Below, one piece after another: positions 1-64,000 of a stretch of DNA of 64,000 bases. Numbering within the stretch: the stretch's first letter is position 1; each line of letters opens with the position of its first letter. The notes under the pieces are model-generated. The model had not been told where the DNA came from. It searched no databases and saw only the letters and a program-made list of their open reading frames with translations. The stretch spans positions 1 to 64,000 of the forward strand of contig BPJU01000019.1 of the NCBI GenBank assembly GCA_026004775.1, given 5' to 3'. The DNA comes from Pirellulaceae bacterium. Its GTDB lineage: Bacteria; Planctomycetota; Planctomycetia; Pirellulales; Pirellulaceae. The translations under genes were made by a program, and so were the position numbers.

Positions 1-230
1 TCGTCAGTGGGGAAGACTAATATGTGGCTGAGGTTGTTTACAGCGAGGACATGCTGAGCCTACTAATGATACTCTACGGTGTTACGAGTTGAGGTGGTTT
101 CGGTGTGCGACAAAAAAGGGAGCGGAAAGAATGTGGTAAAAGGTTGGTGCGCAAGATATGGTAGGATTGGACGATTGCAGGTTGCGCAATGTTTACCATT
201 ATCCTGGGTCTTTTGCAAAGGCTAGCAACC

Positions 231-1355
231 ATGGGCTGTTCCCGCATGTTTCTTATCATGTATAGCTTTTTCGCTGCCGTCTCTCCTTTGGTGGTGGTGC
301 AAGGATGGTGTGCCGAAGGTGCTCGGACTGTTCAAGATAAATGGAGCACAGTAGACGCAGTTTATGGTTCTGGGATGCGTGCGCGGGGGCACGTGTTAGA
401 AACATCGGACAGTCTTGTTGGTGGACAGAGCGAGTACCGGTGGCGCTATACGTGGTTTCAAGGAAGGCACGTCATTGACAGGTATGGAATCGGCCCACCG
501 AAATTCGACCAGAGATATGCCAAAAAAGCCGACCTAGGTGTTCTTATGGAAATTGGCACGTCTACGCGATCGGTCGCGCTTTTTGACGATGACATGGTAG
601 GGTCGGTGGAATTTCCTGTAGGGAGAAAGATTGATTCTGTCAACAAGATATTAAAAGAAGAGCCCATCATGACATATATAGAGCTGTATCCTGCCGGCAG
701 TAACTTTGTATTGCTATACTATGTTCCCTTTTTGCTTACCACTGGCCGGGGGTTTAGTGTGTTTGTAGACGTTTTTGAGGAAGTTAGCGCTGCGCCAGAG
801 GGCAAGGGTATCATGGTGAAGGGGGCAGGTCGGTTTTCGGACAAGGACGTGACCGGGCGTTGGGAACTGGTTCTTGACCCGCAATCCGCATACATGGTGC
901 GTAAGGCTGAGTTCCATAATCCACATTTCAAAAAGCCGTTTGTAGTCATGGAAAACTTCGAGGTCCAGCGAAGCGGCGATTGTTTTTATCCTCGGCGCGG
1001 CAAATTTGTTGTTGGTGGTGATCACGTGTGGGAGGTGTGGTATGAGGAGGTGGCTCTGGAAAAGGATGAGCCGTTATATCAGGAGGTGCGAGGTTATTTG
1101 ACCGGCAAAGTTCCGAATTCACTGGTTCAGGATACGCGAACTGGAGAAATATTCACTGTTTCGGAAGAGGGGAAGATAAGGGGGCGAGGAGCACCTACGG
1201 GCGAGTCACCGGGTCGCCCGTTGCGTCGCGCTTTTGGGTATGTGTTGGTGTTGGTGGTGAATTTGGCGATTATTATCGGCTTGCTGCTTGCGGTGATCCC
1301 CTGGTGGCGAAGAAGACAGGGCAGAGGGACAGGAAGGAAAGAAGCTGGTCGGTAA
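231..1355 (+). CDS. Exported, membrane-anchored LolA-like hypothetical protein
   Basis: No confident family assignment. The ATG at 231 has an AAAGG motif at suitable spacing and gives a clear signal peptide (hydrophobic stretch ending near WCAEGA). An in-frame ATG at 189 would add 14 residues. The body is beta-rich and its layout (WRYTWFQGRHVIDRYG, later a block comparing stored state with a measured value) resembles the outer-membrane lipoprotein-sorting (LolA/LolB-like) fold common in planctomycete exported proteins. A single C-terminal transmembrane helix (VLVLVVNLAIIIGLLLAVIP) is followed by a basic tail, so most of the protein lies outside the cytoplasm. It heads a plus-strand cluster with a Cys-rich mini-protein, a similar 460-residue protein, a C39-like peptidase and a DUF1573 protein. 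The LolA-like reading is an inference. Confidence 0.7.
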   Translation: MGCSRMFLIMYSFFAAVSPLVVVQGWCAEGARTVQDKWSTVDAVYGSGMRARGHVLETSDSLVGGQSEYRWRYTWFQGRHVIDRYGIGPPKFDQRYAKKADLGVLMEIGTSTRSVALFDDDMVGSVEFPVGRKIDSVNKILKEEPIMTYIELYPAGSNFVLLYYVPFLLTTGRGFSVFVDVFEEVSAAPEGKGIMVKGAGRFSDKDVTGRWELVLDPQSAYMVRKAEFHNPHFKKPFVVMENFEVQRSGDCFYPRRGKFVVGGDHVWEVWYEEVALEKDEPLYQEVRGYLTGKVPNSLVQDTRTGEIFTVSEEGKIRGRGAPTGESPGRPLRRAFGYVLVLVVNLAIIIGLLLAVIPWWRRRQGRGTGRKEAGR

Positions 1356-1497
1356 GGGGAAATAGAAATGGAGGGGCGGGAGGGGCGGCGCAGGCGGCCG
1401 CAGCGGCGAGGCGACGGGGCAGGCGCTGGGCTATGGGCCTAAGTATGTCTTGCGGCGGTGCGCATCGCGGTGCCGGGCAAAATCGAGGCTGTGGGGA

Positions 1498-1610
1498 TGA
1501 CCGGCCAAAGGGCTCCACGGGTGCAACCTACGCGAACGGCGGTGGTAGGCGACAGCGACCACTAAGCTCCAAGTCGCCGCACGCCGCAAAAGGGAAAGGG
1601 CGTTCGTTGC
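1498..1610. repeat. Dispersed ~110-bp repeat, copy 1
   Basis: This stretch is clearly similar to 7440-7550. Both begin TGACCGG, share CAAAGGGCT and CAGCGACC, and end in the identical block ACGCCGCAAAAGGGAAAGGG followed by CG. Differences are scattered substitutions and one- or two-base indels. It lies between genes and shows no coding sign. Confidence 0.75.
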
Positions 1611-1840
1611 ATCTTTTGTACGAACTGCCCGCACCCACTTTCGCAGAGGCTCGGGTGACGTAGCACATGAACGAATAACGCCCAGCCGGTTGGGCTGGAA
1701 TAGGTTGGCCGAACAGCGGCGAAGCCGGCTTGGAGATTTTTGCAAAAATTTTTGCTGGGGTATTGACAGCCTTTGGTTTTTTGGTATCGACGACGTTGGG
1801 TGTGGTGAGATTGCAGTGAAAAACGGGCAGGCAGGGGTAG

Positions 1841-1917
1841 TCACTGCTCACTGCTCACTGCTCACTGCTCACTGCTCACTGCTCACTGCTCACTGCTCAC
1901 TGCTCACTGCTCACTGC
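1841..1917. repeat. Perfect tandem heptamer array, 11 x TCACTGC
   Basis: Eleven exact head-to-tail copies of TCACTGC with no variant unit, 47 bp upstream of the Cys-rich gene start. There are no spacers, so it is a microsatellite-type array, not a CRISPR. Seven is not a multiple of three, so length changes would not preserve a frame; being non-coding, changes would alter promoter spacing instead. Confidence 0.95.
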
Positions 1918-1963
1918 ACGGGTGAGGTACAGTTTAGGGGGGCTCGTTGAAGGGAGCTGAAGC

Positions 1964-2392
1964 ATGTCAGCGCGGATCTCAGTAGGTTTATTGCTCGGTG
2001 TCGCAGCACTGTTGGCGGGGATGGGACTTGTCATCGCAGGGTTCGCTACGTCGGTCGACTCCAAGTGGCAGGAATCAGCGCTCGCTGCCGGAATTTTTCA
2101 GAGGTGTCCCGACGATCCGAATTCAGTTTGTCCGGCTTGCGTCCCTTATGCTTCTTGCACACTAACTGCGGGGGGGTTCTGTAAAGGCATGGGTGGTGCG
2201 GATGGTTGCCGGTACGATTGGCAAAGACGTAGGTGTGAGTGGGCTTTTTACTGGTGGTGCAGTAACAACGTGCTGACCTGCGGGCAGCCGATGACTCCCA
2301 GTTGCAACCGAGTTTATGAGGGCGATATCGTCGTTGGCTGTCAGGTGGGGCCTTGTGTCCCGGGCGGGAATGCTGACTGTTGGGGGTGTTAG
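1964..2392 (+). CDS. Small secreted cysteine-rich protein (14 Cys)
   Basis: Unknown family. The ATG follows an AGGGAG ribosome binding site at about 7 bp. Residues 5-28 form a hydrophobic segment (VGLLLGVAALLAGMGLVIAGF) that would act as signal peptide or anchor. The rest is compact and has 14 cysteines, an even number that could form seven disulfides, plus many Gly, Trp and Asn; it ends GGNADCWGC. Two GG pairs (TAGGF and PGGNA) are present but not in a classical leader. The gene lies immediately before a LolA-like protein and a C39-like peptidase, so it is the natural candidate cargo or substrate of that cluster. Function is inferred from position only. Confidence 0.7.
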   Translation: MSARISVGLLLGVAALLAGMGLVIAGFATSVDSKWQESALAAGIFQRCPDDPNSVCPACVPYASCTLTAGGFCKGMGGADGCRYDWQRRRCEWAFYWWCSNNVLTCGQPMTPSCNRVYEGDIVVGCQVGPCVPGGNADCWGC

Positions 2393-2445
2393 CAGTATTG
2401 AATTGGGCGTTTGGGGGGCGGTAGCGCCATTGGGGAGAAACCGGA

Positions 2446-3828
2446 ATGCGCTGCTGTATTGTCTGTGCTGTTTTGGCTTGCGTTGTTGCCCTTGTCTCAC
2501 GTCCGCTTTGGTCGCAAGCGACTGTGGACGATCTTGTGGCTGGATACCAAACAAACGCGGCCAAGTTTCGGACATTGCGGGTCCTTTGGGAGCGAAAGTT
2601 TGAGGAAACGCCGGCCGTAAAGGCTCGGGCATTGACCGACGCGGGACGGTTGGAGGGGTTGGCAGGCTCTGCGAAATCGCTGGACGAGAAGAGACAATTT
2701 GAGGAGCAAGCCGCGGCACTGCGCGCTCAGGCGGCGCGGCCTCTGCGGAAGGAGACTTGGGTCCAGGAGTATTGGACGGACCGCAATCGCTTTCAGGTAC
2801 GGCTGCCGCGGCCAGACCTGCCGCCCGACACGGCTTCGCAACTGTCTTTCCCGGATGATGTGCCAGTCGGCGACGCGTTGGCGACAGTTTTCAAGCAATA
2901 CGAGATCGCCTCAGTCTTACCGTCGAGTAGTGGCCATTTGGTGCGATTGTGGTATGGTGCCGACGAGCGTGGGACTCTTCGGGCATCAATTCGTAAAGGG
3001 GACGGTTATCCGACTGAGTTTATGGTGCCGCCATTGGGGATACCGAACGGTGTTTGGGATTGGGCTTCCCCTGTTGATCGCCGCGACGAATCTCATCTCC
3101 ATTGGTTTGATCTTTTTTTTCTGGTTTCGGCGGCAGAGCTTCGTCTTGTCGGACGTGAGACTGTTAATGGTCGTTCGGTATATGTGATCGAGTATGTGTC
3201 AAAGAGCGCAAATCTGCGCGATCTTAAAACATCGGATGGCAAAACGGTTGAGCCGGCGACGGTGCAACGTGCCTACATTGACCCAAGTCAAGGGTGTTTA
3301 CCCTTGCGACTGGAAGCAGGAGGAAGAATATACGTCGACGGTCAGCCGCTTCGTCCACATAATTTTCAACCAAGTGTGGTAGTGGAAGTGTCTCGGATAG
3401 AGTCTGTCCAGGGCGCTGGCTTTTATCCGATGGCAGGTGTGGTAACTCAATACACTCTCGACCCCGAGTATCCCTCGCGTAGTATATACGAGGCCTTGGA
3501 AGATATGTTATCCAAGGAGTGGGTGCCGAAAAAGCTAGTTGTAAGTTCGACAATTCGATGGGAAGTGCGCCGGCTGGATGCTAACCTGCCCATGCCGGAG
3601 GAACTTTTCAGCTTGGAGTTCCCGAAGAACACGCACTACTTTGACGCTGTCGAGAATCGAACGGGTGTCGTAGGGCTGACTGATGAGGAGGTAAAGCGGT
3701 TAGCTGGGGAGCAACCCGGCCAGCGGCTTGCGCCGGGGCGAAAGTGGTTTGTTGCCGGTTTAGCTACGGTGGCCTTCGTCGGTGCGGCGGTGGTATTTCT
3801 TCTTTGGAAAAGGGCGAGGAAGCGGTGA
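2446..3828 (+). CDS. Exported LolA-like protein with C-terminal membrane anchor
   Basis: A 460-residue protein starting at ATG 2446 behind GGGGAGA. It has an N-terminal signal peptide (CCIVCAVLACVVALVSRPLWS), a Lys/Glu/Ala-rich helical stretch (about residues 25-105), then a long beta-rich domain containing QRAYIDPSQGCLPLRLE and FYPMAGVVTQYTLD, which resembles LolA-type folds. A C-terminal helix (FVAGLATVAFVGAAVVFLLW) and a KRARKR tail anchor it. The architecture matches the protein at 231-1355, so the two are probably paralogues or partners. Its stop codon overlaps the GTG start of the downstream peptidase gene (GTGA), which implies translational coupling. Substrate unknown. Confidence 0.72.
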   Translation: MRCCIVCAVLACVVALVSRPLWSQATVDDLVAGYQTNAAKFRTLRVLWERKFEETPAVKARALTDAGRLEGLAGSAKSLDEKRQFEEQAAALRAQAARPLRKETWVQEYWTDRNRFQVRLPRPDLPPDTASQLSFPDDVPVGDALATVFKQYEIASVLPSSSGHLVRLWYGADERGTLRASIRKGDGYPTEFMVPPLGIPNGVWDWASPVDRRDESHLHWFDLFFLVSAAELRLVGRETVNGRSVYVIEYVSKSANLRDLKTSDGKTVEPATVQRAYIDPSQGCLPLRLEAGGRIYVDGQPLRPHNFQPSVVVEVSRIESVQGAGFYPMAGVVTQYTLDPEYPSRSIYEALEDMLSKEWVPKKLVVSSTIRWEVRRLDANLPMPEELFSLEFPKNTHYFDAVENRTGVVGLTDEEVKRLAGEQPGQRLAPGRKWFVAGLATVAFVGAAVVFLLWKRARKR

Positions 3829-4427
3829 CAGTTGCTGTCCTGGTTCTGCTACCGTTGATTGACACAGACTTCAGCCAAGTAAGTAGCCGATATGGCCCAT
3901 CTGGTGACCTTTGTTGTGTCGCTTGTGCCAAGAGTTTACTGGAGTTCTACGGAAAAAAGGTATCGGTCGAGGAGGTGCGCCGCGAGCTTGATCGATGTGC
4001 GGCTGCGAGGGCGCCGTATCCCAGCCTGGCCGATATATGCTGCTGCATGAAGGCGTTCGGAATGAAAACGCGGGTGGTGAAAGTGCCCCGCTGGAGTATC
4101 TCGTTGATGAACAGGCCCGCTATCCTTTACCTTCGTCCTGAACGTGTGAGAAATCTCGGTGTGGGGCATGTCATATTGCTTCGTGAGGTATACGGTGACT
4201 GTGCGGAGATCGTTGAGTTTTCCGGCGGTCTAGGTGTAAAAAGGATTCCGTTAGAGCAGTTGTTTCGATACTGGGACGGTGAGGCAATCGTTGTAGGTTT
4301 TGCTACGGGATGGTATGTTGCCGGCTTGTTGTTGATGGCGGGTGGGTTGGCCGGAGTAGGCTGGACTTTCTGTCGAGCAAGGGCAAAAAAGGCTTCCGGC
4401 AATGTGGTTATTGAGCGGCTCCCGTAA
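3825..4427 (+). CDS. C39-like cysteine peptidase domain protein, membrane-anchored
   Basis: The start is set at GTG 3825, overlapping the upstream stop, because the upstream extension to 3744 lies wholly inside the previous gene. The 200-residue product matches the peptidase C39 layout: GDLCCVACAKSLLEFYGKKV aligns with the catalytic-Cys helix, SLADICCCMKAFGMKTRVVK with the second subdomain, PAILYL with the strand before the His, and GHVILL supplies the His. The usual Gln upstream of the Cys is not seen and the usual Asp-Pro appears as EFSGG, so activity is uncertain. There is no ABC-transporter or membrane domain as in bacteriocin exporters; instead a C-terminal helix (VAGLLLMAGGLAGVGWTF) anchors it. 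C39 enzymes usually cut leader peptides, so it may process the Cys-rich protein or a neighbour. Confidence 0.75.
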   Translation: MTVAVLVLLPLIDTDFSQVSSRYGPSGDLCCVACAKSLLEFYGKKVSVEEVRRELDRCAAARAPYPSLADICCCMKAFGMKTRVVKVPRWSISLMNRPAILYLRPERVRNLGVGHVILLREVYGDCAEIVEFSGGLGVKRIPLEQLFRYWDGEAIVVGFATGWYVAGLLLMAGGLAGVGWTFCRARAKKASGNVVIERLP

Positions 4428-5508
4428 CCGGTGGTTAATAGTCTGCGGATTGGTATTGATTTTCGCAGGGGCACTGCTGTGCGTCCGGCTCGTACGTGGT
4501 TCGCGGCCGCGGCTCGCCGTCGATCAACCAGTGGTACACCTGGGAGTGTTGCGAGCGGACCAGCAACGCTTTGTGCGTTATCGATTCCCGTTCGAGGTTG
4601 AAGGCAAGGAGGCTTTGCGCATTACAAGGATTGTGACTTCTTGCAATTGCTTGTCGTCGGATACGAGCGTAACTGATCGAATTTTGCCACCTGGGTATCG
4701 TGGCGAAATTGAAATTCGGGCTGACCTGTACGAAAGGGTGGGCGCGTGGCAGGCGGAGTGTGTGGTGGAAACTGAACCACCGTGCTCGCCGCCCGTGGTG
4801 TTACGCTTATCGGCGGTAGTGATCCAACCGCCTGAGCCGATACCTGCTCGCCTCGAAATTGAAGCGGTAGAAGGTTCCCTCCCGGAATTTCCCCTAGTGG
4901 TACGGTGGCTTCGCGAGGCGTCTTGGAAGCCATTGGCGCTGGATCTTGAACGGTCGCAGTTTGGCGGTCTGGATTTTCTTTACGTGGAGCAGCGCTCTGA
5001 GCCGAGAGGCCCGTTGGGGCCAAGCGAGCGCTTGGAAATGGATGTTTTGCGAATTGGCTTGAAAAGTTCCCGTCGTTTTCCTTCGGGCATCCATCCTTTT
5101 GAAGTGCAGTTGGCGTGGGAAAACGATTTGTCGAAGACAACGGTACCGATACAGTTGCGAATCGTTCCAGGTGTGGCGCTTACCCCGGCGCATCTCTTTG
5201 CGGGCGAATTATTGCCGGGAGAGCTTTGCGAACTGGAAACGCGGCTTCAGATTTATGATCGACAGCAGCAAGCGGAAGTGGTTGGACTGGAGTGTGATTT
5301 GTCATTTGCGGAAACCTCCTATGTAAAAGACGGTCACCGCATTGTTATACATCTTGTGGCGCCCAATTCTGTTGGCCGGTTTCAGGGAACGGTGTGCGTG
5401 CGGTTAGGCGGGGCCCGGCCGCCGCTCTGCTGCACGGTAAGCGGTGTGGTGGTAGAAAAAAAAGGCCACGGTGGAGAATCGGTGGTGCCTTCGGCTGGCT
5501 TGCCGTAA
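4402..5508 (+). CDS. DUF1573 domain membrane protein
   Basis: A 368-residue protein whose ATG at 4402 lies inside the end of the peptidase gene (26-bp overlap). One N-terminal transmembrane helix (residues 11-30) is followed by a beta-sandwich with the DUF1573 signature: TRIVTSCNCLSSDTSV (Cys81 and Cys83), then LPPGYRGEIEIRADLYERVG. A second repeat of similar sandwich type fills the C-terminal half (AHLFAGELLPGELCELETRL). DUF1573 proteins are exported proteins of unknown role, abundant in planctomycetes and Bacteroidetes. Coupling to a C39-like peptidase and a Cys-rich protein suggests a shared export or maturation job; that is inference. Confidence 0.8.
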   Translation: MWLLSGSRNRWLIVCGLVLIFAGALLCVRLVRGSRPRLAVDQPVVHLGVLRADQQRFVRYRFPFEVEGKEALRITRIVTSCNCLSSDTSVTDRILPPGYRGEIEIRADLYERVGAWQAECVVETEPPCSPPVVLRLSAVVIQPPEPIPARLEIEAVEGSLPEFPLVVRWLREASWKPLALDLERSQFGGLDFLYVEQRSEPRGPLGPSERLEMDVLRIGLKSSRRFPSGIHPFEVQLAWENDLSKTTVPIQLRIVPGVALTPAHLFAGELLPGELCELETRLQIYDRQQQAEVVGLECDLSFAETSYVKDGHRIVIHLVAPNSVGRFQGTVCVRLGGARPPLCCTVSGVVVEKKGHGGESVVPSAGLP

Positions 5509-5641
5509 GACTCGCGCCTGGCCTGATGCGTGAGGGGCAACGAAGTAGTTATTTGCAAAAGAACATAGTGCCGTCGAGCAGGCTGGTCGGGGCGGGTTGC
5601 CTGCCGGCGAAGCAAACCTGTCGGGAAAGGAGCGAAGATTC

Positions 5642-7495
5642 GTGCGATGGCCGTGCCGCCGAATTTCGTTGCGCCGCATCGTGTGGGCGGTGCTTTCTTT
5701 GCACGGCCTGCTGTTGGCCTATGGCGCGTACGTACATAGCCCGGCTTTTGATGAAGTCGGTCATATGGTGGCGGGTTTGAGCCACTGGCAGACAGGCAAT
5801 CTGCAGCTGTATTGCGTTAACCCGCCGCTTGTGCGGTTGCTGGCAACACTGCCCGTTCTTGTGGATCCGCCTTTCGTCGATTGGCAGCAGGTTCGAGTTG
5901 GTCCGTTCGAGCGCCCCGAATTCTCGATTGGTCCGAAGGTTCTTTGCAGTCAGCCCTGGCAGCAGACTCGCCGCCAGTTCGCGTGGGCGCGGTGGGCCTG
6001 CATTCCGTTCAGCCTGCTTGCCGGTTGGGTGATCTATTACTGGTCGAAGCAACTTTTTGGTATCGCCCCAGCGTGCTTGGCCCTTGGTTTGTGGTGTTTT
6101 TGCCCACTGGTGCTGGGGCATGCCCAAATGATTACACCCGATACTGGGGCTGCTGCACTTGGCTTGGCAGCGCATTACCTGTTCTGGAAATGGCTGCAAA
6201 ACCCTGGCTGGGGGCTCGCTGTGCTATGTGGGATCCTGTTGGGCCTGGCCGAACTGACAAAATTCACCTGGGTTATTCTGCCGTTTGTCTGGTTGGGTGT
6301 GTGGATCGTCCTGCACGTGGTCGGTGCGGCAACGGGAAGTCGCACCAGGCAGTTGGTCCAATTGCTGTTGATCGGCCTGATCGGCTTGTGGGTGATCAAT
6401 GCCGGATACGGTTATGCGGGTACATTGCAGCCCTTGGGCAAATACAGGTTCGTAAGCCAGGCATTGGGCGGCCGATACCTAGCCGAATCGAATCCGCCCA
6501 CGGGTAATCGATTTCTGGGATCCTGGTTGGCTTATGTGCCGGTTCCGGTGCCCGAACAGTATTTGCTCGGCATTGACCGGCAGAAACGCGATTTTGAAGG
6601 CGGCATGTGGTCGTATCTTGGCGGCGAATGGCGTCTGCGTGGCTGGTGGTACTATTATGTATACGGTCTGTTGGTGAAGTTGCCCCTGGGCACCTGGCTC
6701 GTTTGGGCTCTTGCTGTTGTCTTAACGGTAGTTACCGGCTCACAAGCGACTCGTTGGCGCGACGAATTTATACTATTAGCTCCGGCCATCGCGGTGATAG
6801 TTTTTGTCAGTTCTCAGACGGGCTTCAACCACCATTTGCGGTACGTACTTCCGGCACTTCCTTTTCTGTATATCTGGGCAAGCAAGTGCGGCCAAGTTCT
6901 GCACCTCAAAATGCACAGATTTGCAAACCGACTCGGGGCTGCTGCCGTCGTGGGCGCGATTGCCTTCGCAATAGTAAGCAGCCTGGCGGTGTATCCGCAC
7001 AGTCTTTCTTATTTCCATGAGTTGTCGGGAGGTCCCACGCGCGGGCACGCCCACCTGGTCGACAGTAATATCGACTGGGGACAAGATCTGTGGTACCTGA
7101 AGCACTGGTGCCAGCGGCACCCGGAAGCGACGCCGATACATATTGCTTACTGGAATGTCTACCCTGCGACCGTGGCGGACCTGGTGGAAAGAACGCCACC
7201 ATCAGGTCCGCAGTTTTTTGGCAAGTCAGTTCCCTTTGCGGCTATGGTGGGCCCCCTGCCCGGCTGGTTTGCTGTCAGTGTCAACCACCTGCGGGCTTAC
7301 GATCGGCGGTATGAGTACTTCTTGCATTTTGAGCCAGCTGCCCGTGCCGGCTATTCCATTTACATTTATCATTTGGAGACACACGACGTAAACCGGGTGC
7401 GCAAACAATTGGGGCTGCCCGAAATTGATTCTGTCAACGTGACCGGTCAAAGGGCTTCACAGGTGCAAGGTACGCAGGCGGCGGGCGGTGGATGA
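5642..7495 (+). CDS. GT-C membrane glycosyltransferase (GT39/ArnT-like)
   Basis: A polytopic protein of about 617 residues. GTG 5642 is chosen because GGAAAGGAG lies about 8 bp upstream; an upstream TTG at 5597 is possible. The first extracytoplasmic loop has SPAFDEVGHMVAGLSHWQTG and NPPLVRL, the D-E signature of lipid-linked sugar transferases of the PMT/ArnT type. About a dozen hydrophobic segments follow, then a soluble C-terminal region (VDSNIDWGQDLWYLKHWC). It would transfer a sugar from a polyprenyl phosphate carrier to protein or glycan on the outer face of the membrane. The last ~18 residues are encoded inside a dispersed repeat (7440-7550), so the C-terminus may have been replaced by repeat insertion. 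A GT2 gene follows. Confidence 0.85.
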   Translation: MRWPCRRISLRRIVWAVLSLHGLLLAYGAYVHSPAFDEVGHMVAGLSHWQTGNLQLYCVNPPLVRLLATLPVLVDPPFVDWQQVRVGPFERPEFSIGPKVLCSQPWQQTRRQFAWARWACIPFSLLAGWVIYYWSKQLFGIAPACLALGLWCFCPLVLGHAQMITPDTGAAALGLAAHYLFWKWLQNPGWGLAVLCGILLGLAELTKFTWVILPFVWLGVWIVLHVVGAATGSRTRQLVQLLLIGLIGLWVINAGYGYAGTLQPLGKYRFVSQALGGRYLAESNPPTGNRFLGSWLAYVPVPVPEQYLLGIDRQKRDFEGGMWSYLGGEWRLRGWWYYYVYGLLVKLPLGTWLVWALAVVLTVVTGSQATRWRDEFILLAPAIAVIVFVSSQTGFNHHLRYVLPALPFLYIWASKCGQVLHLKMHRFANRLGAAAVVGAIAFAIVSSLAVYPHSLSYFHELSGGPTRGHAHLVDSNIDWGQDLWYLKHWCQRHPEATPIHIAYWNVYPATVADLVERTPPSGPQFFGKSVPFAAMVGPLPGWFAVSVNHLRAYDRRYEYFLHFEPAARAGYSIYIYHLETHDVNRVRKQLGLPEIDSVNVTGQRASQVQGTQAAGGG

Positions 7496-7550
7496 CAGCG
7501 ACCGCTGAGAGCCAGGCCGCAGCACGCCGCAAAAGGGAAAGGGCGTTGTT
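7440..7550. repeat. Dispersed ~110-bp repeat, copy 2
   Basis: Homologous to 1498-1610. It begins inside the 3' end of the GT-C gene, supplies its last codons and stop, and ends 23 bp before the GT2 start. The conserved core ACGCCGCAAAAGGGAAAGGG is identical in both copies. Confidence 0.75.
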
Positions 7551-7573
7551 TTGATCTTGCACGAGAGGGCAGT

Positions 7574-8407
7574 ATGTCGGCTTCTTGGCAAACACAGAGC
7601 CAAGCGAACTTTTTAGGGGAATCGCGACAGCAGGGCTGCCCGGTGCTGCTTTCGGTAGTGGTGCCCGTATACAACGAGGAACGCACGATCGGGGTATTGT
7701 TGGAGCGGGTAGTGGCAGTTGCCTTGCCTAAAGAGGTAATTGTGGTCGACGACGGATCGACCGACGGCACACCGGAAGTTCTGAACGCCTGGTCAAACCG
7801 TGCGGGCGTATTGGTGTTACGGCATCCTGCCAACCGAGGTAAAGGAGCGGCCATACGGACGGGGCTGGCACATGCTCGCGGCCGGTTTTTGTTGGTGCAA
7901 GATGCTGATTTGGAGTATAATCCGGAAGACTATCCGAGGCTGATCGAGCCGTTGTTAGCCGGGCGTGCCGATGTGGTGTACGGCTCGCGTCGTTTGCGGG
8001 CACCACCGCAGGCAACCGGGCAAGGAGCACCGGACATTCGGGCCGGTAATGTAGATCAAAGGGTGTGCGTGGCTTTTGGGGGGAGGTGGGCCAACCCGTT
8101 CTACCACGGAGTAACATTGCTGAACTGGATGGTGTGGGTGCTCTATGGGCTTCGCTTGAGCGACGAGGCGACATGTTACAAGGTGTTTCCCACGGACGTG
8201 TTGCGGAAGATGGATCTGGAATGTTCGGGATTCGAGTTTTGTCCGGAGGTGACGGCGAAGGCCGCGCGGATGCAGTTGAGGATCGTGGAGGTTCCGATCG
8301 AATACCATCCGCGCAGCCGCCGGGAGGGCAAAAAGATTCGCTGGAAAGATGGTTTGACGGCAATCCGGGTACTATGGAAATTTCGGCGGTGGCGCCCGGG
8401 GCAATAA
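7574..8407 (+). CDS. GT2 family glycosyltransferase, dolichyl-phosphate mannose synthase-like
   Basis: A 277-residue protein behind GAGAGGG. It has the GT-A fold signatures LSVVVPVYNEERTIGVLLER, EVIVVDDGSTDGT, HPANRGKGAAIRTGLAHARG and the metal-binding LVQDADLEYNPEDYP. This arrangement, with a short C-terminus and no membrane helices, is typical of polyprenyl-phosphate mannosyl/glucosyl transferases. Such an enzyme makes the lipid-linked sugar donor used by GT-C transferases, which fits the gene immediately upstream. The region YGSRRLRAPPQATGQGAP carries an insertion compared with minimal family members, and SGFEFCPEVTAKAARM closes the domain. Confidence 0.9.
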   Translation: MSASWQTQSQANFLGESRQQGCPVLLSVVVPVYNEERTIGVLLERVVAVALPKEVIVVDDGSTDGTPEVLNAWSNRAGVLVLRHPANRGKGAAIRTGLAHARGRFLLVQDADLEYNPEDYPRLIEPLLAGRADVVYGSRRLRAPPQATGQGAPDIRAGNVDQRVCVAFGGRWANPFYHGVTLLNWMVWVLYGLRLSDEATCYKVFPTDVLRKMDLECSGFEFCPEVTAKAARMQLRIVEVPIEYHPRSRREGKKIRWKDGLTAIRVLWKFRRWRPGQ

Positions 8408-8549
8408 CGGAAGTGTGGCAAGTTCGGCTCAATGACAGTTTCCGTGTTCTGGCTGGTCGTGTAAGTGCAAGCAGTTGCGAATAAACACGCGCTCTGGGAT
8501 GCTTCACATCCCGGGAGGAGTGCACCCGAACAAGCGGAGAGTTTTCACT

Positions 8550-9467
8550 ATGAAGAATGGCAAACCGAGGTGGGGAATGACGCTGGTCGAGCTGATGGTG
8601 GTGATCAGTATCATCGGCATCCTGGTATCATTGTTAATGCCGGCGGTGCAGCGTAGTCGCGAAACGGCGCGGCGGCTCCAATGTGCTAATCATTTGAAAC
8701 AACTGGGTCTGGCTATCCAAATGCATCATGAATTCCATCGAATCATTCCTCACAACGGCGGCTGGGACGGATCGCAGACGATCCCGGACACCTCGGGAAA
8801 CCCATTTACTCCCTCGACTACCGACTTTGCCATGAACCGCACGTTCAAATGGGGCGTGGGTGATCCCGCCATGCCGCCCACCAAGCAAACCGGTTCCTGG
8901 CTGTTTTCCATCTTGCCCTTTGTCGAGCAGCAAAATGTTTTCGAGCAACGTGCCTGGGAGACGGCATTGCCGCTTTATGTATGTCCCAGCCGGCGGCGGG
9001 CTCGGGCTGAAACGATTGTTCCGAGTGACGCCTATGGACAATATGAAAGTGGAGGATGGCGGTGGGGTAAGAGCGACTATGCGGGGAACGGTTTCGTAAT
9101 AGAAGGCCTGCCCTTGCGAGGTCGCTTCCGGCCGAAACGCTTTGCGGATATCCGCGACGGGCTGTCGAATACGATCTTAGCCGGAGAAAAGGCATTCGAC
9201 CCGCTGGTCCATCAACCGAACACCTGGTACTGGGATGAACCTTTCTTTCTGGGAGGATCGGGAGGTACGGCTCGTCGCGGGGCCGGCGTGGTCCCGGATG
9301 CTCCCGGCAACGACTACAAAACCAACTGGGGCTCCGCTCATTCCGGCGGAGCGCAGTTTCTCTTCGCCGACGGCAGCGTGCGGTTGATTTCCTTTGACGT
9401 TTCCTGGCAGGACATGACGGCGTATCTTACTCCCGCCGGCCGGGACGTGCCGTCGGCTGGCAAGTAG
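8550..9467 (+). CDS. DUF1559 prepilin-like protein with H-X9-DG motif
   Basis: A planctomycete-type pseudopilin of 305 residues. The start at ATG 8550 puts the type IV prepilin cleavage signal near the N-terminus: RWGMTLVELMVVISIIGILV, with cleavage expected before the Met or Thr-Leu-Val-Glu stretch. The DUF1559 hallmark QCANHLKQLGLAIQMHHE follows the helix, and the C-terminus has the processing-associated H-X9-DG motif (AHSGGAQFLFADGSVRLI). The family is exported and probably assembled through type II secretion/type IV pilus-like machinery; planctomycete genomes carry dozens of copies. Confidence 0.95.
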   Translation: MKNGKPRWGMTLVELMVVISIIGILVSLLMPAVQRSRETARRLQCANHLKQLGLAIQMHHEFHRIIPHNGGWDGSQTIPDTSGNPFTPSTTDFAMNRTFKWGVGDPAMPPTKQTGSWLFSILPFVEQQNVFEQRAWETALPLYVCPSRRRARAETIVPSDAYGQYESGGWRWGKSDYAGNGFVIEGLPLRGRFRPKRFADIRDGLSNTILAGEKAFDPLVHQPNTWYWDEPFFLGGSGGTARRGAGVVPDAPGNDYKTNWGSAHSGGAQFLFADGSVRLISFDVSWQDMTAYLTPAGRDVPSAGK

Positions 9468-9581
9468 GGCTTCCGTGTTTTGCTGCGTTCGTATGCGTCA
9501 TCCACAAGGATCAGCATTGTCATACGCACCACAGCAATCTGCCGCGATACTGGACCGGAGCGAGGCGAAAGGTGCCAGCTT

Positions 9582-10433
9582 ATGAACGCAATGGCGGTTT
9601 GGATAGTGGTGGCCGGCTTAGGCCAGATGAACGAGCGGTTCTACCAGGATTTTCGCCCGGGAAATCTCGTGGCACCTTCGATGACCCCTTTACAAATCGG
9701 GCCATCAGGACGAATACTGCCTGGTTCGCAGGGAATCCAACTGTCCCTTCCGGAAAAGCATCCGGCAAATGATGTAATAGGCTATTCACCTATTTTTCAG
9801 GTAGGGGGCAACTTTCAAATAACGGTCCGCTACAAGATTGTGTCTGCCGGCAAGCCCGAAAAAGGCATGGGAGCCGGCTTGAAAATCTGGGGCAAATTTG
9901 CCGGGCAGAAGTATTGCGCGGTGACGCTGGGTCATTTCAAGACTCCTGACAGCGATAAGTCGTTGATTGTTTCGGTGTTGGGAACCGGGCAAGGCCAGGA
10001 TCGGCAGTTCCAAACGCAGAGTGTTCCTGCAAGTGCGGAACACGGCCGGCTGCGGTTGGTAAGGGAGAACAACCGGTTGACCTTTCTGTTTGCGCCGGGC
10101 GACAGTGACAGTTTCATCGAGCTTCAGTCGGGAGAAGTAGTTCCGGAAAACCTCACCAACCTGCGTATTGTTGCCACGAGCCATGAAGACCCGGCGGCAG
10201 TGAATGTCCAGTTATTGGAATTCGAAGTGTTGGCGGATCGGCTGGCCGGCGCACAGCCGGTGGTCAAAAAACGCTGGAATTGGCGATGGATCGTTCTGCC
10301 CATCGCCGTCGCGGGAGCCGGGGTCGGCGGTTTTCTGTTATGGCTACGCCATCGGAAAAGTACGGCATCCGCTCCTCGGCGATCAACCGGCAAAACAACA
10401 CGAACAATGACTAAGGGACCGCCTCGCAAGTAG
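9582..10433 (+). CDS. Exported protein, DUF1583-like, with C-terminal anchor
   Basis: A 283-residue protein. ATG 9582 follows GAAAGG; an earlier in-frame start at 9480 lacks a signal peptide and is rejected. The body is beta-rich and lectin/laminin-G like (VGGNFQITVRYKIVS, GAGLKIWGKF, GRLRLVRENNRLTFLFAPG, VNVQLLEFEVL), which resembles the planctomycete DUF1583 fold; that identification is tentative. The C-terminus has a helix (WIVLPIAVAGAGVGGFLLWL) followed by a basic, Ser/Thr-rich tail. It lies between a pseudopilin and a GT-C transferase; no catalytic motif was seen. Confidence 0.6.
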   Translation: MNAMAVWIVVAGLGQMNERFYQDFRPGNLVAPSMTPLQIGPSGRILPGSQGIQLSLPEKHPANDVIGYSPIFQVGGNFQITVRYKIVSAGKPEKGMGAGLKIWGKFAGQKYCAVTLGHFKTPDSDKSLIVSVLGTGQGQDRQFQTQSVPASAEHGRLRLVRENNRLTFLFAPGDSDSFIELQSGEVVPENLTNLRIVATSHEDPAAVNVQLLEFEVLADRLAGAQPVVKKRWNWRWIVLPIAVAGAGVGGFLLWLRHRKSTASAPRRSTGKTTRTMTKGPPRK

Positions 10434-10527
10434 CTACGAACCGATGCAGGTCGGGAATACCTCGGAAGCCACTGCAGATTCTGTGGTATCGTAACTGCCA
10501 GGTAAGAGCCGCGTATGCTTGTCGAAT

Positions 10528-12816
10528 ATGCTGGAAACGGTTGATGCCACTTTCCGCTGGGACGATACATTATCGGCAGTCGCATGGCTGCTGACGACCA
10601 GTCTGCTGATCGTTGCCATGAGGCGATGGAGTCGCCGTTTGTTCCCGGATGATCCGGAAAGTATGCGGTGGATGCACGCTATCTGCTTGAGCTGGAGCCT
10701 GGTTGTCGCAGGTGGTATCGCCTTAGGCTCTATCGGCTGGCTGGCACCGTTGTCCCTGACGGCGTTGGTGGGAACTTTCTGCGCGGTAGCCTGGTTCTTC
10801 GACAGTTTTCTGGGGCAGCGGATCGTCAGTAAGCCAAAGCAAGTGGGGGGCGAACAGAAGCCGGATGGGGGCGCTGGCAGTAGTGCGGCACAAGGGATGC
10901 CTGCCATTGGGAGGGAAGCAGAGCGCCCTTCCTACGGTTGGTTCGCTTTCTGGTTGGCGGCAAGTTCGTGGCTGTTAGCTCGAGTTGCGCTCGATGGTTT
11001 ACTGACATTTCCCACGGACTGGGACACGCTGGCCTATCATTTGCCGCTGGTAGATCATTGGATTCAAGACGGAAAACTCTATGTGCCCAAGTGTGCTTTT
11101 TGGTATTGCCCGGGCAATAACGAATTGCTCGCCTATTGGACCGTAGGGCTTTTCTCGGGGGATTTTCTGGTGGCCTTGAACAATGTGCCGGCGATTGCCT
11201 TGTTGGGGCTGGCCTCTTGGAATTTCATGAGGATGTTGGGGATTCGTCCCGGTATTTGTCATCTGGCGGCCGCCGTGATCCTGGCAACCCGTGTCACGTG
11301 GCGACAAGCGGTCAGCGCGGAAAACGATGTTGCCGTGGCTGCGCTTTTCTTTGCTGGATTAGTCTATGGTTTCCGATTTGCGACGAACGGGAGACATGCC
11401 GACTTGCTGCTGGCTGCTATGACGTTCGGCTTGCTGTGCGGGGTGAAGTACTATGCTCTTGGTTACGCGGGCGCAGTCGGTTTATGGACGCTAATGCTTG
11501 TGGTTCGGAACGGCGGCCCTCGAAAAGTTCCCTCGACCTTGGTGGCAGGCATTGCCGGCGGATTGCTGCTGGGCGGCTACTGGTATCTCCGCAATTGGTT
11601 GGCTACCGGTACGCCGCTCTACCCGAAAGGTTTCAGCCAATCCACGGATGTGTGGGGCCAGATTCGGCCGGACACCTTCACCAGTACCTTGCTGGGCAAT
11701 AGAGACCCGCAGATATGGCCGTTACTGGCGGAGTCGATCGGATGGATGGCCGGCCCCTGCCATTTGTTGGCGGTTGCGGTATTTCCGTCGGTGATCGTTT
11801 ACTTGCTCGTTTCGGCTTTTGTCGACTTGTCGTCGAGCAAGGGTGCCGGACAAGCTCGCCTGTGGCTGGCACTCGGAATGGTGCTTTCCGGCGTCGTGTT
11901 TCTGGTGACGCCGAATGTCGTTGAGACGGTGCCCGGAACAAAGAATATGTTAAATTTGAAGTATCATCCTATTCGCTTTGGGCTTTGTTTCTTCAGCCTG
12001 GGCATTGTGGGCTTGGCTCGTGTAAGCAGCGATGTTCTGGATGCGGTATGGCCTACCGGACGCAGATCTCTCGAAAACGTACATGAAGTGGCGCCGGGTA
12101 TGGTTCCGCAGATTGGAAGGCTTGTGAAAGCTGCCATAGGAACGGTAGTTGCTGCCGTCGTTTTATTATTCTGGTCTGCTGGCACAGTCTGTCACGTGGT
12201 GTTGCATTCTATGGAAAACGCTCAGTTGAAACATCTAATATTGGCGATCAACATCCTGCTGGGGGTTGTGCTCATCGGGTTACTTATCGGCTCGTCATCG
12301 CGTGCAGAGCGCGCAGTTGGCGCGGTTATTATGTTATTGCTGGTGGGCGGTGCCGTGAGCGGTTGCGGTTGGCTGGGAGCGCGATGGCATCGAGACTTCG
12401 TCCGACATTATGAAAGCCGATACTACTCAAGCTCCGTACTGTCGTCGGTCTTTAGGCTGGAGCCGACAACGGAGCGGATCTGCGTGTGTGACGACCGTTA
12501 TTATCCGTTCTTGGGTTCTCGGCGCCAGTTCGACGTATGCCGGCCGCTCTGGCTGCCGGATTACGACAGCCTTCTGGCGTATGTTCGAACGTACGGCGTG
12601 ACGGTGATTGCGGCACGCAACTCGGACGCCTCGCCGCGACGCCGCTATGCCGCGGTAAAGGGTTGGCTGGACGCCCACCCAGAAACGTTCCAGCCGTACT
12701 ATCAAGACGAAGTGTTTACCGTAGTGCGAGTCAGGGAAGAGCGGGTAGTTGCGCCGGCGGTATCACAGTTGCCTGGGGGTGGACGGGATACCGGCAACAA
12801 CAATGTTGCGCCGTGA
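10528..12816 (+). CDS. Polytopic GT-C type membrane protein
   Basis: About 762 residues with at least twelve hydrophobic segments. The first long external loop contains PTDWDTLAYHLPLVDHWIQD and CAFWYCPGNNELLAYWTVG, matching the Asp-containing donor loop of GT39/ArnT-like enzymes. A soluble C-terminal region (residues ~640-762) ends the protein. The start is ATG 10528; a TTG nine bases earlier is the alternative. It is divergent from the GT-C protein at 5642 and probably uses a different donor or acceptor. It is followed by a sulfotransferase, pointing to decoration of a surface glycan or glycolipid. Confidence 0.8.
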   Translation: MLETVDATFRWDDTLSAVAWLLTTSLLIVAMRRWSRRLFPDDPESMRWMHAICLSWSLVVAGGIALGSIGWLAPLSLTALVGTFCAVAWFFDSFLGQRIVSKPKQVGGEQKPDGGAGSSAAQGMPAIGREAERPSYGWFAFWLAASSWLLARVALDGLLTFPTDWDTLAYHLPLVDHWIQDGKLYVPKCAFWYCPGNNELLAYWTVGLFSGDFLVALNNVPAIALLGLASWNFMRMLGIRPGICHLAAAVILATRVTWRQAVSAENDVAVAALFFAGLVYGFRFATNGRHADLLLAAMTFGLLCGVKYYALGYAGAVGLWTLMLVVRNGGPRKVPSTLVAGIAGGLLLGGYWYLRNWLATGTPLYPKGFSQSTDVWGQIRPDTFTSTLLGNRDPQIWPLLAESIGWMAGPCHLLAVAVFPSVIVYLLVSAFVDLSSSKGAGQARLWLALGMVLSGVVFLVTPNVVETVPGTKNMLNLKYHPIRFGLCFFSLGIVGLARVSSDVLDAVWPTGRRSLENVHEVAPGMVPQIGRLVKAAIGTVVAAVVLLFWSAGTVCHVVLHSMENAQLKHLILAINILLGVVLIGLLIGSSSRAERAVGAVIMLLLVGGAVSGCGWLGARWHRDFVRHYESRYYSSSVLSSVFRLEPTTERICVCDDRYYPFLGSRRQFDVCRPLWLPDYDSLLAYVRTYGVTVIAARNSDASPRRRYAAVKGWLDAHPETFQPYYQDEVFTVVRVREERVVAPAVSQLPGGGRDTGNNNVAP

Positions 12817-12829
12817 GAAAGCAAATGGT

Positions 12830-13777
12830 ATGAAATATGTCTTCATTGTGGGTTGTCCTCGGTCGGGAACAACACTATTGCAGCAAGCGCTCAATCGACA
12901 CAGTCAGATCGTGATTCCGCCGGAGAGCAAGTTTTTTTACTATTTTTACGGGCAATCCTACCGCAGACAGTCGGCACATTTGGAGCGGATAAACAGCGAC
13001 CTGGGCATCGAATTGGTACCCCCGCGCAGGAGAATCGTACAACCGGCGGAAGCCAGGGAGTTTTACGAAAAAATGGCGGCGGCTTATCTCGACCGATTGG
13101 GCCGCCGTGACATCGCCGTCTTCGGTGACAAGTGTCCCGAACACACCGGCCAACTGTACCGCATCGGCAAGGTGTTTCCCGACGCCAAAGTGTTGTTTAT
13201 TTATCGTGATGGAAGGGATGTGGCGGTCAGTCTCCGCCGGATGCCGTGGATCCGTTGTGACGCGGAAGTAGCGTTTGTCATCTGGTTGTACTGCTACAAG
13301 ATTTTGAGCCGCGAACAGCGAAGCCCGACGTTACCGACGCTGTTTGTTCGATACGAAGAGCTAGTAGCGGATCCGGCCAACCATTTGGCCCGCGTGGCAC
13401 AGTTTCTGGAGCTTCCGTACGAGCCGGCGATGGCGGAAGGTTGGGGAAATCGTGAGGGGATACCCGAGCGAGAGTTGGCTTGGAAAGGTCGGGCCTTGGA
13501 GCCGATTACCGGCCGGTGGGTGGGGATGTGGAGGCAAGAGCTGTCGGCGGCCGAGGTGGCTCGTCTTGAGCGGCTGGGCCGCCACGCTCTTATGGCTTTG
13601 AACTACCCGCTGATGACAGAGGGGAGGATGCGGCTGCCGATCGGATTTTGGCTAAAACTGCTCGGGAAGCTCATCCGGTGTGCTGCACAACTCCCCCTGC
13701 CCTGCCTCATGAACGAACTCCACGGTTCTCTGTACCGTACCTTCCACCGGGCCAGCTTTACGAACGCCGGCTCGTAG
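12830..13777 (+). CDS. PAPS-dependent sulfotransferase family protein
   Basis: A 315-residue protein. The ATG at 12830 gives the typical N-terminus MKYVFIVGCPRSGTTLLQQA, where CPRSGTT is the 5'-phosphosulfate loop. FIYRDGRDVAVSLRR is the 3'-phosphate binding motif (Arg and Ser) and FVRYEELVADP is the conserved region that follows. It should transfer sulfate from PAPS to a carbohydrate or other hydroxyl acceptor. Another ATG at 12803 overlaps the upstream gene. The neighbours (GT-C, GT2, WbqC) suggest the acceptor is a cell-surface glycan. Confidence 0.9.
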   Translation: MKYVFIVGCPRSGTTLLQQALNRHSQIVIPPESKFFYYFYGQSYRRQSAHLERINSDLGIELVPPRRRIVQPAEAREFYEKMAAAYLDRLGRRDIAVFGDKCPEHTGQLYRIGKVFPDAKVLFIYRDGRDVAVSLRRMPWIRCDAEVAFVIWLYCYKILSREQRSPTLPTLFVRYEELVADPANHLARVAQFLELPYEPAMAEGWGNREGIPERELAWKGRALEPITGRWVGMWRQELSAAEVARLERLGRHALMALNYPLMTEGRMRLPIGFWLKLLGKLIRCAAQLPLPCLMNELHGSLYRTFHRASFTNAGS

Positions 13778-13975
13778 AGCGGGGTTGGTTCCCGCGGGCA
13801 ACGCAGTCAGTTCAAGAAGCATCAGGGGGCACATTGCGAGCAGCGCTGGCGCGCTTGCTAGCAGCGGGTACCGCCGGTGTTGTGAATGGGCTCTTTGTGA
13901 AGCGGCCTATTGCATTGTAGCGAGCGGGATGTAAACACGAGTAGGATAGCACTCGGTTCCAGGAGCGACAGTGCC

Positions 13976-14680
13976 GTGGGGAGTGGTGCCGCGCGGGTTT
14001 CGGTGATTATTCCGGCGATAAACGAATCCGACTTTGTGGCGGGGGCGGTCGGGTCGGCTCGCAAGGCCGGTGCGGACGAGGTGTGGGTGGTGGATGGCGG
14101 CAGTCAGGATGCCACGGTTGCCCGGGCAACCGAAGCCGGGGCCCAAGTGATGGGGAGTCTTCCCGGACGAGCTGTTCAGATGAACCGAGGCGCCGAGGCC
14201 GCTGGTGGCGATATTCTGCTCTTCTTGCATGCCGATTGTCGGCTCGATTCCGAAGCGATCTCCCAGATACGCTCCGCGGCGCCGCACGATTGGATTTTTG
14301 GAGCGTTTCGCCAGCGGATTGAAGCTGACCGGTGGCTGTACCGAATCTGGGAGAGAGGCAACGCGTGGCGCGTACGGTGGTGCGGGGTTGTGTATGGGGA
14401 CCAGGCGATGTTTGTGCGGCGTTCGGATTTCTGGGCGGCCGGCGGTTTTGAGGAGGAGCCGCTGCTGGAAGACCTGCTGTTGTCGTTGAAACTCCGCCGG
14501 CAGCGGTGGCCGATTCTGCTGGATGGTCCGGTGTGGGTGAGCGCTCGCCGGTGGCGGCGCTACGGGCTGGTGCGCCAAACACTCCGCAACTGGGCGATCG
14601 TGGCAGCCTGGTACCTGGGGGCTTCCCCCCAGCGGCTCGCTCGATATTACCGCCGGCACGACGTACATTCTCACACATAA
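13976..14680 (+). CDS. TIGR04283-type GT2 glycosyltransferase
   Basis: A 234-residue GT2 enzyme with VSVIIPAINESDFVAGAVGS, ADEVWVVDGGSQDATV and LLFLHADCRLD as donor- and metal-binding motifs, followed by DWIFGAFRQRI and YGDQAMFVRRSDFW. This pattern is that of the rSAM/selenodomain-associated transferase 2 family (TIGR04283). GTG 13976 is preferred because AGGAG lies about 10 bp upstream; a TTG at 13910 would add 22 residues of poor composition. The usual partner genes of that family are not next to it here; the context is glycan assembly. Confidence 0.85.
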   Translation: MGSGAARVSVIIPAINESDFVAGAVGSARKAGADEVWVVDGGSQDATVARATEAGAQVMGSLPGRAVQMNRGAEAAGGDILLFLHADCRLDSEAISQIRSAAPHDWIFGAFRQRIEADRWLYRIWERGNAWRVRWCGVVYGDQAMFVRRSDFWAAGGFEEEPLLEDLLLSLKLRRQRWPILLDGPVWVSARRWRRYGLVRQTLRNWAIVAAWYLGASPQRLARYYRRHDVHSHT

Positions 14681-14737
14681 CTGTTTATGGAAAAATCCCG
14701 GCACTAACATTTGTGATATTTTTGCGATGGCCAAAAC

Positions 14738-15442
14738 ATGGCAAAACGCATAGCAGTGTTTCAGTCAAACTACTTGCCCTGGAAAGGATATTTCGACCTT
14801 ATTAATAGTGTCGATGAATTTGTTCTGGATGATGATGTTCAATATACCAAGCAATCGTGGCGGAATCGGAATATCATTAAAACTCCCGGAGGCCTGATGT
14901 GGCTTACTGTGCCCGTGCATTTCCAGTTTCCGATGAAAATCAATCAAGTGGCTGTCAGCGGGTCGGAGTGGCGTCGCAAGCATTGGCGGGCGGTAGAATC
15001 CAATTACCGGCGTGCTCCCGGCTGGAAACTATTTGGCGAGGAGCTTTTCCGGATGTGGCAGAGCGCCGACCAGACCATGCTTTCGGCGGTCAATCGGCAC
15101 TGCCTGGATACGATCTGCCGTTTGATGGAAATTGGTACGCCGTTTCGCCGCTCGGAGGAGCTCCAGGTTTCCGGGGACCGCAATCAGCGGATTATTGCCA
15201 TTTGTAAAGCTTGTGGGGCGGACCGGTTGCTCAACGGGCCGTCGGCTCGCCAGCACATGGACGAAGAGCAGTTTCGGAAGGCGGGCATTCGGGTGGATTA
15301 CGCTGATTATTCCCGTTATCCGGAGTACCCTCAGCTCCATGGTCCCTTCGAGCACGGGGTAAGCATCGTCGATTTGCTGCTGTGTTGCGGTGAGGACTTT
15401 CGGCGGTACGTTCTCAGTGCGCCCGGACGACCGGCGTGGTAG
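14738..15442 (+). CDS. WbqC-like family protein
   Basis: A 234-residue protein matching the WbqC family from the first residues: RIAVFQSNYLPWKGYFDLIN, followed by DDVQYTKQSWRNRNIIKTP and TVPVHF, and later INGP/LNGPSARQHMDEEQF. Members occur in O-antigen and other polysaccharide loci and are thought to act in sugar modification or transfer, but their reaction is not firmly established. The gene converges with the dehydrogenase gene, with only about 10 bp between the stops. Confidence 0.9.
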   Translation: MAKRIAVFQSNYLPWKGYFDLINSVDEFVLDDDVQYTKQSWRNRNIIKTPGGLMWLTVPVHFQFPMKINQVAVSGSEWRRKHWRAVESNYRRAPGWKLFGEELFRMWQSADQTMLSAVNRHCLDTICRLMEIGTPFRRSEELQVSGDRNQRIIAICKACGADRLLNGPSARQHMDEEQFRKAGIRVDYADYSRYPEYPQLHGPFEHGVSIVDLLLCCGEDFRRYVLSAPGRPAW

Positions 15443-15452
15443 ATCGAGGAGA

Positions 15453-16454
15453 TTACTGGCGAGTTGTCGCGGGCGGAGCCTTTGAGGAATAGTCGGCCGG
15501 TACGGGAAACCCCAGTTTCTTGTCGACCAGGTTCAGCAGAGGCTGTCCGGCGAAATACCTGTGCAGATTGGCGGCGAACAGCTCGGTTACCAGGTCGTAG
15601 CGGCGGGCACACTGAGCGCCCACGTGGGGCGTGATGATCACGTTGGGAAGGTCCCACAGCGGGCTTTCCGGAGGAAGCGGTTCGACTTCCGTTACATCCA
15701 GTCCTGCCCCCCAAAGATGACCCGAACGCAGGGCTTCCACCAGGTCCTTTTCCACCACGATCGGGCCGCGGGCCACGTTGATCAATATGCTGCCCGGTTT
15801 CATCCGTCCGAAACGCTCGCGGTTGAACAGCTCTCGGGTCTGGTCGTTGAGCGGCAGAGTGAGGATGACGATGTCGCTGGCTTCGAGCAATTGATCCAGA
15901 GCCTCGGCTGGCCATACAGCTTCCACATACTGCGGCGGTTGGCTGGGAGGAAACATGTCGGTGGCAAGAATGCGCGTGCGAAAGGCGGCCAGTACTTGGG
16001 CCAATCGCCTGCCGTTGCCGCCGAAACCCACGATCCCGACCGTTGCCCCGTGCAAGTCGCGGGTCGGCCGTCGCTCGAAGATTTTCTGTTGCTGTGCGCG
16101 AAAAAAAACAGGCAGGCCGCGAAGCAGCCCCAGCAACAACGCCAGCGCCTGCTCGGCTACGGCGTCGGCGAAGACTCCCGAGGCGCTGGTAACGAGGATC
16201 TCCGATGCGATGACTTCGGGCGTCAAGCAATGGTCCAGGCCAGCGGCCGACGACTGGATCCATTTGAGGCGTCCTCGCTGGACGACTTCTGCCCACGGCA
16301 CAGGCACTTTGGCATGACCACAAAAGATATCCGCTTCCCGGATTTCTTGGGCAATACGCTCCTGTCCGGCATCGACGATCTGGTGTCCGGGAGCCGCCTG
16401 CCGCAGTTGCTGGATGTGTCGTGGTTCGACCGGATAACAAAGTACAATCCGCAT
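15453..16454 (-). CDS. D-2-hydroxyacid dehydrogenase family protein
   Basis: A 333-residue NAD(P)-dependent oxidoreductase. The Rossmann motif is TVGIVGFGGNGRRLAQVLA (GxGxxG-like), followed by LPLNDQTRELFNRERFGRMK, the catalytic Arg in INVARGPIVVEKDL, Glu/Asp in GLDVTEVEPLP and the catalytic His in ITPHVGAQ. It would reduce a 2-keto acid to a D-2-hydroxy acid or the reverse; the substrate cannot be read from the sequence. It is transcribed against the glycan cluster and has no obvious operon partner. Confidence 0.9.
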   Translation of the reverse strand: MRIVLCYPVEPRHIQQLRQAAPGHQIVDAGQERIAQEIREADIFCGHAKVPVPWAEVVQRGRLKWIQSSAAGLDHCLTPEVIASEILVTSASGVFADAVAEQALALLLGLLRGLPVFFRAQQQKIFERRPTRDLHGATVGIVGFGGNGRRLAQVLAAFRTRILATDMFPPSQPPQYVEAVWPAEALDQLLEASDIVILTLPLNDQTRELFNRERFGRMKPGSILINVARGPIVVEKDLVEALRSGHLWGAGLDVTEVEPLPPESPLWDLPNVIITPHVGAQCARRYDLVTELFAANLHRYFAGQPLLNLVDKKLGFPVPADYSSKAPPATTRQ

Positions 16455-16611
16455 GGATATTTCCCACCGGCATTAACTACACCTTCGTTCTCAAATTAGC
16501 GAAGCTGTAGTTGGCTGTCGATGGTACCTGCGAGGTGGGACACAACAGCCACGAGTGTAGGCTGCGACACAATCGACAGGCTGACGTCGGCGCGGTCGTG
16601 ATGCCCGGGCG

Positions 16612-17211
16612 TCATGAAAAGCAATCATCGGGGCTAGCCAGGAACCGCAGTACCTCGATCTGCTCCTGTGGCGACAGTTTTTTAGCTGCGCCCCGCTCGG
16701 TAGTAAGGGCATCCGGGCCCAATTGGCCATATCTACCGACGCACCAGGAATAGACGAGCCTGGCCATCAGTATGAAACTATCATTTTCCTTGGAAAGAGC
16801 TACCCATCGGACCCTTCGAGCGCGGAGCGATTCGAATAACCATGCCGCGAAGCCCTGAACGTCTGTAACGGAAAGATCGTAATGCAAAAAGTCGGCGGGA
16901 GAAAAATGGGTATTGGCATTCGGTGTAAATCTCCACCGGCAGTAGGGCCGCAACTCGTCCGCCGGCAGGATTAGCGTGCACCGAGCACAATTGTTGGGAC
17001 TGATCTTTCGGTGTTGAACAAAGTTGTGCTGCCCGATCGATGACGCGATCACAGCCAGGGCGTGACAGGGATCGAAAGGATCACTCGTGGTACTACCGTA
17101 AACGGAGTTTTCCTGGTGGGGGTCGAGTACGAACTGATAGACGCGGCGGGCAAAGTCCTCCTGATCACAAGTTGCATTAACGGCCTCGTTGATCAGGGTC
17201 AAAAGCTCCAT
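16612..17211 (-). CDS. Hypothetical protein downstream of TIGR04255 gene
   Basis: About 199 residues starting at MELLTLINEAVNATCDQEDF; a longer form from 17304 begins with a Cys/Arg-rich stretch that looks non-native. No family is recognised. It has scattered cysteines (NNCARCTLILP and LRPYC) that could bind metal, and no signal peptide. It follows the 17292-18131 gene on the same strand with about 80 bp between, and probably forms a three-gene unit with it and the TIGR04255 gene. Confidence 0.5.
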   Translation of the reverse strand: MELLTLINEAVNATCDQEDFARRVYQFVLDPHQENSVYGSTTSDPFDPCHALAVIASSIGQHNFVQHRKISPNNCARCTLILPADELRPYCRWRFTPNANTHFSPADFLHYDLSVTDVQGFAAWLFESLRARRVRWVALSKENDSFILMARLVYSWCVGRYGQLGPDALTTERGAAKKLSPQEQIEVLRFLASPDDCFS

Positions 17212-17291
17212 CTTGCGCCTGCATACGCGAACAAAGAAACAGAAGCGGGCGCGATTCCAACACCAGACTCCCATAACGCGTAACAAGAAAG

Positions 17292-18131
17292 CTAAAATTC
17301 GCATGAGCGATCCATCAGCTGGACAAGTCCGCGTATTAAAGTGGCGTTAGCTGCTGACATTTTTACGGCTTGCACGACCGCGCTCTTACCGAAGTCTCCT
17401 CCACATACCCAAAGGAAGGCGGCAGCCATCTGCGCCAGTCGGCCGTCGCAGGAATACAAGAATTCGCTTGCCTTCAGCAATAAGGCCAAATAATCCAACT
17501 GGATTTCCGAATCCGCTAAAGCGCCGAACAAGACTCCCAGGGATCTGGTCGGCAGGCAGTGCAGAATGGCCAACAACTGCTTCCCTCGCTGTGACAATTC
17601 GGCAGAGTCCTCCAACCACTCGACTATTATGTCCGCGGCATTGTACAAATCTAAATCGGTCCGTGATTCATCCTGCAATGCTGCCACAGCGCCGGCGACC
17701 GACTGGGGCCAATCAGTTAATCTTTCAACGGCAAACGAGGGTTCGTACGTTGTCTCGTCCTTTCGCGGTGCCGATAAGCATACGCGTGCTGGGTGTTCGG
17801 CCGTTGTAGTGGTATGTGAATAATCCTTGCGCGATGGGGTTGAAAGGGGGGTATGCAGCAAGAGCCACAGACTACAATCGTCGAGCGTCTGGTGAGAGAG
17901 GTACATCGCGCTGTCGGGGAGCCATTCGACATTGGCTGCACGAATCAGACGTTCCACATGATCAAAGGCGGTAGACCACACTTTAGATTTGGGTTCGGCT
18001 AATTGGGACGCTGGCGGAACCGGCTCAACCGATCGGCTGAGGGCCCATGGCCTGATGAAGTTGTGGTGTAATACACCACCGGAAAAAGTGTCCTGCTCGG
18101 CGGTTGAACTGGTCCACAAGATTGCACGCAT
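17292..18131 (-). CDS. Hypothetical protein overlapping a TIGR04255 gene
   Basis: Up to 279 residues from the ATG at 18131, overlapping the TIGR04255 gene by 107 bp. The overlapping part looks like a shadow of that gene, so the real start may be GTG 17981 (VWSTAFDHVERLIRAANVEW onward). The central part is Thr/His-rich (SHTTTTAEHP) and the C-terminal half is helical and Leu/Ala-rich (LGVLFGALADSEIQLDYLAL). No domain was recognised. Conserved placement behind TIGR04255 would make it a functional partner; this needs comparison across genomes. Confidence 0.5.
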   Translation of the reverse strand: MRAILWTSSTAEQDTFSGGVLHHNFIRPWALSRSVEPVPPASQLAEPKSKVWSTAFDHVERLIRAANVEWLPDSAMYLSHQTLDDCSLWLLLHTPLSTPSRKDYSHTTTTAEHPARVCLSAPRKDETTYEPSFAVERLTDWPQSVAGAVAALQDESRTDLDLYNAADIIVEWLEDSAELSQRGKQLLAILHCLPTRSLGVLFGALADSEIQLDYLALLLKASEFLYSCDGRLAQMAAAFLWVCGGDFGKSAVVQAVKMSAANATLIRGLVQLMDRSCEF

Positions 18132-18804
18132 CGTGCCGCTCCCTTGGTGTCTCGGTGAAAAAGTCTGCATCAATTAAATAGGCAAATTCCGGATTGTCAG
18201 GTTTTCGAGCCAATCCATGGCGTACTCGACACTTGGCGTCTGCTTCTCCCAGGTTCAATAGGGCAACGGACAAAGCTTCATCGAAATACGTCTCCTGTAC
18301 GTCAGGATCGGCGAGCAACCCGGCAACGCTCACCCGCAGAAGCTCGCGCCAGGGAGTATCAGCCAAGCCCAATTCGGACCGCACGATCAGGTCTTGGTAT
18401 CGCAACCCTACTCGTGTAAAATAAGGGATTCGGTACCGCTGAGCAACGACTTGCACGGCGTGCCACAGGCGTTCCCGAAACTCCTCCCAGCGGATGTAGC
18501 GGGACGTGGTTAGAGCACAGAAGTCTGGAGCCAACACGAATCGCCAGGCGCCGTCCCGCGACGAGAACTCGTAGGCCACTCCTCGCGCAAGTGCCACGGG
18601 CGGTGCAGTACTACTCACCGGGAATGCCAACTCAACACCCGGCCGCGTCTCCAGTTGGGGATACTCCGTGCGTAATTGGTCTTGCACTTCCACGGGCGGC
18701 GTACGATCGATCTCAAGGATACGCGCAAACCGCAGTTGGCAAATTACCTCGATCAGTGGATTCTTTTGGTAGACAACACGTTCCGACTCGGGAAACGATA
18801 GCAT
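18025..18804 (-). CDS. TIGR04255 family protein
   Basis: A 259-residue protein starting at ATG 18804 behind AAGGTGG; a GTG three codons earlier lies within that ribosome binding site. The N-terminus YQKNPLIEVICQLRFARIL is the diagnostic start of the family, and RYIRWEEFRERLWHAVQVVA and the C-terminal HFFRWCITPQLHQAMGP match its later blocks. TIGR04255 proteins are about 250 residues long, cytosolic, patchily distributed and of unknown function. It stands first of a three-gene minus-strand group in a spot otherwise occupied by metabolic genes, which suggests a recently acquired cassette. Confidence 0.85.
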   Translation of the reverse strand: MLSFPESERVVYQKNPLIEVICQLRFARILEIDRTPPVEVQDQLRTEYPQLETRPGVELAFPVSSTAPPVALARGVAYEFSSRDGAWRFVLAPDFCALTTSRYIRWEEFRERLWHAVQVVAQRYRIPYFTRVGLRYQDLIVRSELGLADTPWRELLRVSVAGLLADPDVQETYFDEALSVALLNLGEADAKCRVRHGLARKPDNPEFAYLIDADFFTETPRERHDACNLVDQFNRRAGHFFRWCITPQLHQAMGPQPIG

Positions 18805-18985
18805 GGCAGCCACCTTGCAACACGTGCCGGTCGTTTACTCGTTGCCGGTTTACCGCCAATGTCCCACGCGGCCATGTTGGTAACGGCACTTTTCAGGCTA
18901 GGAGGCTCGTACGAAGTTGTCAACCAGCGCGGCCGATGCCGGCCACTGCGCGATTCCCCATCAGCCGAAGGCTTTAGAGTATCCC

Positions 18986-20035
18986 ATGCTTGGCGAGCCC
19001 GCGTTTGGTGCCCATAATGACCAAAGGGACTTTGTGCCCCGGGGTGTGCGACACTGGCTGGGTTCGGTAACGTACCGCCTGCGGACAGGAGGCATAGCTC
19101 TGCAACGTGCAACGCGACAGATCGGCTTCTTGGCTGGCACCACCTTGGTGCTGCTGCGGCTGGTTGTGGGCTTCCATTTCCTCAATGAGGGGCTGGACAA
19201 GCTGTTGGAGCCACGCCCGTTTTCGGCTGCGTTTTTTTCTCGGGCGGTGGGGCCTGCGGCCGAGTTTTTCCGTGGCCTGGCGTGGGACCCGGATGGCCTC
19301 GTACGGCTCGGTTATGAACCGTCGGGTTCAGCCTTTCCCAACATCAATATGGATGCCACCAAGAAGGTCTGGGAAGATTTCCGTGCCCGGGTGGTGGCTC
19401 ACTTCCAACTGGACGACAAGCAAGCCGAACAATCCCAGAAAATCGTCCAGAAGTACCAGCAGTTGTTGGACGACTTCGCGCGCAGTCGGCGTGAGGAGTT
19501 GATCGAATATTTTCAAGGGGTCGAACGGCGTAACCGCTATTGGGCCGACCGGCAACGGATGGACGTCGCATCGCTTCGCGGCCAGGTGGACACGTTGGTG
19601 GCGGAGCTGGACAAGCAGAGGCGTGAATTGCTGGCGGAAGTTGAGGCGTTATGGAGTGGACTAGAGCGGGAGCTGAACGCTTTGGGTGAACAGAGCGGGC
19701 GCGGTCCTGTGGCGATCCCGCGCCTCGCCCGGCGGTGGCTCGATTCGGAAACCTTGGACAAGGTGGTGCCGTGGTTTGACGTGGCTGTGGGAATCAGTTT
19801 GATCACTGGTTTACTGGTGCGGCCCATGGGGCTGTTGGCTTCGCTGTTTCTGGCTTCGATCGTGGCTTCGCAGTGGCCGTTGGATCCCTACGCTGCGTCA
19901 ACCTGGCCCCAGGCGATCGAACTGGCAGCCGTAGTGCATTTGACGGCAATGGGAGCAGGAAGGTGGGCCGGCGCTGATGCGATCCTGGCTGGCTGCTGTG
20001 CCGGGTGTTGCCGGCGAAAACCGCAGGGACGATAG
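18986..20035 (+). CDS. DoxX family membrane protein with long periplasmic insert
   Basis: About 349 residues from the ATG at 18986. The N-terminal helix (LVLLRLVVGFHFLNEGLDKL) and the C-terminal helices (WFDVAVGISLITGLLVRPMG and LLASLFLASIVASQWPL) match the DoxX fold. Between them lies a hydrophilic insert of roughly 180 residues with predicted coiled coil (KQAEQSQKIVQKYQQLLDDF, later QVDTLVAELDKQRRELLAEV). Ordinary DoxX proteins are about 130-170 residues and have no such insert. DoxX proteins are redox-linked membrane proteins of uncertain role. It precedes the Gfo/Idh/MocA gene by about 80 bp. Confidence 0.8.
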   Translation: MLGEPAFGAHNDQRDFVPRGVRHWLGSVTYRLRTGGIALQRATRQIGFLAGTTLVLLRLVVGFHFLNEGLDKLLEPRPFSAAFFSRAVGPAAEFFRGLAWDPDGLVRLGYEPSGSAFPNINMDATKKVWEDFRARVVAHFQLDDKQAEQSQKIVQKYQQLLDDFARSRREELIEYFQGVERRNRYWADRQRMDVASLRGQVDTLVAELDKQRRELLAEVEALWSGLERELNALGEQSGRGPVAIPRLARRWLDSETLDKVVPWFDVAVGISLITGLLVRPMGLLASLFLASIVASQWPLDPYAASTWPQAIELAAVVHLTAMGAGRWAGADAILAGCCAGCCRRKPQGR

Positions 20036-20117
20036 AGGAGTCGATTGAGATCGCGAGGTTTTGCAGAAACGGAAATATTTGCCGCTGACTGTGGTGCCAC
20101 TCACCGGGAGTCGTGAC

Positions 20118-21932
20118 ATGTATCTTACGCCAGAAGAAAAAGCCATCGGCAAAGAGAACTACTATGAAGCGGTAGCGGTCAACCGCCGCGAATTCCTGCA
20201 AGGTGTGCTGGCGAGCACGCTGGCCGCCGGCGGTGCCAGCTTGGGGGCCGCATACTTCGGTTATGGAAAAGTAGGAGATCCTTTGCGCGTCGGGGTGATC
20301 GGCACGGGGGACGAAGGAAATGTCCTGATCGGTGCCATCAACCCGGAATATATTCAGGTGGTCGCCATTGCCGACATTCGGCCATCGAGTATCCATCGAG
20401 CGTTCTACGGTGACTGGTCCAGTCCAGCCGCACTGGCCGCTCGCCCGGGGTTGCTGAAAGTCTATGGCTGGACCGAAAACCAGGCGCGCAAGAATGTGAA
20501 AGTTTACGACGGTTCCAACGGCGGTTATCAAGCGCTGATCGCGGACCCGAATGTGGAGGCGGTCATCATTGCCTTGCCGCTCCATTTGCACGCCGAGGCG
20601 GCGATTGCGGCCATGAAGGCCGGCAAGCACGTGCTGACCGAAAAACTCATGGCGCACAATGTGGCCCAGTGCAAGATCATGGCGCGTTTTGCCCGGGAAA
20701 GAAATCTCATTCTGGCTGTCGGGCACCAGCGCCATTACAACATTTTGTATGACAATGCGGTGAATTTATTGCGATGGGGAATCCTGGGCGAGGTACACCA
20801 CATCCGAGCCCAGTGGCATCGCGGGAATCTGCCGGGCCGCGACAGTTGGCAACAACCTCTGCCGGGTGGCCAGGTGCCTCTGGGAAGCAGCGAGCGGATC
20901 GATCCGATCGCCGACCAATTGCGCTCCTTCAAGCGGCGCTACGAAACCACCACCGACCCGTTGGAGCGCGAAGAATTGGCCAAGAAGATCGCTCAATGGG
21001 AGGCATGGGATTCGGACAAGACGGTTGATGCGGAGAAGTTCGGCTACATCGAGGAGCAGTGGGGGGAATACCGCCGCACGGCGCTGGAAGAACTTTGCCG
21101 GTGGCGATTGTTTGAAAGGACCGGCGGTGGATTGATGGCCGAATTGGGAAGCCACCAACTGGATGCGGCTTCGATTTTTCTGTCGGCACTCAGACGCGAC
21201 AACAAGAAAGCGCATCCGCTGACGGTGCATTGTGTGGGTGGCCGCCACTTGTTCGCACCGGATCGAGATGCGGACGACCATGTGTATTGCCTGTTCGAAT
21301 TCCCGGGGCCGGGTTACGATCCGGAATTTCCCGTCGGCTACCGCGACCCCATTTTTGGACTGCCCGGCAAGAACAAGGGCGTACCGTCGTACGAAGAGGA
21401 TCCGGAAAAGAAGGTGGTCGTCATGTACTCGTCGATCAATGGCAACGGTTTCGGCGGCTACGGCGAAATCGTCATGGGGACTCGCGGTACGTTGATCCTG
21501 GAACGCGAGCAGGAAGTGATGCTATTCAAGGACTCGGATACCTCTACCCGCGTGGGCGTGCGTACCGAGGGGTCGGGGCCGGTGCTGGACACGCAGGCCA
21601 GCGGTCCGGCCGGGGCGTTGGCCAAGGCCGCCGAACCGCAGAACGTCAGCCGCGGCTACCGCGAGGAAATGGAACATTGGGCCTATTGCATCCGCAACCC
21701 CGATCCGGAAAACGTGCCCCGCTGCCGTGGCGAGGTGGCTCTTGGCGATGCGGTGATCGCCTTGGGGGCCAATATCGCCATGCAGCGTGCCAAACTGGGC
21801 CTGGGGGGATTTCTCCAGTTCCGCCCCGAGTGGTTTGATGTGGACAGTGATGAGATTCCGTCGCCCATCGACCCGAAGACCAAGCAACCGACGATCTCGT
21901 TTGATGAAGAAAAGCGGAAATTGCTCGGCTAG
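20118..21932 (+). CDS. Gfo/Idh/MocA family oxidoreductase, Tat-exported
   Basis: 604 residues from ATG 20118, behind GGGAG. The N-terminus carries a twin-arginine signal (VNRREFLQGVLASTLAAGGA). The Rossmann domain follows: LRVGVIGTGDEGNVLIGAIN, VVAIADIRPS, EAVIIALPLHLHAEAAIAAM and KHVLTEKLMAHNVAQCK, where the EKLM Lys is the family's catalytic Lys. The C-terminal domain is enlarged relative to the usual 350-400 residues, with GGLMAELGSHQLDAASIFLS. It probably oxidises or isomerises a sugar or inositol outside the cytoplasm. The next gene encodes a TIM-barrel sugar isomerase, a typical planctomycete pairing. Confidence 0.92.
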   Translation: MYLTPEEKAIGKENYYEAVAVNRREFLQGVLASTLAAGGASLGAAYFGYGKVGDPLRVGVIGTGDEGNVLIGAINPEYIQVVAIADIRPSSIHRAFYGDWSSPAALAARPGLLKVYGWTENQARKNVKVYDGSNGGYQALIADPNVEAVIIALPLHLHAEAAIAAMKAGKHVLTEKLMAHNVAQCKIMARFARERNLILAVGHQRHYNILYDNAVNLLRWGILGEVHHIRAQWHRGNLPGRDSWQQPLPGGQVPLGSSERIDPIADQLRSFKRRYETTTDPLEREELAKKIAQWEAWDSDKTVDAEKFGYIEEQWGEYRRTALEELCRWRLFERTGGGLMAELGSHQLDAASIFLSALRRDNKKAHPLTVHCVGGRHLFAPDRDADDHVYCLFEFPGPGYDPEFPVGYRDPIFGLPGKNKGVPSYEEDPEKKVVVMYSSINGNGFGGYGEIVMGTRGTLILEREQEVMLFKDSDTSTRVGVRTEGSGPVLDTQASGPAGALAKAAEPQNVSRGYREEMEHWAYCIRNPDPENVPRCRGEVALGDAVIALGANIAMQRAKLGLGGFLQFRPEWFDVDSDEIPSPIDPKTKQPTISFDEEKRKLLG

Positions 21933-22007
21933 ACCAACAGTCGGCCGGCCGGTGCATTACCACCGCCGTGTACTGCTATCAAGCCTTCCAGCAGCGGAGA
22001 ACGTATC

Positions 22008-22856
22008 ATGGACAAGTGGCCGATCGGGATTTTTACGAGTTTGGACGCGGGTTTGGGAGCTCGTCTGGAGGTAGTGGCCGAGCTGGGGGCGACGACCATC
22101 CAGTTGCACGCGCCGTCTCGCCAAATGCGAACCGCCGAACATGCACAACAATTGCGCCGGCAACTCGATCAGCTCGGCGTGCAACTGACGTGCGTCTTCG
22201 GGGGGTTCGAAGGTGAGAGCTACGCTGACATTCCCACGGTGCGCCGCACGGTGGGATTGGTTCCTCCCGAAACACGGGCCAGCCGGCTCCAGGAGATGAA
22301 AGAGATAGCCGACTTTGCACTTCTACTCGATTGTCGGTCCGTAGCATTGCACCTGGGTTTCATTCCTCATGAAACCGGCAGCCCATTATACCAGGATGTG
22401 GTGCAGGTAACGCGCGAGCTTTGTGATTATTGTGCCGGCAAGCAACAAAACTTGCACTTGGAAACCGGTCAGGAAACAGCCGACGGCCTGCTGCAATTCA
22501 TTCAGGATGTGCAGCGCCCGAATTTGTTTATCAATTTCGATCCAGCCAATATGATACTTTATGGCACGGGCGAGCCGATTGAGGCATTGCGCAAAGTCGG
22601 TGCGTATGTGCGGAGCGTGCATTGTAAGGACGCTCGCTGGGCGGATCGCCCCGGTGAAGAGTGGGGGCAGGAAGTGCCGTTGGGCGAGGGCCAAGTTGAT
22701 ATCGAGAAGTACCTGCGCACGCTGGCGGAAATCGGTTACTTCGGGCCACTGACGATCGAGCGGGAGATTCCTCACGAGCCGGAGCGCCAGAAAGCCGAAA
22801 TCGGAAAGGCCATCCAGTTGCTGGTTCGCCTGCGTTCGGAAATTCTTGGGAGTTGA
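22008..22856 (+). CDS. Sugar phosphate isomerase/epimerase (AP-endonuclease 2 TIM barrel)
   Basis: A 282-residue protein of the xylose isomerase-like TIM-barrel superfamily. Barrel strands carry the metal ligands: SVALHLGFIPHE, LHLETGQETADGL (Glu), LFINFDPANMILYG (Asp), VRSVHCKDARWADRPG (His) and GPLTIEREIPHE (Glu). It would isomerise or epimerise a keto sugar or inositol derivative, probably the product of the oxidoreductase encoded 75 bp upstream. No signal peptide was seen, so the two products may act in different compartments or the pathway may cross the membrane. Confidence 0.9.
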   Translation: MDKWPIGIFTSLDAGLGARLEVVAELGATTIQLHAPSRQMRTAEHAQQLRRQLDQLGVQLTCVFGGFEGESYADIPTVRRTVGLVPPETRASRLQEMKEIADFALLLDCRSVALHLGFIPHETGSPLYQDVVQVTRELCDYCAGKQQNLHLETGQETADGLLQFIQDVQRPNLFINFDPANMILYGTGEPIEALRKVGAYVRSVHCKDARWADRPGEEWGQEVPLGEGQVDIEKYLRTLAEIGYFGPLTIEREIPHEPERQKAEIGKAIQLLVRLRSEILGS

Positions 22857-22942
22857 GTCGTATTGGGAGACTCGTTGCCGGAGCCTGGAAGCTTCGTGGC
22901 CGAACGACGGCGGGGCTGTGGCAACGGTCAGCACGTGTGACG

Positions 22943-23335
22943 ATGTCGCAGGCAAATTCCAGTTTTGGCTGGCAGCGATCGGTCATCGGGTGGCTGGCGG
23001 TGAGTTTGCTGGTGGCCGCCGCCCTGACATGGCTGGTGTTGCCGGTTTCGGCTTCCAGCCGTACGTTCTTGGCGATCTGTATTCGAATGGGGCTGCTGCT
23101 GGGAGCTTTGTGGCTGGCGCTGCCTCAACTGGCGGCGATATGGGCGAAGTATCCCCGGTGGATGTGGGGCCTTTTGGTTTTCGCCGCGATCTTGATATTC
23201 TTGCAGCCGGCGTCGCTGGCATATCTCGTGCCGATCGGCGTCGTCGTGTGGTTACTGTATCGGGGAGGCGTTCTGAAACAGATTGCCCAACGTTTCTTCC
23301 GCCGCGGGCAACCGGAACAGAAGTTTCGCTCGTGA
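22943..23335 (+). CDS. Small polytopic membrane protein, unknown
   Basis: About 130 residues from ATG 22943; the frame is open back to 22853, overlapping the previous stop. It has four hydrophobic segments (SVIGWLAVSLLVAAALTWLV, LLLGALWLALPQLAAIW, WGLLVFAAILIFLQ and VPIGVVVWLLYRGGVL) and a basic tail. No family is recognised. Its spacing suggests co-transcription with the isomerase gene. Confidence 0.55.
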   Translation: MSQANSSFGWQRSVIGWLAVSLLVAAALTWLVLPVSASSRTFLAICIRMGLLLGALWLALPQLAAIWAKYPRWMWGLLVFAAILIFLQPASLAYLVPIGVVVWLLYRGGVLKQIAQRFFRRGQPEQKFRS

Positions 23336-23545
23336 AGGAGTCGCTGCTCGCGGCAAAGTCGGTGACGTGCACCCTGGCACATTCCAACCAGCGACGGTTG
23401 CTATCTGCAGCAGAAGCGGCGAATTGTGCAAGTCTTCGGAGAGACGGATGTGATTTCTACTACGGGCTGGAATAGTGGGCGGCAATCCGACTACGAGCAG
23501 GAGAAAAAAGTGAAGATGAAATTGCCACCAACAGATAGAGGACAG

Positions 23546-25615
23546 TTACAGTAACGCAAGCAAGGTCATCCAGCGGACGGCCAAGTCCATATCGTCTTGT
23601 GAAAAAGTGCCGTCAGCCGAGCCAAGCAGGTGCAGTACGGTCGGGTAACGCATTGCCCGTAGTTGTTCGGCCGTCCGGCCGACGGCAGCCCGCAGGCGAC
23701 TGTGTTGGGCCACGCCCAGGAACACGGCCAGAGGATACGCCGGCTCGTTATCCGGAATCCGCAGCCGCACCGGAGCCGCTGCATTGCGGACCAACAATCC
23801 TCGTACCTCGGCACGCGCGCCGAACGCCACCACATAAGCGATGCTCCCCCCGAGTTCCTCTCCACCGATCACCACTTTTTGCCGGTCGATCGGGTAGTTC
23901 TCGATGACGTGACTGAGGACTTTGCGCAGGTATTCCACATCGGTCGGCCGCCACCCTGTCGGATCAGCCGAACGCGGAAGGAGCAGTGCAACTCCATGGC
24001 TGCGGCACTGCTCTTTCCAGGCAGCTACCACAGCCTCTGCATCATATTGGCCGCCGGCTTGCAACCAGACGAGAAGACCGTACGGTGCCGGCGGGTTAGC
24101 GCCGTATGGCAACCACAAGCGACACTGATTCGGCTCTTCCGGTACGGCGACATCTGCCCATGCTTCCTGGCCGCCTTCGGGTGGCTCGATTACCGGAACC
24201 CCGTCGGGAATCTTTTCCGGGAACGGCTGAAGTTGCACTTCGACGGAGAGGCGCTGGCGGCCTCGTTGCACATCGAGCGTGACTCGGTCACCTGGCTGAT
24301 GGGCCAGCAGAACCTGCCCCAAGGACTGGGTGTCGGTTATTTCTTGTCCGGCGCAGCGGCGAATCCGGTCCGCTTGTTGCAGTCCGGCTTTTTCGGCTGC
24401 TCCACCCGGAAGCAGCCATGCGATTTCTACACCCGGTTGCTGGTCAGCGGGCGTGCGCGGCAGCACGCCGAGCCTGGCGTGTGCATAGGGTACGAGCTGA
24501 TCCACGAGCGTAGCCGACACGGTGACGGGCTGACCGTTGCGGTCGACAGTTACGGTGACCGTATCGCCGGCATAGAGCGGGCCGAGTTGGTGTTTGACTT
24601 CCGCGATCCGAACGACCGGCACACCGTTTATGTGAGTAATGCGATCTTTGGGCTGGAGGCCGGCCTTCTGGGCGGGCGAGTTGAAACGGACGACCGAAAT
24701 TACCGGGCGGCCGAGAAGTTCGTTTTTGTCTTCGAACGCGATGCCCAGCAGTCCGGCATGCAGGTCGCGGCCTTGTTTCCATTGATCGAGGCGAGCCAGC
24801 ACATCCACGAGCGGGATGGCAAAGCCGATGCCCGAATCGTACCATTCGGCGCCCGCGATTTCTCCTTGAGCGTGCGGGCTGATCGGGACCAGTACGCCGA
24901 TGACGCGGCCTTCGATATCCACCAGGGGCCCGCCGTAATTGGAGGGGGAGACTTTGGCATCGGTCTGAACCGCCTTTCCCCAGACGCGGTTGGTAGCGCT
25001 CAGAATACCCACCGACACATTGGGCAAGCTCCCTGCGAAAGTGCGGCCCACGGCGATGGCCCACTGCCCGACTTTCCAGGACTCGCGCGGAGCCGGCTCG
25101 GGGATGGGCAACGGGGCCTCGGCGTCGATTTTCAACAGCACCAGCATGCGGCTGTGGTCGTGAGCCACGATACGGGCGGCGTGCCGGGCCCCGTCGTGCA
25201 AAGTCACCAGGATCGATGACGGTTTTTGCACAAAGTTGAACGCGCTGGATACGATGTATCCATCTTCGCTAATAATCAATCCTGTGGTAGGGCCGGTGGG
25301 AACGATCAGGTCTTCCACGCGCTCCAGCCCACCGATTGTTTCGATGCGCACTACGGAAGGCGCCACATGAGCCACAGCGGCGGCGATGGCTTGTTGTTGG
25401 AGTTCCACCAGCGAGGGCTGAACCGCGCTGGCGGCAAGCGCCCACTGCATCCACACCGCACAAGCTGCGGCTGCCGTCTTGCCCGCCCGCGATATGAAGC
25501 TGGCCACTTTGTTACTCCATGATAAAAGCACCTGTCCACACAGGCGTTGACGTCTCGTACGATATGCCGGCATCCAGACGGGAAGCGTTGCAAGCTTCGC
25601 TCGACACTTTTTCAT
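23546..25615 (-). CDS. HtrA-like pseudoprotease with PDZ pair and hydrolase-like C-terminus
   Basis: 689 residues; its ATG overlaps the upstream stop (ATGA). After a signal segment (residues ~46-64) comes a trypsin-like domain, two PDZ domains (~270-470) and a C-terminal alpha/beta-hydrolase-like domain (~500-689). The serine-protease core is recognisable, but the catalytic positions are lost: GYIVSSAFNFVQ has no His, the Asp site is Met157 in DHSRMLVLLKID, and the Ser site is Tyr227 in SPSNYGGPLV. In the C-terminal domain the nucleophile elbow reads GGEELGG, with Glu in place of Ser. It is therefore likely a binding or scaffold protein. It is the last gene of the moxR operon, after one other inactive and one active HtrA. 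Confidence 0.88.
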   Translation of the reverse strand: MKKCRAKLATLPVWMPAYRTRRQRLCGQVLLSWSNKVASFISRAGKTAAAACAVWMQWALAASAVQPSLVELQQQAIAAAVAHVAPSVVRIETIGGLERVEDLIVPTGPTTGLIISEDGYIVSSAFNFVQKPSSILVTLHDGARHAARIVAHDHSRMLVLLKIDAEAPLPIPEPAPRESWKVGQWAIAVGRTFAGSLPNVSVGILSATNRVWGKAVQTDAKVSPSNYGGPLVDIEGRVIGVLVPISPHAQGEIAGAEWYDSGIGFAIPLVDVLARLDQWKQGRDLHAGLLGIAFEDKNELLGRPVISVVRFNSPAQKAGLQPKDRITHINGVPVVRIAEVKHQLGPLYAGDTVTVTVDRNGQPVTVSATLVDQLVPYAHARLGVLPRTPADQQPGVEIAWLLPGGAAEKAGLQQADRIRRCAGQEITDTQSLGQVLLAHQPGDRVTLDVQRGRQRLSVEVQLQPFPEKIPDGVPVIEPPEGGQEAWADVAVPEEPNQCRLWLPYGANPPAPYGLLVWLQAGGQYDAEAVVAAWKEQCRSHGVALLLPRSADPTGWRPTDVEYLRKVLSHVIENYPIDRQKVVIGGEELGGSIAYVVAFGARAEVRGLLVRNAAAPVRLRIPDNEPAYPLAVFLGVAQHSRLRAAVGRTAEQLRAMRYPTVLHLLGSADGTFSQDDMDLAVRWMTLLALL

Positions 25616-26646
25616 GGCAGCCGCAACGTTACCTCAATCAAATCCTGCTCGCGTTGGACGGTGAGCCTTACCGGGTCAATGCGGTCGATATACGACAGCT
25701 CTTCTCGCACCGCAGCGCAGGAAGGGACCAGGTGGTCGTTCACAAAAAGGATAAGATCATCCGGAGCCAGTCCCGCTTCGGCGGCCGGTGAGCCGGGCCG
25801 TACCGACTCGATGAACGGCGGCGTCTTCGGCAACACCTCCGGTACCAGCACCAACCCCAGCTCTTCCAGCGACATGGGAGAGGCGGGGCGTGGAGTGCTG
25901 CTGTCGCCGCGGGATGTGGGGGCTCGACCAGCGAGAATCGCCTCCACGGAAGCCGTCAGTTCGCCGGCCGGAATCGCATAATTGATCCAGGTGTTCGTCA
26001 GATCATTCCGCAATTCTTTGCCCAGCAGCCCCACGAACCGGCCGGAAGCATCCGTCAGTGCGCCGCCCGCAGCCCCGGGGTTGTTCGTAATCGCATCCAG
26101 CACCAGTACCGGCCCCTGGTAAGGAATCGTAAAAGCCCCGCGGCGCGCCTGAAGTTCGGTCTTGGCCGAAACCGTACCGTGCAGCACGCTGGGCATCTCG
26201 TCCCCGGTGGCCACGCCGAAGATGTTGCTGAAAGCCAGTACCCAACTGCCTACGTCCGGCTCGACAGCCGAATGCAAATCAAAATAATCCGCGTGTTGGA
26301 CATCGATCTTCAAGACGGCGATTTCCAGCTTCGGATCGGCCCCGACCAGCGTCGCCTGGTAGCGGGTGCCGTCATGCAAGACGGCAAGCACGACATCGGT
26401 ATCCAGTACGTAGCTCCAAACTGTAAGGATGTGACCTTCCGGGGAAATGAAAAAACCGCTTTGATAAGCTTCCAACCCCCGCAAGCCACCTGCGCCATAG
26501 ATCTTGACCAGCTTGGGCTGGACACCGCGGATGATATCGGCCAGCGAGTTGTGGCTATCTATCGGTTCCCGTGCTGAGAGTCCCGTGGCAAGTGCCAGGG
26601 CGAGCCCTGCCGCTATCAGCGCCGTTGGATTGCTCAGTCGTGCCAT
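25612..26646 (-). CDS. HtrA-like pseudoprotease with one PDZ domain
   Basis: About 344 residues from ATG 26646, behind CGGAG; the frame extends to 26811 but that part overlaps the upstream gene. A signal peptide (LIAAGLALALATGLSA) precedes a trypsin-like domain and a C-terminal PDZ domain (PFIESVRPGSPAAEAGLAPD). All three catalytic positions are replaced: ILTVWSYV has Ser78 where His belongs, DPKLEIAVLKID has Glu108 for Asp, and NNPGAAGGAL has Ala193 for the nucleophile Ser. The fold-bearing glycines are kept, so the domain is probably folded but inactive. Translationally coupled to the next HtrA-like gene. Confidence 0.88.
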   Translation of the reverse strand: MARLSNPTALIAAGLALALATGLSAREPIDSHNSLADIIRGVQPKLVKIYGAGGLRGLEAYQSGFFISPEGHILTVWSYVLDTDVVLAVLHDGTRYQATLVGADPKLEIAVLKIDVQHADYFDLHSAVEPDVGSWVLAFSNIFGVATGDEMPSVLHGTVSAKTELQARRGAFTIPYQGPVLVLDAITNNPGAAGGALTDASGRFVGLLGKELRNDLTNTWINYAIPAGELTASVEAILAGRAPTSRGDSSTPRPASPMSLEELGLVLVPEVLPKTPPFIESVRPGSPAAEAGLAPDDLILFVNDHLVPSCAAVREELSYIDRIDPVRLTVQREQDLIEVTLRLP

Positions 26647-26666
26647 GCAGTTGCTCCGAGCGTGTA

Positions 26667-28478
26667 TCACTGGCTGTTGTCCATCAGACCTGAAACACGG
26701 ATTTCTTGCAGTTCCAAGTCGGCATACCGCTGATCGCCATGTACTACGCGGATACGTCCCGGTAGCTGCCGGCCGCGGAAGGAACGGTAATCGTCGAAGT
26801 ACAGTTCGCACGGGTCGGACATACTGTCCGGGAACATCTCCATCGCCAACAGTCGTCCCGAATCACGATCGAAATAAAAATGGCACTCGACGACGTCATA
26901 GTAGGCGACGAGCACATCATACAGGCCGGTTCGACCTACCAGCGGAGCATCGCCCCAATAGATCACCTGGCCGAACTGATCGGGGCCCAAAACCAACAGG
27001 CGGCGCCACAGGTGCAGAGCGGCCAACAGCCCACCGCTTCCCAGCGGGTGGCGCTGGTCTCCCAATTCGCTTTCCAGGTCGATACGAGCCGGTCCGTCGG
27101 GAAAGCGTCCCGTGAGGTACCTGCCTTCCCAGCGGATTTCGACCGGGCTATCGGCAGCCACAGCGGCGATCGTCCAATCGCCGCTCCAATCGGGGCAGGT
27201 ATGATCGGACGCGAATCGTTGCCAGACGCGGTCTCGTTCCAGCCGATTGAAGTAGTAGTTGGCGAAGCCTCGCCGCCGCTCGTAACTTCGACGCACCTCT
27301 TCAGCGAACTGGACATCCCCGTCTGGGGCTTCGGCCTCATCCTTGGGCTGTTGCGGCTGCGGCTGATCTGGTGGTTGAGGGCCGGGAGGCTGAGGCGGTT
27401 GGGGCCGGCGAGGTGCCACGGGGCGTTCCACGACTCGCCACAATTCCTCTTCCGAATGCACTCCTGCCAAACGCACGTAAGCATCGTACCGCTGGCCGGC
27501 TCGCAGAAAGCTCAACGGCACGCGCCAGCCTTTCGGGAAGGTCCCCAACACATTCTTGAACCCGTTGGCGGTTGTGATTCGCCGGCCGCCGAACGCCACG
27601 ATCTCGTCGCCGAACCGCAATCCTCGGCGGTACGCATCGCTGGTCGCCAGCACGTTGGACACCACTACCCTGCCCCGCTCGTCCGTCAGCACGGTGGCTC
27701 CCAGCGTGGCGTGATCGACGATCCGCCCGCTGCGGAGGTTGCCCCAAAAGTTCTTGATCTGGTTGATCGAAATAGCGTAGCCGACTCCGACATTTACCCG
27801 CCCACGCTTCTCGAAAGAACCGCGACCGTTAATGCCGATCAGTTCGCCGGCCGCATTGAAAAGCGGACCACCGGAATTGCCGGGATTGATGGCCGCATCG
27901 GTTTGGATGCAATCGGCGTATTCCAGAATCGTTCCGGCCGGATATTGATAACGGTGGACACCCGAGACGATACCATAGGTGACGGTAGGCTGTAGGTCGG
28001 TTGCCAGCAGGAAAGGGTTGCCCACAGCGAAACACCAGTCGCCGACTTGGACCGTGTCGCTGTCGCCCAGGGTGGCTGCGGGAAAGTCGTCGCGGCCGAA
28101 CAGTTTGATCAGTGCTACGTCACCGGTCGGGTCCAAGCCGACCAAGACGGCATCATAGATTTGACCGTCGGCCATACCGCACTTCATGAAAGGGCCGCAC
28201 GGCTGGACGACATGGAAATTGGTCAGGGCATAGCCGTCGGGTGTGACGACCACACCACTGCCGCCACCTCGCCCGGAAGGCTCGAAGATAGCGATAGTCG
28301 GGCGGATGGCTCGAGCCATCACCTCGATGCGCTCTTGTTCCGATTGCCGCACGGCCGCTGGCACAGAGGGCGTCTGGGCGCGGGCGTCCACGGGCGCCAC
28401 GCCTGCCAGAGCAAGACAGCTTCCGGCTACCCACCACACACCTCGCAACGCCCTCGGCAGGCTCGTTCGGCCGCTCAT
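26667..28478 (-). CDS. HtrA/DegP-like serine protease with intact triad
   Basis: 603 residues. A signal peptide (residues ~12-34) leads to a trypsin-like domain with a complete triad: His89 in YALTNFHVV, Asp120 in DPTGDVALIK and Ser202 in AAINPGNSGGPLF. A PDZ domain follows (VVVSNVLATSDAYRRGLRFG, ~260-330), then a Pro/Gln-rich linker (PRRPQPPQPPGPQPPDQPQP) and a C-terminal domain of ~200 residues with LLA/LolA-like beta features (IRWEGRYLTGRFPDG). It would degrade or refold misfolded envelope proteins. It overlaps the NPCBM gene by ATGA and precedes two inactive relatives, which may be its regulators or substrate adaptors. Confidence 0.92.
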   Translation of the reverse strand: MSGRTSLPRALRGVWWVAGSCLALAGVAPVDARAQTPSVPAAVRQSEQERIEVMARAIRPTIAIFEPSGRGGGSGVVVTPDGYALTNFHVVQPCGPFMKCGMADGQIYDAVLVGLDPTGDVALIKLFGRDDFPAATLGDSDTVQVGDWCFAVGNPFLLATDLQPTVTYGIVSGVHRYQYPAGTILEYADCIQTDAAINPGNSGGPLFNAAGELIGINGRGSFEKRGRVNVGVGYAISINQIKNFWGNLRSGRIVDHATLGATVLTDERGRVVVSNVLATSDAYRRGLRFGDEIVAFGGRRITTANGFKNVLGTFPKGWRVPLSFLRAGQRYDAYVRLAGVHSEEELWRVVERPVAPRRPQPPQPPGPQPPDQPQPQQPKDEAEAPDGDVQFAEEVRRSYERRRGFANYYFNRLERDRVWQRFASDHTCPDWSGDWTIAAVAADSPVEIRWEGRYLTGRFPDGPARIDLESELGDQRHPLGSGGLLAALHLWRRLLVLGPDQFGQVIYWGDAPLVGRTGLYDVLVAYYDVVECHFYFDRDSGRLLAMEMFPDSMSDPCELYFDDYRSFRGRQLPGRIRVVHGDQRYADLELQEIRVSGLMDNSQ

Positions 28479-29680
28479 TGCGTCAGTCTCGCATCTGTCA
28501 CATACAAATAGTCCCCGGCGTCACCGCCCGCGCCGTAATCGGCCACGATTGTCAAACGCCGCGCCCCACCCAAGGGTATCTCCACCTGGGTCACTTGACC
28601 CGGTACGGCAAAGTTCTGTTGCCATACCACTTTACCATCCAGCACCACGCGGCACTCCACGCTGCCCGTGGCATTTTCCACCCGTTGCTCGTCCGTACCT
28701 ATCGTCGCTCGGAAATATCGGTACCCTTCCGGCAACCGGTACGTTACTTCATTATAGCTGTGCAGGGCCAGCCCTTTATACCAAGTGCGGCCGGCAAGCC
28801 GAATCGGTCCCCCATCGAAAGTTTCGTTGAACCGGGGAGCACGCAGGGGCGCCAGCAGTTCGTCGGGCAGTTTACTGGGAATGAAGGTGCGCCATTGAGC
28901 GGCCTCGACCGGCAGGTCGCTCAAATAGAGCGAATGGCCGGAAGCATAGTCAATCGCCGCCAATTGCTCCCATTCAGCCGAAGCACGTAGCCCTCCGATC
29001 GAAACCCATTCCAACCGGTCTTCCTTCCGCTCCAGGTGTTCGACACTCCAGGACGAACCGTCTTTGAGCAGCACGCGGGCTGCCAGGGCCGGCCCGCGCG
29101 AGGCCTGAGCACTATAGAAGACCAGGCCCACAATGCGTTCCCGCTTCGGCTCGATCCGGTCACCTTCGAATTCGAATTCCACCACCTGCTCGTCAACGCG
29201 ATGCACTACGCCCTCTAACACATCCAAAGCCACAGTGCCGTTACGCTCAGCGCGATAGACCAGAAGATCTTTGGCCGGCGGCTTCGCCAAAATTTCATTC
29301 CATTGGCGTACGAGGGTTTCGTTGCCTCCAAGATCCTGGAGCAAGACGTGTTTTATCTGACCGGCGGGAACGGCGATCAGTTTGCCATCCGTATCGGTGA
29401 TGGTTGCCTGAGCTCGCTCCAGGTGAAAATCCTTCATGGCGATTCGCGAGCCGTCTCGCAACCATACGGCACGCCCAGGTGTCGGTGCGGGCTGTTCGCT
29501 CAAGCGGAGCCAGCGAACTTGTGTGCCCGGTATGGAAATCGTCTGGTCACCGCTGGCCAATACGATCTCTTGCAGTGAGAGCTGTTGCAACTGTCCAGTA
29601 ACCAGCTTTCCATCCACCAGCTCCACTTGTACCGCCGGCGGAGCCATCACGAGCAACGTAAAACTTATCAACCATGGCAT
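28475..29680 (-). CDS. Exported NPCBM-domain protein
   Basis: 401 residues with a short hydrophobic N-terminus (SFTLLVMAPPAVQV). The first 270 residues contain repeated short beta motifs (DGKLVTGQLQQLSLQEIVL, DGSRIAMKDFHLERAQATIT, DGSSWSVEHLERKEDRLEWV). Residues ~290-401 match the NPCBM carbohydrate-binding fold: GRTWYKGLALHSYNEVTYRL, YRYFRATIGTDEQ and SVECRVVLDGKVVW. It likely binds a glycan in the envelope. The gene overlaps the active HtrA gene and follows the 29737-30795 gene by about 56 bp in the long moxR operon. Confidence 0.85.
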   Translation of the reverse strand: MPWLISFTLLVMAPPAVQVELVDGKLVTGQLQQLSLQEIVLASGDQTISIPGTQVRWLRLSEQPAPTPGRAVWLRDGSRIAMKDFHLERAQATITDTDGKLIAVPAGQIKHVLLQDLGGNETLVRQWNEILAKPPAKDLLVYRAERNGTVALDVLEGVVHRVDEQVVEFEFEGDRIEPKRERIVGLVFYSAQASRGPALAARVLLKDGSSWSVEHLERKEDRLEWVSIGGLRASAEWEQLAAIDYASGHSLYLSDLPVEAAQWRTFIPSKLPDELLAPLRAPRFNETFDGGPIRLAGRTWYKGLALHSYNEVTYRLPEGYRYFRATIGTDEQRVENATGSVECRVVLDGKVVWQQNFAVPGQVTQVEIPLGGARRLTIVADYGAGGDAGDYLYVTDARLTQ

Positions 29681-29736
29681 GGGATTGTTTTTCTCCGCCG
29701 ATAACGATGGGCTCGACCACCGTAGTGGTTTAGCAC

Positions 29737-30795
29737 CTAGGGGGATGTCCTGGCCAATTTGCGAAAATATTCTTCGATGACCGTCCTGTAGTGGGATGGC
29801 AAATTCTTGGTAACTTCCTGAAGGGCTTCTTCACGCTCGCGGGGCGGCAGGTTTCCCCAGCCGGACCCGTGGCCGATATCTCTTTGGGCAACATTACCGG
29901 GACCGGTGCCACCCAGCGGGGCACTATCCTGCGCGGGCTGGCTGGGCTGCAATGTGCCGCCCGCCGCGCCGCCGTTTTGTTGCTGGAGCTGCTGTTCCAA
30001 TTCTTCGATCATCTTGTCGAGTTTGGCAATCACTTCGTCCTCTTTCTTGCGAACGATCGTACCGGCCCGTCCCAGATCCAGCCGGCGGCGGATATCATCC
30101 ATCATCCGAGCCACCTCATCCAGACTGTCGGGTTCCAAGGGCGATAAATCGGCTGCCATCAACTGGGCGATGTCGCGGTAACGGCGAGGGATCGACGATT
30201 GACGGGCTAGCAGTCGTGACAGCGTCGCCAGACATTCGTCCTTATGGAGCAGCTTGTGGTGAGCGACGCTCTTGTAAAAGAGCAGCGTCGCCGGTACCAA
30301 CACCTCTTCCGGCCGCAACTCCCGGCAAACTTCCAACGCCTCATCATACAGCTCCTGCTGTACTAACCAGCGAGCCAAATAAACGCGCATCGTTCCATCC
30401 ACCAGCTTGTCGGAGATGGGGTTTTCAACAAGCTTCCACCGTGGAAGCGGTACTGGAGGAGGAGTCTGGTGGGTGACTTGCCAGATTTCGGCAGCAGCCG
30501 GAACCACACGGGCGACGGTTGCGGCGAGCTGGTCCAACAAAGCCGATTCGTCCAGACGCCGGTCCTCCGGCGGCCATGGGGCGAGCAACTCACCGCGCAG
30601 CGACTCATCCACCGACTGCTCGTTAAGCCACGCGACGACGGCCGCCCGCACTTCGCCATACGACGGCGTTTTCCACGTACTGGCCGTCTCGGCAAAGTCC
30701 TGGCCGGCGGCTACCGACGCAACCATAGTCACCAGCCATGCCGGTAGAAATCCCAGACTACAACCAAACCTCATGCTCACATTTCGATCGGCCAT
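29737..30795 (-). CDS. Exported helical protein of the moxR operon, unknown
   Basis: About 352 residues; ATG 30795 gives a signal peptide ending near SVAAGQ, with ATG 30774 as alternative. It is mostly helical (ELYDEALEVCRELRPEEVLV and LLHKDECLATLSRLLARQSS resemble TPR-like helices), then a coiled coil (VIAKLDKMIEELEQQLQQQN) and a Gly-rich tail before a conserved end (EALQEVTKNLPSHYRTVIEE). No named family is certain. Similar proteins accompany planctomycete MoxR/BatA operons, so a structural or adaptor role there is likely. Confidence 0.65.
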   Translation of the reverse strand: MADRNVSMRFGCSLGFLPAWLVTMVASVAAGQDFAETASTWKTPSYGEVRAAVVAWLNEQSVDESLRGELLAPWPPEDRRLDESALLDQLAATVARVVPAAAEIWQVTHQTPPPVPLPRWKLVENPISDKLVDGTMRVYLARWLVQQELYDEALEVCRELRPEEVLVPATLLFYKSVAHHKLLHKDECLATLSRLLARQSSIPRRYRDIAQLMAADLSPLEPDSLDEVARMMDDIRRRLDLGRAGTIVRKKEDEVIAKLDKMIEELEQQLQQQNGGAAGGTLQPSQPAQDSAPLGGTGPGNVAQRDIGHGSGWGNLPPREREEALQEVTKNLPSHYRTVIEEYFRKLARTSP

Positions 30796-30836
30796 AACCA
30801 CGGTGCCCTTGCTGCGTCACGCTGCTTCTGTTTCCG

Positions 30837-32705
30837 CTACCGGTTCTTGCCCAGCACGATTGTCCGCGTTATCTCGTGCACTTTCTTTTCGCGTTCCGCC
30901 AACTGGTCCAACGCCTCGAGCAACTCGCGGTCCGTCACCTGCCCCACCGGGTCGTCCATGTCGGCCAGCAACCGAGCATAACGCTGCGTGCGGGTGTTGA
31001 CCCGCATCTGCAACGACCGAATCATTTTCAATTCGGCCAGCATGTCCACCAGCGGTTGGTCGCCCGGCTGGCTCGGCTGTTGTTGCTGCTGCTGGCGGCG
31101 CCGCTGCTGATCGTCCAGAGCCCGCTGCAACGCCTCGATCAACTCTTCCAGCGTCGCGATGATCTCCTCCTGGGACTCCTGAGTCAGAAAATTTGTATTC
31201 AAGGCGGCCAGCCGATCCGCCACCCGATTCATCTCGTCGCGCATCTGCTCCACCGTCTCCGGAAACGCCACCGAGGACCCCTCCTCCTGCAACAAAGTCA
31301 AGGCACGGTCCGCTTCCAACGCCACGCGACGCTGGTCGGTCGCCAACTGGTTGGCCTGGATGGCAAAGTCACGTCCGCGTTCCGATTCGGGAACCCGATC
31401 CAAACGCTTCGTCCCTTCATAGATGCGGAGTTCCATTTCCAGCATCTTGCGGAAACGACTCTCCAACAGCGCCAACATCCGCTCGATCTCCTCCTCACGC
31501 AACTGGCGCAAAATCTCCTCCAACTCGGCCTTCGCCTTTTCCAGCTCTTCTTTCGCCTTTTCCTGCTCCTCCAACGACTCGCTGCGCTTGGCCTCTTCCA
31601 GCCTCTTCTGAGCCGCACGCATCCGCTGCTCGGCCGCCTCGATCCGTTGCCGCGCCGACGGTGTTTGAGACGATGGATTGTTGTCTTGCTGCTGCCCTTG
31701 CTGTCCCTGCTGTCCCTGCTGTCCTTGCTGTCCCTGCTGTCCTTGTTGCCCTTGCTGTCCTTGCTGTCCTTGTTGCCCTTGCTGCCCTTGCTGTCCTTGC
31801 TGCCCTTGCTGTCCTTGTTGTCCTTGTTGTCCTTGTTGTCCTTGTTGTCCTTGTTGTCCTTGTTGTCCTTGTTGCCCTTGCTGTCCTTGTTGCCCTTGCT
31901 GTCCTTGTTGCCCTTGCTGTCCTTGTTGCCCTTGCTGTCCTTGTTGCCCTTGCTGTCCTTGTTGCCCTTGCTGGCCCGGCTGTCCCTCTTGGCCTTCGGG
32001 AGTTTGTTGAGGCGGGGTGGTGGATTGTTCTCCGGTTCCGTTCGGCTGTTCCCATTGGCGGAGTTGATCGGCCAGTGAGCGGGTGCGGTCGGCCAATCGA
32101 GCCTGTTCTTGAGCCAGTGGTCGCGGATCTTGAGCGCCTTCGGTGCGGCCTTGCAAGCTGTTTTGTTGGCGGATGAGGCGTTCGACTTCACGGATGGCTT
32201 CGCGTATGCGTTCTCGTTCGTTCTTGATGCGATCCGAGCGGTTCTCGCTGAGCAACAGCTCCAGCAGGGATCGCATCTGTTTGAGCACTTCGGTCTGTTC
32301 ATCGGTAGCGCGGCGGTAGTCGCGGCGCGCAAGCAGTTCGGCGATGACTTCCAGTTGTTTGCGGGTCAGTTGGTCGGCCGACTGTTCGTAGGCTCGCTTC
32401 AGAATAGCTGCCCGTCTTGGGTTATCGGCCGCTTCCAGGGCGGCCAGGTCGAACAGCAGCTTTTCCAGGCGGGCATACCGATCAGCCAGATTGGCTTGGC
32501 TGATCGCCAGATTGGCTTCGGATGCCGACGGCTGCGAAGGGGGATTGTCCGACTTGTCTTGCGAAGCTGAAGGCGACGCCTCGGGGGTGGCGGGATTCTG
32601 TTGTGAAGGTGCCGGCTGAGCCGAGCAGGCGTCGAAGGCGGTGTGGGCAAGGCAAACCAGCACGAGCGACCAAACGCCCATAGCGGCGAGCCGTCGGGAA
32701 AACAT
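30837..32705 (-). CDS. Exported coiled-coil protein with GQQ tripeptide repeat
   Basis: 622 residues from ATG 32705 behind AAGGAG. After a signal peptide (AAMGVWSLVLVCLAHTAFDA) come helical, coiled-coil regions on both sides of a low-complexity block of about 30 GQQ units (residues ~245-340). The C-terminal half is rich in Glu, Arg and Gln (RIEAAEQRMRAAQKRLEEAK) and has further long helices. No enzyme motif is present. It probably acts as a rod or spacer in the envelope complex made by the operon. The repeat is encoded by near-identical 9-bp units and is likely to vary in length between strains. Confidence 0.75.
   Translation of the reverse strand: MFSRRLAAMGVWSLVLVCLAHTAFDACSAQPAPSQQNPATPEASPSASQDKSDNPPSQPSASEANLAISQANLADRYARLEKLLFDLAALEAADNPRRAAILKRAYEQSADQLTRKQLEVIAELLARRDYRRATDEQTEVLKQMRSLLELLLSENRSDRIKNERERIREAIREVERLIRQQNSLQGRTEGAQDPRPLAQEQARLADRTRSLADQLRQWEQPNGTGEQSTTPPQQTPEGQEGQPGQQGQQGQQGQQGQQGQQGQQGQQGQQGQQGQQGQQGQQGQQGQQGQQGQQGQQGQQGQQGQQGQQGQQGQQGQQGQQGQQGQQGQQGQQGQQGQQQDNNPSSQTPSARQRIEAAEQRMRAAQKRLEEAKRSESLEEQEKAKEELEKAKAELEEILRQLREEEIERMLALLESRFRKMLEMELRIYEGTKRLDRVPESERGRDFAIQANQLATDQRRVALEADRALTLLQEEGSSVAFPETVEQMRDEMNRVADRLAALNTNFLTQESQEEIIATLEELIEALQRALDDQQRRRQQQQQQPSQPGDQPLVDMLAELKMIRSLQMRVNTRTQRYARLLADMDDPVGQVTDRELLEALDQLAEREKKVHEITRTIVLGKNR
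31690..31974. repeat. Nonamer tandem repeat encoding (GQQ)n
   Basis: About 30 near-perfect 9-bp units, alternating TTGCTGTCC and TTGTTGCCC on the plus strand, which encode Gly-Gln-Gln on the minus strand. Because 9 is a multiple of three, unit gain or loss keeps the frame. It lies inside the coiled-coil protein gene. Confidence 0.95.
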
Positions 32706-32740
32706 ATCCAAGGCTCCTTACACCGAACCGGTTTTCGCGG

Positions 32741-35068
32741 TTATTTCAGCAATTCCAAGGCTTCTTGCTTTCTTGCTTTCTGGGTTTCCTCCAAGATCCG
32801 TTCTTGTTCTTTGATCAAGTTGCGCACGATTTCGACAAGTTCATTATACGACTCGATGTTCAGCATGGCTTCCAGAACCTGGTTCAATTCGGCTATCAAC
32901 TGGTTTGCCTCGTTGATCGCCTGTTCGGCTTTTACCGCCGGCTGCTGCTGCAAGGCGACTGCTTTTTCCAGTTCAGCGAGCGTTTTTTCCCAAGCGGTGA
33001 AGCGTTCCTCGCCGATGCGCCGAAGCGGGTCGACCACCAATTCCTTCAGGCGGCTCTTGCGGTCTTCGGCGTCAACACGGTTATTGATCAGTTCTTCGCG
33101 GATGGTGTTGAGCACGGCGGCGATGCCCATAACTTCCGAGGCGGACTTCTGGCATTGGCGGAGCGCTTGTTGGATGCGGATGGCCCGCAAATCGATTCGC
33201 GGGCCGGTGCCGGAAGAGGCGCCGGCCTCACCTGTTGGGGGGCGTTCCCGCGGGTCGAGTTCGGCCGTTACTCCGAGGATTTCGTTTTGGACGCGGATCA
33301 GCGAGTCTCGGGTTTGGGTGAGTTCATCCAGCACGTGTTCCAGCCGCCGCCGTTCGGCCAGTTCGCGGCGGTCCAACCGGATCAGCAATTCTTCCGGGGT
33401 GACTACTTCCAATTCTAATCGTTCCGCGGCGGCGACATTCGGACCGCTCGCCAGGTCGCAAAGATCGCGGGCCTTGATCGTTACGAACAGCTTTTGGCCT
33501 GGTTCGAGCATCACTGGAGGCTGTCGGGCTCGCAGTTGCCGAAAATCCAACCCACCGGCTACCGACCCATCGCGTGCGACGGCCAGCGGTTCCCGTGCAG
33601 CCGGCTCATCGTTCCGCTGGTACTCGAACCATGCCTCGGCCACACGGTAGTCGTCCTGGATGGTGCCTTCGACCGGGATCACAACCTGAGGCGTTACGGC
33701 GCTGCCGATACCGCGGATGGTCAGATTCAATTCCGGCGGTTTATCCTCGATGGCGGTCAGCACGACGCGATGCGGCGAGTCGCTCAGCACATTGTCCGTG
33801 TCGCGCAGCGAGATTTCCAAAGCGACATTGCCTTCCAGGGCGGGGATTTCGTAGGTCAATTCTTGTCGTGGTTGGCCGCTGTTGTTGACATTATGAAATT
33901 GGCCCGTACTTGTTTCCGCGATTTCGGCCGACAGGAGGGGTTTGTTGGTCTTCATGTGGAGAAGCACTCGAGTACCGCGCGGCAGCGACATGCCGCTCGA
34001 CCGATACGGCATCCGCCGCGGCAACCACAACCCTTGGGCCTCATCCACCAGATAGCTCGGAAAAACACACTCAAGTTCCGTTTCGATGACGGCGGGAGCA
34101 TCGACGGCCTTGATGGTGAAGTGGCGGAGTCGATGGTCGGCTCCCACTACGTCGAAACGGATATCACCGAGAACGCCGCGAAACGGTTTTTCATCGTACG
34201 AAAAATATTGAAAGCCATCGCGCGGTGCACCATCACGGCGCATGGCTACTCGTCCCGCAGCGCCATCTTCGGTGCGGTACAGGATGCGGCACGTCTCGGG
34301 CACGCGCTCGGCGTCGATCGCGGCACGAACATGGACGATCAACCGGGCTCCACGGGCCACCTTCACTTCACCGTCCTGGAAGGGCAGGATGTTCGACCAG
34401 ACTTGCTCTCCGCTTCGCACCGAGCGGTGTTCGACTTGGATGCCGACCATTTGGATATGAGCCCGTCGCGGCCACGGTTCGTCCGACAGACCGTACATGC
34501 GTTCAAGACCCAGGCGTACGACATCCGGCCGCATGGCGTAGAGCCCGGTCAGGGGAAGCAGCAACAGAGCCACGGCCATCGTTTGGCGGATCAACGGTTT
34601 CCACACGAGTAGTTGGCCAGGGCGTACCTGGGGTGCATAGCTGCGCGCCACCGCCTCGGTGATGGCCAGCATATCCCGGCTGTACGGTTGATCGGGTTTT
34701 GGGGCAAGTTGCACGGCTGTGATCAGGCTTTCCTCGAACTGCTCGAAACGCCGCTCCACGACCAGCGCCAAACTTTCGTCCGGCAGTCGCGCCAAGGCTC
34801 GCCGCAGCCAACGCCGATAGAGTATCGTCAGGTAGCCGCCGAGCACGCCGGCCAGAAACACAGCGCGCAGCCACACCGGCAACTCACTGGCCCACAATAC
34901 CACTGGTCCGTAATCCAGAGCTAGGAAGACCCAAAACGTAAGAAGGGCCCAACCGGCCAAGCCCAGCGCCGTGTCGGTCAATACCCATAGTTGCACCCGC
35001 CGCCGCAAGCGATCCAGCAGCGTTCGGATCTCCGGTGCCATGTGGGCTGACGTTGTTGCTACCGGCAT
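32741..35068 (-). CDS. DUF4175-like large membrane and coiled-coil protein
   Basis: About 775 residues from ATG 35068 (an upstream ATG at 35107 adds 13). Three hydrophobic helices near the N-terminus (TALGLAGWALLTFWVFLALD, WLRAVFLAGVLGGYLTILY and MAVALLLLPLTGLYAM) are followed by a large extracytoplasmic region with Ig-like beta domains (RGARLIVHVRAAIDAERVPE and later VTPQVVIPVEGTIQDDYRVA) and a long C-terminal coiled coil. The layout resembles DUF4175 proteins, which sit in MoxR/BatA operons of Alphaproteobacteria and planctomycetes. It probably spans the envelope as a scaffold. Confidence 0.75.
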   Translation of the reverse strand: MPVATTSAHMAPEIRTLLDRLRRRVQLWVLTDTALGLAGWALLTFWVFLALDYGPVVLWASELPVWLRAVFLAGVLGGYLTILYRRWLRRALARLPDESLALVVERRFEQFEESLITAVQLAPKPDQPYSRDMLAITEAVARSYAPQVRPGQLLVWKPLIRQTMAVALLLLPLTGLYAMRPDVVRLGLERMYGLSDEPWPRRAHIQMVGIQVEHRSVRSGEQVWSNILPFQDGEVKVARGARLIVHVRAAIDAERVPETCRILYRTEDGAAGRVAMRRDGAPRDGFQYFSYDEKPFRGVLGDIRFDVVGADHRLRHFTIKAVDAPAVIETELECVFPSYLVDEAQGLWLPRRMPYRSSGMSLPRGTRVLLHMKTNKPLLSAEIAETSTGQFHNVNNSGQPRQELTYEIPALEGNVALEISLRDTDNVLSDSPHRVVLTAIEDKPPELNLTIRGIGSAVTPQVVIPVEGTIQDDYRVAEAWFEYQRNDEPAAREPLAVARDGSVAGGLDFRQLRARQPPVMLEPGQKLFVTIKARDLCDLASGPNVAAAERLELEVVTPEELLIRLDRRELAERRRLEHVLDELTQTRDSLIRVQNEILGVTAELDPRERPPTGEAGASSGTGPRIDLRAIRIQQALRQCQKSASEVMGIAAVLNTIREELINNRVDAEDRKSRLKELVVDPLRRIGEERFTAWEKTLAELEKAVALQQQPAVKAEQAINEANQLIAELNQVLEAMLNIESYNELVEIVRNLIKEQERILEETQKARKQEALELLK

Positions 35069-35168
35069 ACGTGGATTCCTTGGGGTGGCCGACAGCCAAC
35101 TGGGCATTTTAAGGTCTTTTCCAGCAACGTACCAACCGCAGTTTCTCCGTCTTCTGGTGGAAGTCCGC

Positions 35169-37961
35169 CTACGCCAGGCGGTTGAGCCGGCGCAAGGTCC
35201 ACTCCAGGCACAACGCGCCGGCCACCAGAGCCATCAGCCAGGCATGCAGTCGCTCCTTGAACTGTCGGTCCGGGGTGCCGGGCAATCGGGCTTCCTGGTC
35301 TTGGGGTACCAGCAGTTCAACTAAGGATGGATGGTCCGCGCTGCCGGGTCCGAGTGCTTCCGCCAGATTCGTGAAGAACTTTCCGCCGGTCCGTTCGGCG
35401 ATTTCGCGCATCACGGCATCGTTGCGCGTAACGGTGCGGGTTTCTACGGCCGAACCGCTACAGCGCACCTCGACCGCCAGCGGCTCTTCGGTGCTTTGCG
35501 GCAAGACGACCTCCACCCGATAATCACCCTCCTGGCGCGCGGCAAACTGCGCCTGGTATTCGCCTTCGCGAGAAGCGTGTTCCAAGCGGCGCAGCACCAG
35601 CGGTTGCCGCGAGCCATCCGGGGCCACCAGTGACGCGTCGACGGTAGGGACCTGGAGCGGCTTGCGTTCGAGGTCCGTCAGTATGGCGGTCACCACGACC
35701 TGGTCACCGATCGAGCAGCGTTCTTTGTCGGCGAGCAGGAGGCCGTGTCGGGAGCCGCGTGACAGTCGTCCCTGAGCCAGCCATCGTACCAGTTTGGTGT
35801 AGAACCGGTTGAAATGCCCTTCGTCCAGCGCTCGCAGGCGCCACATTTCCCCACTGGCAGCAAAAAACACGCGACCACTTCCGTAATAATGCGAGGCCCA
35901 ATAGATGGCCGGACGGTCGTCCAGACTGCTGTCGCTCGGATCGGACAAATAGGCGTACGCTCGGGCTCCCTTTTTCAGCTCGCGGACCGGAAGATACCCG
36001 TACACACCGGAGAACGAGGCCCAAATGGCTTCACTGCGCAGCGGATCGTCGTCCAGCCACAGAAACTTTTCGCTCAATCCATCACGCGTCAACTCCAGCG
36101 GCCACGGCTGGTCGCTGCCGGCGGAGGCAAAATCGAGGCGTGAACTGCTTTCGGTGGGAAATACGACCGGATAGAGCGCCTTGAGCAGATCGGCGCGGGG
36201 GTCGCTCCCGCGGCGCAACCGCGTCCACTCGGGAGTGTAAATCGCGCCGCCCACCACCAGTAACCCGCCGGCGTCCTCGGACACCCACCGCTCCAACAAC
36301 CGCACCTGATCATCGTCCAATTGAAGCCAGTCCGGATCGAACGCCAGCACACAATCGTAAGAACTCATCTCCTGCCAGGTACGAGGGAATTCGAACAGCA
36401 ATTCGTCGCCTTCCTGGCTGATTCCCGGTTCACCGGACTGGAGCCACACGGCGGTGATCACATCGCGATCACGGTAGAGCAAATTGCGGACGAATTGATA
36501 TTCGCGCGTCGGCCCGCCGGCCACGATCAACACCCGCGTGCGTTGCTCCAGTACGTCGACGGTGGTTGACTTGGAGTTGTCCTGGGGCTGGCGATCATCC
36601 GGCGGCGCGGCTACTTCGACCGTGTAGACGCGTTTCCCAAGCTCCGGAGGCGTTACCTGATATTCGACGGTCGCCGTGGTTCCGTCGGGACCGAGCCGCA
36701 CGGTTTTCTGGTCCTCCAGCGTGGGGGCAGCCTGGTTGGTGGCGGCGGCCGAAAGGAGCCGCACGTCCAGCGAGCGGCCCTCCATCTGGTAAGCCTGGAT
36801 GTAGGCCTTCAACTCAAAACGGTCTCCCGGATAGACGCGCAGCGGTGCTTCCACATCGACGACTCGGACGTTCGTCGGTGGTCGATCACTGCCTACCGCT
36901 ACCGTATGCACAACGATACCCGCTTCTTGTGCGGACACAGCAGCCAAGTGGGGGGCAAGACCCGCATTGGTCTGGCCGTCGGAGATCACCACAATTCCGG
37001 CGACCGGGCCACCGCGTTGTTCCATTACCGTTTGTTGGAGGGCGTCACCCAAGCGGGTTTCTTGCGCGCGCGGCGCCAGCAATTCCCGCCAATCAACCCG
37101 GGGTTCCTCTTCGGAGCGATCGGCGGCGTTTTCGGGGCGTCGAGCGTCTTCCGGAGCCTGTTGGTTCCCTTGCAGAAGCGCCGCCAACGGCACATGGCTG
37201 GTGCGCAGGTGCGCCGTTGCCAACAAAACAAGACCGCTCAGACTAAGCACCACGGCCACCAGCGCCGGCCAGGAGGCTGGTTCACCGGCGGCCCATCGAC
37301 CCGCGAAAGCGATTGTCATCGCCAGCACGGCGCTGGCCAACCCCACGATCAGCAGCCCCAAGCCTATCCGTGCCACCCACACGGCCAGGGGCCAGGCGTC
37401 GCTGCGGCTTTCTTGGCGTTGGATGCCGCGGCCGACTGTTTTCTTGGCGAACGCGGCCAACGGCACCGGCCGCTCGCTGTCCCCGATAGACAACAATTGC
37501 ACATCGTGCTGCTGGCGGAGGCGATCCAGAAACTGGTGCTGTTCCAGCGCTTCGACAACGGCCTCAGATCGACTAACCGGCTGGCCACTGGAGGAAGGGA
37601 CATCCGCTTGAGCCATGCTCTGGCTGATATCCATCAAGAGAATGGCTCGGGAGTTGATCGTCAAAGTCCGCTCGGTTCCTTTTTCCAGATCGAGGAAATA
37701 AAACAAAACGCCTGCCAGGGCCGATAATCGCAGCACCACCAAAGCCAGCGCGAGCGGCCGTCGCAGCTCCACCGTGTCTTTCACATAGAGCCGCACTACG
37801 AAAGCTATGAGAGCTGCCAGCACGGCGAACAGCACCAGCCAGTGCCATCCTTCGCTCAGCGCTTCCAGCCGATTGAAACGATAGTAGACCGTTTCGACCT
37901 CCCCGAAGACGAGCAGGCCGCCGGTTGTGCTCGCGGGCATGCCGCCAGTTAATACGTTCAT
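35169..37961 (-). CDS. VWA-domain membrane protein with GATase-like region
   Basis: 930 residues from ATG 37961, whose start overlaps the upstream stop (ATGA). Two N-terminal helices (WLVLFAVLAALIAFVVRLYV and LALALVVLRLSALAGVLFYF) precede a von Willebrand A domain with a MIDAS-like DISQSM motif. Two more helices interrupt it (VARIGLGLLIVGLASAVLAM and LVAVVLSLSGLVLLATAHL). The central part contains a glutamine-amidotransferase-like segment (LLVVGGAIYTPEWTRLRRGS) and the C-terminus has a late helix. Proteins of this layout are the standard partner of BatA-like VWA proteins. Confidence 0.85.
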   Translation of the reverse strand: MNVLTGGMPASTTGGLLVFGEVETVYYRFNRLEALSEGWHWLVLFAVLAALIAFVVRLYVKDTVELRRPLALALVVLRLSALAGVLFYFLDLEKGTERTLTINSRAILLMDISQSMAQADVPSSSGQPVSRSEAVVEALEQHQFLDRLRQQHDVQLLSIGDSERPVPLAAFAKKTVGRGIQRQESRSDAWPLAVWVARIGLGLLIVGLASAVLAMTIAFAGRWAAGEPASWPALVAVVLSLSGLVLLATAHLRTSHVPLAALLQGNQQAPEDARRPENAADRSEEEPRVDWRELLAPRAQETRLGDALQQTVMEQRGGPVAGIVVISDGQTNAGLAPHLAAVSAQEAGIVVHTVAVGSDRPPTNVRVVDVEAPLRVYPGDRFELKAYIQAYQMEGRSLDVRLLSAAATNQAAPTLEDQKTVRLGPDGTTATVEYQVTPPELGKRVYTVEVAAPPDDRQPQDNSKSTTVDVLEQRTRVLIVAGGPTREYQFVRNLLYRDRDVITAVWLQSGEPGISQEGDELLFEFPRTWQEMSSYDCVLAFDPDWLQLDDDQVRLLERWVSEDAGGLLVVGGAIYTPEWTRLRRGSDPRADLLKALYPVVFPTESSSRLDFASAGSDQPWPLELTRDGLSEKFLWLDDDPLRSEAIWASFSGVYGYLPVRELKKGARAYAYLSDPSDSSLDDRPAIYWASHYYGSGRVFFAASGEMWRLRALDEGHFNRFYTKLVRWLAQGRLSRGSRHGLLLADKERCSIGDQVVVTAILTDLERKPLQVPTVDASLVAPDGSRQPLVLRRLEHASREGEYQAQFAARQEGDYRVEVVLPQSTEEPLAVEVRCSGSAVETRTVTRNDAVMREIAERTGGKFFTNLAEALGPGSADHPSLVELLVPQDQEARLPGTPDRQFKERLHAWLMALVAGALCLEWTLRRLNRLA

Positions 37962-40276
37962 AGCCGACTTCCTTGAGGCGGGTGATAGCTGGTGGCGTAG
38001 GCTAGCAGTTGTTCGGCCATGAGTAACACCAGCAGCAGCACCCACAGTCCGGTTTGCGGGGGCAGGCGTGTCGGATTCCACGCCAGCCATGCGGCTTGAT
38101 CGGCGTAGCGCCACTCGATGCGCGCCGGGGCGAGGCCTTCCAGCAGCGGGCGCATTGCCACCAAGGTCATATCCGATTCGCGCGGATCGACGTTGACCGC
38201 AAATCGGCGGACATCCAAAGCTCCATCCACCCGATACAACCACACTTCATAAATGCCGCTGTTACCCGTATTACCCGAACCGGTTCCATTGGCCAGCGCC
38301 GTGCGAGCCCAGCCCTGCGCGTCGGACGGGGCGTCCCATTGGGCTTGGACGACGCGTCGCGGTATGCCATTGCTGTCCGGCAACACCCACTGCACCTGAG
38401 GCAGATAGTCGTTCGCCGGCCGCTCGACCAACAATTCATCCCCCACGCGGAATTCCGGCTGCCGGCGGCGACCTTGTGCCAGGTAAGCTTGTAGCTGGAG
38501 AGCCAACAGGGCATTGGGGCCAAGTACCATATCATTCCACAGAGGCGCATAGGTGGACGTGCACAGCACGACGCGGCCGGAACCGAACGACTTTTCCACC
38601 AGGAACGGATGTCGGCTGCGCAGTTGTGCGATGAGGCGCACTGTTGAACCTTCGGCAGGCCGCCAGCCGGCAGGCGGTGCGAAATAGCGTTCCACTCTGA
38701 TCAAGCGAATCAGCGGGTTGCGCCCGGCCAGGAGATCCTTGAAGATCGGATGGTCCACCAGATCGACATTGACGTCCGGTTCTCCTTCCACTTCCGGCGG
38801 CATCAGTTCCTGCTGTTCCAGGGCGAGCGGCAACAGGCCATCGCCATCGCGATAGAGCCGTTGGGTGTAAAATTTTGGATCGACATTGGGTCCGACAAAA
38901 ACGGCCAGCCCTCCACCGTCGCTGACGAATTGTTCCAGCTTGGCCACCGACCGCTCATCCAGGCGCGGCACGTCCAGCAGATAAATACTGGCATACCGTG
39001 CCAGTTCTTCCGGCGGGACATCCCGCAAATATTCGACGGGTTTGGTTACCGGCTGCACTCCGGTACGTGCCAGGGTACCGGGCTGGAAAATCGCCTCCAG
39101 ATAAAACGCGTGGCGTTGTTGGGCATCGCCGTCCACGACCAGGATCGGCTCACCGTCGAGGAACTCGATCACACACCACCGCCGGTTGTCAGCCGCCACG
39201 GCGTCTTCGGGCAAGAAGGCTTCGACGGCGTGCATGCCGGTTTGGGGGAAATGGACTTGCACGCGGCGGCTGGCGGTTTGGCCCGGTGGAATAACATCGA
39301 TCAATTCCACGGGCAAATCTTCGACCACCCCCTCAGACTGTCCGGGAGCGGCGGGCGCCGAGGAATCGAAGAATCGGCTGCGTACCCGCAGTTGCACATT
39401 GCGGGCGGGCTGCTCAGAGTAATTCGTCACATCGATGCGTACAAACAGGGGAACTCCCGCGGCTCGCGGCCCTGGCTCAGGAGCCATGTAGCTTATCGCC
39501 AGGTTCGGAAGGGCCTGCCGAGCACAATGGATGAACTCGATCTGGGCACCGGCCGCCTGGAGTTGAGCCAACGCGTTGCGCAGGTCGGCCGGATTCTCCC
39601 ACGGGAAGCGACGAAAGTCCGACACGACATGGACCAGATTTGTGGTGTGCGGTTCATCGGCGACCAACTGCCGCACCAGTTCCAGAGCCGCCAGCGGCTG
39701 ACTGGCGTATTGGCTGGGTACCAGCCCGCGGCGCACTTCTTCCCAGACTTTTTCGAACTGCACGTCGATCCGCTGGCCGTTCAAGTCGGCAATCTGCTGG
39801 ACCTGTTCGGCCGCGGGAAGGCGCCCGGCTGCCTGTTGGGCTCGGGAAAAGCGCAGCAGCGTAACACGCCTGACCGACGCGTCGTTGTTGGAAGGTTGAC
39901 AGATCTGCTGGATACTGGACAGTGCCAGCTCGAAGGCTGACGGCCGCCCGCTGCCGCGTTCCGTCATGGAAAAGCTGTCGTCCAGCAGGATGTAGTGATG
40001 CGACGAGGCTCCACTCCAGCGCCCCAGCAGGCCGCTTTGCGGCATCCACTGGGCCAAAAGTAGTATCAGGAGTGCCATCGCGGCCATGCGGGAGGCCAGC
40101 AGCAGAAACTGTCGCAACCACACCCAGGTACGGCGGCGGCGATAGCTTTCCAGCAAGAAATCCATCGCCGCCCACTTGATCCGCCGGTGCCGCAGCAACT
40201 GGATCAAATGGATCAGCAGCGGCGCCACCACCAGCAGGAAACCCCAGGTCAGCGACGGGAAGCCAAATTGCCACAT
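37958..40276 (-). CDS. BatA-like VWA membrane protein
   Basis: About 772 residues from ATG 40276 (a GTG at 40282 is the alternative). The N-terminus is diagnostic of the BatA N-terminal domain: LTWGFLLVVAPLLIHLIQLL, then RHRRIKWAAMDFLLESYRRR and a second helix (LLLASRMAAMALLILLLAQW). The VWA domain has a MIDAS DDSFSM motif. A long extracytoplasmic region with Ig-like and GATase-like segments ends in a C-terminal helix (GLWVLLLVLLMAEQLLAYA). It presumably works with the next VWA protein and MoxR in an envelope complex. Confidence 0.9.
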   Translation of the reverse strand: MWQFGFPSLTWGFLLVVAPLLIHLIQLLRHRRIKWAAMDFLLESYRRRRTWVWLRQFLLLASRMAAMALLILLLAQWMPQSGLLGRWSGASSHHYILLDDSFSMTERGSGRPSAFELALSSIQQICQPSNNDASVRRVTLLRFSRAQQAAGRLPAAEQVQQIADLNGQRIDVQFEKVWEEVRRGLVPSQYASQPLAALELVRQLVADEPHTTNLVHVVSDFRRFPWENPADLRNALAQLQAAGAQIEFIHCARQALPNLAISYMAPEPGPRAAGVPLFVRIDVTNYSEQPARNVQLRVRSRFFDSSAPAAPGQSEGVVEDLPVELIDVIPPGQTASRRVQVHFPQTGMHAVEAFLPEDAVAADNRRWCVIEFLDGEPILVVDGDAQQRHAFYLEAIFQPGTLARTGVQPVTKPVEYLRDVPPEELARYASIYLLDVPRLDERSVAKLEQFVSDGGGLAVFVGPNVDPKFYTQRLYRDGDGLLPLALEQQELMPPEVEGEPDVNVDLVDHPIFKDLLAGRNPLIRLIRVERYFAPPAGWRPAEGSTVRLIAQLRSRHPFLVEKSFGSGRVVLCTSTYAPLWNDMVLGPNALLALQLQAYLAQGRRRQPEFRVGDELLVERPANDYLPQVQWVLPDSNGIPRRVVQAQWDAPSDAQGWARTALANGTGSGNTGNSGIYEVWLYRVDGALDVRRFAVNVDPRESDMTLVAMRPLLEGLAPARIEWRYADQAAWLAWNPTRLPPQTGLWVLLLVLLMAEQLLAYATSYHPPQGSRL

Positions 40277-41181
40277 CGGCACCGATCTCTCCGTTCATTC
40301 ATTGTCAGCCGGCTCGATGGCCGTGCATTCCCAGGCGGCTGCTGAGGAATTTGGCCAGCACGGCATCCAGCGGGTCGCTGGTGCGTATCAGAGCGTAGTC
40401 CACCATGTGGCGCGCGCAGCCGTGCCGCAGTTCTTCCAGATACCTGCCGAGGGCCGCCAGGTAGCCGTCGCGTAAAGCCCGCGGATTACAGTTCAAGAAA
40501 TCCGCTGTTTCCAGTCCTTCGAACCGCGTCGGACCGGCAAACGGAAAATCCAGCTCGTCGTCATCCAGTACATGCAGCACCAACACGTCATGGCCGCGCT
40601 GGCGCAACAACCGCAGGCCGCGGAGCGTCCCCTCCACGTCGGCCAGCAGGTCCGAGACCACCACGACCATCCCTCGACGCGGAAACTGCTCGGCCACCGC
40701 TCGAAAGACGGCCAACAACCCTGTCTTCTCCTGCGGATTCTGGATGTGAAACGTTTCCAGAACGGCCTCCAGGTGCGTCCGCTTGCTGCGCAGAGGCACC
40801 TGAGCCCGGACGCGCTGATCGAACACGATGGCTCCGATGGCGTCCTGCTGGCGCAGGACCAGGTAGGCCAAGCTGGCAGCCGCCGTGCAGGCATATTCCC
40901 ACTTCGTGAATACACCCTGGCCGTATTGCATACTGGCCGATCCGTCGACCAGCAGTAAACAGCGCAGGTTGGTATCTTCGTCGTATTGTTTGACGTAGAG
41001 CCGATCTTGCCGGGCCCATACCTTCCAGTCCACATGCCGCAGATCGTCACCCGGCACGTACTCGCGGTGCTGCCGGAATTCCACCGACTGCCCGAAGTAG
41101 GGACTGCGATGCATGCCCGATAGGAAACCTTCTACCACGTGACGGGCGCGGAGTTCCAGCCGAGCAATTCGCTTGATGGCT

Positions 41182-42240
<1,059 letters not shown>

Positions 42241-42655
42241 ACGTGTGCTCCTCCACTAGCCTCCTGGCACCTGGGCTTGGCTCCAGAGCCGGTCTGCCAC
42301 GCCGGTCGTTTGCCGAGTACTTCGGGGGGCCTTCCAGCCGCACTGTGAAGGCGGACCAGCGCTCTATTGTTTGTTCCCGGCAGGCAGCAAAAAGTTCACC
42401 GAAACCAACAGCATAACCCACATGATCGGGGTTGCCTAGTTTAACTTTTGCAAAACATCGGGCCGATTGTAGCGCTGGTCCGGCCGGAGGTGCAGGTTTT
42501 GCACGGTGGGGTGGCCAAGCGGGGTGCGGCTTGAGCTGGCTGGGCGATGCCCTTGGGTAGCGCCCCAACTGATCGCAATACAATGCAAGCGGGCCACCGT
42601 CTTGCGGTGGCCCGCTTCACATCAGGCGTCGCGTCGCTTCCTGCCTACCCGAATT
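42241..42655. other. Promoter region of the moxR operon
   Basis: A 415-bp gap between two minus-strand genes. No coding sequence is supported. It should hold the moxR promoter; no clear -35/-10 pair could be named. Its other end has the hairpin at 42587-42617. Confidence 0.5.
42587..42617 (-). terminator. Perfect 13-bp stem hairpin, probable terminator
   Basis: AAGCGGGCCACCG pairs exactly with CGGTGGCCCGCTT around a 5-nt loop. It lies 39 bp beyond the stop of the minus-strand lipoprotein gene. No strong U-run follows, so it could also stabilise an mRNA end. Confidence 0.65.
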
Positions 42656-43225
42656 TCAGTAGGGAACGGGCACGTCGACATTGCCCACCATGTGGAAGTG
42701 GTTGTGGTCGATGTAGATGACTTCGACCGCATCTTCGTCGCGGATGGTGTGAGGCACCGGCCAGCCGACGCGGATCGTTTCGGTGTAATAGACGGTGCAC
42801 TTGTAGTGGACATGGTGCAGTTGGGCCGGGCCGATCAGGGGCACGAAGCGTGGCGGATCAACGTAGTCGGCAATCTTTTCCTTCACGATCCGAACGTTCG
42901 AGCGCTGGACCTCATACAGGAACGGCAGACCACCTTGTACCGGCTTGGCACGCTCCAGGGCCCGCATCACTTCGTCGTCCGACGGCGGATCGAGCCCGAC
43001 GTCTGGACCTCCGGCTTCCAGCGGAGGCAGCACCGGTACCCGGCCGTACCGCTCATGATGCCAGGCTTGATCCTCTTCCAACTTCTGGAAGTAAGGGCTT
43101 ACCGGAATCGGAACCCCAACGAAACCCAGATCCGGCCCGGACGTGATGCCCACACATCCGATGCAGGCGGCCGATCCGATGGAAAGTCCCAGGGCGAGCA
43201 TCCAGTGGCGAAGTCTAGTAACCAT
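42656..43225 (-). CDS. Predicted lipoprotein, unknown function
   Basis: 189 residues with a start behind GAGGT. The N-terminus (WMLALGLSIGSAACIGCVG) looks like a lipoprotein signal with a cysteine-containing cleavage site, though the box is not perfect. The rest is Pro-rich and polar (FVGVPIPVSPYFQKLEEDQA), then a beta-rich C-terminal half (LHHVHYKCTVYYTETIRVGW). No family recognised. It stands alone between the moxR operon and the BON-protein gene and ends at a clear hairpin. Confidence 0.7.
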   Translation of the reverse strand: MVTRLRHWMLALGLSIGSAACIGCVGITSGPDLGFVGVPIPVSPYFQKLEEDQAWHHERYGRVPVLPPLEAGGPDVGLDPPSDDEVMRALERAKPVQGGLPFLYEVQRSNVRIVKEKIADYVDPPRFVPLIGPAQLHHVHYKCTVYYTETIRVGWPVPHTIRDEDAVEVIYIDHNHFHMVGNVDVPVPY

Positions 43226-43482
43226 GGGTTTACCTCGAACGCTGCGACGCCTTGTACTACGTTAACCGGAGGGCTGGCTCGAGGAGCGGCCGCCTTCCCG
43301 ACTGACACTATTAGTTATCGTGCGAAACTTTGCGGAACTTGCGGGTTTTTCCGGTTAATACAAGAAAATCAGCCGAGCCACCGGAAGCGGTTCCATGCAG
43401 GCAGCTCACCCTGTGTCCGGCGCGAAGGTGCTGGCGACGGTCCAAAAAGATCATGCTTTCCAGGCGAACCTCAAAAACAAAA

Positions 43483-43508
43483 GCCCCGTGGGGTGTGTCC
43501 CACGGGGC
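43483..43508 (-). terminator. Rho-independent terminator of the BON-protein gene
   Basis: GCCCCGTGGG pairs with CCCACGGGGC around a 6-nt loop. Read on the minus strand it is followed by TTTTGTTTTT, the expected U-run, about 30 bp after the stop of the double-BON gene. Confidence 0.88.
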
Positions 43509-43537
43509 GGAGCTTCGCCGGTATTTAGCGCAGCGCG

Positions 43538-44860
43538 TTATTTGCTCTTGAAGTCCAACTGCCACCAGCCGTCATCCCATTCCAGCGTCACTTTGCGCCA
43601 GCCGAGGGGCACCTGCGGGTAGGGATAAAACGGCCCGATGTATGGCCAGGCGGCCGGCGAGTACTGTTTCGGGTAAGTGACGGCCGCGTAGTTCGGATAG
43701 GCCGCATAGCTTGGCCAGGCATAGTTGGGTAGCTGGGGATGATCGTAGCGTACTTGAGCAATGCCTCCGGTGACGGCCCCATAACCGGCAGCGATGGGCT
43801 GTGCGGCCGGCAGGGCTGCTTGAGGCTGGTAGTTGTAGTACACGGCGGAAGGTACCGGCACCACAGCCATCGGAGCCACGGGCTGGGCCAAAGGCTGGGC
43901 GTTCGGTTGGGGGGTGGCGGAAAGGACCGACTGCGGTAACGGCTGAAGCGCTGGCTCCGGGGATGGGACCAAAGGCGGTTGCTGAGCCGCAGGCGACGTG
44001 GAGGGCTGGATTCGATTCGCCACATTCGGCTGGGCGGGTGCCGGCTGTGCCACCGGGGTCGACTCGGGCATCACGCGGCGGCGAGCCGAGTCAGCCGTGG
44101 TAGATACCGTCTGGAACGAAGCCATGGGAGGTTCGATGCGGATCATATCGACCACTTGGTAGACGCCCGGCACGCGGCGAGCCACCTCTAGGGCCAGCGT
44201 CTTCTGTTCGGCCTCCGGAACGTATCCGTCAAGAATCACCGTGCCGTCCTGCACGCGCATATCCAATCGGAACCCGTGGAGTTGGCCGGCCTGTTTGTAT
44301 TGCTGGAGCCGATCGTAAATCTGGCGTGCGATCTGCTCGTCACTAATCACCGGGCGCGCCGGCGGCGCCTGCGGTGGTGCGGCTGCCTCGATATGTACCG
44401 GGGGTACTGCCGGTTGCGAAGCCGCAGGCGTGGGGTTGGCGGCCGGAGCCGCGGAGTTGGATGGCGGCAACATGCTGTCGGCTTCCGGACGGCTCGGGTG
44501 GCGTTCGGCGCGGGCCGACTTCAGCGGATTGGTAAACAACGGCTGTTCGGTGGATGTCCGCGTGGCGGAGGTAGCCGGTGCCTGGACCTGCAGGTCGTTG
44601 ACGACTTGCTTGACACCGGACGTTTTCTGAGCCACTTCCAAAGCCAGCGCTTGCTGTTCGCGTGAGGCCACCCTTCCTTTCATCAACACCGTGCCATCCT
44701 CGACCGTCAGGTCAATCTTGAAGCCGCGCAGCTTGCCGGCTGCTTGAAGCGCTTTGAGTTCCGTGACGATCTTCTGAGCGATTTGCTGGTCGTCGGCACG
44801 CAGCCCCCCTGGGGTCATAGCCGCCAGCGCGATCACTAATCCGAAAACCATTCGTCGCAT
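43538..44860 (-). CDS. Exported double BON-domain protein
   Basis: 440 residues from ATG 44860, behind AGGAGGGG; longer open frames upstream are rejected for lack of a signal. A signal peptide (RRMVFGLVIALAAMTPGGLRA) leads to two BON domains: KIDLTVEDGTVLMKGRVASR with VKQVVNDLQV, then FRLDMRVQDGTVILDGYVPE with VYQVVDMIRI. Between and after them are Pro/Ala-rich linkers, and the tail is rich in Tyr/Pro (NYAWPSYAAYPNYAAVTYPK). BON domains bind phospholipid or membrane surfaces in stress-response proteins. Two domains with the same spacing suggest duplication. Confidence 0.9.
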   Translation of the reverse strand: MRRMVFGLVIALAAMTPGGLRADDQQIAQKIVTELKALQAAGKLRGFKIDLTVEDGTVLMKGRVASREQQALALEVAQKTSGVKQVVNDLQVQAPATSATRTSTEQPLFTNPLKSARAERHPSRPEADSMLPPSNSAAPAANPTPAASQPAVPPVHIEAAAPPQAPPARPVISDEQIARQIYDRLQQYKQAGQLHGFRLDMRVQDGTVILDGYVPEAEQKTLALEVARRVPGVYQVVDMIRIEPPMASFQTVSTTADSARRRVMPESTPVAQPAPAQPNVANRIQPSTSPAAQQPPLVPSPEPALQPLPQSVLSATPQPNAQPLAQPVAPMAVVPVPSAVYYNYQPQAALPAAQPIAAGYGAVTGGIAQVRYDHPQLPNYAWPSYAAYPNYAAVTYPKQYSPAAWPYIGPFYPYPQVPLGWRKVTLEWDDGWWQLDFKSK

Positions 44861-45302
44861 GGGTCCCCTCCTGAGGTAAACTCCTATCCGCGTGCGGCTC
44901 GCATCGTCCGGCTCCCAGCTCGGCGGACCATTGCTGGCCAGGCCGCGCTGACGGTTCAAGGAAGCCTGTACGGGACGCAGTGACGGTGCTCGAGCCAACC
45001 CGGTCGGCGCACCAAGCATCATAGGGTCGAAGCTCGAAAAGCAACGCCGTCGCACCTGGCAGCCGATCCGGCTGCGGCGCACGCCGTGCTTCCAAGAGCG
45101 ACTACCCGCATATCATTTTCGGATAAGATCGACGGCGAAGGGTAGGTTTTTTTCGATTTTGCCACACCCACCGGTGGCTCCCAAAACAACGGATATGCCG
45201 CATTGTTGTACTGTCTTACCTGTTCTGCCGCGCCAAGCATTTCCGTTGTGCACCGGAACGTGTGCGGGATAGAGCGAGAGAACGCCTACCATCCGGGCTG
45301 GA
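44861..45302. other. Gene-free stretch upstream of the BON gene
   Basis: 442 bp. Frames are open on the minus strand but without signal peptide or ribosome binding site. Nothing else could be named. Confidence 0.4.
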
Positions 45303-45608
45303 TCAGTTATTGGTACCGCTCGGATAAAATGGCGGCTCCCCAACTTGGGTTAGCTCCTGCCGCTCCCAAGTGGCCGCCAGCGTGAGCCCGGCGTAGGCCA
45401 AAGCACTTAACACCCAGCAGCTGTCCCGATGCCCCAAACCAACCAGCGTGCAGGCTCCCACACACACAAGACAAGCCGTGTACAGCCTGTGAAACCAGAG
45501 CCACCGGCATTCGCTCGCCGCACGGCCGGCCACCAGGGCCGTTGTTCCACCGACCGCCAAAACCAGGCTCAATGCAGCCCAACAGACGCTTGGCAATGAC
45601 GTGAGCAT
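45303..45608 (-). CDS. Small membrane protein, unknown
   Basis: About 101 residues from ATG 45608, chosen because AAAGGAGTG lies just upstream; in-frame upstream codons to 45761 give a poorly structured leader. It has three hydrophobic segments (SLPSVCWAALSLVLAVGGTTALVAG, YTACLVCVGACTLVGLG, CWVLSALAYAGLTLAATW) with several cysteines. No family is recognised. It is transcribed toward the BON gene, but a 440-bp gap separates them. Confidence 0.55.
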   Translation of the reverse strand: MLTSLPSVCWAALSLVLAVGGTTALVAGRAASECRWLWFHRLYTACLVCVGACTLVGLGHRDSCWVLSALAYAGLTLAATWERQELTQVGEPPFYPSGTNN

Positions 45609-45894
45609 CCGTGCACACTCCTTTGCTAGGGCCCGCCCGACCGCGGCACGCGGTTGTAACGCCAAAGCTTCGGGCACCGACAACTTCTGCAACTGGCATG
45701 CCATGGTGCCCGCATGCCTCGCTCCGAATCGATGTTTCTGGCAGCCCGGTGATAATGCCACAATGGTTTGGCCACTTTTGCGGCTTGACCGGTTTAGAGG
45801 GGCTGATTGGGGGCTGACGGCCCGAAAGCGGACTCAGCTCGTTCCCGGTTGGTAAAAATTACAAGGCACTTAGCTGGCAAGGGGCCCGGGCTCG

Positions 45895-47778
45895 TTAGCG
45901 AAGCAACGGTTCGAGCGTCTTTTCCAGCTCGTTAATGCGGGCGTTACGATCGGCCATCACGCCTCGCCGATCGACAACGAATATGGTGGGCAGAGTCAGG
46001 ATCCCCATCTGTTCGGCCAGTGGGCCGTCCAAGCCGCCCGGCTCGCGCACCACGGGGCCGGGAAAGCGATATTGGCGTTGCAGGTTCTGGAAGGCTGTCG
46101 AGTCGGTATCCAGATTCACGCCGATGACAACCAGGCCATTGCGGGCATACTTATTGGCCAAATTCTGGAGCGTGGACAGGTCTTGCCGGCATGGCTCGCA
46201 CCAACTGGCCCAGTAGTAGACGACCAACACTTTGCCGCGAAGCGACGCGGTATCCAGCGGTCGACCGTCGGTGGTGTTGGCTCGGAACTGGAACGGTTGA
46301 CCTTCTGATTGCAGGCGGCGTCTTGCACCGGCAGCCTTGGCGGCGACCTCGGCCTTGGGGAAGTCGTCCACTACGCGGCGATACCACTGGAGCGCTTGTG
46401 TTTCGTCACCCGAAAATTCGTAGGCCATAGCGATCTGCAGCATCGCTTCAGCCACCTCGATGCTTTTCGGGAAGCGCTCGACTAGCGCTTTGAGTTTGCC
46501 GAGCCAGGCATCGTGGATCGCTCCGTAGTCGGCGCTTTCCGATTGGAGCTGTTGCGTATATTCAGCCATCAGCAGGCGGAAAGTCGCGAACGCGAGCAGG
46601 TCTTCGTCGGCCGTTTCGCGTTCCAGACGGTCGACGATTGCCTTCAGCCGAGCGACGCCGTCCGGGTAGGCTCCCGATTGGACAGCCACGCTTACCGTGT
46701 CGACCAGTTGCCGGTACCAGAGCAGGCGTTCTTCCGGTTTTTCGGCCAGACGGGCGATCTGTTCGACAATGTCGGCTCGGCGCGCGTGTAGTTGGCCGGC
46801 TGCTGTGCCGGCAGCTTCTGCCAACTGCCGGTCGATTTCGTCCAGATCACTTACCAGTTTCTGAAGCGACCGCAAATCGGCAGGGGCCGGCACATTGTCC
46901 GGGGTTCTGGCGGCCAGAGAAACCGGTAAGAATATGCTCGTCGGCTCACCGCTTACCAATGCGGCGGGAAGATCCACCAAACGCCAGGCATCGCCCGAGC
47001 GGATAAGGGTGCCGATCGGCAGTTGCGAGCTTTTCCCGTCGGTTTCGATGACGGCAGCCACATGGTCGTAAAAGTAGATATCGGCCGTCGCTCCGTTGGT
47101 GCCTTGAGCCAGCACGCTGGGCAGGCCCCCGCCGAAGAAGACCCACCGTGTGTTGCGTGCGACCAGATTCTGTTGGCGTGCCAGCCGATCGAAGTCGGCT
47201 GCCGCCTGGGCGATCCGACGGCGTAATTCTTCGGTGCGCACGCTGCCCAGACCGAGCTGCGTAAGTTCGCTTTCGGCCAGCAACAGCCGGCGGAATCGCA
47301 GCGGGTCGCGGTCTCGGAGAGCCGCAACCACTTCGGCCGTTACCTCCTCCGGTGAAATCACTTTCCAATAGTCGATGCGTCCATCTTCGTCCGTGTCGAT
47401 TCCCCAGCGAGTGCCGGCGGTGCCCAGCCACCGATACTGGTCGGCTTTTTGATTGAAGTCCGAGTCGATATCGCGGTAGACTTCCACTCCGTCGCGGAAG
47501 TAACACCAGCGGTCGACTTTGTTGTCGCCGTTGGTATCATCGAATCGTCGCAGAATCTGCCCGGTGGCCGTTCGCACCACCCAACTGGTCACCCCGTCTG
47601 CCGTTTCTGCTTCGATGGTGCACGTTTTCTGCTCTTCGGCCGTCGGTCGATCGTAGTCGACATCCGATTGGATCGGGACCAACTGGAGAGCGAAGTCCAC
47701 GGTGGGCTTCTGCGACCAGGCGTCCGCGACAGGCCAACAGACGATCAGGCATCCGATGCACACAACCCATTTTTTCAC
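45895..47778 (-). CDS. TlpA-like thioredoxin with EF-hand-like repeats
   Basis: 627 residues starting at GTG 47778, with AAGGAG upstream; the frame is open to 48048 but only this start gives a signal peptide (KKWVVCIGCLIVCWPVADAW). Residues ~65-125 carry three Asp/Asn-rich loops of calcium-binding type (DDTNGDNKVDRW, DIDSDFNQKADQYRW and DTDEDGRIDYW). The middle is helical with TPR-like repeats, and the C-terminal ~150 residues form a TlpA thioredoxin with redox motif WASWCEPCR. It likely acts in envelope disulfide exchange. The gene starts divergently from tRNA-Ile. Confidence 0.88.
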   Translation of the reverse strand: MKKWVVCIGCLIVCWPVADAWSQKPTVDFALQLVPIQSDVDYDRPTAEEQKTCTIEAETADGVTSWVVRTATGQILRRFDDTNGDNKVDRWCYFRDGVEVYRDIDSDFNQKADQYRWLGTAGTRWGIDTDEDGRIDYWKVISPEEVTAEVVAALRDRDPLRFRRLLLAESELTQLGLGSVRTEELRRRIAQAAADFDRLARQQNLVARNTRWVFFGGGLPSVLAQGTNGATADIYFYDHVAAVIETDGKSSQLPIGTLIRSGDAWRLVDLPAALVSGEPTSIFLPVSLAARTPDNVPAPADLRSLQKLVSDLDEIDRQLAEAAGTAAGQLHARRADIVEQIARLAEKPEERLLWYRQLVDTVSVAVQSGAYPDGVARLKAIVDRLERETADEDLLAFATFRLLMAEYTQQLQSESADYGAIHDAWLGKLKALVERFPKSIEVAEAMLQIAMAYEFSGDETQALQWYRRVVDDFPKAEVAAKAAGARRRLQSEGQPFQFRANTTDGRPLDTASLRGKVLVVYYWASWCEPCRQDLSTLQNLANKYARNGLVVIGVNLDTDSTAFQNLQRQYRFPGPVVREPGGLDGPLAEQMGILTLPTIFVVDRRGVMADRNARINELEKTLEPLLR

Positions 47779-48142
47779 GTGCCTGCTCCTTGTTGCGGTT
47801 GCGAGGTTTTTGTGGGGGATTCTGTTCGTGTCGCCGATAACCGGGTAAAGTTCGGTCGTGTAAGTACCGTGCCTATTATGGGCGACGGGCTGGGGTTTGA
47901 CCAACAGCAGTTTTTCGATCGTGGGGGGCAGGTGGGCATGGCTGACGATCGGTTGATTGTGGGGTGACCGGCTGTGTGGTCGATCCGTGCGGGGCATAGT
48001 CCGTTTCAGAACCGGTCTGGACAGGTAGTGTGGTGTCTTTACAATCAAGAAAGAGTGCGACCGGAGCGTTGCATCGTGAGCGTTGCATCGTGTGATGCAC
48101 GGGGTGGTTCACGATGGTGCCTGGTCGCGGGTCGGTTTGTAA
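47779..48142. other. Intergenic region between tlpA-like gene and tRNA-Ile
   Basis: 364 bp with no supported gene. It must hold promoters in both directions. It contains a 14-bp tandem duplication GAGCGTTGCATCGT at 48064-48091, shortly upstream of tRNA-Ile. Confidence 0.5.
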
Positions 48143-48216
48143 GGGCGCATAGCTCAGTTGGTTAGAGCGCGTCGCTGATAACGACGAGGTCCGAAGTTCG
48201 AATCTTCGTGCGCCCA
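48143..48216 (+). tRNA. tRNA-Ile (GAT anticodon)
   Basis: A full cloverleaf. The acceptor GGGCGCA pairs with TGCGCCC, the D arm is GCTC/GAGC, the anticodon stem is CGTCG/CGACG around CTGATAA (anticodon GAT), and the T arm is CGAAG-TTCGAAT-CTTCG. The discriminator is A and no CCA is encoded. The integrative element is inserted at its 3' end. Confidence 0.97.
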
Positions 48217-49511
48217 TTCTCTATCTTCCGCAGCTTGCCTATCTTTACAACGGCTTGCGACATAATGCGTTGACTCATCAGCACTTGCGCCGATCGGCTG
48301 CTGTTCGTTGCGAAAGTCTGCGAAAGGCTGCTGCGCCGCGTTTTGCGCCTCTAGTGCGCCGCTTTTTGCGCCGCCTTTTTGTACCCCATAGGCCGCCCGC
48401 TGAAAGTCTTCCTCACGCACTTGTAGGTAGTGCCGTTCGGCCACGTCCGGGCTGTGCCCAAGCCAGGCTGTTAAGACGTGCTGCGGGTATTCGGCCGCCA
48501 ACTCGGTAGCGCGGCTTGCCCGTAGGTTGTGGAACAGCCTGGGCCAGGGTTGCAGGCCAGCACGCTTGACGATCCGCAGAAACTGCGTCCGCATATTGCA
48601 CGCCTTCCAGCTTTGCACGCCCCGCGTCCGATACCGCGGGGCTTCGACTACGTAGACACTGCCGTCGGCCGCCTGGGCGAACGCCTCAGCCAAAATCTCC
48701 CGAAGCTCTGGGAATAACGGCACTATCCGGGTGGCCTTCCCCGCATGGTGTTCCGTCTTGGGGCTGTGGACCACGATGCGACCGCGATCCCATAACACGT
48801 CTTCCCAACGTAACGAAAGCACTTCGGACGGGCAGCGCAAGCCGCCGTAGCGGCATAGTGCCACGATAACACGCCACGTTGGATTGCAAGCCTCGAGCAG
48901 CCGGGCGGTTTCCTCTCTCGTTATGAACCGCTTGCGCTCCGGGTTTGGGGTGGCCGACGCCTTCACGGCCGCGAACGGGTTCGTAGTTGCCAGCCGCCGC
49001 AGCATCGCGTCGCCCCACAATTGCCTGGCGATGCGGATATGCTTATGCACCGTTGCCGAAGCCAGGCCGCGCCTGGTCAGCCACAACCGGTAATCCTCCG
49101 CATCGGCCGCCGTAATCTGGTCCACGTACCGATCGGCACCGAAGTACTCCACCAACGCCTTCATCGGGCCTTGCCAGGCTTCGCGAGTCGATTGCTTGAC
49201 GTCCGACGAACGCCGCTTCGATGTACCCCTGGACAAAATCGCCCAGCGTTGCGCGCTGGCGCGCCTCACACAGGCCAACCCGGGCCAGCTTGTCCCGAAG
49301 GCTGTCGTCGATGCTGCCCAAGCCACCGGGCCGTATCCGCGTCCAACGGGGCGCCGGCACACTTGGCCGCCACGATATGCTCGATGCGGCACTTGATGCT
49401 TTCCGCCACCCGTAGCGAAACTTTCCCGAGCCGCACCGTCCGCCGAATTCCGTTGTTGTCCACGAACAGCAGCCGCCGATTGCCGCGCCGATCCGTTGCG
49501 ATGCTTGCCAT
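48154..49511 (-). pseudogene. int: Tyrosine integrase, broken by two frameshifts
   Basis: A phage-type tyrosine recombinase read in three frames. The N-terminus starts at ATG 49511 behind AGGAG (MASIATDRRGNRRLLFVDNN) and continues to ADTARWLG. One extra base in a C run at 49317-49319 shifts to SIDDSLRDKLARVGLCEARQ, and a second shift near 49213-49230 leads to RSSDVKQSTREAWQGPMKAL. The third frame holds the catalytic domain: Arg in YGGLRCPSEV, His/Arg in FHNLRASRAT, and WLGHSPDVAERHYLQ with the Tyr nucleophile. The C-terminus runs antisense through the tRNA-Ile gene. If the shifts are sequencing errors, the product would be intact. Confidence 0.88.
48196..48218 (+). other. attL: 3' end of tRNA-Ile
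   Basis: A 23-bp stretch running from the T arm to two bases past the discriminator. It is repeated exactly at 55993-56015, which marks the left border of the integrated element. Confidence 0.9.
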
Positions 49512-49573
49512 GTTACGTGCTCCTATCGAAAGCCTCTTCCGCCGACCACGCTGTCGGCCGCCTGGCGTTGCGG

Positions 49574-50031
49574 TCAATTATCGCCGATCCAACGGCCGTA
49601 CCAAACCGGAAAACACACAAACCGACAACCCCGACACTCCGCCCGGATGCTTTGGCCGTTGTGGATACCGTAAGAGTCCCAGAGCCGGCAACCGCACCGC
49701 GGGCAGCGTTCGGTCGCCGCAATCCACTGCCGCACTTTGTCGGTTTGCCACGGCGGGGGCGGGGGCGGGTAGTCGTTGTCATCGCCCCCCGGGGGCCGCT
49801 CGGGGCGGAATCGTTGCGGGGCGAATCCGCCGCCTGGGCGCCCGGGGCGGGGCTGCCTCCCCGGGGGCCACTCAGGCCGCCGGCCGCGTTGCGTCCCTGA
49901 ACGGGGGCAGGGGCGGCTTCCGCCGGGTCGGCCATCGGGCCGCCTTGGGCCGCTTCCGCCGTTCGTTGACAATACCCCGCATCGGTTACGTCTGGAATCT
50001 GCTGCTGAGTCCATAGGGTACGGTACGCCAT
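49574..50031 (-). pseudogene. Zinc-ribbon protein with one frameshift
   Basis: The N-terminus from ATG 50031 (MAYRTLWTQQQIPDVTDAGY) and a Pro/Ala/Gly-rich linker lie in one frame; the C-terminus (GDDNDYPPPPPPWQTDKVRQ followed by ERCPRCGCRLWDSYG and AECRGCRF) lies in another. The frames join if one base is missing in the C6 run at 49785-49790. The end has a four-cysteine zinc ribbon (CPRC...CRGC), perhaps nucleic-acid binding. It lies directly upstream of the integrase. Function unknown. Confidence 0.65.
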
Positions 50032-50059
50032 AGAAATTTCCCCCCCACCGTCTTCCGTA

Positions 50060-50262
50060 TGGAAACGTGGACACAACGCGCAAGTTGTTGTGGCGCAAGC
50101 ACTTTTGTTTCCATTGCCGATTTTTGGACGCTAATGGAAACAAGAACGCTCCCGGATTCCCGTTGGGCAGTTTCCTTGTGTCCACGAGCGTCCAAAATGC
50201 CGCCTGGAAACAAAAGTGCTTGTGGCGCAAGGGTTTAGCGTTTGTTTCCATGCGTCCACGGC
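50060..50262. repeat. Cluster of inverted and direct repeats (GTTTCC/GTCCA)
   Basis: A 37-bp imperfect inverted repeat has arms at 50096-50132 and 50187-50222; both read inward as CAAGCACTTTTGTTTCCA, then TTTTGGACGCT. Around it GTTTCC occurs six times in both directions, often 3-6 bp from GTCCA (50122-50140 in reverse, 50170-50185, 50243-50259). No gene fits this 200-bp stretch. It resembles an iteron-type replication origin or a binding-site array, placed next to the ATPase and primase genes. Confidence 0.7.
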
Positions 50263-50263
50263 G

Positions 50264-51769
50264 TTAACCGCCTCTCGTTCGTGCGGACTCCGCAAGTTCA
50301 GCGGGTGGAGGTAATACGTTAACCTGTTGCCGCGCTTCCTCAATCGAAACCCGCACGCGGTAAACGGCCGCCTTCGTGCCTTGGTTTTCCGAGACACGCT
50401 CGACCAATCCCGTTTCAACAAGCTCACCGTGCCATCCGTGCAGGGCGCTTCGACTAAACTGGAAAGCGCGGCGCGCTTCCGGCAGTGTGTATGCTTCGCT
50501 TCCAAACTTTTCGGCCAATTGCTCCAGCAGTCGAACAGCCGATGCAGACACGCGCCGCCCTAGCATGCGCCCCAGCGGTTCCGAGAGAAGCTCATAAGCC
50601 ACGCCGTAATCCTCGACAGTAGCCTGAACGACGCCACCGCGAATGTCGCGTTGCCGTTGGTGGAGAAGTGCGACTGCCGCCGTCATGGCTAACAATTGTC
50701 CCGCCCCGCGCCGGATTTCGATGCGATTGGTCGGCAGCAAGTCGATTAACGCATCAGCGAAGGGCACTCTTACCCTCAATGGTTCGAGCAATCGTTGCAA
50801 AGCAAAATGTCGTTCCCGGATATTCGCAGCGTCCCCGCTCTGACAAGAGAACCGTTCCGCTAGCTTTTTCAGTACCTGTTTTGTCTGCGCCGCGCTTTCA
50901 TTGGTGGTGACTAATATCATACGATTTAAGTCTTCGTCAAAAATTTGGTTCGTGTTCAACGTTGTCGATTCAACATAGGCAATTGGGCCTTTTTGATATA
51001 CCGCCTCAGTTTGTGGGGCTTCGCCTTGGCGTGTTACTGTGACTAGCCGCGTCAGTTCCCCAGCCGACAGCAGTTCACGCAGTGCGCGAGTCACTTCCGC
51101 CTGATCATCGTCCTGGCGCCGAGAACGTTCGCCCGCCACGACAAACTTATGCCGTAATGAACCGGGTGGCATGTAGTATAAAGCTGTCGTTGACATTGTC
51201 GTCGCGTTTACTGTCGCTTCTTTCGGGAATAAGGACGCAACTTTTTCGATAATGTAACTCTTGCCGCTACTTGATGGTCCCTGTACAAGCACCGCCAACG
51301 GTTGCTCCAAAAGCCGACTTGTGCCGCAAAGATAGAGCGTCAGCGCCAAAGCTTCTTCTCCTGCAACGCCGATTGTCTCAATATCTTGTTTGATCTGCGA
51401 AATTAAATCGGGTGATTGTAACAGGGCTTGCGCCTCAGCGATCACGCGCTTGTCCATTTGCGACAACGCTTGGCGCGATTCGTCAAAAGAATCTGCGCAT
51501 GCTTGTTGCTGTTGTTGCTGTAGCAGGCGCTCTTGGCGTTCATCGGTTTCGTTCGCCAGTCGTAGCAGAAACTCATCATACTGTTTGAATAGCTCGTTGG
51601 CGTCAAGATTAAAACGCGCGGCAACTGTGGAAAAAAATTTGAGTCGTTGTGACGATTTCGCGACATTGATGAAATCTTGAAAGTATTCGTCCGAACGCCA
51701 TACTTCAACAAGCCGCGCGCCGTTTTTTTCTTGCGGGCCGACATCAAAGCGCAATCCGTTGTTCGTCAT
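50264..51769 (-). CDS. AAA ATPase / helicase-like replication protein
   Basis: About 501 residues from ATG 51769, which overlaps the primase stop (ATGA). Walker A is LVQGPSSSGKSYIIEKVASL, and a Walker B-like region with MPPGSLRHKFVVAGERSRRQ follows; VTTNESAAQTKQVLKKLAE is a sensor-like block. The C-terminus has a winged-helix-like segment (LPEARRAFQFSRSALHGWHG). It belongs to the ATPase proteins that accompany primases in small integrative elements. It is the only large gene of the element with no frameshift. Confidence 0.8.
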   Translation of the reverse strand: MTNNGLRFDVGPQEKNGARLVEVWRSDEYFQDFINVAKSSQRLKFFSTVAARFNLDANELFKQYDEFLLRLANETDERQERLLQQQQQQACADSFDESRQALSQMDKRVIAEAQALLQSPDLISQIKQDIETIGVAGEEALALTLYLCGTSRLLEQPLAVLVQGPSSSGKSYIIEKVASLFPKEATVNATTMSTTALYYMPPGSLRHKFVVAGERSRRQDDDQAEVTRALRELLSAGELTRLVTVTRQGEAPQTEAVYQKGPIAYVESTTLNTNQIFDEDLNRMILVTTNESAAQTKQVLKKLAERFSCQSGDAANIRERHFALQRLLEPLRVRVPFADALIDLLPTNRIEIRRGAGQLLAMTAAVALLHQRQRDIRGGVVQATVEDYGVAYELLSEPLGRMLGRRVSASAVRLLEQLAEKFGSEAYTLPEARRAFQFSRSALHGWHGELVETGLVERVSENQGTKAAVYRVRVSIEEARQQVNVLPPPAELAESARTRGG

Positions 51770-52800
51770 TTCGTTTTTCCTTTGTTCTGCAGCGCACGCC
51801 GCCAAGCTTGTCGCATAGCAATTGATTGCTTCGGCTGGTCGTGCGATAGCGAAACGTCGGCCGCGTTCGGCGCTTGATTCGGCCGATACTCGGGCAAGGC
51901 TTCTACGCTACGCAGCAACCACTCGCCCAAGTTTTCCGGCAGGGCCGCATCGCCAAGCGGAAGGCCACACCATCTTTCACTCCGCAACACGTCAACAAGA
52001 TCGCCGCCCGCCGGCAGTTCCGGGGCAAACGTTGCCAGATCGAGCACTCGGACGCTGGCAGCCCCCGCCGCACGCACGCAGTCGGCCGCGTCAAGGGCAT
52101 AACGGCGCCCGGCAGTATCGTTGTCTGGGAGAACGACAACGTGCCGTCCGGCCAGTGGCCGCCAGTCGGTTAACCGCGCCGCCTGGGCGCCGCCGGCCGA
52201 AGTTGAAGCCAAAAGCCCGCATCGCTCGGGCCGCGTCGGCCGCCGGCTCGCCTTCCACCAGGAAGATTGGGCGATCCGCGGGGGCCGCCAGCAGCTCGGG
52301 CAATCGAAATAGCGGCCGAGGCGGCGGCATCGCTGTAAGTCGCCAACCAGTCGAACAGCGCGCGATCGGGCGGATTATTTTGCCGTCAGGGCAATTCCAA
52401 CGAACGACGGCACCGACCACCTCCCCGGCCGCGTCGCGATAGGTCCAGCGTTTTACGGGCCTTCCAAATTTCCGGGATAGCCACTGTATCGCATCCCGCT
52501 CCGTCGGAAATGTTAGTCCACCTGAGCGGCTGCCGTCCGCGCGGGGCAATCTGCTCAGGCGTTTTCTATTTTCATCAGGCCACAAATCGCGCCACGACAG
52601 CCCTAGGACTTGCAGCACGTCGTGCGTCCGACAGCCCGCAAAGCATCGCAACAACACTTGTCCGTCCTTCCCCTCGCCCACTGCGAGGCTCGGCCGGACA
52701 TCGTCATGCGATGGGCAACGCGCGATCCAACCCTTGCCGCTCCGTCGCGGTATGGCAGTCCGCTTTCAAGCCGCTGTAAGACAAAGTTAACTGGGTCCAT
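51766..52800 (-). pseudogene. CHC2/Toprim primase broken by two frameshifts
   Basis: The start is ATG 52800 (MDPVNFVLQRLESGLPYRDG). After a shift near 52725-52745 the frame continues with WIARCPSHDDVRPSLAVGEG, LLRCFAGCRTHDVLQVLG: a CHC2-type zinc finger. FLVEGEPAADAARAMRAFG is the first Toprim motif. At the A4 run 52211-52214 a missing base shifts to LASTSAGGAQAARLTDWRPL and HVVVLPDNDTAGRRYALDAA, the DxD Toprim motif. Repairing both gives a single ~345-residue primase. The stop overlaps the ATPase start. Confidence 0.85.
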
Positions 52801-52807
52801 ACGAAAC

Positions 52808-53251
52808 TTAACTCCCTTCGCAGCGTCGCCCACACCGCGGACAACTCCACGTGCGAACGCGCCGCCGTTGTCCTGGAACCCGCCGCAGCCAACAAACAGC
52901 AACCGGATACCGACAATTCCCACAGACGGACCGCCGCGCCTCGATCAAGGCGCTACCAAAACCGGTAACCATTTCGTCCCACCAGAGCGGCGGCATAACG
53001 TCCGCCGGCCATCCAGCAAGCGGTTCGCGACCGAGTAATTGCAAAAGCTGCCACTTCAATTCGACCGCACGTTCCATGATGGCCTGGGCCACCGGCGCGA
53101 AGGCGCCGCGCGGTAGGGTGATCACAATCCGGGCCGCGGTCCCGCGCCCAACTGGGCTAACCCGGCCGCCTGCCCCTTGAATGACCTCCAGCAGCTCGGC
53201 CGCCCCTAACCTGGCGATCGTTTCGACAATTGAATTACCGCTCCGCGTCAT
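52808..53251 (-). CDS. Zinc-ribbon protein of the element
   Basis: About 147 residues starting at ATG 53251 (MTRSGNSIVETIARLGAAEL); the frame upstream overlaps the excisionase gene. A helical N-terminal part is followed by a C-terminal zinc ribbon (CGNCRYPVAVCWL then SCPRCGRRCEGS). No family was named. It ends 7 bp before the primase start, so they are co-transcribed, and a DNA- or RNA-binding accessory role is likely. Confidence 0.65.
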   Translation of the reverse strand: MTRSGNSIVETIARLGAAELLEVIQGAGGRVSPVGRGTAARIVITLPRGAFAPVAQAIMERAVELKWQLLQLLGREPLAGWPADVMPPLWWDEMVTGFGSALIEARRSVCGNCRYPVAVCWLRRVPGQRRRVRTWSCPRCGRRCEGS

Positions 53252-53454
53252 GCTGGCCAAACTCGCTTTGATCGCAGCCGCCGGCCGAGCGCAAAAAATC
53301 CTCCAATGCAACTTGGGACCAGCCATTTTCCACGCGTGCCGGTTCGCACCGCGCGGATTCGGCCATTCCGCAACAGCTCCCACATGGAACGCTCCGACAA
53401 CCCAAGTACTTGTGCAGCTTCCCGCAAGCTATAAGCAAGACGCTCGGTACTCAT
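53235..53454 (-). pseudogene. xis: Excisionase-like HTH protein with one frameshift
   Basis: The first frame reads TERLAYSLREAAQVLGLSER then SMWELLRNGRIRAVRTGTRG and KWLVP, the helix-turn-helix of HTH_17/excisionase-type proteins. One extra base around 53312-53317 shifts to VALEDFLRSAGGCDQSEFGQ, the normal end of this family. Repaired length is about 73 residues. In an integrative element it is expected to direct excision by the integrase. Confidence 0.8.
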
Positions 53455-53608
53455 AAAAAGCCCTTTCCAACAACGCTTTTGTTAGTACCGAGCGCATTGA
53501 AAAAAACGTCAAGCTTCAACGTTGATTGAGCGCCGGAAATTACGGCAGCGGCACGAGTTTATGGCAAAAGAATTTTGCGATGAGGCGTTGAATTTCCGTT
53601 GAATTTCA
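53455..53608. promoter_or_regulatory. Putative operator region upstream of the excisionase operon
   Basis: A short AT-rich gap in front of the excisionase-led operon. It has a partly palindromic stretch AACGTCAAGCTTCAACGTT near 53505-53525, and CGTTGAATTTC occurs twice around 53586-53608. Such sites would suit the element's HTH regulator; no -35/-10 pair could be named. Confidence 0.35.
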
Positions 53609-53914
53609 TCAACGAACGTCGAATTGGTTTTCCTCGTTGTCGTCGTCGTCGTCGTTTTCGATAATGCCGTCGACGGTTCTATCAACACCGTCGACGGCCA
53701 CGTAGCCGCGATGAATTTTCGCGTTGCATGTCTCGATTTTGCGACGCGCCATGCGCCACGAATCACATTTTGACAACGTTGAAGGGTGAACCCCGACCAA
53801 CTTTGCTACCTCGCGGTCCGACAAATTCGGATTCTGCGCTTTGAGTTTCATGGCTTGCGGCAACCACGGCTTGCGCTTGCGGACGTTCACCGCGTTATCG
53901 TTGGATGATGTCAT
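53609..53914 (-). CDS. HTH protein, possible element regulator
   Basis: About 101 residues from ATG 53914 (MTSSNDNAVNVRKRKPWLPQ). The helix-turn-helix is NPNLSDREVAKLVGVHPSTL, followed by KCDSWRMARRKIE. The C-terminus is very acidic (IIENDDDDDNEENQFDV). Similar short HTH proteins start with a basic KPWLPQAMKLKAQNPNLSDR block in planctomycete elements. It may regulate the element or help replication initiation. Confidence 0.6.
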   Translation of the reverse strand: MTSSNDNAVNVRKRKPWLPQAMKLKAQNPNLSDREVAKLVGVHPSTLSKCDSWRMARRKIETCNAKIHRGYVAVDGVDRTVDGIIENDDDDDNEENQFDVR

Positions 53915-53954
53915 AGCACCCGTGGTAACTTCGTTGTGCAGTTCACGGTCCAGC

Positions 53955-54401
53955 TTATCCACCCACCGCGCAGCCCATAGTGCTAGGGTGGCATACTCTA
54001 ACTTCCACATGCTGTAAGTTCCATACAAAACCACGGTAGTAAACCTTGGGATGCACCGACCAGTCGCCCGATATTTTTTCGACAACAACAGCATCGTTAT
54101 CGACGTAGCGGACAAACTCTGGCTGGGTTGCGGGCTCCTGCAGCTTCACAACACCCAGCGTCGCAAAGGGGTTCCATGGATTGTCGATTGCCAATCGACC
54201 GAGCAATTCTACACCCCGTAGCGCGACCAGACGGCCGTCGAATCTGAAAAACGCATCAAGCGGCGGCAATTCCAGTGTGCTGGCCGCTGCCTCTTCAATA
54301 TCAAAGACCGACTGCACAAACCATTGTGCGGGTACGTCGTGCCGGAAGTTGATCGCGTCAGCCAATTGACGAAACAAGAAACGTAGAGTATCCTTACTCA
54401 T
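53955..54401 (-). CDS. Hypothetical protein of the element
   Basis: 148 residues from ATG 54401, behind GAGGGG. No signal peptide or membrane segment. It has mixed composition with conserved-looking blocks (LRFLFRQLADAINFRHDVPA and VALRGVELLGRLAIDNPWNP) but no family was recognised. The C-terminal ~30 residues might belong to a different frame, since another reading of 53955-54030 (MWKLEYATLALWAARWVDKL) also looks coding. Confidence 0.5.
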   Translation of the reverse strand: MSKDTLRFLFRQLADAINFRHDVPAQWFVQSVFDIEEAAASTLELPPLDAFFRFDGRLVALRGVELLGRLAIDNPWNPFATLGVVKLQEPATQPEFVRYVDNDAVVVEKISGDWSVHPKVYYRGFVWNLQHVEVRVCHPSTMGCAVGG

Positions 54402-54419
54402 ACACAGTCCCCTCGATTT

Positions 54420-55700
54420 GTGTCGCTTGCCGCGGTCACGGACGCCGCGGTTTTTTCTTTCCTACGCTTCTAATTTCGCTTTCTCCGTTGCTTGCAATGG
54501 GTCAAACTACCACGCGCCGCTACCACGCTTCGACGTTTGTAGATTCTGTCACACAACCAACGTCCGCCACTGGTACCGCTTTGAGTCGGCCGCCTGGGGC
54601 GCAACCGGCTGGCGCCTCCCCGGGCCACGGGCGCAGCCGCCCCGGGCCGTTGGCCACGCCGCGCCCCGCCGGCCACAGCCTCTTGCCACAGCCGGCCACC
54701 ACCAGGCAAGCCCGCGAGCCGCTGCCGACCACCCACCACCACCAGGCAGTCGCCACGCGGGGCCGCATCGAGTCGCCCGTCAGGCATTCGCCCCGGCCAC
54801 CAGTCCCCGCGGGCGCCGCCTCCCCGGGGGCGCTTCCCCTGGCGGCTGCCTCCCCCGGCTGCTCCGGGCCGCCCCCGGCCACCTCCCCCGGTCTGCCTGG
54901 TCGGCCGCCTCCCCCTGGCCAGCCGTTGCCCCCGGCCGCTTCCTTCACCAGGGTTGCCGGGCCGCCTTGCCCCCTGCCCGCGGACGGCAACCGCGCGGGT
55001 GCGCGGAACCGCGCGGAACGGGCATCCGCGCACTTAAACGCTTGCGACGCAACAACTTAAGTTAGGTGCGCGGGTGCGCGGGCCACCTGGGGAACCGGGG
55101 CGTGCCTCCCCGCCGCGCGCTACCGCGCCGGCTGGTCGGCTAAGGGGGAGGGAGCTTTGACGTTGCCACCACGGGGTCGCCCCGGGGCAGCACGTTGACG
55201 TTGCCACGCGGGGCCGACAGTTCGCCCGGGCCGCATCGAGCCGCTGCCCTAGGCCGCCCGGGGCGACAAGCTCAAGCCGCCAACGCCACCGGGCCACAGC
55301 CGCCCGGGCGTCCACCACCGCGGGCGCTCCTAGATACCGACAGAACGTTAGGGGGGGTTGACTACGAAAAGACCAAGCCCCTGGCGTGCCCCAGGATTTG
55401 CGCCGACGGGCTTGGACGGCTTCCGAGTCGTCCAACCGCCAAAACGCAATACGGGCCATTCTGTGCGTTTTAACGGGGTTTGTAGACGCTACGAAACTGT
55501 GCCAAAACGGCTACCCCGGGGAATTTTTGCTGCGGTTCCCCGAATGGTCACCGGCAGGGGGCGGGTGATTTTGCCATACCCCGGGGTTGGCCGTACCCCC
55601 GGGGAGCACTTCCCGGATGCGGGCCGCGGGGCGGAAGTCGGCCGCCGAAAGGCGTGAGTCTACGTTAACGGGGCCGCCGCCAGGCGTTTTTCCGCCGGGC
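54420..55700. other. GC-rich low-complexity block of the element
   Basis: About 1.3 kb with very high GC and many GGCC/CCGGG runs; nearly all six frames are open, so open frames here are not evidence of genes. Short motifs recur: GCCACGCGGGGCCG followed by CATCGAG occurs near 54758 and again near 55198, and TTGACGTTGCCAC occurs twice at about 55157 and 55193. Similar CCGCCTGGGC/CCCCGGGG motifs appear in the zinc-ribbon gene linker at 49800-49890. Function unknown. Confidence 0.5.
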
Positions 55701-55797
55701 TGATGTTGCGTTCGAAAAGACGCGGCGCGATTGATTCCTGGGGGCGGAAGTCGGCTGCGTTGGTTGACAAGCTACGTTGGGCGGCATACCGCCGCGG

Positions 55798-55944
55798 TTA
55801 CCGCGCTTCGACGCCGACGCCGCCGGCAGCCATCCGTTGTGCTATGCGTACCAGCTCCGCCTGGTCGTCGCTGGATAACAGCCGCCACAGCCGCGCCAGC
55901 ACCTGCCAAAGCGCGTCGTCGCGCGCAAAGTGCGCCGGATTTTG
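55798..55944 (-). other. Possible gene remnant near attR
   Basis: A minus-strand frame with good helical periodicity (DDALWQVLARLWRLLSSDDQ, then AELVRIAQRMAAGGVGVEA). No conventional start codon precedes it; upstream it reads into attR. It may be the tail of a gene cut when the element formed. Low confidence. Confidence 0.25.
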
Positions 55945-55992
55945 CGCCGCCCTATTGCAAACTATGCGTTTTTCCCGATAATTATCGCGGGT

Positions 55993-56015
55993 GTTCGAAT
56001 CTTCGTGCGCCCATT
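55993..56015 (+). other. attR: duplicate of the tRNA-Ile 3' end
   Basis: An exact 23-bp copy of 48196-48218, located 45 bp before tRNA-Ala. It marks the right border of the integrated element. Confidence 0.9.
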
Positions 56016-56060
56016 GGCGGCTGGTAGAGGTTGGGTGGCTCGTCTGGGGAATTCGTTGCC

Positions 56061-56133
56061 GGGGCGGTAGCTCAGTTGGGAGAGCGCCGGCTTTGCAAGC
56101 CGGAGGTCGAGGGTTCAAGTCCCTTCCGCTCCA
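56061..56133 (+). tRNA. tRNA-Ala (TGC anticodon)
   Basis: Cloverleaf: acceptor GGGGCGG with CCGCTCC (one G-U pair), D arm GCTC/GAGC, anticodon stem CCGGC/GCCGG around TTTGCAA (anticodon TGC), T arm GAGGG-TTCAAGT-CCCTT. The Ile-Ala order equals the usual rRNA spacer pair, but no rRNA flanks it. Confidence 0.97.
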
Positions 56134-56638
56134 TTGGTGGCTTGTAGTATGGCCGTTTCGAGCATCTGGGGCATGGGTAACGCTGGTTACCGCTGGTGAC
56201 TAGCGTGTGTTGCCCAGCTCAGACTTGCACGCCGTAAGATCTTTTTTTCCTTGCGAGCGACGACTTCTGAGCCCAGCGCCTTGTCTAACCTTACTGATTA
56301 TGCCGATCGCATCACGGGTACGACCGTGATTCAAACTGCGCAAACGGCGACGGCGACTGCGGATTCGATGATCCACCCGGCTCAGACTGGTCGATGCCGA
56401 CAAAGAATTCCGCAGGAAGCGGAGTGCGAACCGAGTCGGCGCGGTACCTGCCGGTCGGGTATCCGAGGGCAAGGAGGCCCTCGCCAAGCGCCGCATGCTG
56501 TCGGCACGTTCCGCTCTGTTCCTGTTGCTTTTGGGCCGTCCAAGCGACGATTCTGGGACGAACATGCAGGTGAACCACTCGGGCCAGGCAGCACATTGCG
56601 CCGGATGGATCGGCTACGGCGGCCGCTTGGTCGCTCAG
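56134..56638. other. Gap between tRNA-Ala and exbB
   Basis: 505 bp. The exbB frame is open back to 56495, but the upstream residues look non-native. The exbB promoter should lie here. A short palindrome GGTAAC-GCT-GGTTACC is at about 56175-56190. Nothing else was seen. Confidence 0.45.
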
Positions 56639-57397
56639 ATGCGTAGCTACTTCCTTTGGGCTTTCGTGCTTTGGATCGGGACTGCGCCCCTGTACGCGGC
56701 TCCACCCGACGCGCCGGCCACCATTCCCACCCGCAATTTGTTGGCGATTCTCAGAGACGGGGGTGTTCTGATGGTGCCCATCGGTGCCTGCTCGTGCGCC
56801 CTGGGCGTTTTTCTCCTGGAGCGGTTCTTTAGTTTGCGACGCTCTCGCGTGATCCCCAAACCCTTCGTGCAGCGGTTCTTGCAGCAGATGCAGGAGGGCC
56901 AATTGGACCGTGCCAGCGCCTTGGCACTTTGTCAAGAAAACCAAAGTCCCGTGGCGGAGGTTTTTGCTGCTGCGGTGAAAAAATGGGGCAAACCCGCCGT
57001 CGAAGTTGAACAAGCTGTCATCGACGAAGGGGAGCGCGTGGCCTGCCGGCTGCGCCGCTACCTGCGGGTGTTTCATTTCGTGGCCACCGTCACGCCGCTG
57101 TTGGGGCTGCTAGGCACGGTACTCGGCATGATCCAGGCGTTTAATGTGCTTGCCACCAGCGACGCTGCCGGCCGAGCTCAGTTGTTGGCTGGCGGAATCG
57201 GTCAAGCCCTGATCACCACGGCAGCCGGGCTGTCGGTCGCCATTCCGGCTCTGACCGCTTATTCGTGGTTCGTGGCCAAAGTCGATCGATTGGTGGTCGA
57301 GATCGATGCGCTGGCCCAACAGGTGGTTGACTGTGTGGCCGTGGAGAATCTGTCCAGCGGCCGAAACGAGAGGGACGCGACACGCCGCGCCGCGTGA
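56639..57397 (+). CDS. exbB: ExbB/TolQ/MotA family proton channel
   Basis: 252 residues from ATG 56639 (MRSYFLWAFVLWIGTAPLYA), which gives a signal peptide; the frame starts earlier at 56495. The family core is present: GGVLMVPIGACSCALGVFLL as first inner-membrane helix and TPLLGLLGTVLGMIQAFNVL, then QALITTAAGLSVAIPALTAY as second and third. It forms the proton-driven motor with the ExbD-like protein encoded 34 bp downstream. Confidence 0.92.
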   Translation: MRSYFLWAFVLWIGTAPLYAAPPDAPATIPTRNLLAILRDGGVLMVPIGACSCALGVFLLERFFSLRRSRVIPKPFVQRFLQQMQEGQLDRASALALCQENQSPVAEVFAAAVKKWGKPAVEVEQAVIDEGERVACRLRRYLRVFHFVATVTPLLGLLGTVLGMIQAFNVLATSDAAGRAQLLAGGIGQALITTAAGLSVAIPALTAYSWFVAKVDRLVVEIDALAQQVVDCVAVENLSSGRNERDATRRAA

Positions 57398-57430
57398 TCG
57401 TGTACCGTCGCTGGCAAGGAGCATACGCAG

Positions 57431-57877
57431 ATGCCCTTGAAAACCTCGCATGATGAGCTGCCGGCGGTCAATTTGACGTCGCTGATCGATGTACTCTTCC
57501 TGCTGATCATTTTTTTTATGGCCGGATCGAGCTTCGAGTGGGAGCAGAATCTGCCCGTCGATCTTCCTCAAGTTCCGAGCACCGCAACTACCACCCCCCA
57601 TTCTCACGGGCACCTGATTTACATCGACTCCAGCGGTACGATCTGGCTGGATGGCTCAGTGGTCCCCGGCGAGAAACTCGCCGAGCGACTCGTAGCCATA
57701 CGCGAATCGACGGCCGGTGCGCGAGTGACGATTCGCGGCGACTCCCAGTGCCCACTGCAAAGCTTGGCCGTGGTACTCAGCGCATGCCGCCAAGCCGGCA
57801 TCGAGCAGACCGGTTTGGCCGTCCGTCCTTTGTCGGTGGCTCATCAGCGGGAAGCTTCGGAACTTCGCATGCGATGA
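57431..57877 (+). CDS. exbD: ExbD/TolR family protein
   Basis: 148 residues with one N-terminal helix that holds the conserved Asp: LTSLIDVLFLLIIFFMAG. The C-terminal periplasmic domain is of ExbD type (HLIYIDSSGTIWLDGSVVPG, ARVTIRGDSQCPLQSLAVVL). Its stop overlaps the next start (ATGA). Confidence 0.92.
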   Translation: MPLKTSHDELPAVNLTSLIDVLFLLIIFFMAGSSFEWEQNLPVDLPQVPSTATTTPHSHGHLIYIDSSGTIWLDGSVVPGEKLAERLVAIRESTAGARVTIRGDSQCPLQSLAVVLSACRQAGIEQTGLAVRPLSVAHQREASELRMR

Positions 57878-59868
57878 CGCACCCTTCCACCTTCCTATTG
57901 GCCACGCTCATCTCGAACACGGCTTTGGCGACAGCCGGCCTAAGCACCCTATTGGCCACGGCGCTTCTGGCCATCGGGTGGCGGAGCCGCTGGGTCCGCC
58001 AGCGCCCCATGACACGGTATCTGTTGCTATCGATTTACGCGCACTTGGTCTTGATGGCATTCGGCTCGAGTATTTCGCTTTTTCCCGCCCCCGCATACCG
58101 CCACGGAAGGCCAGTAACGGTGGAGTTGTTGGAAATCGATCCTGAATCGTTGGGGGGATTGGAACAACCTTCGCGGCATTTGCTGGATAGTGCCCTCGGT
58201 GACGCCCCGACGTTTCTTGTGGCTGATACTTCGCAATCGCTACCCAGCCCACATGGCGAGGCGGTTCCTGATTCCCAGCCGGAATCCTCACCCGTAGCGG
58301 TCGAATCAGCACCCCCCCGGGCCGAAGCTCATACAAACCCACCATCAGGAGACGAGAACTTAAACCGGGCCGAGGCGAGTACTTTGGGCGCGGTTGAGCC
58401 GCCACCTGTCCCGATCCATTCGGACAATCGGGACCTTGAGCCGGACGATCTGGCCGTAGAACTGCTCACCCGACACGAGACAGCCGACAGGCGGGCGGAA
58501 GGCGGACCTGAGCCGAGTGACTCGTTGGAGGCGCTTTGGCAGGAAGCTCGACAACTGGCAGAACTGCCCCAGCGGAGCGCTGACCAACTGATTGAACTGA
58601 TCCAGCAGGTCGAGACGCATCGGATTGAGAACCAGTCGGCGGAGACGATAGCGGCTCGCCCGAACCTCCAACGAATGGAGACGGTTTCGGCCGAGGTATC
58701 CTCGGAGCTGGATCAGCGGTCGGAGGTGCGGTTCAGGGCGGCCGACGGAGAGCCGGTACCTGAGTTGTATCGGGGCCGATTCGAACCCTGGCGGTCCGAG
58801 TTGCTGGTTAGGAACGGCGGCAGCCAAGAAACAGAGTTGGCTGTCCAACGAGCACTTCAGTGGCTGGTGCAACAGCAGCGTGCCGATGGTCGCTGGAACG
58901 CTGCGGAGCACGGAGCCGGAAGCGAACATCGGGTGTTGGGCCAGGATCGCGGACGAGCCGGGGTCGACGCCGATACGGGCGTGACCGGACTGGCACTTTT
59001 GGCCCTGATGGGAAACGGTCATACTCACTTTGAAGGCCCTTATCGAATTCACGTGCAGCGCGGGTTGGAATTCTTGCTTCGAAGCCAGGCTTCCAATGGT
59101 AACCTTTCCGGGGGAGCTGGGACGTACGCGGCTATGTACTGTCACGGGATTGCGATGTTGGCCTTGGCGGAAGCCTGTGCCTTGACGGGCGATCAGCGAT
59201 TGCGACCAGCCCTGGATCGGGCTCAACGTTTTACGATTGCTGCCCAATCCCCAGTCGATGGCGGCTGGCGATACCGTCCCGGCGATCTGGAAGGGGATAC
59301 CAGCCAGTTTGGCTGGCAATTGTTGGCCTTGAAAAGTGCCGAAGTGGCCGGCGTGGCGATGCCGCTGGAGTCCCGTCACCGAGCCCGGCGCTTCTTGGAC
59401 CGCGTTTCCGGGGGCCGCTACGGCGGTCTGGCTTCGTATCGCGCGGGTATGCCCGTATCACGGGCGATGACGGCCGAAGCCCTGGTTTGCCGATATTTTT
59501 TGGATCAGCCGCTCAGTCCTCCCGCACTACAGGAGATCGGGCAGTTTCTGATGCAGGAACCGCCCGGAAGCGGCCCTGTCAACCTTTATTACTGGTATTA
59601 TGCGAGTCTGGGGCTGTATTTGGCCGAACATCCGGCGTGGCAACTGTGGAATGAGTGCCTGGTTGAGCAGTTGTTGGACCTTCAGGTGTCGTCCGGTCCG
59701 GATGCTGGAAGCTGGCCCACCCACACGGTATGGGGAGGTTATGGCGGTCGTATTTATACGACGTCGATGGCGGTACTTTGTTTGGAGGTTTATTACCGAT
59801 ATCCCCGGGTTGGGCGGCCAGCGCGCATCGAGGAAGCTCGGCAAGCCACGGGCCTTCTTTCCCGCTAG
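57874..59868 (+). CDS. Membrane protein with terpenoid-cyclase-like toroid domain
   Basis: 664 residues; the start is ATG 57874 because it overlaps the exbD stop, and upstream codons lie inside exbD. Two N-terminal helices (ALATAGLSTLLATALLAIGW, LLLSIYAHLVLMAFGSSISL) precede a polar acidic linker of ~250 residues. The C-terminal ~350 residues have the repeated QW-like motifs of the prenyltransferase/squalene-cyclase fold (AVQRALQWLVQQQRADGRWN, GLEFLLRSQASNGNLSGGAG, YWYYASLGLYLAEHPAWQLW, RIYTTSMAVLCLEVYYRYPR). The DxDD acid motif of true cyclases was not seen. Sitting in the TonB/TolA position of an ExbB-ExbD operon, it may receive energy from the motor. Confidence 0.85.
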   Translation: MTHPSTFLLATLISNTALATAGLSTLLATALLAIGWRSRWVRQRPMTRYLLLSIYAHLVLMAFGSSISLFPAPAYRHGRPVTVELLEIDPESLGGLEQPSRHLLDSALGDAPTFLVADTSQSLPSPHGEAVPDSQPESSPVAVESAPPRAEAHTNPPSGDENLNRAEASTLGAVEPPPVPIHSDNRDLEPDDLAVELLTRHETADRRAEGGPEPSDSLEALWQEARQLAELPQRSADQLIELIQQVETHRIENQSAETIAARPNLQRMETVSAEVSSELDQRSEVRFRAADGEPVPELYRGRFEPWRSELLVRNGGSQETELAVQRALQWLVQQQRADGRWNAAEHGAGSEHRVLGQDRGRAGVDADTGVTGLALLALMGNGHTHFEGPYRIHVQRGLEFLLRSQASNGNLSGGAGTYAAMYCHGIAMLALAEACALTGDQRLRPALDRAQRFTIAAQSPVDGGWRYRPGDLEGDTSQFGWQLLALKSAEVAGVAMPLESRHRARRFLDRVSGGRYGGLASYRAGMPVSRAMTAEALVCRYFLDQPLSPPALQEIGQFLMQEPPGSGPVNLYYWYYASLGLYLAEHPAWQLWNECLVEQLLDLQVSSGPDAGSWPTHTVWGGYGGRIYTTSMAVLCLEVYYRYPRVGRPARIEEARQATGLLSR

Positions 59869-60037
59869 CCGGTAGGGCTAGCCGGAATGGTGCCAGGGCC
59901 GTCTCGGCCGTGGGGGTAACCTGGTTGTGGCGCAGCCTTCTTGGCCGTCTGGGGCACCCACGACGCTGGTTCACACCGGTACAGACCGATCGACAGCTTT
60001 GCCCGAGCGGAAGTCGCCCCTTTCCATCCCGCGTAGT

Positions 60038-60151
60038 GGAAGTCGCTAGGCGGACGCGCTAGCGTCCGCCGCAAGACTTCCGTCATAGGGTGATATCCAT
60101 TCGTAGCGGAAGTCGCCAGGCGGCTGCGCGAGCAGCCGCCGCAAGACTTCC
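60038..60151. repeat. REP-like hairpin pair, copy A
   Basis: Two hairpins, 60038-60081 and 60108-60151. Each begins GGAAGTCGCNAGGCGG, turns within a GC-rich loop and ends CCGCCGCAAGACTTCC. The spacer CGTCATAGGGTGATATCCAT is nearly identical to that in copy B. Confidence 0.85.
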
Positions 60152-60240
60152 GAAGCAAAAATTCCCCATCAGGCGTCCCCGTCCTCCACCATCGCGCAGA
60201 CCGGGCCAGCGTTCGACCTGCTCCTTCCATTTCGAATTTC

Positions 60241-60284
60241 GGAACACTTACGCCGTTCGCTTTCGCGAACGGCTAGCGTGTTCC
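60241..60284. repeat. Hairpin between the REP-like pairs
   Basis: GGAACAC...CGCCGTTCGC pairs with GCGAACGG...GCGTGTTCC around TTT, with small mismatched bulges. It lies between the two REP-like pairs. Confidence 0.7.
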
Positions 60285-60314
60285 GCTACGATCCGGTGGA
60301 TCAGAGCCCGTAGC

Positions 60315-60428
60315 GGAAGTCGCTAGGCGGACGCGCTCGCGTCCGCCGCAAGACTTCCGTCATAGGGTAATATCCATTCGTAGCGGAAGTCGCCAGGCGG
60401 CTGCGCCAGCAGTCGCCGCAAGACTTCC
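60315..60428. repeat. REP-like hairpin pair, copy B
   Basis: Two hairpins, 60315-60358 and 60385-60428, with the same GGAAGTCGC...AAGACTTCC ends and spacing as copy A. Homology extends about 50 bp beyond (ATCAGGCGT..CCCGTCCTCCACCA), so a block of ~170 bp was duplicated. Confidence 0.85.
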
Positions 60429-60518
60429 GAACCAAAAATTTTTCATCAGGCGTGCCCGTCCTCCACCACGCCGCAGATTGCGCAAGGGTCCGCCCCCCTC
60501 CTCCCGATACCATCGCCC

Positions 60519-61450
60519 GGGGACAGACCTTGGCAGTTCCGCCCTTCCCAACGGGGTCAGGTTCCCCAGGTTTGCCCCCGCGGTCCGCCGATTGGTTTGC
60601 CATCATCGAGCATCGCCGTTGCACTTCGCTGGCTAGCCCCGCGCGGCTCGGCTTCTCCAGCCTCGTTTGCTCGCCGACCTGCGATGAGGGGCCAAGGCTC
60701 GCGCGATCCGTGGTGTAGGGTAAGAGGTGAGGCTGGCGCTCCCGGTGGTGTGTGAGGGCCAACTGCTGGCCCGAGGGTGGGCGACGGCAGGCTCCGCCCC
60801 GGCGTTGCCAGCGGCGCCTCGGCGGTTGGCCAAGGGGGACAGCCCCCAATTCCTCCCGGGGACAGACCCGCAGTTCCGCCTCCCAACGGGGTCAGGTTCC
60901 CCGGTTTTTGCCCGCGGCCCTGGCCGGTTCTGCACCTTTGGAGCGACGGCGTCGCCCTTCCGGCTGGTCGGCCCACGCGGGTTGGCAGCCCCAGCCTCGT
61001 TTGTTGATCGGCTTTCGATGAGGACCCAAACTCGCGCGACCGTGGTGTGGGGTGCGAGGTGAGGCTGGCGCTTCCGAGTGGTGTCGGATGAGCGCCCAAG
61101 CTGGTGGGCCCGATGGCGTGGCGCGACGGACAGGCTGGCACGCATGATGGTGCGAGGCGACGAGCCAGGCTCCCGGCCCAAACGGCGTTGACCGAGCAGG
61201 CCCCGCCTCCGGCTGTCCGTGGGCGAAATTGGGGGACAGACCCCTCATATTTCCAATCGCGCGGGGACAGACCCCGGCAGTTTCGCGGCTCCCGACGGGG
61301 TCAGGTTCCCTAGGTTTTTGCCCGCGGTTCGCCGCCTGCCCCCCTCCATTGGAGAATCGCCGTTGCACTTTTGGTGCAGCCAACCCGCGCGGCTCGGCTT
61401 TCCTCAGCCTCGCTTCTTCATCGGCTGCGGCCAGAATTCGGCCCACAAAA
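60519..61450. repeat. Three imperfect tandem modules
   Basis: Modules start at 60519, 60858 and 61263. Each opens GGGGACAGACC, then GCAGTT, ACGGGGTCAGGTTCCC and TTTTTGCCCGCGG (or close variant). GGGGACAGACC and GGTCAGGTTCCCC form an imperfect inverted repeat within each module. The rest of each module also aligns (CGCGCGGCTCGGCTT, CAGCCTCG), with small indels. Confidence 0.75.
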
Positions 61451-61638
61451 TCCCAGGAAAGAGCTTCTCAACACACCAAAGACAAGACCCTGCCCCTCAC
61501 CGGGTACCCGGCTTTCAAAAATAAGATGCCCCGACAAAAGATTCGGACCGTCTTAACAGCCTCAAGCTCCCATCGAGCAACCCATGCAAAGATGCCGCCC
61601 CACGAAGCTCGGGCTGCTTCGAGAGCCCAGCGACTCGC

Positions 61639-63399
61639 CTAACTTGTGTCCGGCGGCGGCCTCGCATCGGCCTCCGCCGAGCTTCCTTCAGCCTGGGCCC
61701 TCAGCATCGCCCGCCGCCGAGCCACCCACTCGCGCAAGCCCAATAACTCCTGAGCCCCACGCACCAGGTCCACCCGCCACAACTCGCCAGCCTCCACAAT
61801 CCGGCTGATCGTCAACTTCACTCGAGCCAACGCCCCTCGTAGCTCCGCCATCCGTTCCTCACTCACCCCCAACAGCTCAGCCACCTCGTCGGCCAACTCC
61901 TCCGGTGTCTGCCGAGCCGCCAACAACCGATCGGCCCACCTCGCTCGATCTTCCTCCCCGAACAAGCCCGGCACCCGACCCACACGCGCACACTCGGTAA
62001 GCCACTCGATCAGCTTCTGCCGAGACCTTTGAAGCTGTTGCTCGTCCAAAGCTCCCATCCTGAACTGCCGCTGGCCCTGCCTCCACTCGTCATACCGCTT
62101 CTTGTCAAACACCACGTCCTGGTCCTCTGGCTTGATCTGCCGCCATGCACACCAGGTCGTCCCCACCAACCGCACAAGCTCAGCCCACTCCACTTCGTCG
62201 ATCGGCCCAATCCCAAGAGCATGCTGCCAGGAGACGCCCTCGCCCATCTCACTGCTGTACCTGCGGCAGTCCACCGGACCCAGCTTGATGGGCGGCACCG
62301 GAAATTTTCGTCGTTCATCACGCTCGGCTTCCTGCCTGCCAGCCGCGCCACGGGAAGTCTTATTACGAGAACCTCGCAACTCCGCTCGCGCTTGCCCACC
62401 TCCCGAACGAGATGGCACTTGCCCACCTGGCGAAGCAGCCACCGTTTCTTCAGTAGGAGCACCCGACGCCGCCGCTTCGTCAAACGATGTTTCCGAGTTA
62501 CCCGGCACCTGGCCACCTGCCGCCGGAGCCTCCGTTTGTTCAACAGCCGAAGGTTCAGCGGTTGTCTCGTCGGACAAGTCGGCCTCTTCGGTTAGCTCGC
62601 CATCATCGATATCCCCATCCACTACCCGCTGCATGCCCTCTCTGAGCAATCGAAAAGCTCTGCCCAACGAGGCACGCACCTCTTCGCTTAACTGAGGCGT
62701 ATCGGCCAGCGTTTCCTCGGTGACCTCCACACCGCACACCTGGATCGCATAGACCAGCCGGCACCACCCAGAACCATGGTGCGGCTGCTCCAAGACCGGC
62801 ACCATCCGCACCGCCACCGGGTGTGCGTCGATCAGCATGTTCATCGTCACCGAATCCGCCGGGCTCTTCTCCGGAGTGCCAGAAAACCGCTCGGACCAAA
62901 AGCACCCGCGCACACCGTCTTCACGGTTAAAGTGAAAAGCCGAAGTCTGTTTGATAAGCTTCATGAACAGCGATACGGACGAGAGCCTCTTCCGCATTTC
63001 TTTCTGGAACTTTTGGTCTTCCAGCAGCACCGCTGGAGGATTTCTCTTCCACCGGCATTCAATACCGTTCTCTTTGCAATACTCTTTGACCAGTTTGCGA
63101 AGTCCCTTCCAGGCTCGCTGGAGCACTTCCTCGTTCGACCAGCTTTTTACCCAATCGGGTCGTAGCTGCAAGCTGATCAGAATCGCCTCGGGCAGTATCG
63201 TGCAGGAATAGACTACCAGGCCGAAGACGCTGGCGTAGTGCACCACCTTTTCGAACAAGAAGAGTGGCCGGTCGATGCGCTCGTCTACTCGTGATGGGTC
63301 TCGCCGGATAAGCCCCTCTTGGCGCACGCAGGTCGAGCCGCACACCAGGCGGACCACGTCACCCGTCGAAAAAACGTCGCAGCGTCGTGGCCGAGCCAT
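61639..63399 (-). CDS. REP-associated transposase-like protein without catalytic residues
   Basis: 586 residues from ATG 63399, with a strong AAGGAGG site; the frame is open to 63558. Residues 1-200 match planctomycete Y1/RAYT-type transposases: KVVHYASVFGLVVYSCTILP, LQLRPDWVKSWSNEEVLQRA, RKRLSSVSLFMKLIKQTSAF and HFNREDGVRGCFWSERFSG. At the HUH motif (usually NHLH) residues 70-75 read PEAILI, and the AYVDLNPIRA block with the catalytic Tyr reads MLIDAHPVAV. Both histidines and the tyrosine are lost. A long Ala/Glu/Gly-rich linker and a ~180-residue C-terminal domain (KFPVPPIKLGPVDCRRYSSE onward) are extra. It borders a REP-like repeat field, so it may be a domesticated repeat-binding protein. 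Confidence 0.8.
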   Translation of the reverse strand: MARPRRCDVFSTGDVVRLVCGSTCVRQEGLIRRDPSRVDERIDRPLFLFEKVVHYASVFGLVVYSCTILPEAILISLQLRPDWVKSWSNEEVLQRAWKGLRKLVKEYCKENGIECRWKRNPPAVLLEDQKFQKEMRKRLSSVSLFMKLIKQTSAFHFNREDGVRGCFWSERFSGTPEKSPADSVTMNMLIDAHPVAVRMVPVLEQPHHGSGWCRLVYAIQVCGVEVTEETLADTPQLSEEVRASLGRAFRLLREGMQRVVDGDIDDGELTEEADLSDETTAEPSAVEQTEAPAAGGQVPGNSETSFDEAAASGAPTEETVAASPGGQVPSRSGGGQARAELRGSRNKTSRGAAGRQEAERDERRKFPVPPIKLGPVDCRRYSSEMGEGVSWQHALGIGPIDEVEWAELVRLVGTTWCAWRQIKPEDQDVVFDKKRYDEWRQGQRQFRMGALDEQQLQRSRQKLIEWLTECARVGRVPGLFGEEDRARWADRLLAARQTPEELADEVAELLGVSEERMAELRGALARVKLTISRIVEAGELWRVDLVRGAQELLGLREWVARRRAMLRAQAEGSSAEADARPPPDTS

Positions 63400-64000
63400 C
63401 CGTGGTTCCTCCTTGAATGGCGCGAGATTCCCTGTGCCTTTGTCTGCGGCTACTCGATGCGTGCCCGCAATCGAGCGCCGCCATTCCAAGCAGCGTAGCA
63501 AATTTTCGGAAAAACTAGAACCTATGTGGCCTTGTTTTGTATGCCATACGGGTGGCACACCATGCCCGACTTTTTTAAAAAATCGAGGGTGACGGCGGTT
63601 GCGCGTACCTCAGGCTGGCCGAAGTGAAGACGGTTGGTGTGTTCGTATAGGCTACGCGGTGAGGACGTACTTGACGGGCAAACCAGTACGCGGAAGTGGC
63701 GAAGCGACTTGTAGGGCTAACCGTGACAGAACGGCACCTTGAGGCTTCCGCTGAATGGGGTGGATCGCAAAACGTGTAGTGTCACGCGGGCCGGGAATGT
63801 TGTGTACTTATCACCGGCCGTTAGATACTCGATCGGTGGGCAGTTCCGACTAAGAAGCGGCCGAAGCTGTGCGGTGATCCTGGAACGACTCATTCGAAAA
63901 CGGGGTATCGGGGGTCTCACTGCACCTTACCTCCGTTTGACACCGCAACGGCGTTCGGATAATATTGGGTTAGTGAGGGGAGTGTTTGGAGAGTTAGTTG
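63400..64000. other. Right end of the window, no supported gene
   Basis: 601 bp upstream of the transposase-like gene. Short minus-strand frames (63717-63920) have no ribosome binding site or family match. No tRNA or repeat was recognised; the sequence runs to the window edge. Confidence 0.4.

Follow-up and report, generated by a model that had tools for sequence, protein, structure and literature searches.

A decaying element in a planctomycete tRNA-Ile gene, its relatives, and an integration site inside the integrase gene

What kind of mobile DNA has inserted at a tRNA-Ile gene of this Pirellulaceae bacterium, and does it depend on a phage? For the window, a 64,000-nucleotide stretch of contig BPJU01000019.1, a first-pass annotation had proposed a small element with the gene set of phage-inducible satellites, which are little described in planctomycetes. 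In our open-access literature search, no paper joined “phage satellite” with “planctomycete,” and none joined “phage satellite,” “Planctomycetes,” and “capsid.” On balance, we favor reading the insertion as one decaying member of a family of small elements, integrated at tRNA genes across Planctomycetota, that are most likely phage satellites. The main new point concerns the integrase: the integration site lies inside its gene, and on insertion a conserved tail appears to be swapped for a peptide encoded by the tRNA.

The insertion and its decaying genes

The element had been delimited by 23-bp direct repeats of the tRNA 3′ end, and we found perfect copies at both ends, 7,797 bp apart (Table 1). 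Of 59 relatives, at least 14 show the empty site: in these the joined flanks give one continuous tRNA-Ile to tRNA-Ala match (among the matches listed, 11 span the whole of tRNA-Ala and 3 part of it), as in relative G019, where the joined flanks are 81% identical. The two tRNA genes, which adjoin each other in these relatives, are separated by the element in the window, and the insertion is certainly an integrative element.

Table 1 Features of the tRNA-Ile element and its borders (window coordinates)
Feature	Position	Strand	Basis or remark
tRNA-Ile(GAT)	48143..48216	+	Integration target, stays intact
attL core, 23-bp repeat of tRNA 3′ end	48196..48218	.	Repeat search
Tyrosine integrase, three reading frames	48154..49577	-	C terminus read from tRNA antisense when integrated
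TGCGCCGCNTTTTGCGCC-like repeats, left end, families D1 and D3	48332..48381	.	Candidate integrase arm/excisionase sites
ORF with Zn-ribbon C terminus (CPRCG...WYG)	49574..50251	-	L068/L136 and L074/L137 have short matches directly 3′ of helicase gene
Iteron/palindrome block just 3′ of helicase gene	50033..50263	.	Likely replication origin
513-aa ATPase, open frame	50264..51805	-	Predicted MCM-like AAA+ helicase, C-terminal winged helix
CHC2/Toprim-type primase, split across frames	51766..52916	-	Profile matches; exact extent read manually
191-aa ORF between excisionase and primase, no function assigned	52808..53383	-	ORF list, local tblastn
HTH_17 excisionase-like protein	53248..53454	-	Profiles; end apparently frameshifted (manual reading)
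HTH protein, possible regulator	53609..54115	-	Pfam, PHROGs
148-aa ORF, no function assigned	53955..54401	-	ORF list, Pfam, PHROGs
G+C-rich stretch, no gene recognized	54500..55790	.	ORF list and composition
Orphan integrase tail	55801..55992	-	Frame through att core runs on into conserved tail
TGCGCCGGATTTTGCGCC repeat, right end	55929..55957	.	Repeat search; pairs with left-end repeats
attR core, second 23-bp repeat copy	55993..56015	.	Repeat search
tRNA-Ala(TGC)	56061..56133	+	tRNA-Ile neighbor prior to insertion

Most of the gene content that had been proposed was recovered by profile searches. The left-border integrase matches Phage_integrase in Pfam (E = 2.1e-14) and phrog_1 in PHROGs (E = 1.2e-41), its division among three reading frames being a new observation, and the excisionase-like helix-turn-helix (HTH) protein matches HTH_17 (Pfam, E = 4.7e-8). 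The CHC2/Toprim primase stands in part: phrog_6088 and phrog_239 match the region in two reading frames, and we read a CPSHDD...CFAGC motif in its DNA by eye, but Toprim_3 falls under the family cutoff (Pfam, E = 7e-4) and CHC2 has no Pfam match in the window ORFs. The element had also been described as free of structural phage and conjugation genes. Accordingly, PHROGs structural families are absent from nine window ORFs, apart from a subthreshold terminase small subunit match of the ATPase (E = 0.044), and no relaxase or conjugation family matches any of ten ORFs in Pfam. The HTH ORF at 53609 to 54115 was considered as a terminase small subunit and rejected, PHROGs giving it just weak HTH/excisionase families. 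Local tblastn of this ORF and the 148-aa ORF against 169 records, window included, returned self-matches only.

Judged from its reading frames, the window copy is decaying, with the integrase in three frames and the primase and excisionase apparently split too. Sequencing error is an unlikely source of these frameshifts, given the long host frames on either side of the element, although frame cover there is uneven, ranging from 0.63 to 1.0 per 4 kb.

Helicase, repeat block, and relatives

The protein annotated as an AAA ATPase kept that assignment at the level of predicted fold, whereas its AAA family matches in Pfam are all subthreshold. MCM helicases lead the matches of its structural model both in Foldseek (best E = 2.0e-10, TM-score by query 0.41) and in VIA-align (Z = 22.6 over 277 residues, rmsd 3.2, model residues 105 to 417), and we predict an MCM-like helicase. 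No staphylococcal Rep or Cch chain is among the fold matches listed by either program, which excludes nothing. SCC elements carry serine recombinases. SCCmec Cch and SaPI Rep are likewise helicases encoded by mobile elements, self-loading or MCM-like in kind, and the SaPI origin adjoins its gene (PMC7581432); unlike these proteins, the window ORFs have no Pfam match to DUF927 or Primase_Cterm.

The reported origin-like repeat cluster proved real, with a z score of 10.0 against shuffles that only 1 of 246 windows reaches. Among 21 elements with enough sequence, counting L036, L037, and L088, which are one lineage, the block 3′ of the helicase gene reaches z ≥ 4.0 in 14, is middling in 2, and shows little enrichment (z < 2.5) in 5 (L035, L072, L095, L151, and L091). 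Several elements have iteron pairs 10 bp apart. The position and repeats of the block suggest that it is a likely replication origin.

Relatives at other planctomycete tRNA genes, the check that the first-pass annotation had set itself, are plentiful. Among 104 stretches, 18 distinct loci, window included, have both this helicase and an integrase gene that overlaps a tRNA or tmRNA; L062 is excluded, its integrase lying 72 nt from tRNA-Leu without overlap. By sequence similarity, these elements form a Planctomycetota-wide family sharing the helicase of MCM-like fold and the tRNA-overlapping integrase. Two Thermogutta relatives have a prim-pol in place of the Toprim-type primase. Tandem arrays in two genomes (G625 and G728) were set aside; their helicase proteins are larger and their integrases were not seen beside a tRNA. 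Scans with the ATPase as a single query sequence gave no match in genome or viral contigs, nor did an ATPase alignment in viral contigs.

attP and the integrase tail

In all six elements with an integrase on a tRNA and a well-matched far repeat, the reading frame that passes the att core enters a conserved tail. The tmRNA element L038 lacks a tail and its far repeat is weak; that of L042 has diverged and includes a stop ahead of the tail. As read from these frames, attP is within the integrase coding sequence, and integration would therefore swap the conserved integrase tail for a tRNA-coded peptide.

Could the tail instead be an open frame that arose by chance, or a small gene unrelated to the integrase? 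High G+C content leads one to expect long open frames, and the first tail alignment was built from the loci themselves. However, the held-out locus L137/L074 matches the six-tail model (E = 1e-5), and a scan of 296 genomes from the window's order, its own included, gives tail matches in 125, with most of those listed lying in short frames. At blind loci with an integrase and a tRNA in reach, the exact tRNA repeat ends 86 to 93 nt before the tail in five of five cases, a near-fixed spacing; these five were the usable part of 20 blind stretches (16 of at least 13.8 kb and 4 under 2.1 kb), the others comprising 13 without a same-strand integrase match, one with a weak partial match (L236), and one with an integrase but no tRNA (L238). 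The fusion is restored in a tandem pair from another genome, where the inner integrase regains its tail in one 556-codon frame. We consider a chance or unrelated origin of the tail very improbable.

Among the tail matches listed, at least 12 lie in frames of 200 codons or more; of eight examined, an integrase domain shares the frame in three (complete in L249, truncated by the contig end in L254, and partial in L255) and is absent from the frame in the other five. A full T-loop pattern lies upstream of 15 of 30 orphan tails, compared with 126 of 2,400 background windows, and by manual reading many of the remaining orphan tails resemble shorter tRNA ends. In fragmented genomes, the tail offers an inexpensive marker of where elements integrated at tRNAs have their far end.

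Related switches are known. SSV-type archaeal integrases have attP inside the integrase gene, which integration partitions, and in the integration-dependent immunity of mycobacteriophages attP lies inside a repressor gene that integration cuts; here, by contrast, the integrase tail would be exchanged for a tRNA-coded peptide. In Myxococcus phage Mx8, attP is within int, which acquires a new 3′ end upon integration, Mx9 being similar (PMC6070905). Those are single phages, whereas the planctomycete arrangement involves many tRNA genes and genomes, a conserved tail, and a tRNA-coded replacement, so that a known Mx8 feature becomes a pattern with matches across one order.

Head genes in Thermogutta and the way of life of the element

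One Thermogutta genome carries three elements with one head or packaging gene each, placed between integrase and helicase: two protease-capsid fusions and one terminase small subunit. The fusion in L036 matches PF25209 (E = 1.1e-42) and phrog_4523 (E = 9.2e-71), and the terminase small subunit in L037 matches phrog_2538 (E = 1.8e-10). The second capsid protein, 100% identical to the first, sits in a tRNA-Leu element with a different helicase (AAA_25), in which six other ORFs tested match only integrase in PHROGs. The same genome has one cluster of terminase small and large subunit, portal, decoration, and capsid genes, which we regard as a candidate helper from its gene content. Capsid or terminase genes on such elements were seen only in Thermogutta, apart from a 36% capsid relative near tRNA-Ser in G725, where no integrase was found. 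The elements provide a defined family for tests in culturable hosts such as Thermogutta, in which lone-capsid elements and a phage head cluster occur in one genome. The first-pass annotation had also proposed looking for a helper phage; four probes (phrog_2, L210-type TerL, phrog_15, and PF25209) found no helper genes in the window's own genome, which is weak evidence either way because phrog_2 also missed the TerL in the head cluster of G052, a member of phrog_38.

The satellite interpretation is supported in part, by the primase-helicase-origin (pri-rep-ori) plan, which matches phage-inducible islands, the relatives, and the Thermogutta head genes and head cluster, but the window copy is broken, lacks a head or packaging gene, and has no helper detected by the four probes. 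It might instead be an integrative plasmid-like element that excises and replicates and moves passively or by mobilization in trans. Primase, helicase, iterons, and integrase together suffice for an integrative replicon; of the helicase-bearing loci compared, L036 alone has the L036-type capsid and L037 alone the terminase small subunit, to which L062 has a weak match of 40 residues; the ten cargo ORFs tested gave no structural family beyond a subthreshold E of 0.01; and cargo such as the Type IIG restriction enzymes that we found would suit any island. This account seems to us unlikely, if a serious contender, given that Thermogutta elements have lone head or packaging genes placed between integrase and helicase and that the ten window ORFs tested include no relaxase or transfer gene. 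Full phages share the integrase tail type, as in an IMG/VR contig that starts with the tail and continues with terminase small and large subunits, portal, and protease-capsid, and the element might be what is left of a larger temperate phage after loss of the structural genes. We think this improbable: relatives at different tRNAs repeat the compact plan, likewise lacking structural genes, which is therefore more likely ancestral than a one-off loss.

For the preferred reading, a satellite way of life is likely from the gene content. On a helper phage signal, excisionase and the tRNA-tailed integrase would excise the element, and the resulting circle would regain a full-length integrase. Primase and helicase would replicate the circle from the iterons, the helper's particles would carry it to a new cell, and there the full-length integrase would insert the element and lose its own tail. 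The window copy can probably no longer complete this cycle. More broadly, in planctomycete tRNA-integrating elements and phages with attP inside int, each integration may replace the conserved helical tail with a tRNA-coded peptide, and each excision or tandem insertion may restore it. The integrase gene would thereby have a built-in memory of whether the element is integrated, and its users would include satellites, at least one lineage of them equipped with a protease-capsid gene only and sharing its genome with a candidate helper; our confidence in this whole proposal is evenly divided for and against.

Among known satellites, PICIs, including SaPIs, share the integrase, excisionase-like HTH protein, primase, and helicase, and in both an iteron block directly follows the replication gene on its 3′ side (PMC6092414). 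The window copy has integrase and primase, both broken, together with the helicase and HTH proteins as candidate regulators; block position and repeats agree with a putative origin, and, as expected of a PICI without structural or lytic genes, PHROGs gave its nine ORFs only the subthreshold match noted above. Unlike PICIs, which measure about 12 to 15 kb, the element is under 8 kb and has a Toprim-type primase, a planctomycete host, and attP inside int; capsid-forming PICIs have their own capsid gene set, and none was recognized here. The PICMIs of Vibrionaceae are also very small and combine an integrase, an AlpA/HTH_17-type regulator, and a primase, some with restriction-modification cargo, but they insert at fis (PMC10803314), whereas the planctomycete elements insert at tRNA genes and have a separate MCM-like helicase. 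Lone capsid homologues like those in Thermogutta have been reported in the PICIs PmCI172 and SaPIbov5 (PMC6092414).

Borders and gene content of the tRNA-Ile element

The first-pass annotation had proposed an integrative element in tRNA-Ile flanked by 23-bp direct repeats, and there is no doubt about either the element or its attachment sites. A second, perfect copy of the 23-bp tRNA-Ile 3' end lies at the far end of the 7,797-bp element. When the flanks were joined (402 nt), they gave one continuous match from tRNA-Ile to tRNA-Ala in at least 14 of 59 relatives, 11 spanning the whole tRNA-Ala and three part of it; the empty site in relative G019 is 81% identical to the joined flanks over 187 nt. 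Because this match is uninterrupted in relatives, we conclude that the element inserted into a pre-existing tRNA pair and split it. Near each end of the element lie TGCGCCG..TTTTGCGCC repeats that resemble one another and may be arm-type sites.

The minus strand carries the recognisable element genes: HTH ORFs, an excisionase-like HTH_17 gene, a primase, the ATPase, a Zn-ribbon ORF and the integrase. As had been proposed, structural phage genes appear to be missing: comparison of nine element ORFs with PHROGs returned no structural family except one sub-threshold match (E 0.044). The ATPase is present in a single copy in the window's genome (6.14 Mb, 30 contigs). The distal third of the element contains a G+C-rich stretch in which no gene was recognised.

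Several observations suggest that the window copy is decaying. Integrase similarity to the relatives is spread over three reading frames that cover residues 1-64, about 48-119 and about 101-415, the primase signals are shared between two reading frames, and the HTH_17 gene, in our reading of the DNA, seems to shift frame. Frames of at least 150 codons cover 0.92 of the sequence outside the element versus 0.74 inside, with individual flank blocks ranging from 0.63 to 1.0. Local bad sequencing is a less likely explanation than decay.

Coordinates of features in the window and in related loci (L, fetched stretches; G, relatives' genomes)
Feature	Location	Source
tRNA-Ile	48143-48216	window
Second copy of tRNA-Ile 3' end	55993-56015	window
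tRNA-Ala	56061-56133	window
TGCGCCG.. repeats	48332-48381, 55929-55957	window
G+C-rich stretch in distal third of element	54500-55790	window
Phage head cluster	L262:4043-10786	G052:C1
Tandem element pair at tRNA-Glu	L257-L260	G044:C21:50836-62667
Lone protease-capsid genes	L036:5981-7807, L130:15612-17435	
Type IIG enzymes	L072:7389-10505, L040:1608-5108	
Phd/YefM-ParE pair	L149:1035-1556	
Helicase-integrase fusion	L042:9032-10300	

Replication module and its relatives

The case for the element as a replicon is strong. An AlphaFold model of the ATPase, built with 12 family members (mean pLDDT 82.2), has MCM helicases as its top PDB matches (Foldseek E 2.0e-10; the TM, 0.41, is modest), and VIA-align superimposed the model on an MCM helicase over 277 residues (Z 22.6, rmsd 3.2). 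Its C-terminal part weakly resembles winged-helix regulators in sequence (best E 0.019). Repeats are enriched in the 260 nt 3' of the helicase stop in the window (z 10.0), and the corresponding region reaches z of at least 4.0 in 14 of 21 elements and falls below 2.5 in five. Short iterons recur: in loci L036, L037, L088, L068 and L040, the first three of which represent one lineage, direct pairs 10 bp apart are followed by another copy at a distance of 56-60 bp. According to an excerpt of PMC6092414, the origin of phage-inducible chromosomal islands occupies the same place, directly after the replication gene.

Counting the window's own genome, ATPase matches were found in 4 of 60 genomes, 38 of 392 genomes of the phylum and, at E 1e-20, 35 of 396 genomes of the order. 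The 33 named contigs with a match comprise 17 labelled as planctomycete, one unlabelled and 15 from other phyla. A search for relatives at other planctomycete tRNA genes, as first suggested, was productive: among 104 mapped stretches, some of them duplicates, the helicase lies beside a tRNA- or tmRNA-overlapping integrase at 18 distinct loci, window included (tRNA-Ile, Met, Ser, Arg, Asn, Lys, Val, SeC, Gln, Leu and Phe; tmRNA). Many further matches are larger proteins, whose adjoining integrases are away from any tRNA in the DNA examined. Larger helicase relatives also occur away from tRNA genes in near-identical tandem arrays (L077, L078 of G625 and L079 of G728; units of about 8.65 and 7.1 kb). 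Cargo of the relatives includes Type IIG restriction enzymes, with restriction-modification enzymes of this type near the replication module at two loci. An element on a contig labelled Candidatus Kuenenia contains a Phd/YefM antitoxin and ParE toxin pair.

A probable satellite life and the search for a helper

Among the readings weighed, a satellite life is the best, with support from relatives in one genus. In G052, a genome that appears to belong to Thermogutta, a protease-capsid fusion (PF25209, E 1.1e-42) lies between integrase and helicase in the tRNA-Ser element, and a terminase small subunit takes this position in the tRNA-Arg element. The tRNA-Ser and tRNA-Leu elements have 100% identical capsid proteins and share 3,060 bp at 96.8%; the tRNA-Leu helicase is of a different type, and six other ORFs of that element matched only integrase, and no further phage family, in PHROGs. 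Another Thermogutta genome has a 78% capsid relative beside an integrase at tRNA-Ser. The two identical protease-capsid genes of G052 (at L036 and L130) each stand alone in their element, with no other phage structural gene recognised there.

The suggested search for a helper phage yielded a candidate in G052 and none in the window's genome. A third Phage_capsid_4 gene of G052 belongs to a cluster of head genes: capsid, portal, decoration and both terminase subunits, of which the large one matches phrog_38 (E 1.7e-86). The 20 kb examined here contain neither a tRNA nor an integrase of the family; the cluster is a candidate helper. A phrog_2 search matched six of seven carrier genomes: clearly in G193, G708 and G019, weakly in G555 and G593 and spuriously in G052, with none in G388. 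The window's genome gave no match to phrog_2 (control 11/14), phrog_15 (control 4/14), PF25209 (control 2/14) or the L210 terminase (matched in 7 of 149 family genomes). The phrog_2 profile failed to detect the G052 terminase, so a helper may still reside in the window's genome.

An integrase tail beyond the far repeat

At 7 of 25 examined loci, the tRNA end has a far copy that matches it well. The integrase overlaps the tRNA in six of these, and each of the six has an integrase frame that runs on at the far copy into a conserved C-terminal tail (pattern L..LI..W..LP..(V/I)...I), although in one of them, L042, the diverged repeat contains a stop ahead of the tail. The exception is L072, whose integrase lies away from the tRNA and which lacks a tail. 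L038 has a weak far repeat and no tail, and at the remaining loci no far repeat could be used. Searching with a model built from the six tails recovered a seventh (L137/L074, E 1e-5).

Tail matches at E 1e-3 occur in 125 of 296 genomes of the order (own genome counted), mostly in short frames among the matches listed; integrase and tail share one frame in three of eight long-frame matches. The full tRNA T-loop pattern precedes 15 of 30 tails, versus 126 of 2,400 background windows. In 20 stretches around tails, fetched blind without a prior look, five contained a tRNA-overlapping integrase. All five have an exact tRNA repeat (14-53 nt) ending 86-93 nt ahead of the tail, and none has a window-type helicase; the tail arrangement is therefore wider than the helicase family. 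Three tail-bearing frames matched no Pfam family. Two IMG/VR contigs also bear the tail, one of them at the contig start, followed by terminase, portal and protease-capsid genes.

As a matter of sequence, it is well supported that integration exchanges the tail for a tRNA-coded peptide. Both states appear in the G044 tandem pair at tRNA-Glu, where two copies of a 21-nt core are 10,365 bp apart: the tRNA-coded peptide terminates the outer integrase, whereas the frame of the inner integrase crosses the core into a restored tail. Phage Mx8, with attP inside int, provides a precedent (PMC6070905, excerpt). We infer that the swap may affect integrase activity. At L042, the N-terminal half of a helicase is joined to the C-terminal half of an integrase by tRNA-Ser, with the tail 1.8 kb off; this fusion is probably a deletion remnant.
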